A stretch of DNA of 64,000 bases from Gilliamella sp. ESL0441 (GTDB lineage: Bacteria; Pseudomonadota; Gammaproteobacteria; Enterobacterales; Orbaceae): NCBI RefSeq assembly GCF_019469185.1, contig NZ_CP048264.1, positions 248,001 to 312,000 of the forward strand. The letters run 5' to 3'. Numbering within the stretch: the first letter of the stretch is position 1; each line of letters begins with the position of its first letter. Shown piece by piece: positions 1 through 64,000 of this stretch. A program made the translations under genes and the position numbers. The notes under the pieces are model-generated. The model was not told the DNA's origin. It saw only the letters and a list, made by a program, of their open reading frames with translations, and did not search any database.

Positions 1-1
1 A

Positions 2-130
2 GCAGAAATTGTTGAGCACGGTCGTGGCGATAAAGTGAAAATTGTTAAATTCCGTCGTCGTAAACACTATCGTAAACAACAAGGTCACCGTCAGTGGTTC
101 ACTGATGTGAAGATCACTGCAATCGCTTAA
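2..130 (+). CDS. rplU: 50S ribosomal protein L21 (3' end only)
   Basis: The open frame enters from the left edge and ends at a TAA 15 bases before the L27 start, so only the last 42 residues are present. They read as the basic C-terminal tail of L21, with a [10 protein letters not shown] stretch and a closing [10 protein letters not shown]21 binds 23S rRNA in the large subunit and contacts L20. Position immediately upstream of rpmA matches the conserved rplU-rpmA operon of gammaproteobacteria. The tail and the context make the call secure; the start lies outside the window. Confidence 0.96.
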
Positions 131-145
131 TAGGAGTATCGAACA

Positions 146-406
146 ATGGCACATAAGAAGGCTGGTGGTTCATCACGTAATGGTCGTGATTCCCAGAGTA
201 AACGTTTAGGTGTTAAACGTTATGGTTCTCAAGAAGTTCTTGCTGGTAATATTTTAGTACGTCAACGTGGAACTCAATTCCACCCAGGCACTAATGTAGG
301 TTGTGGTCGTGACCATACCTTATTTGCTTTAATTGACGGACAAGTAAAATTTGAAGTTAAAGGACCTAAAAACCGTCGTTATGTTAGTGTAATTGCTAAC
401 AGCTAA
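146..406 (+). CDS. rpmA: 50S ribosomal protein L27
   Basis: The 86-residue product opens with [16 protein letters not shown], the glycine- and lysine-rich L27 N-terminus that reaches toward the peptidyl transferase centre and contacts tRNA. The length matches the family (about 85 residues). It follows rplU by 15 bases with a clear AGGAG-type ribosome site, so the two are one transcription unit. A strong hairpin with a T run follows at 432-459. Nothing unusual is visible. Confidence 0.99.
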
Positions 407-431
407 TAAAAAGCGGTTTAACGTTTATGGA

Positions 432-459
432 AGCCTCACAGCTATTGTGGGGCTTTTTT
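432..459 (+). terminator. rho-independent terminator after rpmA
   Basis: AGCCTCACA (432-440) pairs with TGTGGGGCT (446-454), including one T-G wobble, around a five-base loop, and runs into six T residues. It separates the ribosomal protein operon from the permease gene downstream. Confidence 0.9.
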
Positions 460-490
460 CATTTCTTGAATTCATATAATATTAGTTAAT

Positions 491-2625
<2,135 letters not shown>

Positions 2626-2688
2626 TAATAACCTAAAAAAGTTAAACTTATCACTTCAAATTATCAACTAAAAAATCAGCATTGCGAA

Positions 2689-2714
2689 AATACAGGGTGA
2701 CATAGCCCTGTATT
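2689..2714 (+). terminator. hairpin downstream of obgE, probable weak terminator
   Basis: AATACAGGG (2689-2697) pairs perfectly with CCCTGTATT (2706-2714). The following sequence is pyrimidine-rich but has no uninterrupted T run, so termination is plausible but could instead be mRNA 3' end protection. Confidence 0.5.
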
Positions 2715-2812
2715 CCTCTCTATTATTCTCACGCTAACACAATGATTTCATATTAAAAAAAATGGTGGTTTACATTTTTCTTTTGTTTTTTGAAAAAAGT
2801 CAAAAAAAACGC

Positions 2813-2843
2813 TTGCTTTTAATAATGAGAATTATTATCATTA
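2813..2843 (+). promoter_or_regulatory. ryhB promoter overlapped by a Fur box
   Basis: AATAATGAGAATTATTATC at 2821-2839 matches the 19-base Fur consensus at 16 positions. A TTGCTT -35 (2813-2818) and a TATCAT -10 (2836-2841), 17 bases apart, place the Fur site across the spacer and -10, so Fur-Fe would block transcription. This is the arrangement expected for an iron-repressed small RNA. The start point near 2848 is inferred. Confidence 0.85.
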
Positions 2844-2847
2844 AGAT

Positions 2848-2946
2848 GTACTTGATTAGAGCGTCGCAAGACTTCTGAAAAAGTATGACATTGCTCACAT
2901 TGCTTCCAATGTTTGCCAGCCTAGCGCAACTATGCTGGCTTTTTTA
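2848..2946 (+). ncRNA. ryhB: RyhB-family iron-responsive small RNA
   Basis: The segment GACATTGCTCACATTGCTTCC at 2887-2907 is, from memory, the same as the core of E. coli RyhB, the part that pairs with target mRNAs such as sodB. It is followed by a GCCAGC...GCTGGC terminator stem and a T run (2915-2946), as in E. coli, and preceded by a Fur-box promoter. Predicted length is about 99 bases against 90 in E. coli. RyhB acts with Hfq to reduce expression of iron-using proteins when iron is scarce. The 5' end is inferred from the promoter. The RNA ends where the convergent lipoprotein gene ends. Confidence 0.9.
2915..2946 (+). terminator. RyhB terminator
   Basis: GCCAGC (2915-2920) pairs with GCTGGC (2934-2939), with a further TAG/CTA pairing inside across a mismatch, and is followed by seven T residues. 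It provides both transcript release and the Hfq-binding 3' U tail expected for RyhB. Confidence 0.9.
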
Positions 2947-2948
2947 TT

Positions 2949-3317
2949 TTAAAGTGATTTAAAAAACGATGTTTTGATAACTAATTGATCATCAATGACC
3001 ATTTTCCATTGACCGTCCTCAAAATAAGGAGGCGTACTTACTTTGAATAAAGAATTTAAACCTAAAACCCCTACTTTAAAATCATCGCCAATAAATTCTT
3101 GTATCGACCCTTCAACGCTTTTAGTTACCCCATCTTTTTTATAATTGTAAATAACTCTGGCGTCTTTAGTTATACTTATCACCATATATTCACCTTGCCA
3201 TGTGCCAATATAGTTACTTTTTTCGGGTGGAATTGTATCAAGTTCGTTACATGCAGTAATAAAGATGGCAAGTATTAGAAATAGATAAACATGTTTTATT
3301 TTCTTTAATAATTTCAA
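2949..3317 (-). CDS. small lipoprotein of unknown function
   Basis: The 122-residue product begins with a basic, hydrophobic lipoprotein signal (MKLLKKIKHVYLFLILAIF) ending in a lipobox ITAC, with Cys23 the predicted lipidated residue. The mature part is mostly beta-like, with a WQGEYMVISIT segment, and resembles small lipocalin-like or beta-sandwich lipoproteins only in general character. I do not recognise the family. It lies downstream of smrB on the same strand and its 3' end abuts the RyhB terminator from the opposite direction. Confidence 0.75.
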   Translation of the reverse strand: MKLLKKIKHVYLFLILAIFITACNELDTIPPEKSNYIGTWQGEYMVISITKDARVIYNYKKDGVTKSVEGSIQEFIGDDFKVGVLGLNSLFKVSTPPYFEDGQWKMVIDDQLVIKTSFFKSL

Positions 3318-3349
3318 GTTGTTATTCCTTATGTGTTTAACATTTATTT

Positions 3350-3880
3350 TTAGTTATTAATTGTATCAAATAAAATAAGTAATGCTGCACTGCCGCCAAA
3401 TTCTTTCGGTGCTTGATGAAAACAAATGATATTAGGATGCTGGGCTAACCACATTGGCGTCTGTTTTTTTAAGATGTTTTTACCATGTCCATACATGATA
3501 CAAGCACAATGTGCGTTTTCGCTTAAGCAAGCAGTAATAAGCGATGCTATTTCTTTTTTCGCTTCTTGCTGTGTTAATCCATGTAGATCTAAAAAAAATT
3601 CAGGTTCATAAAATCCACGACGTAATTTTTTAATCTCATAAGGATCAGCGTTGTCACGACTATAACGAATGGGATCGTCTTGTAAGAGCGGTTGATAATC
3701 ATCCGAAAAATAAAACTCAGCATGATTTTTTTCATGTTGTCGTTTTTCAATCGCAATGGCTTTTTGAGACCGTTTTAAGGGTTTATGAACAACGGTATCT
3801 TGTGCAAGTTTTTGGGTGTTGCCAATGCTACTTTTGAATAAGTTTATCTCTTCTTGAGTTAATTTAAATTTTTCAGTCAT
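3350..3880 (-). CDS. smrB: Smr-domain endonuclease SmrB (ribosome rescue)
   Basis: This is a 176-residue protein with a charged N-terminal region and a C-terminal Smr domain. The catalytic DLHG motif is at 98-101 and the conserved GHGK is at 131-134. SmrB cleaves mRNA at collided ribosomes upstream of the stall so that tmRNA can rescue them. Size and the N-terminal stretch FKLTQEEINLFKSSIG match the enterobacterial YfcN/SmrB form rather than MutS2. It starts six bases after nth on the same strand, so they are probably cotranscribed. Confidence 0.93.
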   Translation of the reverse strand: MTEKFKLTQEEINLFKSSIGNTQKLAQDTVVHKPLKRSQKAIAIEKRQHEKNHAEFYFSDDYQPLLQDDPIRYSRDNADPYEIKKLRRGFYEPEFFLDLHGLTQQEAKKEIASLITACLSENAHCACIMYGHGKNILKKQTPMWLAQHPNIICFHQAPKEFGGSAALLILFDTINN

Positions 3881-3886
3881 TGATAA

Positions 3887-4525
3887 TTACTCTGGGTAAA
3901 CTTTTTGTTTGAATTCACATAAATCTTCAATCACACAAGCCCCGCATCGCGGTTTTCTGGCGATACAAGTATAACGTCCATGCAAAATTAACCAGTGGTG
4001 ACAATTTATTTTGTACTCTTTGGGTACCACTTTCAATAATTTTTCTTCCACTGCCTCAACGGTTTTTCCGGGTGCAAAGCCAGTGCGATTGCTGACACGA
4101 AAAATATGAGTATCAACCGCAATCGTTGGCCAACCAAAAGCCGTATTTAGCACTACATTCGCTGTTTTTCTGCCTACACCGGGTAATGCGATTAATGCAT
4201 CAAAATTTTCTGGCACTTGACCTTGATATTTCTCAACTAAAATCTGGCAGGTTTTAATAATATTATCTGCTTTACTATTGTATAAGCCAATGGTACGGAT
4301 ATAACTTTTGAGCTTATCAACCCCAAGCGCTAAGATTTGTTCTGCTGTATTGGCAATTGCAAATAAAGGTTTGGTCGCTTTGTTTACACTCACATCGGTT
4401 GCTTGTGCAGAAAGAACAACAGCAATGAGCAATTCGAAAGGGGTTTGATAAACAAGTTCAGTTGTTGGATCTTTAATGTGATCTTTTAATCTTTCTAAAA
4501 TTTGAATACGAGTTGATTGTTTCAC
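3887..4525 (-). CDS. nth: endonuclease III
   Basis: The 212-residue base-excision glycosylase/AP lyase removes oxidised pyrimidines. The helix-hairpin-helix LPGVGRKTANV carries the catalytic Lys120, and Asp138 sits in AVDTHIF; both are at the E. coli numbering. The C-terminal 4Fe-4S cluster is present as CIARKPRCGACVIEDLC. The length equals the E. coli enzyme. It heads the nth-smrB pair, with its promoter in the 272-base gap shared divergently with putP. Confidence 0.98.
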   Translation of the reverse strand: MKQSTRIQILERLKDHIKDPTTELVYQTPFELLIAVVLSAQATDVSVNKATKPLFAIANTAEQILALGVDKLKSYIRTIGLYNSKADNIIKTCQILVEKYQGQVPENFDALIALPGVGRKTANVVLNTAFGWPTIAVDTHIFRVSNRTGFAPGKTVEAVEEKLLKVVPKEYKINCHHWLILHGRYTCIARKPRCGACVIEDLCEFKQKVYPE

Positions 4526-4797
4526 AGAGTATGATAAATATAAATAACATGTCTGATATTATATACTTTATTTGTATAAATATTGTAGGTTAAATTTAAT
4601 TTTTAGCTAAAAGTCACTTTATACGACGATAATTAAAATTACGGCAAAATAACAATCTCAATGACCTATCTGAAAAATTTTAGCGTGACGGATTGTCAGC
4701 TTAGTTATATTCATTCATCGCCTGCTTTTTAGCATGTGGTTTTTATGATAAGCTACTCCACTATTTTTTAATTTCATCAACAAGGTTTTTTAGAAAT

Positions 4798-6285
4798 ATG
4801 TCCTTACCAATGATTGTCACCTTTGCTATATACATTTTAGGAATGATTGCGATCGGTTTTTTTGCCTTTCGATCAACGCAAAACTTTGGTGATTATATTT
4901 TGGGGGGGCGCCGTATTGGTAGTGTTGTCACTGCGCTTTCGGCTGGCGCTTCGGACATGAGTGGTTGGCTATTAATGGGGCTGCCAGGGGCTGTTTTTTT
5001 ATTCGGTATTTCGCAAAGTTGGATTGCAATTGGTTTGATAATTGGGGCTTACTTAAACTGGTTACTGATTGCCGGTCGGTTACGTGTTTTTACTGAAATT
5101 AATCATAATTCCCTGACCTTACCCGACTATTTTGCTCGCCGATTTGATGATAAAAGTGCTTTGCTGCGTATTATTTCAGCGGTAATCATTCTTATCTTTT
5201 TTACGATTTATTGTGCATCAGGCGTTGTTGCGGGCGCAAAACTTTTTGAAAGTACCTTTGGAATGAGTTATGGTTGGGCAATGTTAGCTGGTGCCGGCGC
5301 AACAATCGCTTATACTTTTATAGGTGGTTTTTTAGCGGTCAGTTGGACGGATACTATTCAAGCGAGTTTGATGATGTTTGCACTTATCTTAACTCCCGTT
5401 ATGGTTATGGTGAACGCAGGTGGTTTTACCGATGCCTTAGCAAATATTGAATCGCTCAATCCTGATTATACCAACATCTTTGCTCACATGGATTTTATCG
5501 CTATTATTTCATTGCTTGGCTGGGGTCTTGGCTATTTTGGGCAACCGCATATTTTAGCTCGCTTTATGGCGGCTGACTCACATGATGTGATGAAAAATGC
5601 GCGTCGAATTAGTATGACTTGGATGATTTTATGTTTAGGTGGAGCAATTACGGTAGGATTTTTTGGTATTGCTTTCTTTGCCAATCATCCAGAGTTTTCA
5701 GATCTCATTAATAACGGTAAACATGAACGTATTTTTATCGAGTTATCCAAATTACTGTTTAATCCATGGGTTGCTGGTGTTTTATTAGCGGCGATTTTGG
5801 CTGCGGTGATGAGCACGTTAAGCTGTCAGTTACTTGTCTGTTCAAGCGCATTAACGGAAGATTTTTATCGTGCCTTTTTTAGACCGAAAGCAAAACAACG
5901 TGAACTTGTTTGGGTTGGACGAATTATGGTTTTACTGGTATCGGTCATCGCCATTTTATTAGCAATTAACCCTAATAATAGTGTCTTAGATTTAGTTAGT
6001 CATGCATGGGCAGGGTTTGGTGCTGCCTTTGGCCCCATTATTGTGTTTTCAGTATTTTGGTCTCGCATGACACGCAATGGCGCTCTAGCTGGTATGATTA
6101 CAGGAGCGGCAACAGTATTGCTTTGGATTAATTTTAATTGGTTTAATCTTTATTCACTTATTCCGGGTTTCTTATTTGCGTCTTTAGCGATAGTAATCTT
6201 TAGTTTATGTGATAAAAAACCGAATGAAATAGTGGAAGATCATTTTAAACAAGCGTATAAACGTTATCATAATAAAGTAGAATAG
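4798..6285 (+). CDS. putP: sodium/proline symporter
   Basis: This 495-residue SSS-family transporter has about 13 membrane segments. The N-terminal GGRRIGSVVTALSAGASDMSGWLLMG region contains the residues that bind Na+ and proline in PutP, and the overall length is close to E. coli PutP (502). It imports proline with Na+. No putA lies nearby, so uptake may serve osmoprotection or protein synthesis rather than a local catabolic operon. It is transcribed alone; the 271-base upstream gap shows no operator I can name. Confidence 0.94.
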   Translation: MSLPMIVTFAIYILGMIAIGFFAFRSTQNFGDYILGGRRIGSVVTALSAGASDMSGWLLMGLPGAVFLFGISQSWIAIGLIIGAYLNWLLIAGRLRVFTEINHNSLTLPDYFARRFDDKSALLRIISAVIILIFFTIYCASGVVAGAKLFESTFGMSYGWAMLAGAGATIAYTFIGGFLAVSWTDTIQASLMMFALILTPVMVMVNAGGFTDALANIESLNPDYTNIFAHMDFIAIISLLGWGLGYFGQPHILARFMAADSHDVMKNARRISMTWMILCLGGAITVGFFGIAFFANHPEFSDLINNGKHERIFIELSKLLFNPWVAGVLLAAILAAVMSTLSCQLLVCSSALTEDFYRAFFRPKAKQRELVWVGRIMVLLVSVIAILLAINPNNSVLDLVSHAWAGFGAAFGPIIVFSVFWSRMTRNGALAGMITGAATVLLWINFNWFNLYSLIPGFLFASLAIVIFSLCDKKPNEIVEDHFKQAYKRYHNKVE

Positions 6286-6353
6286 ATTTCAATAAAAATA
6301 GAGTTATCCAAAGTCAAATTTCAACGTAATAAAATTTTTATAGGTAAAATAAC

Positions 6354-7625
6354 ATGACAAAAAATGTGATCAAACAACTGCAAGAGCGAGGATTGATTGC
6401 TCAACTGACAGATGAAAAAGCACTCATGGAACTAATTGAACAAAATCCCATAGCGCTTTATTGTGGTTTTGATCCCACGGCTGATAGTTTGCATCTAGGT
6501 CATTTGGTACCATTACTTTGTTTAAAACGCTTTCAGTTAGCCGGTCATAAACCGATTGCGCTTGTTGGCGGCGCAACAGGTTTAATTGGTGACCCGAGTT
6601 TTAAAGCCGTTGAACGTAAATTAAATACTCAAGAGACTGTTGTTGAGTGGAGCGAAAAAATTAAACAACAAGTTTCTCCATTCTTAGATTTTAATTGTGG
6701 TGCAAATGCAGCGATTGTCGCTAATAACTATGATTGGTTTGGTGGCATGAATGTATTAACTTTTTTACGTGACATTGGTAAATATTTTTCAGTTAACGCC
6801 ATGATTAACAAAGAATCAGTCAAACAACGTATTGATCGTGATGAAGCTGGGATTTCATTTACTGAGTTTTCTTACAGTTTATTACAATCTTATGATTTTG
6901 CATGTTTAAATAAAGATCATAATGTGGTGTTACAAATTGGGGGATCAGATCAATGGGGTAATATTACTGCCGGTATTGATTTAACTCGTCGATTACATCA
7001 AAAACAAGTTTATGGTTTAACGGTTCCTTTAATTACCAAATCTGACGGTACAAAATTTGGTAAAACGGAAAGCGGTGCGGTTTGGCTTGACCCTAAAAAG
7101 ACCAGTCCATATAAATTCTATCAATTCTGGATTAATACCGCTGATGCTGATGTTTATCGTTTCTTAAAATTCTTTACTTTCATGTCATTAAATGAAATTG
7201 ATGCACTTGAAGAAGAAGATAAAAATAGCGGTGTGGCACCAAGAGCACAATATGTTCTTGCTGAAGAGGTCACACGTTTAGTCCATGGTGAAGAAGGCTT
7301 AATGGCAGCCAAACGGATCACTGAAAGTTTATTCTCAGGAAAATTAGCCGATCTATCTCAAGCCGATTTTGAACAATTGGCGCAAGACGGTATGCCAACG
7401 ATTACGGTTGAGGGCGATATTGATTTGCAACAAGCGATCGTTAATGCACAGTTTGCACCGTCAAGAGGCCAAGCCAGAACAATGATTGAATCTAATGCGA
7501 TTTCAGTTAATGGTGAACGTAACGCGACAACAGATTATCATTTTTCACAAGAAGATAAGCTTTTTGGACGTTATACATTACTTCGTCGAGGTAAGAAATA
7601 TTACTGCTTACTAATTTGGAGTTAA
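6354..7625 (+). CDS. tyrS: tyrosyl-tRNA synthetase
   Basis: This is a 423-residue class I synthetase. HLGH, the HIGH-type motif, lies near residue 47, and KFGKT is the KMSKS-type loop near 235. The tyrosine-recognition segment runs through [15 protein letters not shown]-terminal S4-like RNA-binding domain ([18 protein letters not shown]) binds tRNA. Only three bases separate it from pdxY, as in the enterobacterial tyrS-pdxY order, so the two are an operon. Confidence 0.98.
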
Positions 7626-7628
7626 TTT

Positions 7629-8495
7629 ATGAAAAATATACTATCTATTCAGTCACATGTTGTATTTGGTCATGCAGGTAATAGTGCTGCTGTATTCCCT
7701 ATGCGTCGTGTGGGAGTAAATGTATGGCCTTTAAATACTGTGCAATTTTCAAATCATACGCAATATCGTCAATGGACAGGCACGGTAATGCCAGCATCAC
7801 ATTTAACTGATATCGCCGATGGCATTAATGCCATAGGTGAACTTAAACGATGTGACGCAGTATTAAGTGGTTATATGGGATCCCCTGAACAAGGTAGTGC
7901 CATAACCGAAATAGTAAAAAAAGTAAAAGCTGTAAATCCCAATGCAATTTATCTTTGTGATCCTGTTATGGGGCATCCTGAAAAAGGTTGTTTTGTTGCG
8001 CCTGGCGTATCTGAATTTTTGTGTAATACTGCATTACCGATAGCAGATATGATGGCGCCTAATATTTTGGAGCTAGAAGAGTTAAATGGAAAACAGCCAA
8101 TTAATAACGTTGAAGAAGCGGTATTTGCATGTAAAGCACTTTGTAAAAAAGGGCCTAAAGCGATTTTAGTTAAACATTTAAGTCGTGCGGGGTATCGTAA
8201 AGATCGTTTTGAAATGTTACTCGTTACAGAACAAGAAGCATGGCACATTGAGCGCCCTTTAGTTGACTTTGGCGTGAGACAGCCTGTTGGTGTAGGCGAT
8301 ATGACGAGTGGATTGTTTTTAGCGAATATTTTGCTTGGTAAATCGCTGGTTGAGGCGTTAGAACATACCACTTCTGCGGTTTATGCTGTTATGCTTGAAA
8401 CCTTGAAACTCAATGAATATGAGCTTCAATTAGTTGCCGCTCAAGATGAAATTGCAAAGCCTTCACAATGGTTTCATGCGAAAAAAATTGATTAA
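7629..8495 (+). CDS. pdxY: pyridoxal kinase
   Basis: The 288-residue ribokinase-superfamily enzyme phosphorylates pyridoxal in the vitamin B6 salvage pathway. The N-terminal [18 protein letters not shown] and the C-terminal [10 protein letters not shown] anion-hole/catalytic-base motif are diagnostic. The length matches E. coli PdxY (287). Linkage to tyrS supports PdxY over PdxK. It follows tyrS by three bases. Confidence 0.96.
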
Positions 8496-8562
8496 TTTTA
8501 TAAATGTGTAAAAATGGGAATAATTTAATTTAAAACTTTTACAAAATAAAAATGAGGGGACA

Positions 8563-9009
8563 ATGGAAGACAATATTTCATTGGGTGGAATGCTTTCCAG
8601 CTTACGCAGTAATATGGGACTTACTCAAGATGATATTGCTAGTAGAATTCATGTGCGTACAGCGGTAGTCGATGAAATTGAAAACGACTTACCAGTTCAT
8701 GCTCCTCTTGTTTTTATTAAAGGTTATATTAGAGCCTATGCAGAAATTGTTGGCTTGCCTGTTGAAGAATATAAAGCCCATCTTGACAAACTTTCTAAGC
8801 ATTATGAGTCAGCACAAAAAGCAAACCGTATACCGAGATATAAACGAAAAAAAAGTGGCAAGAAGCTTTTATTAATTTTTTTATTAATTCTTAGTTGTGT
8901 GATAGGGGCAACCGTATACTATATCAACAAGCAAAATAAAAATAATTATGTTGAAGTAAGTCATTATATTTCTCCATCATTAGCAGATTCTGACCGTGTT
9001 AAGAGTTAG
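8563..9009 (+). CDS. rodZ: RodZ-like cytoskeletal membrane protein, short form
   Basis: The 148-residue product has the RodZ layout only in part. There is a Cro/CI-type HTH (about residues 7-75, GLTQDDIASRIHVRTAVVDE) that in RodZ binds MreB. It is followed by a basic juxtamembrane stretch (RYKRKKSGKK) and one membrane helix (about 101-120). The periplasmic tail is only about 28 residues, whereas E. coli RodZ has 337 residues and a periplasmic domain. The stop lies 86 bases before ispG, so there is no room for a frameshifted remainder. Position before ispG-hisS is the normal rodZ place. Rod-shape maintenance through MreB is the likely role. Confidence 0.88.
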   Translation: MEDNISLGGMLSSLRSNMGLTQDDIASRIHVRTAVVDEIENDLPVHAPLVFIKGYIRAYAEIVGLPVEEYKAHLDKLSKHYESAQKANRIPRYKRKKSGKKLLLIFLLILSCVIGATVYYINKQNKNNYVEVSHYISPSLADSDRVKS

Positions 9010-9095
9010 CAAATTTTATCACTCTAATACAGACATTTGATGCAAATCTTGTTAAGATCACTAGCTAGTTATTTTGTTATATCATTAGGCGTGTT

Positions 9096-10205
9096 ATGAG
9101 TCATCAGGATTCACCGATTATCAGACGAGAATCTACCCGAATTTATGTCGGCAGTGTACCTATTGGTGGTGGTGCGCCTATTGCTGTTCAATCCATGACG
9201 AATACTCGTACGACGGATGTTGACAAAACTGTTGCTCAGATTCAAGCGCTTGAGCGTATTGGTGTCGATATTGTACGTGTGTCGATTCCAACAATGGATG
9301 CGGCAGAAGCGTTTAAATTGATTAAACAACAAGCGAAAGTTCCACTTATTGCTGATATTCACTTTGATTATCGTATTGCTTTAAAAGTGGCGGAATATGG
9401 TGTGGATTGTTTAAGAATTAATCCCGGTAATATCGGTAATGAATCAAGAATTCGAGCGGTTGTTGATTGTGCTAAAGATAAAAATATTCCAATAAGAATT
9501 GGGGTTAATTCAGGTTCTCTTGAAAAAGATATTCAAGAAAAATATGGCGAACCGACTCCACGGGCAATTGTTGAATCGGCGTTGCGTCATGTTGACATTT
9601 TGGATAGGTTTAATTTCGACCAATTCAAAGTGAGTGTGAAAGCGTCAGATGTATTTACAGCGGTGGATGCCTATCGACTCTTAGCTAAACAGATAAAACA
9701 ACCCCTACATTTGGGGATCACTGAAGCTGGTGGCGTTCGCAGTGGTGCAATTAAGTCGGCAATAGGTTTAGGTTTGTTATTATCGGAAGGTATTGGCGAT
9801 ACATTGCGTGTCTCTTTAGCCGCTGATCCTACAGAAGAAGTTAAAGTTGGTTTTGATATATTAAAATCGCTGAGAATTCGATCTCGTGGTATTAACTTTA
9901 TTGCTTGTCCGACCTGTTCAAGACAAGAGTTTGATGTCATTAATACAGTCAATACGTTAGAACAACGTTTAGAAGATATCATTACACCAATGGATGTATC
10001 GATTATTGGTTGTGTTGTTAATGGGCCAGGTGAAGCTTTAGCTTCAACAATGGGTGTTGCTGGCGGTCATAATAAAAGTGGCTTTTATGAAGATGGTGTG
10101 CGTATTGGTCGTATAGATAACGAACAGATGATCGATGAGCTGGAAGCGAAAATTCGAGCTAAAGCATCAATACTAAAAAACAGAATTGCAGCAACTGAAC
10201 TATAA
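9096..10205 (+). CDS. ispG: 4-hydroxy-3-methylbut-2-enyl diphosphate synthase (IspG/GcpE)
   Basis: The 369-residue enzyme carries out the penultimate step of the MEP isoprenoid pathway, converting MEcPP to HMBPP. A TIM-barrel N-terminal part precedes the 4Fe-4S domain, whose cysteine ligands are visible in CPTCSRQ and in CVVNGPGEA. The length matches the E. coli enzyme (372). It starts a series of closely spaced genes (24 bases to hisS), in the E. coli order. Confidence 0.98.
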
Positions 10206-10229
10206 TTTTATTAGATAGCGAATACATAA

Positions 10230-11507
10230 ATGACAGAGAAAAAAATCCAATCTATTCGGGGAATGAATGACTTACTCCCAACAGATAGTGCGAGTTGGCA
10301 ACAAATTGAAAAAATCGTTAAAGGTGTATTAAATAGCTATGGCTATAATGAGATAAGAACACCCATTGTTGAAGACACTGCGCTATTTAAAAGAGCCGTC
10401 GGTGAAGTGACGGATATTGTCGAAAAAGAGATGTATACTTTTAATGATCGTAATGATGAAAGTATCACTTTACGTCCCGAAATTACTGCGGGTTGTGTGC
10501 GTGCGGGCATTGAACATGGGCTTTTTTATAATCAAGAACAACGTCTTTGGTATTTAGGGCCTGCATTTCGTTACGAAAAACCGCAAAAAGGTCGCTATCG
10601 TCAATTTCATCAATTTGGTGTTGAAGTCTTTGGGCTTGAAGGACCTAATATTGATGCAGAATTGATTTTATTAACATCAAGATTCTGGAAAGCACTGGGT
10701 ATACAGGATCACACTTCGTTAGAATTAAATTCAATTGGCTCACTTGAAGCCAGAGCGAACTATCGTCAAGCACTCGTTGATTTTCTTGAACAAAATAAAG
10801 ATAAATTAGATGAAGACTGCTTACGTAGAATGTATACTAATCCATTACGTGTGCTTGATTCGAAAAATCCGGTGGTACAAGAATTACTTAATCAAGCACC
10901 AAAACTATTTGATTATTTAGATACAGAATCAAAAGAACATTTTGAAGGCCTGTGTCGTTTACTGGATAAAGCAGGAATAAAATACAATATTAATCAAAGA
11001 TTAGTAAGAGGATTAGACTATTACAATCGTACAGTATTTGAATGGGTAACAAGTAGCTTAGGTGCTCAAGGTACTGTTTGCGGTGGGGGGCGCTATGATG
11101 GATTAGTGAGCCAGTTAGGTGGTCAATCAACGCCAGCTGTTGGTTTTGCTATGGGACTTGAACGATTAGTATTACTTGTTCAAGCTGTTAATCCTTCATT
11201 AAATCGAGATAGTTCGATTGATATTTATATGATTTCTTCAGGAGATGAAAACACGATTTCAGCTGCGCAATGTGTTGCTGAATTATTACGTGATGGTTTA
11301 CCTGATAAACGAATTGTGACTAATTATGGAACGACTAATTTTAAGAAACAATTTGCCAAAGCAGATAAATTAGGTGCTAAAATAGCAGTTATTATTGGTG
11401 AAAATGAGTTAGCAAACCAAACGGTAACTATCAAAAACTTACAAACAGGTGAACAAACTGAAATTGCGCAAAGCGATATTGTTCAAACTTGTTTGGCAAT
11501 GATATAA
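10230..11507 (+). CDS. hisS: histidyl-tRNA synthetase
   Basis: This is a 425-residue class II synthetase. It has motif 2 ([18 protein letters not shown]), the histidine-specific signature [14 protein letters not shown], motif 3 near [12 protein letters not shown], and a C-terminal anticodon-binding domain. The N-terminal IRGMNDLLP is standard for HisRS. It is spaced 24 bases from both ispG and yfgM, in one operon. Confidence 0.99.
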
Positions 11508-11531
11508 ATCTAAAGGAAATAGGAGATAAGC

Positions 11532-12257
11532 GTGAGTTATCAATCGTCAAGTGAAGAACAAATGTGGGCTTTAAAAGAGTTTCTTGCGAAAACGTGGAAA
11601 ATTGTTGTTGCCATAATTGTCATTGGATTATTAGCTTATTATGGTTGGAGTTACTATCAATCAAATCAAGTTAAAAAATCGGATGAAACATCAACTCGTT
11701 ATAGTCAACTATTAACTCAATTGGATGAAAGTAAATCAGATTCAGTCAAAGAATTAGTCGATTTTGCTAAACAAAATAATAATATTTATGGTGTTTTTGC
11801 TGATTTACAATCCGCTAAGTTTTATGTAGAAGTGTTAAAGGATTATGCAGGCGCACAATCTCTATTAACTGATGCATTGACTAAAACAAAATCTGAGCCT
11901 TTACAATCTATTATTCATATTCGGATTGCACGTTTACAGTATCAGCAAGGTCAATATAAAGAAAGTTTTGAATCCTTAGATAAAGTCACAGGAAATGCTT
12001 GGATTCCGTATGTTAATGATGTTCGAGGAGATGTATATGTCAAACTTGAACGTTATGCTGAAGCTGTTGATGCTTATAATGTTGCTTTAAGTTCACCTTC
12101 AATGGTAGGATCGAAAGAAAATATTAAAATGAAGTTAAATCAAGCTGAATATTTAAAAGCTAAGCAAAGTACTGAAACAGAAAAAAAATCTGCTGATCAT
12201 GAGGCAGAACAAGGAACCCAGCTAAAAAAAGCTGAGGCGGAAGAAAATAAAAATTAA
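11532..12257 (+). CDS. yfgM: YfgM, SecYEG/BAM-associated periplasmic chaperone partner
   Basis: The 241-residue inner-membrane protein has a short cytosolic segment, a single membrane helix (about residues 23-40) and a periplasmic TPR-like domain. It belongs to the family that associates with SecYEG and PpiD in E. coli. The C-terminus ends in a low-complexity Lys/Glu-rich tail. The start is GTG behind a good AGGAGA ribosome site. The order hisS-yfgM-bamB equals that of E. coli. Confidence 0.92.
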   Translation: MSYQSSSEEQMWALKEFLAKTWKIVVAIIVIGLLAYYGWSYYQSNQVKKSDETSTRYSQLLTQLDESKSDSVKELVDFAKQNNNIYGVFADLQSAKFYVEVLKDYAGAQSLLTDALTKTKSEPLQSIIHIRIARLQYQQGQYKESFESLDKVTGNAWIPYVNDVRGDVYVKLERYAEAVDAYNVALSSPSMVGSKENIKMKLNQAEYLKAKQSTETEKKSADHEAEQGTQLKKAEAEENKN

Positions 12258-12282
12258 TTAATCCTGCAGAAGGGTCTACACA

Positions 12283-13464
12283 ATGAAGTTATCTAAATGT
12301 CTTTTTACTAGTGTTTTCATGTTTTCTCTTGCTGGGTGTTCTTTATTTGGTGGTGAAGAAGATGTCATACAGGTTTCACCATCACCTACTGTAAAGAATA
12401 AATTTCCGGTTAAACAAATATGGCGCAATAGTACTTCAGGCAATACTCGTATTTATTCGTTATTAGGTCCTATCAATTATGATAATGCTATTTATGCAGC
12501 GGGTCGTAGTGGAGAAGTAAAAGCCATTGATTTATCAACTGGTACCACGCTATGGGATGTGGATTTATCTGAAAGTTCGCTCTTTAATAACAAAAGTGCT
12601 ATTTTTTCAGGCAGTATAAACGCAGATGATAGATATGTTTATGTTGGAAGTGAGCGGGCTATTGTTTACGCTTTAGAACGTGATAATGGAGAGTTAAAAT
12701 GGGAAAAAGTAGTAAAAGGAGAAGTACTCGCTCGTCCTGTATCAACTGAAGACAAGTTAGTTGTTCATACTGGCAATGGCATTTTGCAAGGGTTTAATCG
12801 AGATACTGGTGATGAAATTTGGGAAGTGGCACTTGAAGTTCCCGCTTTATCGTTAAGGGGGAATTCAACACCTGTTATTGCGCATGGTGCTGCTATCTTT
12901 GGTGATGATACTGGATTAGTAAATGCTTATTTTGTCAACGATGGTCAATTAATTTGGCAACAACGTATCTCACAACCTACAGGATCTACAGAAATAGACA
13001 AATTAAATGATGTTGATTCAACGCCTATTGTTGAAGGAAACGTAGTTTATTCTGTAGGTTACAATGGTTATGTTGTCGCACTGGATTTGAGTGATGGTCA
13101 AATAATTTGGCGCAGAAAATTAGGTTCAAGTCATAGTTTAGCGGTTGATGAAAGCCGAATATTTGTTGTTGATCAAGACGATAATGTCCAAGCTTTATCT
13201 AAAAATGAGGGTGGAGTGCTTTGGACGCAATCGAGCTTATCTCATCGTCAATTGACCGACCCTGTTATTTATGAAAATTATGTTGTATTTGGTGATTTTG
13301 AAGGTTACTTGTATTGGCTAAATGCTGAAACGGGTGAGCTTGTAAGTAAAATAAATGTTAGTAGTAGTGGAATGATATCAAGACCATTAGTTGTGGACGA
13401 AAAATTAATCGTTCAGGCTAAAAATGGGGATATTTACGCTTTCACAATAAACGAGAGTAATTAG
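12283..13464 (+). CDS. bamB: outer membrane assembly lipoprotein BamB
   Basis: The 393-residue lipoprotein has a signal ending in LAGC (Cys19 lipidated) and repeated beta-propeller blades with WxxD/E and G-x-(V/I)-x-A-L-D patterns (AIDLSTGTTLWD, ALERDNGELKWE, ALDLSDGQIIWR). BamB scaffolds BamA in the BAM complex that inserts beta-barrel proteins such as the OmpA encoded elsewhere in this window. The length matches E. coli (392). It is followed by der after nine bases. Confidence 0.97.
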   Translation: MKLSKCLFTSVFMFSLAGCSLFGGEEDVIQVSPSPTVKNKFPVKQIWRNSTSGNTRIYSLLGPINYDNAIYAAGRSGEVKAIDLSTGTTLWDVDLSESSLFNNKSAIFSGSINADDRYVYVGSERAIVYALERDNGELKWEKVVKGEVLARPVSTEDKLVVHTGNGILQGFNRDTGDEIWEVALEVPALSLRGNSTPVIAHGAAIFGDDTGLVNAYFVNDGQLIWQQRISQPTGSTEIDKLNDVDSTPIVEGNVVYSVGYNGYVVALDLSDGQIIWRRKLGSSHSLAVDESRIFVVDQDDNVQALSKNEGGVLWTQSSLSHRQLTDPVIYENYVVFGDFEGYLYWLNAETGELVSKINVSSSGMISRPLVVDEKLIVQAKNGDIYAFTINESN

Positions 13465-13473
13465 AGAATAAAC

Positions 13474-14943
13474 ATGGTACCTGTTGTAGCACTAGTTGGT
13501 CGTCCAAATGTTGGAAAATCAACTTTATTTAATCGGTTAACAAGAACACGTGATGCGTTAGTCGCAGATTTTCCTGGATTAACCCGTGATCGTAAGTATG
13601 GACGAGCTGAAATCAAGGGCCATGAATATATTGTAATTGATACGGGTGGAATTGATGGCACTGAAGAAGGGGTTGAAAGCTTTATGGCTGACCAATCCTT
13701 ACAAGCTATCGAAGAAGCCGATATTGTTCTGTTTTTAGTCGATGCAAGAGCGGGTGCTATGCCGGCAGATCATGCGATAGCTAAACACTTGCGTTCTCGT
13801 CAAAAGGCTACTTTTTTAGTTGCCAATAAGATTGATGGTATTGATGCTGATAGTGCTATCTCAGATTTTTACTCATTAGGTTTAGGCGATATCCACCCCA
13901 TAGCGGCAAGTCATGGACGTGGTGTAAGTTCTTTGATTGAAACGGCGTTGGAACCTATTTTCCAATTTAAAGATCACGATGAAGATGACTTTAATGAAGA
14001 CCAATTGCCACCAGATTTATCAGAATCTTATGACGATGTTGACGAGGATGATGTTGAATCACTGATTAATCAACCGATTAAAGTGGCTATTGTCGGGCGT
14101 CCGAATGTAGGTAAGTCAACACTAACCAACCGAATTTTAGGTGAAGAACGGGTTGTGGTCTATGATATGCCAGGTACAACTCGAGATAGTATCTATATCC
14201 CAATGACTCGTGACGAACGAGAATATGTTTTAATTGATACAGCAGGGGTGCGTAAACGTGGTAAGGTAACGCAAACCGTCGAAAAGTTTTCAGTGATTAA
14301 AACATTACAAGCGATTGAAGATGCAAATGTTGTCATATTGGTGATTGATGCCAGAGAAGGTATCTCAGATCAGGATTTATCATTACTCGGCTTTATCATC
14401 AATAGTGGGCGTTCACTTGTTATTGCCGTCAATAAGTGGGATGGGTTATCACAAGACATCAAAGAGCAAGTTAAAGCAACACTAGATGACCGTCTTGATT
14501 TTATTGATTTTGCTCGTTTGCATTTTATTTCGGCTTTACATGGTAGTGGTGTGGGTAATTTATTTGATTCAATCCAAGAAGCTTATGAATGTGCAACCCG
14601 TCGGGTAAATACTGCATTATTAACCAAAATTATGCAAATGGCACAAGACGATCACCAACCACCTCTCGTTCGTGGACGTCGAGTAAAACTCAAATATGCC
14701 CATGCCGGAGGCTACAATCCACCTATTGTGGTTGTTCACGGAAATCAAGTTGAAGATCTTCCCGATTCTTATAAACGATATTTAATGAACTATTTTAGAC
14801 GCTCATTAAAAATTATGGGAACGCCGATTCGAATCCAATTTAAAGAAGGGGCGAATCCTTTTGAAGGTCGAAAAAATAGTTTAACGGCATCACAACAACG
14901 TAAACGACGTCGATTGATGAAACACGTTAGAGGTCGTAAATAG
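13474..14943 (+). CDS. der: ribosome biogenesis GTPase Der (EngA)
   Basis: The 489-residue protein has two tandem G domains, each with GRPNVGKST (9-17 and 208-216), an acidic linker rich in Asp/Glu (about 167-195) and a C-terminal KH-like domain. Der is essential for 50S subunit maturation. The length is close to E. coli Der (490). It sits between bamB and yfgJ as in E. coli, with three bases to yfgJ. Confidence 0.99.
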
Positions 14944-14946
14944 TTT

Positions 14947-15880
<934 letters not shown>

Positions 15881-15893
15881 TTAATCGATTGCT

Positions 15894-15928
15894 AAAAAGC
15901 CAGTTATACATTTGTTATCTGGCTTTTT
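15894..15928 (+). terminator. bidirectional terminator between adk and metY
   Basis: AAAAAGCCAG (15894-15903) pairs perfectly with CTGGCTTTTT (15919-15928). A and T tracts flank both arms, so the hairpin can terminate adk on the plus strand and metY on the minus strand. Confidence 0.88.
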
Positions 15929-15936
15929 GAATTTGA

Positions 15937-17214
15937 TTATAGTGTCGCTTTTAATGCCTGTGCTAAATCAGAAATAATATCATCAATATGTTCTATCCCA
16001 ATAGACAAACGAATCATTTCTTGACTTACTCCTGCCTTTTTCAGTTCTTCATTATTAAGTTGTCTATGCGTAGTTGATGCAGGGTGACAAGCTAATGAGC
16101 GTGTATCGCCTATATTGACCAGACGAATAATTAATTTTAGTGCATCAATAAATTTAGCGCCTGCAGGTTTTCCACCTTTAATACCAAACGATAAAATGCC
16201 AGCAGGTAAATGATTATCCATCTGTTTTACCGCTAAATCATGTTCAGGATGATTGCTAAGACCAGCATAGTTAACCCATTCAACTTGTGGGTGTGAGACT
16301 AGATATTTTGCAACGTTGAGTGCATTTTCACAGTGGCGTTCCATGCGCAAAGAAAGGGTTTCAAGCCCTTGTAGTATCAAAAAAGTATTAAATGGCGATA
16401 GTGCAGCGCCCATATTGCGTAAAGGGATTACTCGACAACGTGCAATGTAAGCCGCATTACCAAAGGAATCCGTATAAGAGACACCATGATAAGATGGATC
16501 TGGTTGAATAAGCATTGGATATCTATCCGCATATTTTTTCCATGGAAACCTTCCTGAATCAACGATGATTCCTCCAAGACTATTACCATGCCCACCAATA
16601 TATTTAGTTAATGAATGCACGACAATATCGGCACCAAATTCAAATGGTCGGCAAAGTGCAGGACTGGCAACGGTATTGTCGACAATTAACGGAATACCAT
16701 GTCGATGTGCGATGTCGGCAAGTTGGCTTAAATCAACAATATTACCTGCAGGATTGCCAATACTTTCGCAATATATGGCCTTGGTTTTGTCATCAATTTG
16801 CTGTTCTATAGCCACTAAATCGTTATGAGGAGCAAACTTGGTTGTAATACCAAAATTAGGTAAGGTATGGGCAAATAAATTATAAGTTCCGCCATATAAT
16901 TGCGAAACAGAAACAATATTTTCGCCAGAAAAGGTAATTGCTTGAATAGCATAAGTGATAGCCGCCATGCCCGATGCAACAGCTAAAGCACCAATACCAC
17001 CTTCAAGCGCAGCGACTCGAGCTTCGAGTACGGCGTTAGTTGGGTTGGTAATACGGGTATAAATATTGCCAGCGACTTTTAAATCAAATAAATCTGCGCC
17101 ATGCTGTGTATCATCAAAAGCATAAGAGGTTGTTTGATAAATGGGAACAGCAACAGCATGAGTAGTGGGTTCAGGGGTATAACCTGTGTGAAGTGCAATG
17201 GTTTCTGGTTTCAT
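15937..17214 (-). CDS. metY: O-acetylhomoserine sulfhydrylase / homocysteine synthase
   Basis: The 425-residue Cys/Met-metabolism PLP enzyme makes homocysteine from O-acetylhomoserine and sulfide. It has the family signatures [22 protein letters not shown], the PLP lysine in [11 protein letters not shown], and [11 protein letters not shown] near the C-terminus. The insertion-rich middle ([14 protein letters not shown]) is typical of MetY-type rather than MetB/MetC proteins. I chose the ATG at 17214 over an upstream one at 17238 because GAGG lies seven bases before it and family members begin near [11 protein letters not shown]. It would allow direct sulfhydrylation for methionine synthesis. 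Confidence 0.92.
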
Positions 17215-17277
17215 GATTGAGCCTCGTCGGAATAACAAGGCTCTATTTTGTACAAAAATTGATGAAAAAGTAAAGTG

Positions 17278-17547
17278 TTATAAAACCATTCTTACAATAT
17301 CTATTTCACCTAATTCTTTATATAAATTTTCAATCTGATCAATGTGTGTTGCATTGATAGTAATCGACACAGAATGATAATTCCCTTTACTGCTAGGTTT
17401 GATTGACGGACTGTAATCACCCGGTGCGTGACGTTGGATAACGGACACGACTTTATCAACCAGTTCTGGTTTAGCTTCTCCCATGACTTTATAAGTAAAA
17501 GAACAAGGAAAATCTAATAATTCTTTTAAATTTGTTTTCTGTTGCAT
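17278..17547 (-). CDS. ybeD: YbeD-family regulatory-fold protein (DUF493)
   Basis: This 89-residue protein has the YbeD core [20 protein letters not shown] near the start and a C-terminal ACT-like ferredoxin fold ([20 protein letters not shown]). The length matches E. coli YbeD (87). The function is not firmly known; in E. coli it lies by lipB, which is not seen here. It lies upstream of metY on the same strand. Confidence 0.9.
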
Positions 17548-17745
17548 AATTTTATGTTTCTCACGTAATCGGTATGTTTGGGGTATTACTACCAGGAATA
17601 ACAGTCATATATAGGCGCTTTGATGTTCTTCAAGTGATCAAGCATAAACTTCGCTTCTTAAAGTATTCAAATTGATCTATGATAGATTAATTTTATCACA
17701 GCTTAGTTAGCATTATCCTATAAATTATAAAAAAGGTTGAAAAAT

Positions 17746-19620
17746 ATGTTAGCACACTCCGATGATAGAGAACCTTTTGGTACATTGTTAGGTTATGCCC
17801 CAGGTGGCGTTGCCATTTACTCTTCTGATTATGAAACATTAGACCCAACTCAATACCCTGATGATGCTTCTTTTCGAAGTTATTCCGGGCATGAATATAT
17901 GGGATATAAATGGCAATGCGTTGAATTTGCAAGGCGTTTTTTATTTCTTAATTATGGTATTGTGTTTACTGATGTCGGCATGGCTCATGAAATTTTTTCA
18001 CTTCGTGTCTTAAGACAAGTTATCAATGAAGCGATATTGCCTTTACAAGCTTTTGCTAATGGTGGTAAGAAAAAACCCGAAGCTGGCGCATTACTTATTT
18101 GGGATGATGGTGGTGTTTTCGATAGAACGGGCCATGTTGCTATTATTACCGAAGTCTTTGCAGATAAAGTTCGGATAGCTGAACAAAATGTTATTCATAC
18201 CCGATTACCAATTGGTCAACATTGGACTCGTGAATTAAGGATGACGGTTACCGACAATGGTTATTTGTTACATGATACGTTTGACGATACCACCATATTA
18301 GGTTGGATGATTCAAACCGAAAATACACAATATAGTCTACCACAACCAACCGTACCGGCACCTTTACTGGCTATTCATAGTCAACATATTGAAAATCAAG
18401 GTCAATTTGATATTAACTGGCTTAATGAGCAAGATAGTTTAGAAAATGCTTATATCCAAGCGGTAGGGCATGCAATTAGTCATGATGATCACTACCGATA
18501 TTTCACTATTTCTGAAAGTGCCGAGCAAGAACTTATTCGAGCGACCAATGAGTTACATCTTATGTATTTACATGCAACCGATAGAGTACTAAAAGATGAT
18601 AACTTGCTGATGAATTTTAATATCCCCGAAATTTTATGGCCTCGCTTACGTCTGTCTTGGCAACAGCGACGTTATCAAATGATAACTGGTCGGCTAGATT
18701 TTTGTATGGATGAACGAGGCTTTAAAGTTTATGAATATAATGCTGATTCGGCATCGTGTCATACTGAAGCTGGACAGATACTACAAAATTGGGCGATACA
18801 AGCTGGGCTGAATGTTGGTGTAAACCCTAGTGCTGGGTTGCTTAACGCATTAGCGAGTTGTTGGAAGCATAGCGATGCACAAGCTTTTATCCATATTATG
18901 CAAGATAATGATAATGAGGAAAATTATCATGCTTTATTTATGCAAAAAGCCCTAACACAAGCAGGATTTAAGAGCAAAATTTTACGAGGTTTGAGCAGCT
19001 TAAAATGGGATAAACGCGGTCGATTAGTTGATGATGAAGATCGTCAAGTAACCTGTGTGTGGAAAACATGGGCATGGGAAACCGTATTAGAACAACTTCG
19101 TCAAGAAAGTGAAGCGCAAATAGCCGGATTACCCATACGGACTTGGCATCCAGAAAATGCGGTAAGGTTAATAGACGTTCTTTTACGTCCCGAGGTCACT
19201 GTATTTGAACCTTTATGGACAGTTATTCCAAGCAATAAAGCGATTTTACCGGTGCTGTGGTCTCTATTTCCTAATCATCGTTATTTATTAGAGTCTACAT
19301 TCGAACTTAATACAAGTTTAGAGAAAAAGGGGTATGCCGTTAAGCCGATTGCAGGGCGTCGGGGGAGTGATATTCAATTAGTCAGCAGCAAAGAAACCAT
19401 TTTGGGTAAAACTGTCGGTAAATTTGCTAAACAAGAAAACATCTATCAAGAATTGTGGTGTTTACCGAAAGTCGACGATCGTTATTTGCAAATCTGTACT
19501 TTCACTGTCGGCGGACATTATGGGGGAACGTGTTTACGTTCTGATCCATCCTTAGTCATTCGGGGAGATAGTGATATGCAACCATTACGAGTATTGACTG
19601 ATGATATGTTTTTAAAATGA
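17746..19620 (+). CDS. gss: bifunctional glutathionylspermidine synthetase/amidase
   Basis: The 624-residue protein closely resembles E. coli Gss through its whole length. The N-terminal CHAP-type amidase (about 1-200) has nucleophile Cys58 in KWQCVEFARR and a histidine in TGHVAII. The C-terminal ATP-grasp synthetase (about 210-620) has MDERGFKVYEYNADSASCH and ILPVLWSLFP. It joins glutathione to spermidine and also hydrolyses the conjugate, a redox and polyamine storage role. I chose the ATG at 17746 because AAGG lies nine bases upstream; a TTG nine bases earlier touches that site. It is monocistronic. Confidence 0.95.
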   Translation: MLAHSDDREPFGTLLGYAPGGVAIYSSDYETLDPTQYPDDASFRSYSGHEYMGYKWQCVEFARRFLFLNYGIVFTDVGMAHEIFSLRVLRQVINEAILPLQAFANGGKKKPEAGALLIWDDGGVFDRTGHVAIITEVFADKVRIAEQNVIHTRLPIGQHWTRELRMTVTDNGYLLHDTFDDTTILGWMIQTENTQYSLPQPTVPAPLLAIHSQHIENQGQFDINWLNEQDSLENAYIQAVGHAISHDDHYRYFTISESAEQELIRATNELHLMYLHATDRVLKDDNLLMNFNIPEILWPRLRLSWQQRRYQMITGRLDFCMDERGFKVYEYNADSASCHTEAGQILQNWAIQAGLNVGVNPSAGLLNALASCWKHSDAQAFIHIMQDNDNEENYHALFMQKALTQAGFKSKILRGLSSLKWDKRGRLVDDEDRQVTCVWKTWAWETVLEQLRQESEAQIAGLPIRTWHPENAVRLIDVLLRPEVTVFEPLWTVIPSNKAILPVLWSLFPNHRYLLESTFELNTSLEKKGYAVKPIAGRRGSDIQLVSSKETILGKTVGKFAKQENIYQELWCLPKVDDRYLQICTFTVGGHYGGTCLRSDPSLVIRGDSDMQPLRVLTDDMFLK

Positions 19621-20060
19621 CGATTAGGTTAGGATTATCTTGCAGTATGTTAAAAATCGATTAAAAAAAATCTTAACTTATCCTATAGATACCAATTACA
19701 ACAGATGTATTTTTCTGTTAGAATTAGTTACATTACTAATTTGTAATGTTTAGATGCTGAAGGTCAGGCGTTGGGATAAGCTATGAAAAGGATCTGATTT
19801 GATCCGTATGTTAATCAAGAGTTATTGTAATTATTTAAAACTGGTGAGTATCTATAAATATACAATCGTAATTGAAATACTATAATAGTTATAAATCTAG
19901 ATTTTATAATTTAATGGTAATATCTAGATAATAGCAAAAGGTATTTTTCAAAAAAATATATATTAAAAATTAATAAAAGTATTTTAATTGATATAAAGAA
20001 TAAAAAATTTAAAATCAACAAGATAGTGTTAACTTGTAATGAAATAAGAGGAATGAAATT
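19621..20060. other. 440-base AT-rich intergenic region upstream of lipoprotein pair
   Basis: No gene is supported here. The stretch is very AT-rich in its second half. It contains a small inverted repeat, ACATTAC (19730-19736) with GTAATGT (19743-19749), and a TATAAT at 19881-19886 that lacks a good -35. A GAGGAA ribosome site just before 20061 serves the next gene. A long leader or a regulatory site is possible but not shown. Confidence 0.5.
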
Positions 20061-20747
20061 ATGAATAAAATGATAGTGATACTTACACTAAGTATGTCCC
20101 TTGTTTTAGCCGGATGCCAATCAACTAACGGAAACACCAAAGATGTTGATCCTGCATTAACTAAAGGAAATGCGGGTAATTTCTTCAGCAAATCAGCATG
20201 GCAATCTTGTGCTGTTGGTGCAGGTATAACTGGTGTGGGTTGTTTATTATTAAAAGGTAATGCTGCTACTTGTATAGCATCTGCTGCTGTAGGTTGTGGC
20301 GTTATGATGGGGGCTAATCATTATCTTGAAGCTAAGCGTTCAGAGTACATAGATAAAGAACAACGCCTTGATGCTTATATTTATGATATTCAACAAAATA
20401 CCTTAGAAATTCAGGCGGTGACTGAAGCAGCTAAAGGTGTATTAAATAAAAATCTTGCAACACTTAATGCGCTTAATCGACAAATACAAAATGAATCTAT
20501 TAGTCGAAATCAAGCTAAAAACGAATTAAATAAAATTGATGCGAATATTGCTTATTTAAATGAAAAATTAGGAAGAATGAAAAAAGTTGAAAGCGACTGG
20601 GTTTCTCTTTCTTCAAAAGAAAAAATAGCAGGACTTAATGTAGCAAAACTTAATAAGCAAATAAATCAATTGCATAAACAAATTTCATCACTTGAAAAAC
20701 AAATAAATATCGTAAGTAAGCAACGTTCAGTAGTACAGGTAAGTTAA
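20061..20747 (+). CDS. predicted lipoprotein with glycine-rich hydrophobic segment and coiled coil
   Basis: The 228-residue protein has a lipoprotein signal ending LAGC (Cys19). Residues 48-92 are a Gly/Ala/Cys-rich hydrophobic stretch (GAGITGVGCLLL, ASAAVGCGVMMGAN) resembling a glycine zipper. From about 95 to the end it is heptad-rich and Lys/Asn/Gln-rich, predicted as a long coiled coil. I do not recognise a named family. It ends two bases before the next lipoprotein, which has a similar coiled-coil body, so they are one operon and may work together at the envelope. Confidence 0.72.
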   Translation: MNKMIVILTLSMSLVLAGCQSTNGNTKDVDPALTKGNAGNFFSKSAWQSCAVGAGITGVGCLLLKGNAATCIASAAVGCGVMMGANHYLEAKRSEYIDKEQRLDAYIYDIQQNTLEIQAVTEAAKGVLNKNLATLNALNRQIQNESISRNQAKNELNKIDANIAYLNEKLGRMKKVESDWVSLSSKEKIAGLNVAKLNKQINQLHKQISSLEKQINIVSKQRSVVQVS

Positions 20748-20749
20748 TA

Positions 20750-21238
20750 ATGAAAAAACGATGTCTAGTTTTACTCAGCCCAATTCTTTTTGTGTTGGGT
20801 TGTTCAACAACACCAGATAAGTGTGATCCGAAGAAAAAGGATGCCACTATATTTGAAAAAATTGGTTGCAATTATTCAGGAAGTTATAACGCTCGCATCG
20901 AAGAAAAACAAAAAATTTTAGATAATGAAAAAAAAGTTAATCAGAAATTTAGAGATATTTATGCGAACATTGAAAAGCAGAAAAATAATTCATCCTATAC
21001 TATTATGCAAAAGCAAGAGCAATTGGAACAACTTAAAATTGATCTAATTAGTTTAACTAATGAAATCAAAATAAAAGCAAAACAGACAGGTCGAACAGAT
21101 TTACAGGAAAAAGTTCTGGATATAGAACAGCAACAAGAGAAAGTCAGTAATTCCACTTCATCTGAAACTGAGAAAACGGAAGAATTAGATAAATTAAATA
21201 AAAAACTTCAACAACTACAAAAATCTTTGAATATTTAG
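20750..21238 (+). CDS. predicted coiled-coil lipoprotein
   Basis: The 162-residue protein has a lipoprotein signal ending VLGC (Cys18) and a short cysteine-containing segment (PDKCDPKKKDATIFEKIGCN). It then has an extended charged region with heptad character (EKQKILDNEKKVNQKF, LDKLNKKLQQLQKSL). No enzyme motif is visible and I cannot name a family. It starts two bases after the preceding lipoprotein, so translation is probably coupled, and is followed by a strong terminator. Confidence 0.72.
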   Translation: MKKRCLVLLSPILFVLGCSTTPDKCDPKKKDATIFEKIGCNYSGSYNARIEEKQKILDNEKKVNQKFRDIYANIEKQKNNSSYTIMQKQEQLEQLKIDLISLTNEIKIKAKQTGRTDLQEKVLDIEQQQEKVSNSTSSETEKTEELDKLNKKLQQLQKSLNI

Positions 21239-21330
21239 TTTTCTTAGAATGAAGTGTTGTTGGGATAGAATCAGGCTTTGAATATTGAGAATCTAACTTT
21301 ATTGGAGCAATTTCTTTCTTAATTTTATAT

Positions 21331-21362
21331 AAAAAACCAGACGGGAAGTCTGGTTTTTTTTA
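21331..21362 (+). terminator. terminator after lipoprotein pair, also usable by gyrB
   Basis: AAAAAACCAGAC (21331-21342) pairs with GTCTGGTTTTTT (21348 onward) around a short loop. T runs on both strands mean it can act for the lipoprotein operon and for the convergent gyrB end. Confidence 0.9.
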
Positions 21363-21428
21363 ATTATTGAATTCTATTTTAGATACTTCATGAATTATTT
21401 CATTCAATACCTAATCCAATAAAATTAG

Positions 21429-23861
<2,433 letters not shown>

Positions 23862-23883
23862 TTATTTATATCATTCTGTATAT

Positions 23884-24957
23884 TTAGGAAATTATACCAG
23901 ATTTTATGTGAAAAATCTTATCATTTTCGTCAATCATATGGGTTACTTGGTCTTGGCTAACCGCTGTGATAAACACTTGTGAATTCGCCATTTTTAACCG
24001 TTTAGCTAATAACGCTCGTTTATGATGATCTAATTCTGACGCAAAATCATCAATTAAATAGACACAAGGTTGTGCACTTTGTTTTGAATAATATTCACCT
24101 TGCGCAAGACGTAGTGCACACATCAATAATTTTAATTGTCCCCGTGATAAGAAATCTTCAACAGGTATATTGTCGATACGCAAACGGATATCTGCTTTAT
24201 GTGGGCCTAATGAAGTATAGTTGAGTAATCTATCTCGTTCATACTGTTTGTGTAATATGTCGCTATAATTAATGTTTTGTTCCCACCCTTGATAATATTG
24301 ACAATTAAGCAGATATTCAGGCAAAAAGTCATGGCAGGTTTGTATGATTTCGGGAAAAATATGCTGTGAATACTCCGAGCGAATTTGACTTATTTTTTCA
24401 GCAATGGGAGCCAGCTCTTTATCCCAAGGTAACAGTTGATTATAACTCGTGGATTGTTTTAATAAGGCATTACGTTGCTTAAATAATCGCTTTAAATTGT
24501 TCCATAAATGGATAAATTCAGGATAATGATGAAAACACCCCCAATCAATAAAAGCTCGTCGATATTTAGGCCCACCAATAAGTAAATCAAATCCTTCTGG
24601 TGTAATTAATTGAATGGGTAAGAGTTTAGCAAGATCGGTTAATCGAAATCCCTCATCACCATCAATTTTAATTCTATTATCATTATTACGTGCTTTGACT
24701 AATCCAATGGTTCGGGTTTGTTGATTAGATGATTCAATTTGGCTAAATAACGTTAATTCAGATTGTTCATGCTGAATAATACGATTGGACTGTATATGTC
24801 TAAATGCTCTTCCATGACCTAGCATGTAGATAGCTTCAAGTAAGCTAGTTTTACCACTACCATTATCGCCAACAATAAAGTTGAAATGGGGGGATAAACA
24901 CAGCTCGGTATAAGATATATTACGAAAATGATGGATTTTGATCTGTGAAAGAATCAT
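23884..24957 (-). CDS. recF: DNA replication/repair protein RecF
   Basis: This is a 357-residue SMC-like ATPase. Walker A is GDNGSGKTS near residue 30, the ABC-type signature is LSRGQLKLLMCALRLAQ, and Walker B is YLIDDFASELD. RecF with RecO and RecR loads RecA at gapped DNA. It is placed between dnaN (44 bases upstream) and gyrB in the classical order. Confidence 0.98.
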   Translation of the reverse strand: MILSQIKIHHFRNISYTELCLSPHFNFIVGDNGSGKTSLLEAIYMLGHGRAFRHIQSNRIIQHEQSELTLFSQIESSNQQTRTIGLVKARNNDNRIKIDGDEGFRLTDLAKLLPIQLITPEGFDLLIGGPKYRRAFIDWGCFHHYPEFIHLWNNLKRLFKQRNALLKQSTSYNQLLPWDKELAPIAEKISQIRSEYSQHIFPEIIQTCHDFLPEYLLNCQYYQGWEQNINYSDILHKQYERDRLLNYTSLGPHKADIRLRIDNIPVEDFLSRGQLKLLMCALRLAQGEYYSKQSAQPCVYLIDDFASELDHHKRALLAKRLKMANSQVFITAVSQDQVTHMIDENDKIFHIKSGIIS

Positions 24958-25001
24958 ATAAGCTAAGTTATTCCGGCCTAAGCCGGAAAGGTTAAATTTG
25001 A

Positions 25002-26105
25002 TTATAAGCGCATTGGCATCACAACATAAATGGCTGACTGATCATTAATGTCTTCAATTTGTACACTTGATGTGGCATCAGTTAAAAGTAGTTGTACGCT
25101 ATCGCACTTCAACGTATTTAATATATCTAATAAATAGGTCACATTAAAGCCAATTTCAAGTTCTGCTGAAGAATATTTTACATCAACCACTTCTTCTGCT
25201 TCTTCTTGTTCTGGGTTATTTGCTGTAATTTTTAATTGGTTATTGTGAACATGAAGCCGGATACCGCGAAATTTTTCATTGGATAAAATGGCGACACGTG
25301 ATAACGAATTTCTAAACTCTTCGCACGAAACTTCTAATGGTTTATCAGGATTACGTGGTAATACTCGTTTGTAATCTGGGAATCTGCCGTCAATCAGTTT
25401 AGAGGTGAAGGTAAAATCGCCAAGATTAACTCGTAAGTTATTATTACCAATTTGGATATTGATAATGTCGTCATTATCACTCACCAATTTTGCCAGTTCA
25501 ATAACGCCTTTTCTTGGTAAAATCACAGAACAGGAAGTTGCAATATTTTGACCAATAGGTTGCGAACAAAGAGCAAGTCGATGTCCATCGGTTGCAACAG
25601 ATTTTAAAAGTCCATCTTCGATTTCGAATAACATACCATTAAGGTAGTATCTTACATCTTGGTTAGCCATCGAAAACTGGACGGCATCAATAAGACGTTT
25701 GATTGTTTTTTGTGGTACAGAAAGTTCGACATCGCTTTGCCAATTTTCTAAGTTAGGAAAATCACTGGCAGGTAGTGTTGATAAGGAAAATTTACTTCGA
25801 CCAGATTGAATCATCAATCGATTATCATCAACAGTTATCGAAATCTGAGCACTATTAGGTAAATTTCGACAAATATCAAGAAACTTTCGGGCAGGTACTG
25901 TGGTTGCACCCGATTCATTTGCTTCCGTTAGCGGGATATGAGCAATCATCTCTATTTCAAGGTCGGTGCCAGTCATGGATAATGTATTATCACTTACTTG
26001 TAATAACAAATTACCTAAAATCGGTAGCGTTGGGCGACTACTTAAAGGTGCACTAACAAGTTGCAATGGTTTAATTAGTTTTTCTCGATCAATAATAAAT
26101 TTCAT
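25002..26105 (-). CDS. dnaN: DNA polymerase III beta sliding clamp
   Basis: The 367-residue ring-forming clamp has three repeated domains. It opens with MKFIIDREKLIKPLQLVSAPLSSRPTLPILGNLL-type sequence and ends with IYVVMPMRL, the C-terminal partner-binding end. The length equals E. coli DnaN (366). It lies 16 bases after dnaA. Confidence 0.99.
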   Translation of the reverse strand: MKFIIDREKLIKPLQLVSAPLSSRPTLPILGNLLLQVSDNTLSMTGTDLEIEMIAHIPLTEANESGATTVPARKFLDICRNLPNSAQISITVDDNRLMIQSGRSKFSLSTLPASDFPNLENWQSDVELSVPQKTIKRLIDAVQFSMANQDVRYYLNGMLFEIEDGLLKSVATDGHRLALCSQPIGQNIATSCSVILPRKGVIELAKLVSDNDDIINIQIGNNNLRVNLGDFTFTSKLIDGRFPDYKRVLPRNPDKPLEVSCEEFRNSLSRVAILSNEKFRGIRLHVHNNQLKITANNPEQEEAEEVVDVKYSSAELEIGFNVTYLLDILNTLKCDSVQLLLTDATSSVQIEDINDQSAIYVVMPMRL

Positions 26106-26121
26106 AATGTTGATTCTTTTA

Positions 26122-27480
26122 TTAAGTTGATAATGTTCGAATTAAATTGGAATAATCCTCTTTAATATCATTGCTTTCTTCTTTTAATTCGGCGATCTTT
26201 CTGCATGCATGCAATACGGTCGTATGATCTCTTCCACCAAAGCCATCACCAATTTCGGGAAGGCTTTTATTTGTTAATTCTTTTGCTAATGCCATAGCGA
26301 CTTGCCGTGGTCTTGCAACAGAACGGGAGCGACGTTTGGAAAGTAGATCCGATACTTTAATTTTATAATACTCTGCAACCGTTTTTTGGATATTATCAAT
26401 AGTAATTAATTTTTCTTGTAAGGCAAGCAAATCTTTTAGCGCATCTTTGACAAAATCAATGGTGATTGCTTTACCTGTGAAATTTGCATTGGCAATTACC
26501 CGATTTAATGCGCCTTCTAGTTCTCGCACATTAGAACGTAATCGTTTAGCAATAAAAAAAGCGACCTCTTCAGGTAATTTTATATTATTTTCTTCGGCTT
26601 TTTTCATCAAAATTGCGACTCGTGTTTCAAGTTCTGGTGGTTCAATCGCAATCGTTAAGCCCCAGCCAAAACGTGATTTTAAGCGATCTTCAACGCCATC
26701 AATTTCTTTTGGATAGCGGTCTGAAGTTAAAATAATTTGTTGGTTACCTTCTAATAATGAATTAAAGGTATGAAAGAATTCTTCTTGTGAACGCTCTTTA
26801 TTGGCAAAGAATTGGATATCATCGATAAGTAATGCATCAACAGAACGATAGTAAATTTTGAACTCTTCTATCGCATTATTTTGCAGTGCCTTTACCATAT
26901 CTTGAACAAATCGTTCAGAATGCATGTAGACCACTTTGGCGTCACTTTTGACTTCCATAATTTGATTGCCAACAGCATGTAATAAATGGGTCTTACCTAA
27001 ACCCGTTGAGCCATATAAAAATAGTGGGTTATAAGCCTTTCCAGGATTTTGAGCAACTTGCTTGGCAGCAGCAACGGCGAGTTGGTTAGATTTACCTTCA
27101 ACAAAACTATTGAAAGTATGTTTATGGTTAATTCCCGAGTGATAGGTATGATTATTATTACTTTCTTTGGTTGTTTTCCATGCTGGCATTACATTTGTTT
27201 TAGGTTGATTACTCTTAGCTTTTTTTTCCATTGACAATGTTGACCCCACTTCAAGGTATAGCTTTAGGGAATCATCATTAAACAGGGTATTGAGTAACTG
27301 AGATATAGTGCTGAGGTATTTATTTTTAACCCAATCTAATACAAATCTGTTTGGCGCATAAATATAGAGTTTATTATCAACCAGTTCCGCTTGCAACGGA
27401 CGAATCCATAAGTTGAATTCCGTTGTAGGAAGTTCTTCTTGTAATTGAGAAAGACATTCTTGCCAAATAGCGGTAGGCAC
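26122..27480 (-). CDS. dnaA: chromosomal replication initiator DnaA
   Basis: The 452-residue initiator has domain I (about 1-80), a short linker, an AAA+ domain with Walker A GSTGLGKT at 157-164 and Walker [10 protein letters not shown], and the C-terminal helix-turn-helix with [14 protein letters not shown], which binds DnaA boxes. Translation starts at GTG, behind AAAGGAG spaced six bases away, a common choice for dnaA. It is first in the dnaA-dnaN-recF-gyrB run. A perfect DnaA box in its own promoter suggests autoregulation. Confidence 0.99.
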
Positions 27481-27521
27481 AAGTAACTCCTTTAACTTTT
27501 ATTACTAACAGCGAGTCAATA

Positions 27522-27544
27522 ATTATAATCTTTTTTGTGGATAA
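27522..27544 (-). promoter_or_regulatory. dnaA promoter with a consensus DnaA box
   Basis: Read on the minus strand, TTATCCACA (27544-27536) is a perfect DnaA box and lies just upstream of a TATAAT -10 (27527-27522). The -35 17 bases away is poor. A DnaA box inside the promoter fits known autorepression of dnaA. I found only one consensus box in the gap, so it is not by itself an origin. Confidence 0.75.
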
Positions 27545-27596
27545 TTTGTAGATCAAGGTTAATATATAATTTATTTACTAACAAGTTAATGTAGAC

Positions 27597-27627
27597 AAAA
27601 AAACCCGGTCATGCCGGGTTTTTTTAT
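27597..27627 (-). terminator. ompA terminator
   Basis: On the minus strand AAAACCCGGC...CCGGGTTTT forms a GC-rich hairpin (arms about 27602-27608 and 27614-27620) followed by a run of seven T residues. It closes ompA and insulates the dnaA promoter. Confidence 0.88.
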
Positions 27628-27647
27628 TACTACACAAAACGATTAAA

Positions 27648-28751
27648 TTAGTGTGTAGTATCTCTCGTTACTTGAACTTCTTGAAGGTTACGAGCTTTAA
27701 CTTCGATTTGTACACGACGATCCGGCGCTAAACATGCTTTTAAGTCAGCACCACGTCTACTGTTACATTCACTGCCAGTAACTGGTTGAGATTTACCTAC
27801 ACCACGTGCGCTGATGATATCAGACGGAACACCTTTAGAAACTAAGTATCTCATTACAGAATGAGCACGTTGTTCTGAAAGTTTTTGGTTATAGTTTTCT
27901 GAACCGATACGGTCAGTATGACCGATTACTACGATTGCAGTTTGTGTTGGGCTAAGTTTAACTAGATCTTGTAGTAATCTGTCTAACTCTTGACGACCTT
28001 TTTCTTTTAAGTCAGCTTTTGCGTAAGCAAATAATACGTCAGCGTTTAAATCGTAAACTCTTTCTTGAGTTTTGATTTCAACTGGTGCTGGTACAGCTGG
28101 AGAACCTAAACGATAAGTGATACCTAAAGTTAACAAACCAGCATCTGGAGATGCATTAGTTTTAGTATGAATGTGGTTAACATATTGGTATTCTAAACGA
28201 GTAGATAAATCGTCCGCAAAACGGTAATCAAGACCTAGAGCGTAAACTGGTGAAAGATCGGTTTTTGTGCCGCCTTTACCGACAATCTCTTTAGCTTTTC
28301 CACCATTTTTCCATTTAGCGATAGTAACCATACCACCTGCACGAGCATAGACATCTAAGTCATCGGTGATAAATGATAATGGATAGCTTAATTTACCAGT
28401 TAAAGAAACACCTTGTGCAGAAACTTTGCTGTGACCTTCGTCATAAGTTTTACCAGCAGTGTTGCTAGATCTTTTATATTTAGCTGAACCTAACCAGTCA
28501 TAACCTAACTCAAAAGCTAAATAAGGGTTTGCTTGGAAACCTAAGAAAGCACCACCACCGACGTTGCTTCTATCAGTAGTGCTAATGCCGAAATCTTCGC
28601 TAATACGTACTTTTTTGGCATCTAATTTATACATCTCAGTCCAACCCACTCTACCACCAATGTAGAAAGAGTTGTCTTCATATCCTGCATTTGCTGCTGT
28701 AGCTGTTAAGCTTGCTACTGCGATTGCTAAAGCTAATGTTGTTTTTTTCAT
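27648..28751 (-). CDS. ompA: outer membrane protein A
   Basis: The 367-residue protein has a signal peptide (MKKTTLALAIAVASLTATAANA), an eight-strand beta-barrel domain (about 23-215, many alternating aromatic strands) and a Pro/Val hinge (VPAPVEIKTQERVYDL). The C-terminal OmpA domain binds peptidoglycan; the NQKLSEQRAHSVMRYLVSKG motif and a CNSRRGADLKACLAPDRRVQIEV ending are clear. The long upstream gap (28752-28942) may hold the usual ompA leader. Being next to dnaA rather than rpmH is unusual. Confidence 0.97.
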   Translation of the reverse strand: MKKTTLALAIAVASLTATAANAGYEDNSFYIGGRVGWTEMYKLDAKKVRISEDFGISTTDRSNVGGGAFLGFQANPYLAFELGYDWLGSAKYKRSSNTAGKTYDEGHSKVSAQGVSLTGKLSYPLSFITDDLDVYARAGGMVTIAKWKNGGKAKEIVGKGGTKTDLSPVYALGLDYRFADDLSTRLEYQYVNHIHTKTNASPDAGLLTLGITYRLGSPAVPAPVEIKTQERVYDLNADVLFAYAKADLKEKGRQELDRLLQDLVKLSPTQTAIVVIGHTDRIGSENYNQKLSEQRAHSVMRYLVSKGVPSDIISARGVGKSQPVTGSECNSRRGADLKACLAPDRRVQIEVKARNLQEVQVTRDTTH

Positions 28752-28942
28752 TTTATTGCCTCAACTTGAATGTTGTTATAGACGTTGTTTACATTCCTTT
28801 TATTCAAATTTTACTTTGAGTAAAGGATTGATTACTTATTGTTTTTAATTATGGTACACATAACTTATTGTCGATTATAGCACATATTATATGCAAAGCT
28901 ATAAATAATGACACTTTATGTAAAAAAAATTTACACAATATT

Positions 28943-29851
28943 TTAAGCTATTTTCTTAAGGACTGTGTAAAAATCATTGATAGTTGTTGATAATAAGTTA
29001 GCCATAATAATAAAATCGGCTTCCAATCGTTTATCAAATTCATCAGAACCAATATCTTCGTTTTCGTCCAAGATAGTTGAATCAAATTTTATTCGTTTAA
29101 GTGTTAAGTCACTATTTACAATAAAATTTACTCCACGTTCATCGATAATTTTAATTTTTGTTATCCATTTGCCTGAATCAAAATGTATTAGCATTTCATC
29201 GCTGGTGATATCTTGGTTTTTGCAGCTAATAATCCCGTTTCCTTCAAGTGGATCTTTTAATTCGGCTTGATCACCTAATATAAAAGGTGCGAAGTTAAGT
29301 TTTTCTTTAACCCAGGTTGTCATGATTTGCTCAAGCGGTTTTTCAATGGATAGTGGCGTTAATGCAAGAGCTCCCATTTCTTTACGTAAGATAGCTAAAA
29401 TATCTTCTGCTTGTTTAAAGCTACTAGTATCAATAATGATACGTTTATTGACAGTATCTATCCATAACCAAAAATGATTGTATTTACTAAAAGCTCTGGG
29501 CATAAGATCAATCATGACCTCGTCTTTTAATGTCGCCTTTTCATTTTTAGTCAACCTTCTGCTTAAGGCTTGTTCCTGTTTGTCAATTTTTTCTAACAAA
29601 GCTTGTTTAATAACAGGGGACGGTAATATTTTTGTTTCTTTTTTTAAACGTAATAAAAAATGCCCTTGCATATCAATGATAAAATCGTTTTGATTATTGT
29701 CATTATAGGGTGATACCCAACCCATTTTTATGGTATCTAAATTACCGCAAGGCGTAAAAGGGATTGATTTAATCGCTTTTTCAATTGTATCTTTATTAAG
29801 TAAGGTGTCATTATTAAGTTGATAAATAATGGCATTTTTGAACCAAAGCAT
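28943..29851 (-). CDS. rdgC: recombination-associated protein RdgC
   Basis: The 302-residue ring-shaped DNA-binding protein matches E. coli RdgC throughout: it begins MLWFKNAIIYQLN, then has PFTPCGNLDTIKMGWV, KILPSPVIKQAL and a C-terminal RLEADFIIMANLLS. RdgC binds duplex DNA without sequence preference and limits RecA action. The length equals E. coli RdgC (303). Transcribed alone between ompA and the outer membrane gene. Confidence 0.96.
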   Translation of the reverse strand: MLWFKNAIIYQLNNDTLLNKDTIEKAIKSIPFTPCGNLDTIKMGWVSPYNDNNQNDFIIDMQGHFLLRLKKETKILPSPVIKQALLEKIDKQEQALSRRLTKNEKATLKDEVMIDLMPRAFSKYNHFWLWIDTVNKRIIIDTSSFKQAEDILAILRKEMGALALTPLSIEKPLEQIMTTWVKEKLNFAPFILGDQAELKDPLEGNGIISCKNQDITSDEMLIHFDSGKWITKIKIIDERGVNFIVNSDLTLKRIKFDSTILDENEDIGSDEFDKRLEADFIIMANLLSTTINDFYTVLKKIA

Positions 29852-29963
29852 ATATTAGATTTCCTGAATTACTTTATGATATTTAAACGTAATAGGTTTT
29901 TATTACATACAAACTATCAAAAAAGTTATTATATTGAGTAGATATAAATTATGTTAATTCTCA

Positions 29964-30713
29964 TTAAAATTTATATGAAACACCCATATAAATTGAGGTT
30001 ATTGTACTATTACTAACCATTGTGCTATCAGCTGCATCACCTGTTAATTTATCAATGTGAACTCCACCAAATGTAGCAATATGATCGGTAAATGCATATT
30101 GTGCACCTATTTCTAAATATGGAGTAAATGAATCATCAGCATTGAAATATCTTAATCCAGAGCGAGAAGATTCTTTATGTGAGATACCATAATAGTAATC
30201 GTTATGTTTATTGTTAGCCCAATTAATACCAATAGTTGGAACAATAATTAAATTACCCTGCACAATAGGTAAACTGTAATCAGCGTTCACTAATAAACTA
30301 TTACTTTCATTTAGCACATCTGTACCAATACTACTCGAAAAACTTCCCCAATTAGTATCAATAGAGTATTCAATTTCAGCTAATAATGTTGAATGACGGC
30401 TATCGAGTCGTTTTAATTGGTGATTATTTGAGTCGTGTGGTTTAAATTCGTTAGATAGGTAACGAGCACCAATAGACAAACTTTGATTATCATGGTTATA
30501 CGCATAAAAACCTGCCGATAAATCATCGATAAAAAATGAACCATTATCAAAATCAATATGAGGTATTGGGTAATAATTAGCGCTATAACTTTTATAAGGA
30601 GAGTTTGACCAACCAGCTCCGATACCCAGTGACGTAGGATCAGATAAGGCACTATTGCTATATCCTAAAGCAGAAATTATAAGTATCGAAATTAAACCAT
30701 ACATCTTTTTCAT
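29964..30713 (-). CDS. MipA/OmpV-family outer membrane protein
   Basis: The 249-residue protein has a signal peptide ending near SNSALS and a body of amphipathic beta strands finishing in a C-terminal aromatic residue (MGVSYKF), as required for BAM-dependent insertion. The start LGIGAGWSNSPYKSYSANYYPIPHI-type pattern and length match MipA/OmpV proteins, which include the MltA-interacting scaffold MipA. Which member it is cannot be told. It is a single gene with its promoter shared divergently with the aminotransferase operon. Confidence 0.82.
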   Translation of the reverse strand: MKKMYGLISILIISALGYSNSALSDPTSLGIGAGWSNSPYKSYSANYYPIPHIDFDNGSFFIDDLSAGFYAYNHDNQSLSIGARYLSNEFKPHDSNNHQLKRLDSRHSTLLAEIEYSIDTNWGSFSSSIGTDVLNESNSLLVNADYSLPIVQGNLIIVPTIGINWANNKHNDYYYGISHKESSRSGLRYFNADDSFTPYLEIGAQYAFTDHIATFGGVHIDKLTGDAADSTMVSNSTITSIYMGVSYKF

Positions 30714-30883
30714 TTCTTGATGTCCATTTAGTAATTATGTCATCAGTTGACTAAATATTATTATTTCATTAAACAGAGCTATTGTCACACAATCTATACA
30801 TTAATTGTACATTGTAACAAACAATTTTCTAGAATAATAATGCCATATTTTATCGTGTTTGAATATGGATTAGTGAGATAATT

Positions 30884-32293
30884 ATGAGTAAACCAACTTT
30901 AGAAATGATTAATAGTCGTCCTGACGATGCAACATTATTAGCTGATGAAGCTAAATATTGCTCATTTGGTGATACTGTTCATTATGTTGAACCACCGAAG
31001 ATTTTTGATGGTTGCGAAGGTAGCTACATGTATGATAAAGAAGGTAAAGCTTTCCTTGATTTACAAATGTGGTATTCAGCATGTAATTTTGGCTATGCCA
31101 ATGAGCGATTAAACAACGTACTCAAAAAGCAAATTGATACTTTACCACAATGTGCTAGCCAATATTTGCATCCAACCAAAATTGAATTAGCTAAAACCAT
31201 TGCACAAGGTATGGAACAGCGTTTTGGTTACCAAGGACGAGTTCATTTTAACGTTGGTGGATCACAATGTATTGAAGATTCTTTAAAAGTAGTACGTAAT
31301 GCTACTGGTGGTAAGTCATTAATGTTTGCGTTCCAAGGTGGTTATCATGGTCGTACACTTGGCGCATCTTCAATTACTTCTAGTTATCGTTATCGTCGTC
31401 GTTATGGTCATTTCGGTGATCGTGCTATGTTTGTTCCTTTTCCATATCCGTTCCGTCGTCCAAAAGGCATGACCGCAGAGGAGTATGGTGAACACTTAGT
31501 TGCTGAGTTTGCACGTCTATTTGAAACTGAATACCACGGTGTATGGGATCCAAAAGTAGGACAAGCAGAATATGCTGCATTTTATGCAGAACCATTACAA
31601 GCAACGGGTGGTTATATTGTTCCACCTCGTAACTACTTTAAAGGTTTGAAAAAAGTATTAGATCAATATGGAATTTTATTGGTTGTTGATGAAATCCAAA
31701 TGGGCTTTTATCGTACTGGTAAACTTTGGTCAATTGAGCATTTTGATGTTAAACCTGATGTGGTTGTTTTTGCCAAAGCGTTAACCAATGGTCTTAATCC
31801 ACTAGGTGGTTTATGGGCACGTGAAGAGTTGATTAATCCTGAGGTGTTCCCTGTCGGCTCAACGCATTCAACGTTTGCTTCTAATCCATTAGGTACAGCA
31901 GTTGGTCTTGAAGTGTTAAAAATGACGTCAGAAACTGATTACGAAACCATGGTTATGGAAAGCGGTGCTTACTTCCTTGAAGGTTTAAAAACACTTGAGA
32001 AGAAACATAAAGAGATTGGTGAAGTTGATGGTTTAGGTCTTGCGCTTCGTGCCGAAATCTGTACCGAAGATGGTTTTACCGCTAACAAAGCGTTAGTAGA
32101 TAAAATGGTGGATATCGGTATGTCAGGTGATCTTGATTGGAAAGGTAATAAAATGGGCTTGGTGCTTGATATCGGTGGTTATTATAAAAACGTGATCACT
32201 TTTGCTCCATCGCTACATATTACTCGTCAAGAGATTGATCAAGGTATCGAACTACTTGATCAGTTAATTACCCGAGCGAAAAAAGAACTTTAA
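30884..32293 (+). CDS. class III PLP-dependent aminotransferase, unknown substrate
   Basis: The 469-residue fold-type I aminotransferase has GSQCIEDSLKVVRNATGG, the PLP-ring Asp269 in VVDEIQMGFYRTG and the Schiff-base Lys298 in FAKALTNGLNPLGG. An insertion (about 171-230) containing RRRYGHFGDRAMFVPFPYPF sets it apart from ornithine and GABA aminotransferases I know. The substrate is probably a diamine, omega-amino acid or basic amino acid, by family. It is the first gene of an operon with a FemAB-like transferase and an arginase-fold protein. Confidence 0.85.
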   Translation: MSKPTLEMINSRPDDATLLADEAKYCSFGDTVHYVEPPKIFDGCEGSYMYDKEGKAFLDLQMWYSACNFGYANERLNNVLKKQIDTLPQCASQYLHPTKIELAKTIAQGMEQRFGYQGRVHFNVGGSQCIEDSLKVVRNATGGKSLMFAFQGGYHGRTLGASSITSSYRYRRRYGHFGDRAMFVPFPYPFRRPKGMTAEEYGEHLVAEFARLFETEYHGVWDPKVGQAEYAAFYAEPLQATGGYIVPPRNYFKGLKKVLDQYGILLVVDEIQMGFYRTGKLWSIEHFDVKPDVVVFAKALTNGLNPLGGLWAREELINPEVFPVGSTHSTFASNPLGTAVGLEVLKMTSETDYETMVMESGAYFLEGLKTLEKKHKEIGEVDGLGLALRAEICTEDGFTANKALVDKMVDIGMSGDLDWKGNKMGLVLDIGGYYKNVITFAPSLHITRQEIDQGIELLDQLITRAKKEL

Positions 32294-32311
32294 TTGTTAA
32301 TTTCTAACCTT

Positions 32312-32333
32312 CCCGTCAACTCATGTTGGCGGG
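32312..32333 (+). other. intercistronic stem-loop between aminotransferase and acyltransferase genes
   Basis: CCCGTCAAC (32312-32320) pairs with GTTGGCGGG (32325-32333), with one T-G wobble, around a TCAT loop. There is no T run after it, so it is more likely a processing/stability element or a leaky terminator that lowers downstream expression. The upstream in-frame ATG (32323) lies inside the loop. Confidence 0.7.
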
Positions 32334-32340
32334 ACTGCAC

Positions 32341-33417
32341 ATGATAGCCAATCGTTTAAATATATTTATGAAATACATCAATCAGCTAGAACCAAATGAA
32401 TTAGTCGACAATTTTTTGACTTATCCACCGCAAGATTTTATGGCGTGGCTGAGTGAAAATGGTGTGCCTGCTTTTGCTGCAAAGTTTGATTTATTAACTA
32501 CTGCTGATGATGATTTTAAGCATAAGATCCAAAAACTCCCTTTTTTTAAAAAATGGCGACATTGGTTACAGCCGAAAACTTGTTTTATAGGAACAACCGT
32601 TTCTGAATATGCTCTATTGACCGATCAGGTAGAAGCAGAACAGTTAGCGGATAACATTAAAACCGCATATACAAAAAAGTATCCTTTTGTTATTGTCAAA
32701 GATTTGCCTTTATCCTCGCCTTTACTTAGCGAACAAGACAATCATTATTCGAACCAGCTTATTTCGGCATTAAAAACAAGAGGATTTATTGAAGTTGAAG
32801 GACAAGCATTAGCTTGGTTACCGATTGATTTTAGTGATTTAAATGATGTGTTTTCACGATTTTCGTCCAGCCGTCGTAAGAATTTTAGACGTAAATTAAA
32901 AGCTCGCGAAAAATTAGAGATTAAGGTTTTGCATAGTGGTGATGAGTGCTTTTTTGATGATGAGGTGTTAGATCATTATTACCAACTTTACCTCAATGTG
33001 TATCAACAGAGTGAGGTTCATTTTGATTTACTGACCAAACCGTTTTTTATTCAATTGCTGCAAAGTAAATCTATCCAAGCACGCATTTTTACCTATTATC
33101 ACGATAATGAACTAATTGGCTACAATATCTGCTTTGTCGTAAATAATATGTTGGTCGATAAATATATTGGCTTGGTTTATCCTCAAGCTCGTGACTTTAA
33201 TCTTTATTTTGTTAGTTGGTTTTTCAATCTGGAGTATGCCATTGAGCAAGGATTTAGTCACTATATTGCGGGTTGGACAGATCCTGAGGTTAAACGATCG
33301 TTAGGTGCGCAATTTACTTTAACCAAACATTTGGTTTACATCCGTAACCCATTATTAAGATTTATTTTAAGCAAATTGATTGGTCATTTTGAAAGTGACA
33401 AGGAGAAAGTAGCATGA
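32341..33417 (+). CDS. FemAB/GNAT-like acyl- or aminoacyltransferase, uncharacterised
   Basis: The product is about 358 residues. The C-terminal half has the FemAB-like/GNAT layout: SSSRRKNFRRKLKAREKL, then VLDHYYQLYLNVYQQSEVHF and ARIFTYYHDNELIGYNICFVVNNMLVDKYIGL, ending in YIAGWTDPEVKRSLGAQ. Such proteins transfer acyl or aminoacyl groups to amines. The N-terminal part is unassigned. The start is uncertain: ATGs at 32323, 32341 and 32368 are in frame. I use 32341 because a GGCGGGA precedes it. It overlaps the arginase-like gene by four bases (ATGA). Confidence 0.75.
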   Translation: MIANRLNIFMKYINQLEPNELVDNFLTYPPQDFMAWLSENGVPAFAAKFDLLTTADDDFKHKIQKLPFFKKWRHWLQPKTCFIGTTVSEYALLTDQVEAEQLADNIKTAYTKKYPFVIVKDLPLSSPLLSEQDNHYSNQLISALKTRGFIEVEGQALAWLPIDFSDLNDVFSRFSSSRRKNFRRKLKAREKLEIKVLHSGDECFFDDEVLDHYYQLYLNVYQQSEVHFDLLTKPFFIQLLQSKSIQARIFTYYHDNELIGYNICFVVNNMLVDKYIGLVYPQARDFNLYFVSWFFNLEYAIEQGFSHYIAGWTDPEVKRSLGAQFTLTKHLVYIRNPLLRFILSKLIGHFESDKEKVA

Positions 33418-34286
33418 CATATCCTATTATACTCAATTTCGATCAGAGTGTAGGCGAGATTAATAATGCTAAAATAATTGATGTAACTCAGTGGCAAGAT
33501 ACGATTCGCTTTGGTTGCTCTGAAAAAAAATTCTGCCAATTTAAAGCTGAATTACAGCAATCCTTACCTGAACATTTTGGTACAGTCTTTATGGGAAGTG
33601 GTGATTATCACCATATTTCATTGCTGCTTATTGAACGGTTGGCTAAACACTATTCCGCCGATAATCCAATCCAAGTAATTGTGTTTGATAATCATCCTGA
33701 TAATATGCGCTATTTATTTGGTATTCATTGTGGTTCATGGGTTAGCTATGTGGCAAGTTTACCTTTTGTCAGTCATGTTCATGTGTTAGGTATCACATCT
33801 CATGATATTGGACTTTCCCATTTTTGGGAAAATAGATGGAAACCCCTTTTTCAGAAAAAACTGACGTATTGGAGTTTGGATGTCAATGTATCGTGGGCAA
33901 AAAAAATAGGTTTGGGGCAAGCTTTTCGCCATTTTTCTACGCCAGATGATCTGATTGCTAGTTTCTTATCCGAACAATACCATAGCGCCGAACCTGTGTA
34001 TTTATCGATAGATAAAGATGTATTAAGTGAAAAGGTCATTCACACTAATTGGGATCAAGGTCAATTACAAACTTATCATCTGCTTGATACCATTACTTCG
34101 TTAAAGCAACGTATTGTGGCAAGTGATATCACTGGTGAATTGTCAATATGGCAACCCTCTAATTGGTTCAAACGGTTGCTGAGTTCATTAGATAAACAAC
34201 CCACTATTGAGGCAGATAACTTACACAATTGGCAACAAGCACAACATCAGCTTAATTTAACATTATTAAAAGCTTTATCAGTATAA
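33414..34286 (+). CDS. arginase/ureohydrolase-fold protein, unknown substrate
   Basis: The 290-residue protein keeps all the metal-ligand positions of the ureohydrolase fold. These are a His in GSGDYHH (61-67), Asp92/His94/Asp96 in DNHPD (the DAHxD motif), and Asp200/Asp202 in SIDKD (the SxDxD motif). The rest of the sequence is divergent from arginase, agmatinase and formimidoylglutamase, and the GGDHS motif is altered. It probably binds two Mn2+ ions and hydrolyses an amidino or similar C-N bond. It is translationally coupled (ATGA) to the FemAB-like gene. Confidence 0.8.
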   Translation: MTYPIILNFDQSVGEINNAKIIDVTQWQDTIRFGCSEKKFCQFKAELQQSLPEHFGTVFMGSGDYHHISLLLIERLAKHYSADNPIQVIVFDNHPDNMRYLFGIHCGSWVSYVASLPFVSHVHVLGITSHDIGLSHFWENRWKPLFQKKLTYWSLDVNVSWAKKIGLGQAFRHFSTPDDLIASFLSEQYHSAEPVYLSIDKDVLSEKVIHTNWDQGQLQTYHLLDTITSLKQRIVASDITGELSIWQPSNWFKRLLSSLDKQPTIEADNLHNWQQAQHQLNLTLLKALSV

Positions 34287-34301
34287 TGACAAGGTTAGAA
34301 G

Positions 34302-34333
34302 CTGTAGCTGATTATTTAAGAAATCAACTACAG
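34302..34333 (+). terminator. hairpin between the two convergent operons
   Basis: CTGTAGCTGATT (34302-34313) pairs with AATCAACTACAG (34322-34333) with a single mismatch. It lies 16 bases after one operon and 14 before the other. No strong T run is present, so a bidirectional terminator is likely but not certain. Confidence 0.6.
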
Positions 34334-34346
34334 TTTGAATTAACTT

Positions 34347-34745
34347 TTATTGATGATTATCAGCGTTTTGCTTAGCCAATTGGCTTTCCGCTAAAGCTAA
34401 AAACAAGATACCTGATACAATAAGAATGGTGCCAATTAACTTATATAATGTAATTGGTTCATGAAACAGCCATATCGAAGCTATCATGACCGTGACAACT
34501 TCAAAGTGAGAGGCAGCAAAAGCTGGCCCAACAGGGGCTTTTTTTAATAAAGTCATCCAAGTAAAAAAAGTTAAAATATAACCAGCGATAGAGATGTATA
34601 TCCATGGATTAGTAAATACCCTGACTAACCAATCAACACTCATTGCTAGTGGTTCGGCATGGATGGCAGTTAATTTAAAGCTACATTGTGCAATAGTATC
34701 GAAAAAAAGTAATACCGTAAAACCGATTAAATAGAATCTAGCCAT
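34347..34745 (-). CDS. SMR-like small membrane transporter subunit (pair member 2)
   Basis: The 132-residue protein has four hydrophobic helices with SMR/EamA character. Helix 1 contains FFDTIAQCSFK, aligning with LAEVIGTTLMK of EmrE so that the essential Glu14 is replaced by Asp. It begins one base after the stop of its paralogue, the arrangement of obligate heterodimeric SMR pumps such as MdtIJ, which exports spermidine. The C-terminus is polar. The substrate is unknown but could be the product of this locus. Confidence 0.8.
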   Translation of the reverse strand: MARFYLIGFTVLLFFDTIAQCSFKLTAIHAEPLAMSVDWLVRVFTNPWIYISIAGYILTFFTWMTLLKKAPVGPAFAASHFEVVTVMIASIWLFHEPITLYKLIGTILIVSGILFLALAESQLAKQNADNHQ

Positions 34746-34746
34746 A

Positions 34747-35103
34747 TTAAGACATCCCTACAAAGATTACGCCAGCAGTAATGAGTAACATACCAATGAG
34801 TCGGTAAACAGTTAATAGTTCTTTGAAAAGCACTCGACCAACTAACATAATGGTGATGATATTAAATGATGCCAGCAACACTCCTTGAGAAAGCGGAACC
34901 AATGTTAAAAATGCTAACCATAATAAAAATTCTGCAACGTAAGAAATTATACCAATCCAGATCCAATGATTTTTAGCCAAATCAACCCAGTAATACCAGC
35001 CATCTCGATTATTAGGGGCGGTTGCTGCGTATTTAAAAGCAACTTGCCCTAATGTATCAAAACAGATATTACTAACCCAAAGTATAATCACTAATAGCGA
35101 CAT
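34747..35103 (-). CDS. SMR-like small membrane transporter subunit (pair member 1)
   Basis: The 118-residue four-helix protein has CFDTLGQVAFK in helix 1, again with Asp at the EmrE Glu14 position, and a final SMR-type helix (YRLIGMLLITAGVIFVG). Its ATG overlaps the TAA of the alpha/beta hydrolase gene by one base, and its own stop is one base before the second SMR-like gene. The two together likely form a dual-topology heterodimer that moves a cationic or amine substrate with protons. Confidence 0.8.
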   Translation of the reverse strand: MSLLVIILWVSNICFDTLGQVAFKYAATAPNNRDGWYYWVDLAKNHWIWIGIISYVAEFLLWLAFLTLVPLSQGVLLASFNIITIMLVGRVLFKELLTVYRLIGMLLITAGVIFVGMS

Positions 35104-35936
35104 TATGAATTGGTTCCTTCTGCTATTTCATTGAAGAATGATGCGCACTCTTTAATGACTTCACGACGTTGGCTATCAATTGTAATTAAATGATAACTAT
35201 CATTAAGTACCACTAATTTTTTTGATCCTGAAACGTGTTTCTCAACTAATTTAGCGTTGGTTTCAATATCAGCTATGTCATCATGACCGGAATGCATAAT
35301 CAAACACGGTGAAGTCACTTTAGGTAGTGCTTGGCGAACGTTTTTAGCTAACAATTGCATTTCGGCCAGTGCAGGAAAAGGATTTCCAGCAAGTCCGGCA
35401 GATGCCGCATCACCACTCAGCATACTTTCCGATACAACGGCTCGGATCCGCTCATCTTTAAGCCCATATGGTGGCTTTTCGATGAAAGAAACCTTTTGGA
35501 AAAGCCCCAGTTTTTTCAAATACACCAGCAAGAAAAAGAATTTTTTAGCCCAAAATGGCATGCTCCAACCATCATAATAAAAAGTAGGCGCTAAAACACC
35601 CACACCTTTAATTTGCTCTGGTCTATCTGATGCTAGTTTAAGCGCAAGGAGTGCGCCCATGGATAAACCGGCAACAAAAACATTATCAACATGTTTTGCT
35701 AAAAAATCAGCACCATCTTTTACACTTTGATACCAATCTTGCCAAGTGGTTTTACAAAGATCCTCTTCAGTACCACAGTGTCCCGCTAATTGTATAGCAT
35801 ACACGGTAAATCCGGCTTTATGTAAACCATTAGCTAAAATACGCATTTCGTTGGGTGTACCTGTTAAGCCATGTATCAAAAGTACACCATTTTTGTTACC
35901 CGGTAAAAAATAAGATAAATCTTCAATTGTACTCAT
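35103..35936 (-). CDS. alpha/beta-hydrolase (carboxylesterase/monoacylglycerol lipase-like)
   Basis: The 277-residue hydrolase has the oxyanion HGLTGTP (about 22-28), nucleophile Ser92 in GLSMG, an acid in SGHDDIADI and a catalytic His in NDSYHLI. The AGHCGTEEDL stretch and a cap region rich in aromatic residues match Est30/MGL-type carboxylesterases. It could remove an acyl or ester group from the product of this locus. It follows the HAD gene by 12 bases and overlaps the next gene by one. Confidence 0.85.
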   Translation of the reverse strand: MSTIEDLSYFLPGNKNGVLLIHGLTGTPNEMRILANGLHKAGFTVYAIQLAGHCGTEEDLCKTTWQDWYQSVKDGADFLAKHVDNVFVAGLSMGALLALKLASDRPEQIKGVGVLAPTFYYDGWSMPFWAKKFFFLLVYLKKLGLFQKVSFIEKPPYGLKDERIRAVVSESMLSGDAASAGLAGNPFPALAEMQLLAKNVRQALPKVTSPCLIMHSGHDDIADIETNAKLVEKHVSGSKKLVVLNDSYHLITIDSQRREVIKECASFFNEIAEGTNS

Positions 35937-35948
35937 TATTATTCCTAA

Positions 35949-36677
35949 TTATTTTACCATCATGACAGGGATAAGAGCATCTTGAGTCTTTTTCAGTGCT
36001 GTCGTGACATCGGCAAAACTTTGAATAGCACAGTGTTCAATCTTGTTGGTTTCACAATATTGAATCAATTTGTCTTTTGCAAATACAAAATCCACATTAT
36101 GAGATACACAATAATCGGATGTGCCATCACCTACATACAGTATTTGTGGAAAGAATTGTTGTTTTTTAACATGATTACATTTGCAATTTCCACTTTGTTT
36201 AATACAGTTTTTATTCGCATAAGGAAATTCAAGACGCCAACTACGTCCATTATCATGCATTAATTTATTGGCATATATCGGGATATGTGTTATACCGTGT
36301 CGTTTTAAAACAAATTGAATTGCGTAATCTAACCCATCACTCACAATATGAACTGGGATATTATTCTGTTCAGTATAATCAATGAATGATTTAAACGTTG
36401 AATCAATTTCGATTTGTGATAAAACGTGATTGAGTTCATCTAAACTGGCATCCATTAAGGCAATTTGTTTACTCATGCACTCTTGGGAGCCAATTTTACC
36501 GTTAACCCATAACTCTTCAAGCTCATCACAACCATCTTGACCAAAATGACTCAGCAATGTATCTGTCACATCTTTGACACTTATGGTGCCATCGAAGTCA
36601 CACAAAACAATAGGAGTTTGATGTTGCGTATAAGATGGTGTATATAGATGACTAGTAATTGATGAAAAAGTATTCAT
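35949..36677 (-). CDS. HAD-superfamily phosphatase (MtnX/PSP-like)
   Basis: The 242-residue protein has the HAD signature DFDGT (Asp27, Asp29), SDGLDYAIQFVLKRHGI and GDGTSDYCV, like MtnX and phosphoserine-phosphatase-like HAD-IB enzymes. A CIKQSGNCKCNHVKK insert holds three cysteines. It is the first gene of the minus-strand operon. Its substrate is unknown; it would dephosphorylate an intermediate of the local pathway or, less likely, serve methionine salvage (no mtn neighbours are seen). Confidence 0.83.
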   Translation of the reverse strand: MNTFSSITSHLYTPSYTQHQTPIVLCDFDGTISVKDVTDTLLSHFGQDGCDELEELWVNGKIGSQECMSKQIALMDASLDELNHVLSQIEIDSTFKSFIDYTEQNNIPVHIVSDGLDYAIQFVLKRHGITHIPIYANKLMHDNGRSWRLEFPYANKNCIKQSGNCKCNHVKKQQFFPQILYVGDGTSDYCVSHNVDFVFAKDKLIQYCETNKIEHCAIQSFADVTTALKKTQDALIPVMMVK

Positions 36678-36765
36678 ATTTGAAATAAAAATAGTCTATT
36701 TATATATATTGGCGCAAATTTTCTCACAGAGTCGCTTTGAACATTGTAGGCTCTTTGTATATATT

Positions 36766-36795
36766 TTGTAACGAAGTTAAAATTGTCTGTATAAT
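36766..36795 (+). promoter_or_regulatory. predicted promoter of the rstAB-like operon
   Basis: TTGTAA (36766-36771) and a perfect TATAAT (36790-36795), 18 bases apart, precede the response-regulator start by about 42 bases. Confidence 0.65.
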
Positions 36796-36836
36796 AAGGA
36801 TTCTTTTAGCACAATTTACGGTAATGAGAACCTAAG

Positions 36837-37565
36837 ATGAGTGAACGTATTTTAATCATTGAAGATGATCAAAGGTTAGCTAATTTAATAAAAGTTTATC
36901 TGGTTCGCCAGGGATATCTTGTTGATTGGCATAATAGTGGTGAAGGTGCAGAAGAAAAAATTCAAGAAATAAATCCCGATTTGGTTATTTTAGATGTGAT
37001 GCTTCCCGAAAAATCTGGTTTTGATATCTGTCGAGATATACGGACATGGTTTACAAACTATATTCTTATCATGACGGCGAGTGAAGATAATATTGACGAA
37101 ATTGTCGGTTTGGAATTGGGAGCAGATGACTATCTGGCAAAACCAGTCGAGCCAAGGTTATTATTGGCACGCATTCGAGCTTTATTAAGACGAAAGCAAA
37201 TTGAATCCGATAAAGAAGTAAATAAAGATCCCGTCACGGCAACGAATAATAAAACGTTGATTTTTGATAATCTGATTATCGATGATGAAAATCGAAAAGT
37301 ATTACTCGAAGGTCAAGAAATCGATCTCACCACAGCAGAGTTCGATCTACTTTGGTTGTTGGCAAATAATGCAGGTAAAATTTTATCTCGTGATGATATT
37401 TTTTCTCAAGTTCGTGGTATAGATTTTGATGGAACGGATCGTTCTATCGATGCTCGTATTTCTCGATTACGACGCAAGTTACTTGATGATCCTGATAACC
37501 CTTCCCGTATTAAAACGGTTCGAGGGAAAGGTTATCTATTTATGAGAGAAGGGGATAATCATTGA
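36837..37565 (+). CDS. rstA: RstA-like OmpR-family response regulator
   Basis: The 242-residue regulator has a receiver domain with acidic residues EDD (9-11), phospho-acceptor Asp53 in VILDVMLP and Lys102 in LAKPVEP. A winged-helix DNA-binding domain follows, with RGIDFDGTDRSIDARISRLRRKL and TVRGKGYLF. That RG-x3-DG-x-DRS pattern matches RstA rather than OmpR or PhoP. It overlaps the sensor gene by four bases. The neighbouring small-molecule locus may be a target, which is only inference. Confidence 0.87.
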   Translation: MSERILIIEDDQRLANLIKVYLVRQGYLVDWHNSGEGAEEKIQEINPDLVILDVMLPEKSGFDICRDIRTWFTNYILIMTASEDNIDEIVGLELGADDYLAKPVEPRLLLARIRALLRRKQIESDKEVNKDPVTATNNKTLIFDNLIIDDENRKVLLEGQEIDLTTAEFDLLWLLANNAGKILSRDDIFSQVRGIDFDGTDRSIDARISRLRRKLLDDPDNPSRIKTVRGKGYLFMREGDNH

Positions 37566-38905
37566 GACAATTATTAGCAAAACCGCTGTTTTTTAATCGT
37601 CGGATTATTTTTTATCTGGTTATCTTACTTTCACTACAATGTATTATTGCCTATGGTGCATTACTCGTTTTTGATTCTTTGCCTTCTTCATTAACGGATA
37701 TTCCTGATGACCACATTGTCTTTCGTGAATCACAACGAGGTACGGTTAATCTGATTCGAATGCAAATTAATGAGAATAAAGATCGTCCTCTGCAAGAAGT
37801 GGTTGATGAACTGCAACCCTATTTTGGGTATCCGATTGAAGTTTTACCGAGTCATACTTCGTTACCCCATTCCATCAATAAAGAGTTAGCAGAACTTGGA
37901 TTTGCCTATGATGGTGACAAAGAAGTGGTCTATATTGATTTAAAAGAGGGGCATCTTCTTCAGTTAGGCCCTATTATGATGCGGGATATTCTAGAATCAA
38001 ACACGATGTCGTTAAGTGTTTTTCTCGTTATTTGGGCGCTTTTTAGTGCAATTGTCTTTTTTATTTTAATCTATTTTGCGTTTAGTGCTGTTTGGAAGGA
38101 TTTGGTTAGCATTAGACAGACAGCCGAACAGCTTGGTCAAGGAAACCTTAAAGCGCGCACTGAAAATGTTAAAGGCTGGTTATTTAAACCGTTAGCAAAT
38201 GTGTTAAATAATATGGGAACACACATTGAGCATTTAGTTAGCACTAATCAAACCATTTCGCATGCAATGGCGCATGAACTTCGTACGCCACTGGCTCGTA
38301 TGCGATTTGAGCTCAGTATGCTTGAAGAATGTGATGATGTACAAGAAAAGTTATTGCTGCAAAAAGGAATGAGCGATGATATTAATGAACTTGAAACACT
38401 CATTAATGCAAGTTTAAGTTACTTTAAAATGCAGCAAAGTAATATTGAGTTAAATTTAACGTCGGTATCACTCAAGCAGTGGGCGGAAAAAGTTTGTCAA
38501 TCACTCGAATTATTCAAACCTAAAGGATTTGAATTAGTTTGTCACAGTCAAGACGTAAAAGCGCTTATTGATACTAATCTGGTTGAAACCATTGTTAAGA
38601 ATTTATTACTTAATGCATTTAAATATGCAACGCATAAAGCGGTTTTAAATATTACAAAACAAAACAATCGAGTTATTATAGAGATTGATGACGATGGTCC
38701 CGGTATCCCGTTTGATGCACGTGAAAAAATTTTTATGCCCTTTGCAAGGCTTGATACCAGTCGAACTCGTTCAACAGGTGGATATGGTCTTGGATTAGCT
38801 TATGTCAAATTAATGGCAGAGTTTCATAATGGGAAAGCATTTGTTGTCACTAGCCCTTTAGGCGGTGCAAGATTTGTCGTTTCAATAAAGTCTGGTGAAG
38901 AATAA
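37562..38905 (+). CDS. rstB: RstB-like sensor histidine kinase
   Basis: The 447-residue sensor has two membrane helices (about 15-37 and 145-172) flanking a periplasmic sensor of about 100 residues, then HAMP. HisKA has the H-box SHAMAHELRTPLARMRFE. The ATPase has NLLLNAFKYA, DDGPGIP and GGYGLGLAY. It starts at TTG within the TTGA overlap with rstA, behind GAAGGGG. The signal is unknown. Confidence 0.88.
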   Translation: MRQLLAKPLFFNRRIIFYLVILLSLQCIIAYGALLVFDSLPSSLTDIPDDHIVFRESQRGTVNLIRMQINENKDRPLQEVVDELQPYFGYPIEVLPSHTSLPHSINKELAELGFAYDGDKEVVYIDLKEGHLLQLGPIMMRDILESNTMSLSVFLVIWALFSAIVFFILIYFAFSAVWKDLVSIRQTAEQLGQGNLKARTENVKGWLFKPLANVLNNMGTHIEHLVSTNQTISHAMAHELRTPLARMRFELSMLEECDDVQEKLLLQKGMSDDINELETLINASLSYFKMQQSNIELNLTSVSLKQWAEKVCQSLELFKPKGFELVCHSQDVKALIDTNLVETIVKNLLLNAFKYATHKAVLNITKQNNRVIIEIDDDGPGIPFDAREKIFMPFARLDTSRTRSTGGYGLGLAYVKLMAEFHNGKAFVVTSPLGGARFVVSIKSGEE

Positions 38906-38938
38906 TTTTATTGGGAATTCGTTTTTAGAAAACAGAAA

Positions 38939-38968
38939 AGCATATCAATTCAAATCATGCTGTTTTTT
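38939..38968 (+). terminator. possible terminator after the two-component genes
   Basis: AGCAT (38939-38943) pairs with ATGCT (38957-38961), flanked by A-rich and T-rich tracts with six T residues after. The stem is short, so confidence is moderate. Confidence 0.45.
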
Positions 38969-39073
38969 CATTTCAGAAAAACAAAAAATTTGTTATATTC
39001 TCAAGTCAAATGAGATAAGTAACCAAACTAATAGTTAAAATTTTGTATTAGTTAACAACAATCAGAGGTTTTT

Positions 39074-40750
39074 ATGAGCGGTTCACTACCGACCGAGACA
39101 GAGACACGTCCAACTAACTTTATACGTCAAATTATCGATGCTGATCTTGCAGCAGGAAAATATAAAACGACGCATACACGTTTTCCTCCAGAACCAAATG
39201 GTTATTTGCATATTGGTCATGCCAAATCAATTTGCTTAAATTTTGGGATTGCTCAGGATTATCAAGGTAAATGTAATTTACGTTTTGATGATACTAATCC
39301 TGTTAAAGAAGATGTCGAATATGTTGAATCGATAAAAGAAGATGTTCGTTGGTTAGGGTTTGAGTGGGATGGTGAAATTTGTTACTCATCTGATTATTTT
39401 GACCGATTATATGAATATGCGATTGAGTTAATCAATAAAGGATTAGCCTATGTTGATGAGCTTTCGCCTGATGAAATTCGTGAATATCGTGGCACGTTGA
39501 AAGAACCGGGTAAAAATAGTCCTTATCGTGATCGTAGCATTGATGAAAATTTAGCATTATTTATTCAAATGAAAGAAGGTAAATTTGCTGAAGGTAAAGC
39601 ATGTTTAAGAGCAAAAATTGATATGGCTTCACCTTTCATTGTTATGCGTGACCCGGTGTTATATCGTATTAAATTTGCAGAACATCACCAAACAGGCAAT
39701 AAATGGTGTATTTATCCAATGTACGATTTTACCCACTGTATATCTGATGCGATTGAAAATATTACTCACTCACTCTGTACGCTTGAATTTCAAGACAATC
39801 GTCGTTTATATGACTGGGTATTAGATAACATAACGATTGAAGCTCGCCCACATCAATATGAGTTTTCTCGATTAAATTTAGAGTATGCTATTACCTCTAA
39901 ACGGAAATTAAATTTACTCGTATCAGAAAAAATTGTTGATGGTTGGAATGATCCTCGTATGCCAACTATTTCGGGTCTCCGTCGTCGAGGTTATACGCCT
40001 GCTTCAATTCGAGAGTTTTGCCGTCGAATTGGTGTGACGAAACAAGAAAACACGGTAGAGATGAGTACGCTTGAATTTTGTATCCGTGAAGATCTTAACG
40101 AAAACGCGCCGCGAGCGATGGCTGTTCTTGATCCTGTTAAAGTGGTAATTGAAAACTATTCTGAAACAATTGATGAAGTTCTCAACGTGCCTAATCACCC
40201 AAATCGTCCTGAACTTGGTCATCGTGAAGTGCCATTCACTCGTGAGCTCTATATCGATCGTGCTGATTTTAGAGAAGAAGCTAACAAAAATTACAAACGC
40301 TTAGTATTGGGTAAAGAAGTACGCTTACGAAATGCTTATGTCATTCGTGCTGATCGGGTTGAAAAGGATTCACAAGGCAATATTCAAACGATTTATTGTA
40401 GTTATGACCCTGCCACTTTAAATAAAAATCCGGAAGATGGACGTAAAATTAAAGGCGTTATTCATTGGGTTTCAGCCAAATTTGCTAAACCAGCAGAAAT
40501 TCGTCTTTATGATCGTTTATTTAATACCCCTAATCCTGGGGCAGCAGACGATTTTTTATCAACCATTAACCCAAGCTCTTTAATCGTTAAACAGGGTTTT
40601 GTTGAGCCAAGTTTACAAAATGCTGAAGTTGGACATGCTTATCAATTTGAACGTGAAGGATACTTCTGTTTAGATAGTAAATATGCAACCGATGACAATT
40701 TAGTATTCAACCGAACGGTTGGGTTAAGAGATAGTTGGAACGAAGCTTAA
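39074..40750 (+). CDS. glnS: glutaminyl-tRNA synthetase
   Basis: This is a 558-residue class I synthetase. The HIGH motif is at 46-49 in [14 protein letters not shown], the KMSKS-equivalent is in ITSKRKL, and the two C-terminal beta-barrel domains bind the anticodon. The length matches E. coli GlnRS (554). It attaches Gln to tRNA(Gln) directly. It is transcribed alone, with a strong hairpin after it. Confidence 0.99.
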
Positions 40751-40758
40751 ATTAACCA

Positions 40759-40792
40759 GATTTGCCGACATCATGTCGGCAAATCACTTTTT
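40759..40792 (+). terminator. terminator after glnS
   Basis: GATTTGCCGACA (40759-40770) pairs perfectly with TGTCGGCAAATC (40774-40785), followed by ACTTTTT. Confidence 0.88.
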
Positions 40793-40799
40793 AAATGGA

Positions 40800-41318
40800 C
40801 TACTCCCCAGTTTTGAATAATTTTGTTTGTTGATCTAAATAACTGAGGATATCTGGCATTCGGTATTTACCTGCCATTGATTGTATATTTTTAGCAGCAC
40901 TCGTTAGCGTTACCCCAACTGAGGTTACATAAAGCGGATGTTTACTATGACCTCGGACAACTTCCATTAAATATTCACTATTTCCAGCAAAAGGTTTTTT
41001 AGCCACGCCGATAATAGGTACTTTTTTATTTAAAGCATTATATAAATGCCCACCCAAACCTATTTTACCCTCATTTAAATGCACATAACCATCAATGACA
41101 ATTGTTGAAATTTTATTAAGATCAACTTTATTGAGCAGGGATAAAATGCAAGGTAATTCACGTTGATAAAATTGACCGGATTGATAAGGTGCAACATTAT
41201 CTTGATAGTCAGTGATTATATTTTGAATGTCAGATTTTGAATCGCACCAATGATTAAATAATGCCCCCACTGTTTTTGCTCGAGTATCGATATAATAAAC
41301 ATCAATTGCAAGTATCAT
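40800..41318 (-). CDS. nfi: endonuclease V-like protein
   Basis: The 172-residue protein matches the endonuclease V core: DVYYID near the start (catalytic Asp6), YQRELP (Glu), then VIDGYVHLNEGKIGLGGHL and PIIGVAKKPF. Endonuclease V cuts DNA or RNA near inosine. This version has the DGYVHL form instead of DGxGxxHPR and is about 50 residues shorter than E. coli Nfi, so its substrate may differ. It is a single gene convergent with glnS. Confidence 0.82.
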   Translation of the reverse strand: MILAIDVYYIDTRAKTVGALFNHWCDSKSDIQNIITDYQDNVAPYQSGQFYQRELPCILSLLNKVDLNKISTIVIDGYVHLNEGKIGLGGHLYNALNKKVPIIGVAKKPFAGNSEYLMEVVRGHSKHPLYVTSVGVTLTSAAKNIQSMAGKYRMPDILSYLDQQTKLFKTGE

Positions 41319-41514
41319 ATTAAATTCCGTTTCGATAAAACTTATTGATCATTAAATCAATATACTGAGATTAATTTAGTAAAACAAGTCAGTATTTTTA
41401 ATAATTGGAGTGATTAATTTGATTAAATTTTGTTTTTTTAACATTATAAATAACTTAATTTTTATACTTCATTTTATATTCATAATGAGAAATAGCCAAA
41501 AAAAATAATAATCT

Positions 41515-41542
41515 AACATATAGGGTTAGTTAACCCTATGTT
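41515..41542 (-). terminator. terminator after the DUF2339-type gene
   Basis: TAGGGTTA-GT-TAACCCTA (41521-41538) is a perfect palindrome extended by AACATA and TATGTT arms with a two-base bulge. On the minus strand it leads into a T-rich stretch. It fits the end of the membrane-protein gene, whose stop is at 41557. Confidence 0.7.
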
Positions 41543-41556
41543 AAATATATAATTTA

Positions 41557-44312
41557 CTATTTATTAGCCTCATTATTCTTAACCTTTATTTTTGGCGGTA
41601 ATGGTGCTAAATAACCGATGATTAGCATCAGTATTGCTATAGCAATAAATGCAAATGCTTTCAATAATCCCTCAAGTTCAACGCTATCAATCAAAATTAA
41701 CTTGATTACGACAATAGTTTGGAGTGTTACTCCTGTAAACCATGTAATACGTTGTTGATAACGATGACCAATAGTGACTAAGACAACGGCAACAAGCGTC
41801 CATAAAAGTGAAATTGTTGCTTGAATGATTTTGGAATTCCATAATTGATAAAACGACCAAGGTATATCAATCCATTGACTTAAGCATCTCAAAATCATAC
41901 TGTTAGTCCATAAACAAGCCATGACAATTAATAGTATGGTAGCAAAATTAGGCAATTTTTGTTTAATGTTAGACAGACTAATTTTCTGATCATCAAATTG
42001 TATGAAATAAGCGCTGAATTTTATCCAAATTCGAATCATGAGTAAGGCAAAAATTGCACTCAATTCAAGCGGATTGAATATTGGTATATAAGGCCAATTG
42101 ATTATTTGACCACTATAAAAGATAAATGTGAATAATTTCACAAATAAAGAAATTATGATAGGGGCTAAACCTATTAACCAATAAGTTTTACTAATCGCAA
42201 AATGAGTTAATAATCTTTTTTTAACAAGAAGATAAAATAATAATACAATACCGCTATCCAGGAAGAATAATGTACCGTATTCAATAGTCTCTAAGCCTAG
42301 TGGTAATAAACTTAAACAATTCTTAATTTCAAAGAATAACCAATCTAAAGTCATCAAAAACAAACTAATATGCAGGATTAAATAAAAATAATTTTTAGCC
42401 TTAATTAATCTGTCTTTGATGATATACAAATAAAAATAGCAACTCAAAAAGGCGACTGCCCAAACCATGTTCCAGTTAGTCGTCAATAAATTCTTATTAA
42501 ACAAGAACGCTTCATTGATTAATCGTAAAAATAACATGATCGGCCAGAGCAATAAAACAGCAAATTTGAGCATAGTCCATTTTAGTTTTTGACCGATGTA
42601 ATACCAGACCCATGTAGCAATTAGGAAAGCTAAGAGTAAAATTGGTAGTTTATGTGTTATTTGGTCAATTCTTATAATACTATATAGAATCCAGATTACC
42701 CAAGCGTGGCTAGCCAATACAAAAAAAACGATTTTGAAAATGTTACCCAAATTATTTTGATTACAGTAATAGTGCCAAATAAGAGCATTAATTAGTAAAA
42801 TCAGGCTAATCAATCCTAAAAAGAGTATATTTTCTGTGACGGTAAAGACTAAATTAGGCAAATTATTACAGAAGTATAGCAAACTAAATGCATTAATGAA
42901 TGCCCCTAGCATGGCAAATTTGAACTGTCTGTTATTGAGCATTACCCAACTTAATGCAGTGCCTTCAAAAAACCAAATTAATACTGTCCATTCAAGATTA
43001 AACCAAAGAGCAATCGCTAATGTAATAAAAGAGAGTCCTATTGCAATACCAAACAATGAACTTGTTCTTGATGTAAATCGATTATAATGTAACGTGATAA
43101 AAAATATTGTTAAATAAAATATTCCAAATCCTAACGAAGAAAATGTCGGTCCAAGCGACCATTGTCGCGTAATAGCATATTGCAACATAAAGGCAGTTAT
43201 AGGGGTGCCAAAAAATAAAATAATATCAATAATATGTGGATGATTTTTTTTATTAGTTTTATGACCAGCTAATGAGGTAGCTAAAATGCCATAGATTATC
43301 ATGTTAACGATGATAAAAAACTGGCATTCAGTATAAAACTCGGGACGAAAATTAATTATTCCCCATAATGAGGTAATTACAAAAGTAAATACAAATCCTA
43401 TTAAGTTAAGTATTCGCCATGATTGCCAAATACTAATTACTAAAATTGCACTCGAAATGATGGAATAATAACTGAATAATGTAATGTGATTATCTGAATT
43501 TGTTGATAACAATATCGGGGCTAGATAGCCACCAATACTGGCAATAATTGCCAAACTCATTGCGCGTTGTAAAACAGCGAATAAAACGCTCACTGAACAG
43601 AGGGTGATTAATAAAATAATAGCAACTAAGAATGGAATAAGTGCATAAAGTCTACAGGCTGCAAATATAGTTAAATATAAAATACCTACAGAACCGCCTT
43701 GTAATATTAGGGCATATATCCGTTTTTTTGTGCGTAAATACCAACCAAACACAAATAATACTAAACCTAAGATCAGTGCACCAACGATACGAACATTAGG
43801 TAAGATTAATTGATTTTCAATACTATACTTAAATAAATATGAAAGACCAAAAAATAGGATAATAATGCCAACTTTAGCTATCAAATTGCCTTGAAAAAGC
43901 CAGGTAAAAAACGAATTGAAAACACTGGGGTTTTTGCCTTGTTTGGTTGATTGATTTCTTGATTGTGAGCTTTCCCATTGTTGATGTTGTGATGTTTGGA
44001 TTGACGTTACAGGTTGAATATTCGTTAGTTGTAGTTGCGAATCATTGGGGTTTTCTGATTGCTCAACATATTCAGATTTTTTTTCAGCGATTTTTACATC
44101 CTGTTCAATAGTGGCTTTGAGGTTGGAATGAACAAGATCAGATTCTACCGACTTAGTATTGTTTTCTGTTAATTCATAACGTTGAATTTTTTTTTTAGCT
44201 CATTAATTTGAGATTGTAAATTGTCTAAGGTTGAATTTAAACACGAACTGATTATTATCACTATTGAGATCAGTACAATGAAAATCAATAGTATTGTAAA
44301 TGTGCTTATCAT
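41557..44312 (-). pseudogene. DUF2339-type polytopic membrane protein, frameshifted at a homopolymer
   Basis: Reading from an ATG at 44312, the first frame gives a membrane helix (TFTILLIFIVLISIVIIISS) and a coil (LDNLQSQINELKKK), then hits a run of ten A (plus-strand T at 44187-44196) and stops nine codons on. One extra A restores a frame that continues (IQRYELTENN...) through a Gln/Ser-rich linker into about 24 membrane helices ending at 41557, giving about 918 residues. That is the layout of DUF2339 proteins. Options are true inactivation, phase variation, transcriptional slippage on the A run, or a sequence error. A shorter open frame from a TTG at 43884 encodes 775 residues. Confidence 0.75.
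44187..44196 (-). repeat. homopolymer tract of ten bases at the frameshift
   Basis: Ten T on the plus strand (ten A in the mRNA) lie at the point where the DUF2339-type gene changes frame. Runs of nine or more A are known slippage sites for RNA polymerase and for replication. Confidence 0.9.
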
Positions 44313-44489
44313 ATTTCTTATATTTCAGAGATATTATTTTATTAGTTACGGTATATTATATGTAATCGATAACAAATAACAAGGTGAATTACAACACAAT
44401 AAATGTTTTAAAGATAGCCACATTGTTTACTTTCTTTTATACTATTACTCTATTTTTTACCTATTTTGGGCTTAAAAAGAGTAATTAGC

Positions 44490-47400
44490 ATGAAAATTTT
44501 AGCTGGTTCTTCTGCTGTATCTGCATTTCGTATTCATAAACTTCTCTCCGCTTGTTCTGAACAATCTATCCCTATTATGAGTGTTGAAGCACAATATTTG
44601 CATTTTATTGATTTGAAAGGTGAATTATCTTCTGCTCAGCAGCTAACACTCGAGAAATTATTACAATACGGCCCTAAATCGGCTCAAATCACTGTTTCGA
44701 ACAAATCAAACAAAACGCTTTTTTTAGTTATACCAAGAATAGGGACAATTTCACCATGGTCATCAAAAGCCACCGATATAGCGCATAATTGTGGTTTACG
44801 ACAAATTCAACGCATTGAGCGTGGCATTGCTTATTATATTCAAACGAGTTCACCGTTGACTGATATACAAAAAAACGATTTTTTGGCATTCATTCATGAT
44901 CGAATGATGGAAACAGTTTTGACTTGTCTGGAACAAGCAGAACAGTTATTCAAAGTCGATCAACCTGTTCCTGTGACTACTATTGATTTGTTAGGTCAGG
45001 GGCGTAAGGCATTAGAAGCGGCAAATATTAAATTAGGCTTAGCGTTAGCATCAGATGAGATGGATTATTTAGTTGAAAACTTCCAAAAACTCAATCGTAA
45101 TCCAACGGATGTCGAGCTTTATATGTTTGCCCAAGCAAATTCAGAACATTGTCGACACAAAATTTTTAATGCCGATTGGGTTATAGATGGTGAAAAACAG
45201 CCTAAATCGCTGTTTAAAATGATTAAAAATACTTATGAAAAGACACCCGATTATGTTTCTTCTGCATATAAAGATAATGCGGCGGTAATGGATGGCTCTC
45301 AAGTTGGACGTTTTTTTGCTGATAGTAGTAATCAAACCTACAGTTATCATCAGGAATATGCCGATATTTTGATGAAGGTTGAAACACATAATCATCCCAC
45401 AGCAATATCACCTTGGCCAGGCGCAGCAACGGGTAGTGGGGGGGAAATTCGTGATGAAGGCGCAACCGGACGAGGCGCAAAACCGAAAGCGGGTTTAGTC
45501 GGATTTTCGGTTTCCAATTTGCGTATCCCCCATTTTGAGCAACCGTGGGAACACGATTTTGGTAAACCTGACCGAATTGTCAGTGCGTTAGATATTATGC
45601 TCGATGGCCCATTAGGTGGTGCTGCATTTAATAATGAATTTGGTCGCCCTGCGCTATTGGGGTATTTTCGTACCTATGAAGAATACGTTAATAGCCACAA
45701 TGGTTATGAGCTTCGTGGTTATCATAAACCAATAATGCTTGCTGGAGGCATGGGCAATATTCGTCGAGAACATATTCAAAAAGGTGAGTTTCCTGCTGGT
45801 TCTAAGTTAATTGTGTTAGGTGGGCCGGCAATGAATATTGGTTTAGGAGGAGGTGCGGCATCATCAATGACATCGGGACAATCTGATGCTGATTTAGATT
45901 TTGCGTCAGTGCAGCGTGATAATCCCGAAATGGAACGTCGTTGTCAGGAAGTCATCGATCGGTGTTGGCAACTTGGCAAAAATAATCCTATTTTATTTAT
46001 TCACGATGTAGGGGCTGGTGGTCTCTCAAATGCAATGCCAGAGCTGGTCAGTGATGGTGGCTGTGGTGGTCAATTTGAATTACGGAAAATTTTAAGTGAT
46101 GAACCTGGAATGTCACCGCTAGAGATTTGGTGTAATGAATCACAAGAACGTTATGTTCTCGCCATTCACCCAGATAGTCTTGATGTATTTGATGAACTTT
46201 GTCAACGTGAACGCGCACCGTATGCGGTAATTGGTGAAGCTACGTTTAATAAAACGGTGACACTACATGATGAGTATTTTAATAATAATCCGATCGATTT
46301 ACCTTTAGATGTTTTATTGGGTAAAACACCTAAAATGTTAAGAGAAGTCAAAACACAACAAGCACATGGCGATAATTTTTCAACGGCTGATATCAATTTA
46401 TATGATGCGGTTAAACGGGTTTTACATTTACCGACCGTTGCTGAAAAAACGTTTTTAATTACTATTGGTGATCGCACTGTTACCGGTATGGTTGCACGAG
46501 ACCAAATGATTGGGCCATGGCAAGTACCGGTCGCTGATTGTGCTGTGACAACGGCGAGTTTAGATAGTTATTATGGTGAAGCCATGTCAATGGGGGAACG
46601 GGCACCGGTTGCTTTACTTAACTTTGCTGCCTCGGCAAGACTTGCCGTGGGTGAAGCAATTACCAATATAGCGGCAACCAACATTGGCGATATCAAGCGA
46701 ATTAAGCTTTCAGCTAACTGGATGGCTGCAGCGGGCCACCCAGGTGAAGATGCTGGACTTTATCATGCCGTAAAAGCGATAGGTGAAGAATTATGCCCAA
46801 TATTAGGGTTGGCCATTCCAGTTGGTAAAGACTCCATGTCGATGAAAACCACATGGCAACAAAATGGTGAACAACAATCGGTAACCTCACCATTATCGTT
46901 AGTCATTTCGGCTTTTGCTCGTGTTGAAGATGTCCGTAAAACAGTGACTCCCCAATTACGGGTTGATGTTGATAATACCTTATTACTTATTGATCTTTCC
47001 AAAGGTCATCAAGCACTGGGTGCGACAGCATTGGCACAGGTTTATCGTCACTTAGGACAAAAAACAGCTGATGTACATGATGCTAAAGAGCTTTTAGCTT
47101 TTTATCAGGCTATCCAAACGCTTATCAATCAAGATGCGTTACTTGCTTACCATGATCGCTCAGATGGCGGATTAATTATCACATTAGCTGAAATGGCTTT
47201 TGCCGGTCATTGTGGGATTGATGTTGATATTGCAGCATTAGGTCACGATATGATTGCCACCCTGTTTAATGAAGAACTGGGTGCTGTCATTCAGGTGGCA
47301 AACGAGCATCTGGAAAGTGTCATGGCATGTTTTAATCAATATGGATTGTCACATACCGTTCATGTGCTTGGTGAAGCAAAGACGGGGCAACAATTTATTA

Positions 47401-48392
47401 TTCGCAACAACTCAGCTGTAGTCTACAGTGAATCACGTACCACGTTACGGACATGGTGGGCTGAAACCACCTGGCAAATGCAACGTCTACGTGATAATCC
47501 ACAATGTGCAGATCAAGAACATCAAGCGAAACAAAACGAAAGTGATCCTGGTTTAAATGTAAAACTTACCTTTGATCCTCAGAATGATATTGCTGCTCCT
47601 TATATAGTTAAAGGCGTTAAACCAAAAGTCGCCATTTTACGTGAACAGGGTGTTAATTCCCATGTTGAGATGGCTGCTGCATTTGACAGAGCGGGGTTTG
47701 ATGCCATTGATGTACATATGACGGATTTATTAAAAGGTCGTGTATCATTGAGTCAATTTAGTACATTGGTTGCTTGTGGTGGCTTCTCTTATGGTGATGT
47801 TTTAGGTGCAGGTGAAGGTTGGGCGAAATCAATATTGTTTAACGAAAAAGTTCGACAAGAGTTTGAAACATTCTTTCAACGTGATAACACTTTATCATTA
47901 GGCGTCTGTAATGGTTGTCAAATGATGTCAAATTTGAAGGATTTGATTCCTGGTGCAGAATTATGGCCTCGTTTTGTTCGTAATGTATCGGAACGTTTTG
48001 AAGCTCGCTTTAGCTTGGTACAAATTCAACAAAGCCCTTCTTTACTATTAAGTGATATGGCAGGTTCGCATATGCCAATCGCAGTTTCACATGGTGAAGG
48101 ACAAGTCGAAACGCGTGATCAAGCGCATCTAAATGCGTTAGAAGCATCAGGTTTAATTGCTGTTCGTTATATCGATCATTTTGGACAAGTGACCGAGCAA
48201 TATCCAGCTAATCCTAACGGTTCACCAAATGGAATAACTGCTGTCACATCACAAGATGGTCGAGCAACGATTATGATGCCGCACCCTGAACGAGTGTTTC
48301 GAACGGTAACAAATTCATGGCATCCCGAAAATTGGGGAGAAGATAGTCCTTGGATGTGTATTTTCCGTAATGCACGTAAGCAACTAGGCTAA
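44490..48392 (+). CDS. purL: phosphoribosylformylglycinamidine synthase
   Basis: The large 1300-residue enzyme converts FGAR to FGAM using glutamine. It has the PurS-like N-terminus, two PurM-like domains ([27 protein letters not shown] and [13 protein letters not shown]), and a class I glutaminase with the Cys in GVCNGCQMM and His/Glu in MPHPERVF. I chose the ATG at 44490 because homologues start KILxGSxALSAFR and AGAG precedes it; a TTG at 44466 would add eight residues. Length matches the E. coli enzyme (1295). Monocistronic. Confidence 0.98.
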
Positions 48393-48396
48393 AAAA

Positions 48397-48428
48397 ATCG
48401 CCGGCAAATTGTCGGCGATAGCATTTTA
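48397..48428 (-). terminator. terminator between purL and aroF, strongest on the minus strand
   Basis: ATCGCCG (48397-48403) pairs with CGGCGAT (48413-48419). The minus strand has seven T residues after the hairpin, fitting the end of aroF; on the plus strand a weaker ATTTTA follows purL. Confidence 0.8.
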
Positions 48429-48443
48429 TCTAAACTAACATAT

Positions 48444-49529
48444 TTATGATTGTAGTGACTGTTTTTGTCGATTAAGTAATGGTTTTCCTAAAAGAGTATT
48501 CATTTTTCGTAACAGCTGATCGGTTGTTTCCCAATTAATACAGGCATCCGTCACCGATACACCATATTTAAAGTTTTCTTTCGGTTGTTCGGAAGATTGA
48601 TTGCCTTCGTTTAAATTACTTTCAATCATCACGCCAATAATAGCATTATTACCTTGTTCAATTTGGTCAATGATTGAGTTAGCAACAATGGGTTGATTTC
48701 GATAATCTTTATTAGAATTAGCATGGCTGCAATCAATCATAAGATTAGGTAGTAAGCCTGCTTTTTGCATTTGGATCTCACAAAGTGCAACATTTTCAGC
48801 ATCAAAATTAGGTGCTTTACCACCTCGTAAAATGACATGTCCATTTGGATTGCCCAGTGTTTGAAGTACGGTAACTTGTCCTTGCTGATTAATTCCGACA
48901 AAACGGTGTGCCATTGAAGCGGATTTCATCGCATTTATAGCGACATCTAAGCTACCATCAGTCCCATTTTTAAAACCAACAGGCATTGAAAGACCCGATG
49001 CCATTTCACGATGAGTTTGTGATTCTGTTGTTCTTGCCCCAATTGCAGCCCAACTAATTAAATCACCAATATATTGCGGTGTGTTGGGATCGAGTGCTTC
49101 AGTCGCGATTGGTAACCCAATTTTGACGATATCAAGCAATAATTTACGTGCTTTTTTTAGACCAAATTCAATATCAAACGAACTATCCATATGCGGATCA
49201 TTGATCATACCTTTCCAACCAACAGTGGTTCTTGGTTTTTCAAAATAGACACGCATGACAATAAATAGATTGTCTTTAACTTCGTCAGCTAGTTTTTTTA
49301 ACTTATGTGCATATTCAATGGCAGCATCAGTATCATGAATAGAGCAAGGGCCGCATACAATTAATAAGCGGTGATCTCGACGTTCTAAAATATCAACTAT
49401 GGTTTGACGTGATGATGCAATTTGCGTTTCTAATTCATGTGATAAAGGGTAAAGCGCTTTTATTTCTTCAGGGGTAATTAACATGTGCTCATCTCGAATT
49501 CGGACATTATTGAGTGTATCTTTTAACAT
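48444..49529 (-). CDS. aroF: DAHP synthase, AroF (tyrosine-sensitive) type
   Basis: The 361-residue enzyme makes 3-deoxy-7-phosphoheptulonate, the first step of aromatic amino acid synthesis. It has GPCSIHD, VYFEKPRTTVGWKGMINDPHMD, GARTTESQTHREMASGLSMPVGFKNGTDG and DCSHANSNKDYR. From memory the N-terminus (LKDTLNNVRIRDEHMLITPE) resembles E. coli AroF more than AroG or AroH. I chose the ATG at 49529 because AAGGA lies seven bases upstream. A TyrR-box-like site lies just upstream. The AroF-type choice is from resemblance. Confidence 0.93.
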   Translation of the reverse strand: MLKDTLNNVRIRDEHMLITPEEIKALYPLSHELETQIASSRQTIVDILERRDHRLLIVCGPCSIHDTDAAIEYAHKLKKLADEVKDNLFIVMRVYFEKPRTTVGWKGMINDPHMDSSFDIEFGLKKARKLLLDIVKIGLPIATEALDPNTPQYIGDLISWAAIGARTTESQTHREMASGLSMPVGFKNGTDGSLDVAINAMKSASMAHRFVGINQQGQVTVLQTLGNPNGHVILRGGKAPNFDAENVALCEIQMQKAGLLPNLMIDCSHANSNKDYRNQPIVANSIIDQIEQGNNAIIGVMIESNLNEGNQSSEQPKENFKYGVSVTDACINWETTDQLLRKMNTLLGKPLLNRQKQSLQS

Positions 49530-49566
49530 TTTGCATTCCTTATGAGAGTCATTTAAATATTTTATA

Positions 49567-49584
49567 TGTAAAATATTTATTACA
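49567..49584 (-). promoter_or_regulatory. TyrR-box-like site upstream of aroF
   Basis: TGTAAA-ATATTT-ATTACA fits the TyrR consensus TGTAAA-N6-TTTACA with one mismatch. It lies 38 bases upstream of the aroF start. A weaker second copy, TGTAAA-CACAAA-AATACA, is at 49598-49615. E. coli aroF is repressed through TyrR boxes. Confidence 0.6.
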
Positions 49585-49616
49585 TAAACGGACAATATGT
49601 AAACACAAAAATACAA

Positions 49617-50000
49617 CGTAGTAAACTAAATTTTTTAAATCTTAAATAATAAAGATTGTTTTATTTATTGTATCTATAAATTATGTGTTTTTTATAGATT
49701 ACAATGAATAGATCGACAATGTTATCTCAACTGTAATAAATGTTTTACAATTTATATTGATTAATTGATATGGGTATAATTGCACACGCTTTAAAACCTG
49801 TTGTTAATGGTTTGAATACTTGCAAGAGGAGAGTGATATTCCCTTAATATTAATAAATTTTAAGGAGGAAACATATTCCGCATTAAATCTTATGTTTATA
49901 AATAAACGCTAATAAAACCTGATAGTGACTTAACCACTCAATATTATCCGTGCATGGATTAATAACGATAAAAACGTTGCTATTAGTTAATTAGTTCAAT
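49617..50000. other. intergenic region between aroF and aroB with no recognised gene
   Basis: This 384-base stretch separates aroF from the 3' end of aroB (both minus strand). I see a TATAAT at 49775-49780 with no good -35, a 25-codon frame from 49770 without a ribosome site, an AAGGAGG at about 49862, and no strong terminator. A small RNA or leader is possible but not supported. Confidence 0.45.
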
Positions 50001-51080
50001 TTAAGTTCGCGCTATCGATTGTATGACTACATTTTTATCAATTCCATCAATCACTTCAGCATGACCAATCTGGGTTGGAATCACTAATCTCAGTTTGCCT
50101 GATAAGACTTTTTTGTCACGGAGCATGTGTGGTATATAAGATTCAATCGACATTTGTGTTGGTCTAACAACGGGTAGTTTGGCTTTTATGAGTAAATTTT
50201 TAATGCGATCGACTTCCGTCACTGAAAGTTTACCCAATATGGATGAAGTATGCGCAGCCATGACCATTCCCACACTGACTGCTTCACCATGTAGCCAATT
50301 GCCATAGCCAAGTTCGGCTTCGATCGCATGTCCATAAGTATGACCAAGGTTTAGTATTGCTCGCATATCTTGCTCGGTTTCATCTGCGGCGACCACTTGG
50401 GCTTTAAGCTCACAGCAGCGATAAATACAGTAACTTAGTGCATTTACATCTAAATTGAGTAAATCATTAATATGCAGCTCTAACCAATTAAAAAAATCAC
50501 TATCTAAAATAATGCCATACTTAATCACTTCTGCTAAACCTGCCGAAAGTTCACGCTGTGGTAGCGTTTTTAGACAATGAAGATCAATGACAACTGCTTG
50601 CGGCTGATAAAATGCGCCGATCATATTTTTGCCCAATGGGTGATTAATCGCGGTTTTACCGCCTACCGATGAATCAACTTGGGAAAGTAACGTCGTGGGT
50701 ACTTGGATGAATTTAATACCACGTTGATAAGCTGAAGCTGCAAATCCTGCTACATCACCAATCACGCCACCACCTAATGCAATCAGAATTGAATTACGGG
50801 TATGGTTATTGGCAAGTAACGCCGTTAACATCTTGTTCCATGTTTCCATCGTTTTGTATTGTTCACCGTCAGGAACAATAACACAATCCGTTTCAATGCC
50901 ATGCGTTTTAAGCATGTCGATTAGATTTTGCAAATAAAGTGGTGCAATGGTTTCATTTGTTGCAATCATTACCCGTTGACCTGCTTGAAGTTTAAAATGT
51001 TCAAATTCATTAAGAAGGTTTTCACCAATAGTGATGGGATAGCTACGTTTTGCTAGTGCCACATTTAGAATTTTTTGCAT
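50001..51080 (-). CDS. aroB: 3-dehydroquinate synthase
   Basis: The 359-residue NAD- and metal-dependent enzyme makes 3-dehydroquinate from DAHP, the step after aroF. It has [40 protein letters not shown] and HGEAVSVGM, the last a metal-ligand His. I chose the ATG at 51080 over an upstream TTG because GGAA precedes it. aroK, usually its partner in enterobacteria, is not beside it. Confidence 0.98.
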
Positions 51081-51200
51081 AATTATTTCCAAACAAGTTC
51101 AAGTCGAGTTAATGTTGCATGTTAGCGATAAAAATGTGGCAGTGCAACATAGAATCATTTAAACTTATCGGCAATTTTGTTTTATGAAATTAAATTTTAT

Positions 51201-53164
<1,964 letters not shown>

Positions 53165-53171
53165 AAAATAT

Positions 53172-53795
53172 TTACTGAATATCTGGGCGTTCATGTTTCA
53201 ATAATTCTGAGCTCACTGCACCTTGGATAGAACACATAAGTAAAGTTAAGTTTGCATTTTTTTCAAGTAATAATAATTTTTCAGCAGTGTTAGGTGCAGG
53301 AATGGTTTTTACACCGACTACTGTTCCTCTATTATCGTGCCAAACTTGAATGTCTTCGTTAATATTACGAATTTTAGGGTTAGCAATGTAAAGTTGGTTA
53401 TCTTCCATAATTTTCCAATTTAACGTACTCAGTGTATTTTTGATTTTGTTAATATCATTATCAATAATAAATCCCCAAAAATAATATTTCCCAATTTTAC
53501 CTAAATCCATGGCACTATCATAATACCCTTTAATTGTTAAGTTTTTATAAATAATAGGTGTTGAAAAATAGATAAAGTTTTTGGTGGAGTCAAATCTACT
53601 AGAGACAGGAATGTAAGCTAATTTTTCATCGATAGTTTGAACATTAGTGAATTTTTGTATTTCATTTTTATTATTATAAACAGCGGTAAAAAAATTAGGA
53701 TCGCAAAGAATAAACGACTCAATTAAAGGTTGTTTACCTGCATGTGCCGTCAATGTAAAAAATAGAAGAAAAGGACCCAAAATTTTTTTTATCAT
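53172..53795 (-). CDS. exported protein of unknown function
   Basis: The 207-residue protein has a cleavable signal peptide (IKKILGPFLLFFTLTAHA, cut before Gly20) and no further membrane segments. The mature part has two cysteines and a VQTIDEKLAYIPVSSRF segment, and I recognise no family. It ends seven bases from the convergent glnB and its start lies 321 bases from the divergent sxy gene. Confidence 0.7.
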   Translation of the reverse strand: MIKKILGPFLLFFTLTAHAGKQPLIESFILCDPNFFTAVYNNKNEIQKFTNVQTIDEKLAYIPVSSRFDSTKNFIYFSTPIIYKNLTIKGYYDSAMDLGKIGKYYFWGFIIDNDINKIKNTLSTLNWKIMEDNQLYIANPKIRNINEDIQVWHDNRGTVVGVKTIPAPNTAEKLLLLEKNANLTLLMCSIQGAVSSELLKHERPDIQ

Positions 53796-54116
53796 GATAG
53801 TAGATCAAAGCAAAATGAATATTATTAATATGAACTAGTAAAGATTGTATAATTATTAAAACATAATAACAATCTCTAAGCTATTTTTCTTTATTTATAA
53901 CCTATCAAATAAGTGTTAACACAATATTTTAAAACGTGTTTTTTTTAATAATAAAAATATCTATTTCAATAAGTAATACGATTTATGGAAGGTAGATCGC
54001 ATAATTATGAATTGCTCGTAAAAATAGTTGGAGTATTTAAAAAAATACGATAGTTTTAATTGTAAAGTTAGTTATTTTAGTAATTTAATATAATAATTAA
54101 AACATGGAAATAAAAT
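53796..54116. other. 321-base intergenic region between exported protein and sxy
   Basis: No gene is supported. It contains a perfect 10-base palindrome GTGTTAACAC (53913-53922) and a CRP-S-like site near 53986-54001. The remainder is AT-rich and probably holds divergent promoters and the sxy 5' leader. Confidence 0.5.
53986..54001 (+). promoter_or_regulatory. possible CRP-S (competence-type) site upstream of sxy
   Basis: TGGAA-GGTAGA-TCGCA has a perfect right half (TCGCA, within AGATCGCATAA) and a 3-of-5 left half against the CRP-S core TGCGA-N6-TCGCA. It lies about 116 bases before sxy. CRP-S sites need Sxy and CRP, and E. coli sxy is autoregulated this way. Confidence 0.4.
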
Positions 54117-54743
54117 ATGAGTTCAACATTTGCAAAAAAAATATTAAATAAATTTTCTACATTAGATGATATTTCAACTAAAACTTTTTTTGGTGGATTT
54201 AGTATTAACAGTGGTACGACAATGTTTGGTTGGATCGGGCCTAACGATTTTTATTTAAGAGGGCATGCATCTTATCGTTCTTTTTTTATTAAACAGGGAA
54301 TGGAACCTTTAACTTTATCTTCAGGGATATCAACTAAATTGCTTGATTATTATAAAGTTAATGATGAATGGCTAGATGATCTCCCTAAATTACATTCGAT
54401 TGCTAACATGGTAATAGAACACGCCAAACAAGAACAATTAGAAAAAAATGAGATAAAAACGAAGCGAATCAAAGAGCTACCCAACATGACATTATCACTT
54501 GAACGATTGTTATTTAGTGTTGGAATTAAAGATGTAGATACATTTCAAAAAATAGGACATTTAGAAGCATATCATAAGATCAAAAATAAAAAAGAAGAGA
54601 TATCGATCAATATTCTCTTTATATTATATAGCTCATTGCAAAGATGCCATGTGGCTTCATTATCAAAAACAACCAAAAATGAAATTGAGCTTGCCTACAA
54701 ATATTTTTTAGAAAATATGGCTCAAACTCCATATGCTGTTTAA
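54117..54743 (+). CDS. sxy: competence regulator Sxy/TfoX
   Basis: The 208-residue protein has the TfoX N-terminal domain (about 15-110, TFFGGFSINSGTTMFGWI and FYLRGHASYRSFF) and the TfoX C-terminal helix-hairpin domain (ERLLFSVGIKDVDTFQKIGHLEAYHKIK). Length matches E. coli Sxy (209). It cooperates with CRP at CRP-S promoters to turn on DNA-uptake genes. No other competence gene is in the window. It is convergent with rhlB. Confidence 0.92.
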   Translation: MSSTFAKKILNKFSTLDDISTKTFFGGFSINSGTTMFGWIGPNDFYLRGHASYRSFFIKQGMEPLTLSSGISTKLLDYYKVNDEWLDDLPKLHSIANMVIEHAKQEQLEKNEIKTKRIKELPNMTLSLERLLFSVGIKDVDTFQKIGHLEAYHKIKNKKEEISINILFILYSSLQRCHVASLSKTTKNEIELAYKYFLENMAQTPYAV

Positions 54744-54794
54744 ATGATAGAGATTAAAGACCATTAACTCTATGAAAGAAAATAGGTTATTTGC

Positions 54795-54839
54795 TATCTA
54801 AAAATGAGTAACTTTAGTATGTAAACTCATTTTTAGATA
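54795..54839 (+). terminator. bidirectional hairpin between sxy and rhlB
   Basis: TATCTAAAAATGAGT (54795-54809) is the perfect reverse complement of ACTCATTTTTAGATA (54825-54839), a 15-base stem with a 15-base loop. It lies midway between convergent genes, as a shared terminator would, although the T tract is inside the stem. Confidence 0.65.
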
Positions 54840-54868
54840 ACAATAATATTTTAAAACTATCTATCTAT

Positions 54869-56101
54869 TTATTGAGAAGATGATCTTTTACGAGGAGGTC
54901 GTCTAAATGCTTTGGGTGTAGGTAAGTCAGTCAATAGTGCTGAAGGATCATATTGACTAACTGGAATAGCATGATCGATTGCTTTTTCAATGGCAGGTAA
55001 ATTCTGGGAATAACGCTCACATGCAAGCGAAATAGAGTTACCATCTGCTCCTGCACGCCCAGTACGACCGATTCGGTGGCGATAATCATCACAATCATCA
55101 GGAAGATCATAATTAAATACGTGTGTTACATTCGGAATATGTAATCCACGTGCTGCAACATCTGTTGCAACCAGAATATCAATATCACCTCGTGTGAATT
55201 GTTCTAAAATTGATAAACGTTTCTTCTGAGCAATATCACCCGTTAATAATCCTACTCGGTGACCATCAGCAACTAAATGACGCCAAATTTTCTCACAAGC
55301 GACTTTAGTATTTGCAAAAATGATACAACGGTCTGGCCATTCTTCTTCGATAAGTGTCTGTAATAAAGCTAATTTATCTTCATTTGATGGAAAAAATAAT
55401 TCTTCTTTAATGCGGTGACCAATTTTTTGTTCTGGTTCTACTTCAACATATTGAGGATTGTTCATATGCTCAAATGCAAGTTCGCGTACATTATGCGTTA
55501 ACGTTGCAGAAAATAACATGGTTAAGCGTTTTTCTGGCGGTGTCATGTGTTTAAATATCCAACGTACATCTCGAATAAAACCTAAATCAAACATTCGATC
55601 TGCTTCATCTAAAACTACAACTTGGATTGATTCTAAATTAATATATTTTTGTTTAGCATAATCAATCAAACGCCCTGTTGTGGCAATTAAAATATCTACA
55701 CCTGCGGATAACATCTTTAATTGTTTATCATATCCATCACCACCGTAAGCTAATCCTAATTTAAGGCCGGTTTCTTTCGCTAATAATTCTGCATCATGGT
55801 AAATTTGCACAACTAATTCACGCGTAGGAGCAATAATGATAGCTCTTGGTTGATTAACTTTATGGTCGGGTAAAGGTTGATGATTCAACAAATAATTAAA
55901 TGTTGATGCCAAAAACGCCATTGTTTTGCCAGTGCCTGTTTGTCCTTGACCAGCGATATCAATTCCTTTTGTTGTGAAAGGTAAAGCTTGTTCTTGAATT
56001 GGCGTACAATAAACAAAACCTTTTTTTTCAAGTGCTTTTATCACTAATGGATGAAGTGGAAATTGATTAAATGTTGTTTTGGTAAGATAAGATTGAATCA
56101 T
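54869..56101 (-). CDS. rhlB: ATP-dependent RNA helicase RhlB
   Basis: The 410-residue DEAD-box helicase has [14 protein letters not shown] (Walker A), [24 protein letters not shown] (DEAD), LFSATLT (SAT) and [10 protein letters not shown]. RhlB unwinds RNA for the degradosome. Identity over the E. coli protein looks high, including [23 protein letters not shown] chose the ATG at 56101, whose product begins at [17 protein letters not shown], and not an upstream start. The C-terminal tail is short and basic. It is divergent from trxA, as in E. coli. Confidence 0.97.
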
Positions 56102-56255
56102 TGTGATTTTAAAATTAATTATCGGAATAGTTAGATTATAACATACTAAACGCAATGGCATCACTAATAATTATGCTCTATTAGAATAATTACTGGCTAA
56201 GGAAATAAAAATATCCTAATATAAAACCATATAATTCTATTTGTGGAGATAATAA

Positions 56256-56582
56256 ATGAGCAATAATATTGTTTCTCTTTCTGAAACGACTTTTGATAAG
56301 ACTATCAAAGAAGCAACAAAACCCGTTTTGGTTGATTTTTGGGCTGAATGGTGTGGGCCTTGTAAAATGTTAGCCCCAATTTTAGAAGAAGTCGCCCAAG
56401 AATATAGTGATAAAATTGTGATTGCAAAATTAGATGTGCAAGAAAACCCGAATATTGCACCTAAATTTGGAATTAGAGGTATTCCAACTTTATTGATTTT
56501 TAAAAATGGGGAAGTTGTTGCAACTCAAGTGGGTGTCTTGTCTAAAGCTCAACTTAAGAGTTTTATTGATGAACAACTTTAA
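56256..56582 (+). CDS. trxA: thioredoxin 1
   Basis: The 108-residue dithiol-disulfide oxidoreductase has the redox motif WCGPC (Cys33, Cys36), the buried Asp27 and cis-Pro in GIPT. It reduces cytosolic proteins, including aerobic ribonucleotide reductase. It sits between rhlB and rho as in E. coli and ends at its own terminator. Confidence 0.99.
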
Positions 56583-56625
56583 AGTTGCTTTACTTTTTTT
56601 AAGTATCAGATTCAGTATATTAATC

Positions 56626-56660
56626 AAAAAGAGTAATTAAATTGAGTATTACTCTTTTTT
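56626..56660 (+). terminator. terminator after trxA
   Basis: AAAAAGAGTAAT (56626-56637) pairs with ATTACTCTTTTT (56648 onward) and runs into six T residues. Confidence 0.88.
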
Positions 56661-56966
56661 GATTGACTTTTTATACTAATTTTTACAAATTTATAAAAAC
56701 AAACTCAATTTATTATAGACATATTACTGTTTTTAGTGTAAATTGCTAACTTCTTACGAAGATTCCTTTCTACAATTCATTGTTTTTCTTGATAAAGTGG
56801 TGAAAATTCTGCATTCAGCAAATATTAAATTATCATTAAAAGCTTCATAACTGATTGGATTTACGTATTGTCGGAGAAGGGATTATTTATAAGTAAATGA
56901 AATGAATAAACAAAAATAACATTAATTGCAAACATATCAATTTTATCCTCAAGAATTTTTAAAATT
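56661..56966 (+). other. rho 5' leader region
   Basis: The 306 bases between the trxA terminator and rho contain no supported gene. In E. coli the rho leader mediates Rho-dependent autoregulation. Here I see only AT-rich sequence and very short frames such as one at about 56902, with no clear leader peptide. Confidence 0.4.
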
Positions 56967-58229
56967 ATGAATTTAACTGAATTAAAAAACACATCTGTTT
57001 CCGAGCTGGTAACGCTTGGTGAAAAAAAAATGGGGCTTGAAAACCTTGCCCGACTTAGAAAACAAGACATTATCTTTGCAATCCTTAAACAACACGCCAA
57101 AAGCGGTGAAGATATTTTTGGTGATGGTGTACTTGAAATTTTGCAAGATGGATTCGGATTTTTGCGCTCAGCTGATAGCTCTTATTTAGCTGGACCTGAT
57201 GATATATATGTCTCACCAAGTCAAATTAGACGATTCAATTTAAGAACTGGTGATACCATTGCAGGTAAAATCAGACCCCCTAAGGAAGGCGAGCGTTATT
57301 TTGCTTTGTTAAAAGTGAATGAAGTCAATCATGACAAGCCTGAAGATGCCCGCAATAAAATTCTTTTCGAAAACTTAACTCCACTTCATCCTAATTCTCG
57401 TTTACGTATGGAACGTGGGAATGGATCAACTGAAGATATCACCGCCAGAGTACTTGATTTAGCTTCACCAATTGGTAAAGGTCAACGTGGTTTAATCGTT
57501 GCTCCGCCGAAAGCGGGTAAAACAATGTTGTTGCAAAATATTGCTCAAAGCTTAGCGGTCAATCATCCTGAGTGTGAACTGGTCGTATTGATGATTGATG
57601 AACGTCCAGAAGAAGTTACCGAAATGCAACGTTTAGTTAAGGGTGAAGTGGTAGCATCAACCTTTGACGAACCAGCAGCAAGACATGTTCAAGTTGCTGA
57701 AATGGTTATTGAACGAGCAAAACGCTTAGTTGAACATAAAAAAGATGTCATTATTTTGTTAGACTCTATTACGCGTTTAGCTCGAGCTTATAACACAGTG
57801 GTTCCGTCATCAGGTAAAGTATTAACCGGTGGTGTCGATGCTAATGCGTTACATCGTCCAAAACGCTTTTTTGGTGCTGCTCGTAATGTCGAAGAAGGTG
57901 GTAGTTTAACGATTATTGCCACTGCGTTGATTGACACGGGGTCAAAAATGGACGAAGTGATTTACGAAGAGTTTAAAGGTACGGGTAATATGGAAGTGCA
58001 TTTATCTCGTAAAATTGCTGAGCGTCGTGTATTCCCAGCTATTGATTTTAACCGTTCAGGTACGCGTAAAGAAGATTTAATGACTTCACCAGATGAACTA
58101 CAAAAAATGTGGATCTTACGCAAGATTCTTAACCCTATGGGTGAAATCGATGCAATGGAGTTTTTAATTGATAAACTTGCCATGACGAAAACGAATGACG
58201 AGTTTTTTGAAATGATGAAACGCTCGTGA
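56967..58229 (+). CDS. rho: transcription termination factor Rho
   Basis: The 420-residue hexameric RNA helicase has an N-terminal SAP-like helix bundle and a cold-shock RNA-binding fold (about 48-125). Its ATPase has the P-loop [11 protein letters not shown], Walker [17 protein letters not shown], the Q-loop/R-loop [31 protein letters not shown] and a Glu-rich ending. Length matches E. coli (419). Very highly conserved. Confidence 0.99.
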
Positions 58230-58266
58230 TTTTTATGGTAGAGATGTTAAACCAGTAAAGTTATAA

Positions 58267-58300
58267 AAATGCCGTATTCTATGCTGATACGGCATTTTTT
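58267..58300 (+). terminator. terminator after rho
   Basis: ATGCCGTAT pairs with ATACGGCAT around an eight-base loop and is followed by six T residues (58295-58300). Confidence 0.9.
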
Positions 58301-58407
58301 GTGGCAAATATAGCATAATTTTATTTTATAAAACTTATTTAAAGTTTTGGATGTTGTTAAAAACCTTATTAAAAAGGTTGTATAAGATTAAATAAAGGAG
58401 CCAAATC

Positions 58408-59823
58408 ATGTCTAAACAACAAATCGGTGTTATTGGAATGGCGGTCATGGGGCGTAACCTTGCGCTCAATATTGAAAGTCGTGGGTTTTCTGTTGCTATT
58501 TACAACCGTTCTAAAGATAAAACAGAACAAGTTGTCGCTGAGCATTCCGATAAACAATTGGTTCCTTACTTTACGATTGAAGATTTTGTCAATGCTTTGG
58601 AAAAGCCGCGTCGTATATTAATCATGGTTCAAGCAGGTAAAGGAACTGATGCGGTGATTGATGAATTACGTCCTTTACTTGATAAAGGCGATATAATCAT
58701 TGATGGTGGTAATGCTTATTTTGAAGATACGATTCGCCGTAATAAAACACTTTCTGAAGAAGGATTTAACTTTATTGGTGCCGGTGTTTCAGGTGGTGAA
58801 GAAGGTGCTCTAAAAGGTCCTTCAATTATGCCTGGTGGACAAAAAGAAGCGTACGAATTAGTTGCTCCAATCTTAGAAAAAATTGCTGCTAAAGTTAATG
58901 GTGAGCCTTGTGTCACCTATATAGGGCCAAATGGGGCTGGTCATTACGTCAAAATGGCTCATAACGGTATTGAATATGGCGATATGCAATTAATTGCTGA
59001 AAGTTATTCTTTATTAAAACACGCAGCAGGTCTAAATAATGACGAGCTTGCTCAAGTTTTTACTGAATGGAATAAAGGTGAATTAGATAGTTATCTCATC
59101 GAAATTACGGCCGATATCTTTAAACATAAAGATAAAGACGGTAATTATTTAGTGGATGTGATTCTTGATGCAGCAGGTAATAAAGGAACGGGTAAATGGA
59201 CAAGCCAAAGTGCTTTAGATTTAGGTGAACCCTTATCATTAATTACAGAGTCAGTATTTGCACGCTACCTTTCAGCAATTAAAGAGCAACGTGTTGTGGC
59301 ATCTAAAGTTTTAAGTGGTCCGAAACAGGCTGCTTACTCGGGTGATAAACAAGCGTTAATTGAAAAAATCCGTAAAGCACTTTATATGGGTAAAATTATC
59401 TCTTATGCTCAAGGCTTTGCTCAATTAAAAGCTGCCTCCCATCAATATCAATGGAACTTGAATTATGGTGAAATTGCGAAAATCTTTAGGGCAGGTTGTA
59501 TTATTCGGGCTCAGTTCTTACAGAAAATTACTGATGCTTACGCGGCGGATAACGAAATTGATAATTTATTACTCGCTCCATACTTCACGCAAACCGTCGA
59601 AGCTTACCAACAATCACTGCGTGATGTTGTGTCTTTAGCTATACAACAAGGTATTGCTGTACCGACATTATCTGCCGCTATTGCATATTATGATAGCTAT
59701 CGTTCAGCGGTATTACCGGCTAATCTCATTCAAGCACAACGTGATTATTTTGGTGCTCATACTTATAAGCGTATCGACAAAGAAGGTGTTTTCCACACTG
59801 ATTGGTTGAACAATGAGTCATAG
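58408..59823 (+). CDS. gnd: 6-phosphogluconate dehydrogenase
   Basis: The 471-residue NADP-dependent enzyme gives ribulose 5-phosphate and CO2 in the oxidative pentose phosphate pathway. It has the Rossmann motif [12 protein letters not shown], the substrate-site [18 protein letters not shown], and the catalytic Lys/Asn in [16 protein letters not shown]. The [14 protein letters not shown] motif and length match the E. coli Gnd (468). Monocistronic, terminated by a hairpin at 59854. Confidence 0.98.
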
Positions 59824-59853
59824 AATATAAAAACTCACTACTGTTTAAAAAAT

Positions 59854-59880
59854 AAAGTGCAAGTGAGTCTTGCACTTTTT
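59854..59880 (+). terminator. terminator after gnd
   Basis: AAAGTGCAAG (59854-59863) pairs with CTTGCACTTT (59869-59878), followed by more T. Confidence 0.9.
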
Positions 59881-60004
59881 CTTTGTGCTTGATGTTTCTT
59901 TGCAAAACAATCTTTCTTATCTTTAGGCTTTACATATCAAAAGACTTATCGTGCTTGGCTTAAAGCTTGTCAAGTAATTTAATTTCGTAAAATATCTAGA
60001 AAAG

Positions 60005-60051
60005 CACAATATATGGTGTATAATCTCAATATATCTACTATATATAGTATT
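60005..60051 (+). promoter_or_regulatory. tandem NrdR boxes upstream of nrdD
   Basis: GCACAATATATGGTGT (60005-60020) and CTACTATATATAGTAT (60036-60051) each carry the NrdR core AC-N-ATATAT-N-GT. Their starts are 31 bases apart, about three helical turns, which is the spacing of NrdR box pairs that repress ribonucleotide reductase genes. The distance to nrdD is 149-195 bases. Confidence 0.85.
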
Positions 60052-60199
60052 ATTTAAGCTGTGTGAAAATCTCTGTCTAGCTCAAAAGCACTTAATATTC
60101 TTATAAGAAACGAATAATTCTTAATAATTACAATGAATATTAATATGTGCACTAAACTTTGCCCAAGCGCTAATTATTAATGAATATTGAGGAGTATAT

Positions 60200-62335
60200 A
60201 TGCCTGTAGTTATCAAACGTGATGGTTGCCAAACTGCGTTCAATGAGATTCGCATTAAAGATGCTATAGTCAAAGCTGCTGTTGCAGCGAATGTTAATGA
60301 TCCAGATTATTGTGCTGACGTTGCTCGTATTGTTACCAATCAGATGAGCGAACGTGAAAGCGTTGATATCAATGAAATCCAAAATGCCGTTGAAAATCAA
60401 TTAATGTCAGGTCCTTATAAAAAATTAGCGAGAACTTATATCGAATACCGCCACGACCGTGATCGTGCCCGTGAAGAGCGTAGTCGTTTAAATCAAGATA
60501 TTCGTGGGTTAATCGAACAAAGTAATGTGGCTATTTTGAATGAAAATGCCAATAAAGATAGTAAAGTGATTCCAACTCAGCGTGATCTACTGGCAGGGAT
60601 TGTGGCAAAGCATTATGCTAAACAGTATTTGTTACCAAAAGATGTTTCTCGTGCTCATGATGTTGGAGAAATCCATTATCATGACTTAGATTATGCGCCT
60701 TTCTTTCCAATGTTTAACTGCATGTTAATTGATTTAGATGGAATGTTAACCAATGGTTTTAAAATGGGTAACGCCGAAATCGAACCGCCAAAATCTATTG
60801 CAACTGCAACTGCGGTTACCGCACAAATAATTGCTCAAGTCGCAAGTCATATCTACGGTGGAACAACAATCAATCGCATTGATGAAATATTAGCAAAATT
60901 TGTAACCATTAGTTATCAGAAACATAAACAGATTGCTGAAGAATGGGATATTCCTAATCCTGAAGCCTATGCAGAAAGTCGAACGCAAAAAGAGTGTTAT
61001 GATGCGTTTCAATCGCTTGAATACGAAGTTAATACCTTACACACTGCTAATGGTCAAACACCATTTGTAACTTTTGGTTTTGGTTTAGGTACCAGTTGGG
61101 AATCACGTTTAATTCAAGAATCCATATTAAAAGTGCGTATTAAAGGTTTAGGTAAAAATCACAAAACCGCAGTTTTCCCTAAACTTGTTTTTGCTATTAA
61201 AGATGGTATTAATCGTCAGCCTGATGACAAAAATTACGATATTAAACAACTTGCATTAGAGTGTGCAAGTAAACGTATGTACCCTGATATTTTAAACTAC
61301 GATAAAGTTGTTGAAGTGACTGGTTCATTCAAAACACCTATGGGATGTCGAAGCTTTTTAGGTGTTTATGAAGAAGACGGTGAACAACTTCATGACGGTC
61401 GTAATAATTTAGGTGTGATTAGTTTAAACTTGCCACGTATTGCCATTGAAGCAAAAGGTAATGAAGCAAGCTTTTGGGAACTTTTAGATAAACGTTTAAC
61501 GCTTTGCAAAAAAGCCCTGATGACACGTATTGCCCGTCTGGATGGCGTTAAAGCACGTGTTGCACCAATTTTATATATGGAAGGGGCATGTGGCGTAAGG
61601 CTAAAAGAAGACGATAGTGTGTCTGAAATTTTCAAAAATGGTCGAGCTTCAATTTCGCTTGGTTATATTGGGCTTCATGAAACATTAAATGCATTATACG
61701 GTAATCAAACACATCCTTTTGATAGCGAAATTTTACGAGAAAAAGGCGTAGCTATTGTTGAACATTTACGTAAAGCGGTTGAACAATGGAAAGAGGAAAC
61801 CGGTTATGGATTTAGTCTATACAGTACACCAAGTGAAAACTTATGTGATCGCTTCTGCCGTCTTGATACAGCTGAATTTGGTGTTATACCGGGAGTAACA
61901 GATAAAGGATACTATACTAATAGTTTTCATTTAGACGTTGAGAAAAAGGTCAATCCGTACGAAAAGATTGAGTTTGAAAAAGCGTATCCTGCGGTGGCAA
62001 ATGGTGGGTTTATCTGTTACGGTGAATATCCAAATATGATTAACAATGTTAAAGCGTTAGAAGATGTTTGGGATTATAGTTATTCTCGAGTACCTTACTA
62101 TGGTACTAATACGCCAATTGATGAATGTTATGAATGTGGTTATACCGGTGAATTTTCATGTACCAGTAAAGGGTTTGTTTGTCCAAGTTGTGGTAATCAT
62201 GATTCTGCCAAAGTCTCGGTAACTCGCCGTGTTTGTGGGTATTTAGGTAGTCCCGATGCACGTCCATTTAATGCAGGTAAACAAGAAGAAGTTAAACGTC
62301 GTGTTAAACATTTGGATAATGGGCAAATTGGTTAA
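60200..62335 (+). CDS. nrdD: anaerobic ribonucleoside-triphosphate reductase
   Basis: The 711-residue class III reductase makes dNTPs without oxygen. It has an N-terminal ATP-cone (about 1-95) for allosteric control, a barrel with active-site cysteines (MFNCML, MGCRSFLGV), a C-terminal zinc site (CYECGYTGEFSC, CPSCG) and the glycyl-radical loop RRVCGYLGSPDARPFN. Length matches E. coli NrdD (712). NrdG installs the radical; nrdG follows by 17 bases. Two NrdR boxes precede it. Confidence 0.98.
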   Translation: MPVVIKRDGCQTAFNEIRIKDAIVKAAVAANVNDPDYCADVARIVTNQMSERESVDINEIQNAVENQLMSGPYKKLARTYIEYRHDRDRAREERSRLNQDIRGLIEQSNVAILNENANKDSKVIPTQRDLLAGIVAKHYAKQYLLPKDVSRAHDVGEIHYHDLDYAPFFPMFNCMLIDLDGMLTNGFKMGNAEIEPPKSIATATAVTAQIIAQVASHIYGGTTINRIDEILAKFVTISYQKHKQIAEEWDIPNPEAYAESRTQKECYDAFQSLEYEVNTLHTANGQTPFVTFGFGLGTSWESRLIQESILKVRIKGLGKNHKTAVFPKLVFAIKDGINRQPDDKNYDIKQLALECASKRMYPDILNYDKVVEVTGSFKTPMGCRSFLGVYEEDGEQLHDGRNNLGVISLNLPRIAIEAKGNEASFWELLDKRLTLCKKALMTRIARLDGVKARVAPILYMEGACGVRLKEDDSVSEIFKNGRASISLGYIGLHETLNALYGNQTHPFDSEILREKGVAIVEHLRKAVEQWKEETGYGFSLYSTPSENLCDRFCRLDTAEFGVIPGVTDKGYYTNSFHLDVEKKVNPYEKIEFEKAYPAVANGGFICYGEYPNMINNVKALEDVWDYSYSRVPYYGTNTPIDECYECGYTGEFSCTSKGFVCPSCGNHDSAKVSVTRRVCGYLGSPDARPFNAGKQEEVKRRVKHLDNGQIG

Positions 62336-62352
62336 AAAATTATTACCTATTT

Positions 62353-62817
62353 ATGAACTATCATCGTTACTATCCTGTTGATGTTGTAAATGGTGAAGGT
62401 ACTCGATGTACGCTTTTTGTTGCAGGCTGCGTTCATCAATGTCGTGGCTGCTACAATAAAAGTACATGGTCATTAGATTCGGGTTTACCATTTACACAGT
62501 CAGTAGAAGACCAAATCATCAAAGATTTACAAGATACAGAAATAAAACGTCAAGGATTATCGCTTTCTGGCGGTGATCCTTTGCACCCTCAAAATGTGCC
62601 TACAATTTTAAAATTGGTCAAACGTGTAAAAACAGAATGTGATAATAAAGATATCTGGCTTTGGACAGGCTATAAACTTGATGAGTTAACGCCCGAACAA
62701 CAGGCTGTTATCCCTTATATTGATGTCTTAATTGATGGTAAATTTGTTCAAGAACAGGCCGATCCAAAGTTATTATGGCGAGGAAGCAGTAATCAAATTA
62801 TTTACCGCTTCAAATAA
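62353..62817 (+). CDS. nrdG: anaerobic ribonucleotide reductase activating protein
   Basis: The 154-residue radical-SAM enzyme has CVHQCRGCYN (the Cx3Cx2C cluster), LSGGDPL and LWTGYKLDEL. It generates the glycyl radical on NrdD from SAM. Length matches E. coli NrdG (154). It is cotranscribed with nrdD and convergent with the carbonic anhydrase gene 14 bases on. Confidence 0.98.
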   Translation: MNYHRYYPVDVVNGEGTRCTLFVAGCVHQCRGCYNKSTWSLDSGLPFTQSVEDQIIKDLQDTEIKRQGLSLSGGDPLHPQNVPTILKLVKRVKTECDNKDIWLWTGYKLDELTPEQQAVIPYIDVLIDGKFVQEQADPKLLWRGSSNQIIYRFK

Positions 62818-62831
62818 ATATGAGCCAATAA

Positions 62832-63491
62832 TTATTGTTCTTTGTGTAAATTTAAAAGATAAGAAATCGCTTCCCGATAATTAATTTCAAGATTTTCGCT
62901 ACTTGATGAAGTAATATGCAAATCGGTAATCTTACCGTTACCAATACCATACACCCAACCATGCAAATTGACTTTTTGACCGCGTAACCAAGCTGACTGT
63001 ATAATGGTTGAATGCCCTAAATTATAAACTTGTTCAATAACATTTAATTCGCATAATATATCCATGCGAAGTTCAGGCGAAAATTTACCAATTAGTGAAC
63101 TATTTCGGAACCATAGGTCACGAATATGTAACAACCAATTATTGATTAAACCAAGATCTGGATTTTCGACCGCAGCTCGAATACCCCCACAGTCCAAATG
63201 ACCGCAAACAATAATATCTTCAATTTTTAGCACATCAACAGCATATTGCACGACCGATAAACAGTTAAGATCCGTGTGAATTACTTGATTGCCGACATTT
63301 CTATGGACAAACATCTCTCCCGGTTTGAGTTTGATCAGTTTTTCTGCTGGAACACGGCTATCCGAACAGCCGATCCATAAAAATTTAGGGTTTTGTTTAA
63401 CTGCAAGTTGTTTAAAAAATTCAGGATCTTCCTGTTCAATCTTTTCTGACCATTCGTGATTAAAACGAATTAAATCGTTGACGTCAAACAT
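62832..63491 (-). CDS. can: beta-class carbonic anhydrase
   Basis: The 219-residue zinc enzyme interconverts CO2 and bicarbonate. The zinc ligands and dyad are Cys42 and Asp44 (GCSDSRVP) and His98 and Cys101 (GHLDCGG), at the E. coli Can numbering. The length also matches (220). Bicarbonate supply supports carboxylases in low CO2. Confidence 0.97.
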
Positions 63492-63571
63492 AATAATTAT
63501 TTCCTAATCTATTTCATCGATATTATTAAACTAATTTATTATTTAATTAACAGTAGGCAGTCTAATATAAT

Positions 63572-64000
63572 TTATTCCATATTTATATGCTGAATTTTAC
63601 TTTTCATGATTAATTTACGCCAGAAAGGGGTAGTTAATATTTTGGCTTTGACTATTTTACTGTATAGCTTTAATCGTAACGGCAATGTTTTAAAATAGTA
63701 TCGTTTATTTGGATCGGGATGAGCGCTATTTAAAATTTTGCTTAAAATCTCGGCGCTATCAAGTGCATAGCTAATTCCTTCTAAAGAACTGGCACTAATA
63801 AATCCTGCCGCTTCACCAATTAAAAAAATATTTTCGTTTCCAGTATAAAAATCACGAAATCGGTTTGGATAAATCACTAAGCATTTTTCGGTCTTATGGG
63901 GTTCCCCGAAAATAAATCCTTGCTGAGTTAATTTTTCTTTCAGACTTTCAAAATGTTTATTGGCTGTTTTTTTGGGAAATGCGCCACCAAAAATGAATGA
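63572..64000 (-). CDS. CbrA/geranylgeranyl-reductase-like flavoprotein (C-terminal part)
   Basis: The frame stays open to the right edge, so about the last 142 residues are seen. The FAD-binding motif IFLIGEAAGFISASSLEGISYALDSAEIL corresponds to the third flavin motif (GDAAG) of geranylgeranyl-reductase-like oxidoreductases, and the wording is closest to E. coli CbrA. The C-terminal segment is basic and hydrophobic, possibly membrane-associated. The start lies beyond the window and the specific substrate is unknown. Confidence 0.75.
   Translation of the reverse strand, partial: SFIFGGAFPKKTANKHFESLKEKLTQQGFIFGEPHKTEKCLVIYPNRFRDFYTGNENIFLIGEAAGFISASSLEGISYALDSAEILSKILNSAHPDPNKRYYFKTLPLRLKLYSKIVKAKILTTPFWRKLIMKSKIQHINME

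Follow-up and report, generated by a model that had tools for sequence, protein, structure and literature searches.

Gene content of the locus

Seven intact-looking genes, here designated A to G, occupy positions 30884-36677 of the window, the 64,000-nucleotide stretch of a Gilliamella genome analysed in this work. Domains were assigned to the open reading frames of the window by scoring against Pfam and NCBIfam profiles; the genes, their conserved motifs, their co-occurrence and their common promoter motif are all computational observations. The features are as follows (scores in bits).

29964-30713, reverse strand: MipA/OmpV-family outer-membrane barrel, placed in the family by PF06629 (138.3; cut-off 24.2)
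30784-30800, forward strand: direct-repeat, operator-like motif before A, an intergenic genome match of GTYACANAWNNNATACA
30884-32293, forward strand: gene A, class III (PLP) aminotransferase, core gene (PF00202, 234.6)
32323-33417, forward strand: gene B, FemAB-like/GNAT N-acyl- or aminoacyl-transferase (PF04339, 53.3, and PF13480, 36.6, both over cut-off)
33414-34286, forward strand: gene C, divergent ureohydrolase of the arginase/agmatinase fold (PF00491, 30.8)
34347-34745, reverse strand: gene D, SMR/EamA-like small carrier subunit (EamA, 39.6; cut-off 28.2)
34747-35103, reverse strand: gene E, SMR/EamA-like partner subunit (EamA, 24.8, below the cut-off of 28.2)
35103-35936, reverse strand: gene F, alpha/beta hydrolase, S33/lipase-like, core gene (PF12146, 90.6)
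35949-36677, reverse strand: gene G, MtnX-like HAD-IB phosphatase, core gene (TIGR01489, 117; cut-off 81.55)
36756-36772, reverse strand: direct-repeat, operator-like motif between G and rstA, the second intergenic genome match of GTYACANAWNNNATACA
36837-37565, forward strand: RstA-like response regulator, so called because RstA is the best NCBIfam model although its equivalog cut-off is not reached (251.5; cut-off 330)
37562-38905, forward strand: RstB-like sensor kinase (best NCBIfam model RstB, 232.7; cut-off 478)

An earlier, sequence-only reading of this DNA had described two convergent operons whose genes are joined by ATGA and TAATG couplings. Its coordinates for all seven reading frames are borne out, as is the arrangement: A-B-C on the forward strand faces G-F-E-D on the reverse strand. 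Intergenic distances are 29 (A/B), -4 (B/C), 1 (D/E), -1 (E/F) and 12 (F/G) nucleotides, and the B/C and E/F values agree with the couplings. The MipA gene and the promoter motifs had been overlooked in that reading.

Across 76 sequences, from 75 loci and the window, the PLP-type Lys298 of gene A and its segment R169-Y-R-R-R173 do not vary. Outside Gilliamella the identity of A is 74-94% (named loci, best copy), and it is still 71-74% identical where C is only 26-31% identical. Of the 69 NCBIfam models it matches, the 25 listed all score far below their cut-offs (for example, ArgD, 210.7 versus 410 bits), and assignment as a GABA, ornithine or acetylornithine aminotransferase was rejected on the equivalog and subfamily cut-offs of those 25. 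It carries Thr439 where Arg stands in three of the four displayed structural relatives that cover the site. In each of the 80 named loci gene B immediately precedes C; a profile search for a solved homologue returned one chance-level match (E 0.75).

Gene C has the ureohydrolase-superfamily fold. Its GSGD-HH, DNHPD and DKD motifs, which we take to be the counterparts of the arginase metal ligands, are invariant in 96 sequences. It is set apart within the superfamily by an invariant NWDQG and by only 10-19% identity in structural matches, and its fold is equally near to arginases, agmatinases, a guanidinase and formimidoylglutamase (VIA-align). When its sequence is compared with arginases whose structures are solved, hardly any similarity is apparent (best profile E 0.004), and no close solved homologue was found. 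In gene F, HGLTGTP and GLSMG are conserved in 88 sequences, and in gene G the HAD motifs are conserved in 76. G was rejected as the MtnX of methionine salvage because it scores 105.3 bits with the equivalog TIGR03333 (cut-off 303.2). Known anti-phage defence was also dismissed: A, B, C, F and G have no PADLOC match at E 0.001.

D and E are adjacent on the same strand in 86 of 95 loci. Like the subunits of SMR exporter pairs such as EmrE, they are small and carry an acidic residue, seven intervening positions and a lysine (acidic-x7-Lys) near the N-terminus. This motif lies within the first 45 residues of 88/88 D and 89/89 E proteins and has the spacing of EmrE E14/K22. MdtIJ and Gdx are further SMR exporter pairs. 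Unlike these, D passes the EamA but not the SMR threshold (PF00893, 22.6 bits; cut-off 23.7), which leaves it outside SMR by score, and E passes neither and has no PF00893 match. The first loop of D and E also appears longer, as judged by reading the sequences. A weak HMMER alignment of D with EmrE puts Glu31, rather than Asp16, opposite E14; Glu31 is not conserved, and the putative equivalence of Asp16 with E14 derives from motif spacing alone. The best NCBIfam model for both subunits is ArnF, at 37.2 (D) and 27.7 (E) bits, far below its cut-off of 99. D and E are probably a proton-coupled, SMR-like export pair, and the motif-bearing pair thus lends support to the earlier proposal of an exporter.

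Conservation of the gene set

Of 95 related loci, 73 have the complete set of seven genes in one place. These span alpha-, beta- and gammaproteobacteria and include diverged and reshuffled forms. Among 398 genomes of the phylum, the aminotransferase A is present in 16/16 that have the ureohydrolase C and in 9/382 that do not (Fisher p 1.5e-22, with related genomes not independent and the Gilliamella genome itself one of the 16). The sequence-only reading had named a failure of the genes to co-occur elsewhere as evidence against it; instead, the set recurs across classes. This recurrence and the co-occurrence of A and C in genomes argue against a chance neighbourhood.

Where the set is dispersed, its parts remain associated. 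A is missing from the examined stretch in 17 loci, all of which have G. It lies elsewhere in the genome in 14 of the 15 searched, and in each of these 14 genomes a G gene is within about 225 bases of it. Nine genomes that have A but lack C were sampled, and in eight of them G, A and F lie together; B was not seen nearby in these. The innermost core is G-A-F: phosphatase, aminotransferase and hydrolase. Overlapping reading frames, counted with start codons picked by script, are most numerous for B-C (67 loci), D-E (53), E-F (26) and F-G (9), and are rarer for D-H (6), C-E (5), A-F (3), A-G (3), B-F (2) and A-B (1). Every gene of the set is linked by overlaps in some lineage. The view that all the genes serve one process is supported by co-occurrence, by gene overlaps and by the promoter motif described below.

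A DegT-type aminotransferase is a frequent eighth member (62/95 loci), with no match in the Gilliamella genome. The set is patchily distributed (16/398 genomes), and the tree suggests horizontal transfer. Within the genus of Gilliamella, C is retained in 34 of 35 genomes. A MipA-like gene was found in 36 of 95 loci, and the eight of these checked with Pfam all match PF06629; it was not found in the other 59, some of which are cut short.

A probable regulator and a common promoter motif

The RstAB-like genes (36837-38905) diverge from G. A motif was found by eye from comparison of promoters, with Gilliamella as its source. In strict form, GTYACANAWNNNATACA, it has five matches in the genome, two intergenic (before A and before G) and three inside reading frames. 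A looser form lies within 250 bases before G in 29/29 RstAB-bearing named loci. Counted in the 250 bases preceding A and, separately, in those preceding G, it occurs in 15/15 and 17/17 Gilliamella loci, 2/2 and 2/2 in Orbus/ESL0727, 1/1 and 1/1 in Frischella, 2/2 and 2/2 in Wohlfahrtiimonas, and 1/7 and 7/7 in Bartonella. Expected counts are 0.00-0.06 per set. In Bartonella, 3 of 11 motif matches fall elsewhere. In Snodgrassella, where no RstAB was seen, the counts are 0/9 and 0/9. Only position and lineage connect the motif with the RstA-like protein. The two-component system had earlier been noted next to the locus; that position stands, but the system looks dedicated to these genes rather than a mere neighbour.

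The examined stretches of nine Snodgrassella loci, Oxalobacter L108, L093 and nearly all Dyella loci have no RstA or RstB match. Because RstAB is unseen in many loci and MipA in 59 of 95, neither is obligatory. Regulators vary by lineage and may be RstAB-like, PmrA-like or AtoC/NtrC-like; the Stenotrophomonas version is PmrA-like (222.6 bits, cut-off 330, one protein scanned). The E. coli RstA-box consensus has 12 fixed bases. It was rejected as the shared element, with at most 9 of these in the two promoters and 10 at other sites in the window. The -24/-12 pattern is characteristic of sigma-54 promoters; a scan of seven loci (L147-L151, L137, L139) gave no match to it.

Predicted pathway and rival explanations

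From these assignments we infer which reactions take place and in what order, which way the product is transported and what the locus is for. At a probability of roughly 0.5, it is a horizontally mobile, signal-controlled module for biosynthesis and export of an amine-bearing molecule. A would transaminate a carbonyl substrate, probably phosphorylated or carrier-bound, G would remove the phosphate and F would split an ester or thioester. C may hydrolyse a guanidino- or amidine-type C-N bond to yield a free amine, and B may acylate or aminoacylate an amine. D/E would act as a hetero-dimeric SMR-like antiporter that carries the cationic product to the periplasm, where a MipA barrel, if present, might serve or sense it at the outer membrane. 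The RstAB-like system is predicted to turn on both operons via the single motif. An amine theme had been proposed earlier and is backed by the class III aminotransferase, the ureohydrolase fold, the N-acyl/aminoacyl-type transferase and the SMR-like pair. The suggested polyamine product is not: none of the sets showed a polyamine enzyme, and by fold C stands equally near several ureohydrolases.

On thin evidence, the likeliest purpose is envelope defence, presumably protection against cationic or acid stress. The PmrA-like regulator of Stenotrophomonas and the MipA neighbours point this way. In Pseudomonas aeruginosa, MipA co-senses polymyxin with ParRS, according to PMC10936184, and there too a MipA-family barrel gene adjoins a two-component-controlled operon. 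In contrast to that MipA-MipB/ParRS system, biosynthetic genes predominate here and the regulator is of the RstAB-, PmrA- or AtoC/NtrC-like types. The arn (L-Ara4N) operon under PmrAB/PhoPQ/ParRS is similar in its two-component control, envelope link, aminotransferase (the DegT type also found in many lineages of the locus) and small hetero-dimeric carrier pair (in part from PMC10936184). However, the main aminotransferase here is class III, D/E bear an acidic residue, and a ureohydrolase, hydrolase, phosphatase and FemAB-like protein are added. No ArnB over the cut-off was found in the Gilliamella genome with NF008658, which gave one partial match (30.5 versus 631 bits) and exceeded its cut-off in 1 of 14 control genomes. 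PF01041 gave three partial matches there of 22-37 bits, over the Pfam general cut-off of 19.8. Less probably, the locus represents an undescribed pathway class: a mobile, two-component-run module that would build a new cationic aminolipid or amine and present it in the envelope via an SMR-like hetero-dimer. It would then be a defence resembling arn but assembled from unrelated enzymes, shared by transfer among bee-gut Gilliamella, Snodgrassella, Frischella and Bartonella.

Several other explanations account for parts of the evidence. AMT domains of iturin-type synthases aminate beta-keto- or acyl-linked intermediates. If A did likewise, with F as thioesterase or lipase, B as N-acyltransferase and D/E as flippase, the product would be an amino-lipid destined for the envelope. 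Thr439 and the invariant basic patch of A, the GNAT-like B and lipase-like F, and the ArnF scores of D and E (though far below cut-off) are consistent with this, as is a FabF-like ketoacyl synthase directly before G-A-F (L171 by Pfam; homologues in L169, L172 and L174). That synthase, however, was encountered in a single genus and is near housekeeping FabF (447 bits, cut-off 494), and the acidic-x7-Lys motif in D/E points to cation/proton antiport more than to lipid-phosphate flipping; we consider this explanation rather improbable. Aminoglycoside and aa-tRNA-dependent natural-product pathways use an enzyme mix resembling that of the locus, where two aminotransferase types (class III and, in 62/95 loci, DegT) accompany a phosphatase, ureohydrolase and FemAB-like transferase. 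A secreted amino-sugar/aminocyclitol-like or short peptide-like product directed against competitors would also suit the patchy, apparently transferred distribution. Such a product is nevertheless unlikely: the set showed no enzyme that would form a scaffold, the Gilliamella genome has no match to the DegT partner, the conservation of A is unusual for an accessory metabolite, and C is present in nearly every genome of the genus.

Generic annotations such as ArgD, SpeB and MtnX, as used in PMC9239279, would imply ordinary amino-acid salvage by an arginase, an ornithine/GABA-type aminotransferase and the MtnX of methionine salvage. The scores of A and G, the scarce similarity of C to arginases and its lack of a close solved homologue led us to reject salvage of arginine or methionine, and salvage would not account for the carrier pair and the regulator; we judge it very unlikely. 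Separation of the pieces in some genomes, for example G-A from B-C in most Dyella loci, would be expected of seven unrelated neighbours. Set against co-occurrence across classes, overlaps and a common motif, this is scarcely credible.

Core bee-gut symbionts, as well as soil and opportunistic bacteria, carry this complete enzyme-carrier-regulator set. With a likely regulator, a promoter motif and the innermost enzymes now named, its product and purpose are directly testable. Envelope modification, if true, would mean arn-independent tolerance of cationic peptides, and a secreted amine, if that is the product, may shape bee-gut ecology. The sequence-only reading knew of no described pathway with this gene set, and a literature search outside subscription journals and preprints likewise found none. 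A 2022 Snodgrassella paper on genus-specific genes (PMC9239279) gives entries in its Table 2 singly, not as a unit, and these probably are genes of the locus, as matched by length and type rather than locus tag. EmrE entries of 135 and 118 aa, SpeB of 296, MtnX of 248, ArgD of 471 and an esterase of 273 equal the lengths of D, E, C, G, A and F in locus L051, and an unknown of 359 aa equals the length of B in L056.

Conservation and possible transfer of the gene set

There is good support that the locus at 30884-36677 is a genuine pathway, conserved and probably under common regulation. Its plus-strand operon encodes a class III aminotransferase (A), a FemAB-like/GNAT transferase (B) and a ureohydrolase-fold protein (C). 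Facing it on the minus strand are genes for an MtnX-like HAD-IB phosphatase (G), an alpha/beta hydrolase (F) and two SMR/EamA-like small carrier subunits (E and D). The sequence-only reading had placed seven open reading frames on these strands and joined them within each operon by ATGA and TAATG couplings; ORF and gene-gap checks of the window bear out both points. The host genome is one contig of 2.75 Mb, of which the window is bases 248001-312000. Among the homologues of C listed, the closest named relatives are Gilliamella, and C is found in 34 of 35 genomes of this genus, own genome included, the single miss being a genome listed as 67% complete. It occurs in none of 25 genomes from other genera of the same family and order.

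The sequence-only reading proposed to check whether the seven genes co-occur in other genera. The complete set A-G is present in 73 of 95 loci. In 48 of these there is an eighth gene, H, for a DegT/DnrJ/EryC1-type aminotransferase. The 95 combine 15 loci from a phylum sample with 80 named loci, which are weighted towards close relatives because they are the top-scoring 80 among at least 576; B lies directly upstream of C in all 80. Seventeen of the 95 lack A in the stretch examined. Elsewhere in the genome, A is found in 14 of the 15 searched (the other is a MAG), always with G within about 225 bases, and G itself is found in all 17 genomes.

Gene order varies among lineages. Stenotrophomonas has F-E-D-H-G-A-B-C in a single direction throughout, and order is reshuffled in two diverged versions, from genus g61 (three genomes) and g133 of another class (two genomes). 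Identity in these versions is 26-31% for C and 25-28% for B, yet 71-74% for A. Among the five diverged loci, L150 begins where its contig does and has neither B nor D in view; in another, a DUF2147 domain (PF09917) is encoded just downstream of D (L151:6152-7216). An extra 543-aa ORF with no Pfam match lies between C and D in Orbaceae ESL0727 (L049:11451-13082), and Rhodanobacter L066 has two A-like stretches close together (2989-4386 and about 5701), the second with 51% identity.

The 80 named loci were gathered after aligning 33 C sequences, the window's own plus 32 chosen from 120 listed matches out of 4,120 homologues. A separate B-plus-C tree has 30 rows, one for the window and 29 for selected loci. 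In it, the betaproteobacterium Snodgrassella nests inside Orbaceae (supports 97/92, 99/95, 90/83) and Bartonella clusters with Oxalobacter, Wohlfahrtiimonas and Orbaceae (99/100), branch positions to be read with caution because 16 of the 30 rows deviate in letter composition.

Core and shells of the pathway

Among 398 genomes sampled across the phylum, 25 have A (E up to 1e-150) and 16 have C (E up to 1e-20); A is present in every genome with C. G, A and F occur together in eight of the nine genomes with A but without C, which identifies G-A-F as the core, with D-E as an export shell and B-C (and H) as a tailoring shell. D and E accompany the core in one of these eight (L166); three of the nine contigs are shorter than 8 kb, so more genes could lie past their ends. 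The ninth genome has a 53%-identical relative of A, without G or F, adjoining a sulfotransferase gene (L173:9303-11629), possibly a separate use for the same aminotransferase. In one genus a gene for a FabF-like beta-ketoacyl synthase lies directly upstream of G-A-F (L171:11387-12826; homologues in L169, L172 and L174), a hint of acyl chemistry. The F frame at L170:7867-9480 spans 538 aa between stop codons, reaching well past the part that encodes the hydrolase domain, and is possibly a fusion.

Judged from catalytic-type motifs, the enzymes look active. Sequences with a stop or too short were left out, and one reference was added to each alignment of A (75 of 78 sequences), B (92/94), C (95/95), D (88/88), E (89/89), F (87/87), G (75/77) and H (62/62). 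These alignments keep the PLP-type Lys298 of A, three metal-type motifs of C, HGLTGTP and GLSMG of F, and the HAD motifs of G.

Promoter motif and regulators

A direct repeat, GTYACANA-N6-ACA, spotted by eye in a promoter comparison, lies about 100 bases upstream of A and likewise of G. Its stricter form, GTYACANAWNNNATACA, has five matches in the whole genome, two at the promoters of A and G and three within reading frames; the reversed pattern has one. With up to one mismatch, the strict form matches four times in the window against 0.93 expected, a count reached by 1 of 100 shuffles.

Outside Gilliamella, the looser motif precedes both operons in Orbus/ESL0727 (2/2 loci), Frischella (1/1) and Wohlfahrtiimonas (2/2). 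In Bartonella it precedes G in 7/7 loci and A in only 1/7, and 3 of its 11 matches lie elsewhere. Groups that carry RstAB, the regulator and sensor kinase genes that adjoin G in the window, together yield 53 matches in about 587 kb versus four for the reversed pattern. Groups without RstAB, many of them GC-rich, yield none in about 1,004 kb; in Snodgrassella, where no RstAB is seen, the motif precedes neither A (0/9) nor G (0/9). The regulator is aptly called RstA-like because its RstA score falls under the curated cut-off. Other regulators include a PmrA-like protein with its kinase upstream of F in Stenotrophomonas, and an AtoC/NtrC-type protein in two further loci, L149 (a diverged version) and L167 (bare G-A-F).

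Envelope proteins and the Snodgrassella gene list

A profile search into which two diverged copies had been built finds a MipA/OmpV-family outer-membrane barrel gene in 36 of 95 loci; Pfam assigns PF06629 to the eight of these checked and to the window's own. The gene adjoins A or G-A in Orbaceae, Wohlfahrtiimonas, Oxalobacter, Rhodanobacter/Dyella and the g61 version, and lies beside the regulator in L151. MipA and MipB of P. aeruginosa are described as polymyxin co-sensors with ParRS (PMC10936184). Within the first 45 residues, all 88 D and 89 E proteins have an acidic residue eight before a Lys, the spacing of E14 and K22 in EmrE; a weak HMMER alignment of D to EmrE instead sets the non-conserved Glu31 opposite E14. 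We favour proton-coupled export of a cation by D/E. The product is likely to be an exported amine, and protection of the envelope is our working idea.

A Snodgrassella study (PMC9239279) reports 25 genes that all Snodgrassella have in common and that the other bacteria in its comparison lack. Six of the entries correspond by length and type to genes of locus L051: 471 aa to A, 296 to C, 135 to D, 118 to E, 273 to F and 248 to G. One of 359 aa perhaps corresponds to B, whose length in L056 it shares. The study handles these genes singly, under drug exporters and amino-acid metabolism. Elsewhere, two near-identical stretches of large reading frames occur in one genome (L120 and L121, G000:C1:1977234 and 2716390); by eye, the frames are haemagglutinin-like.
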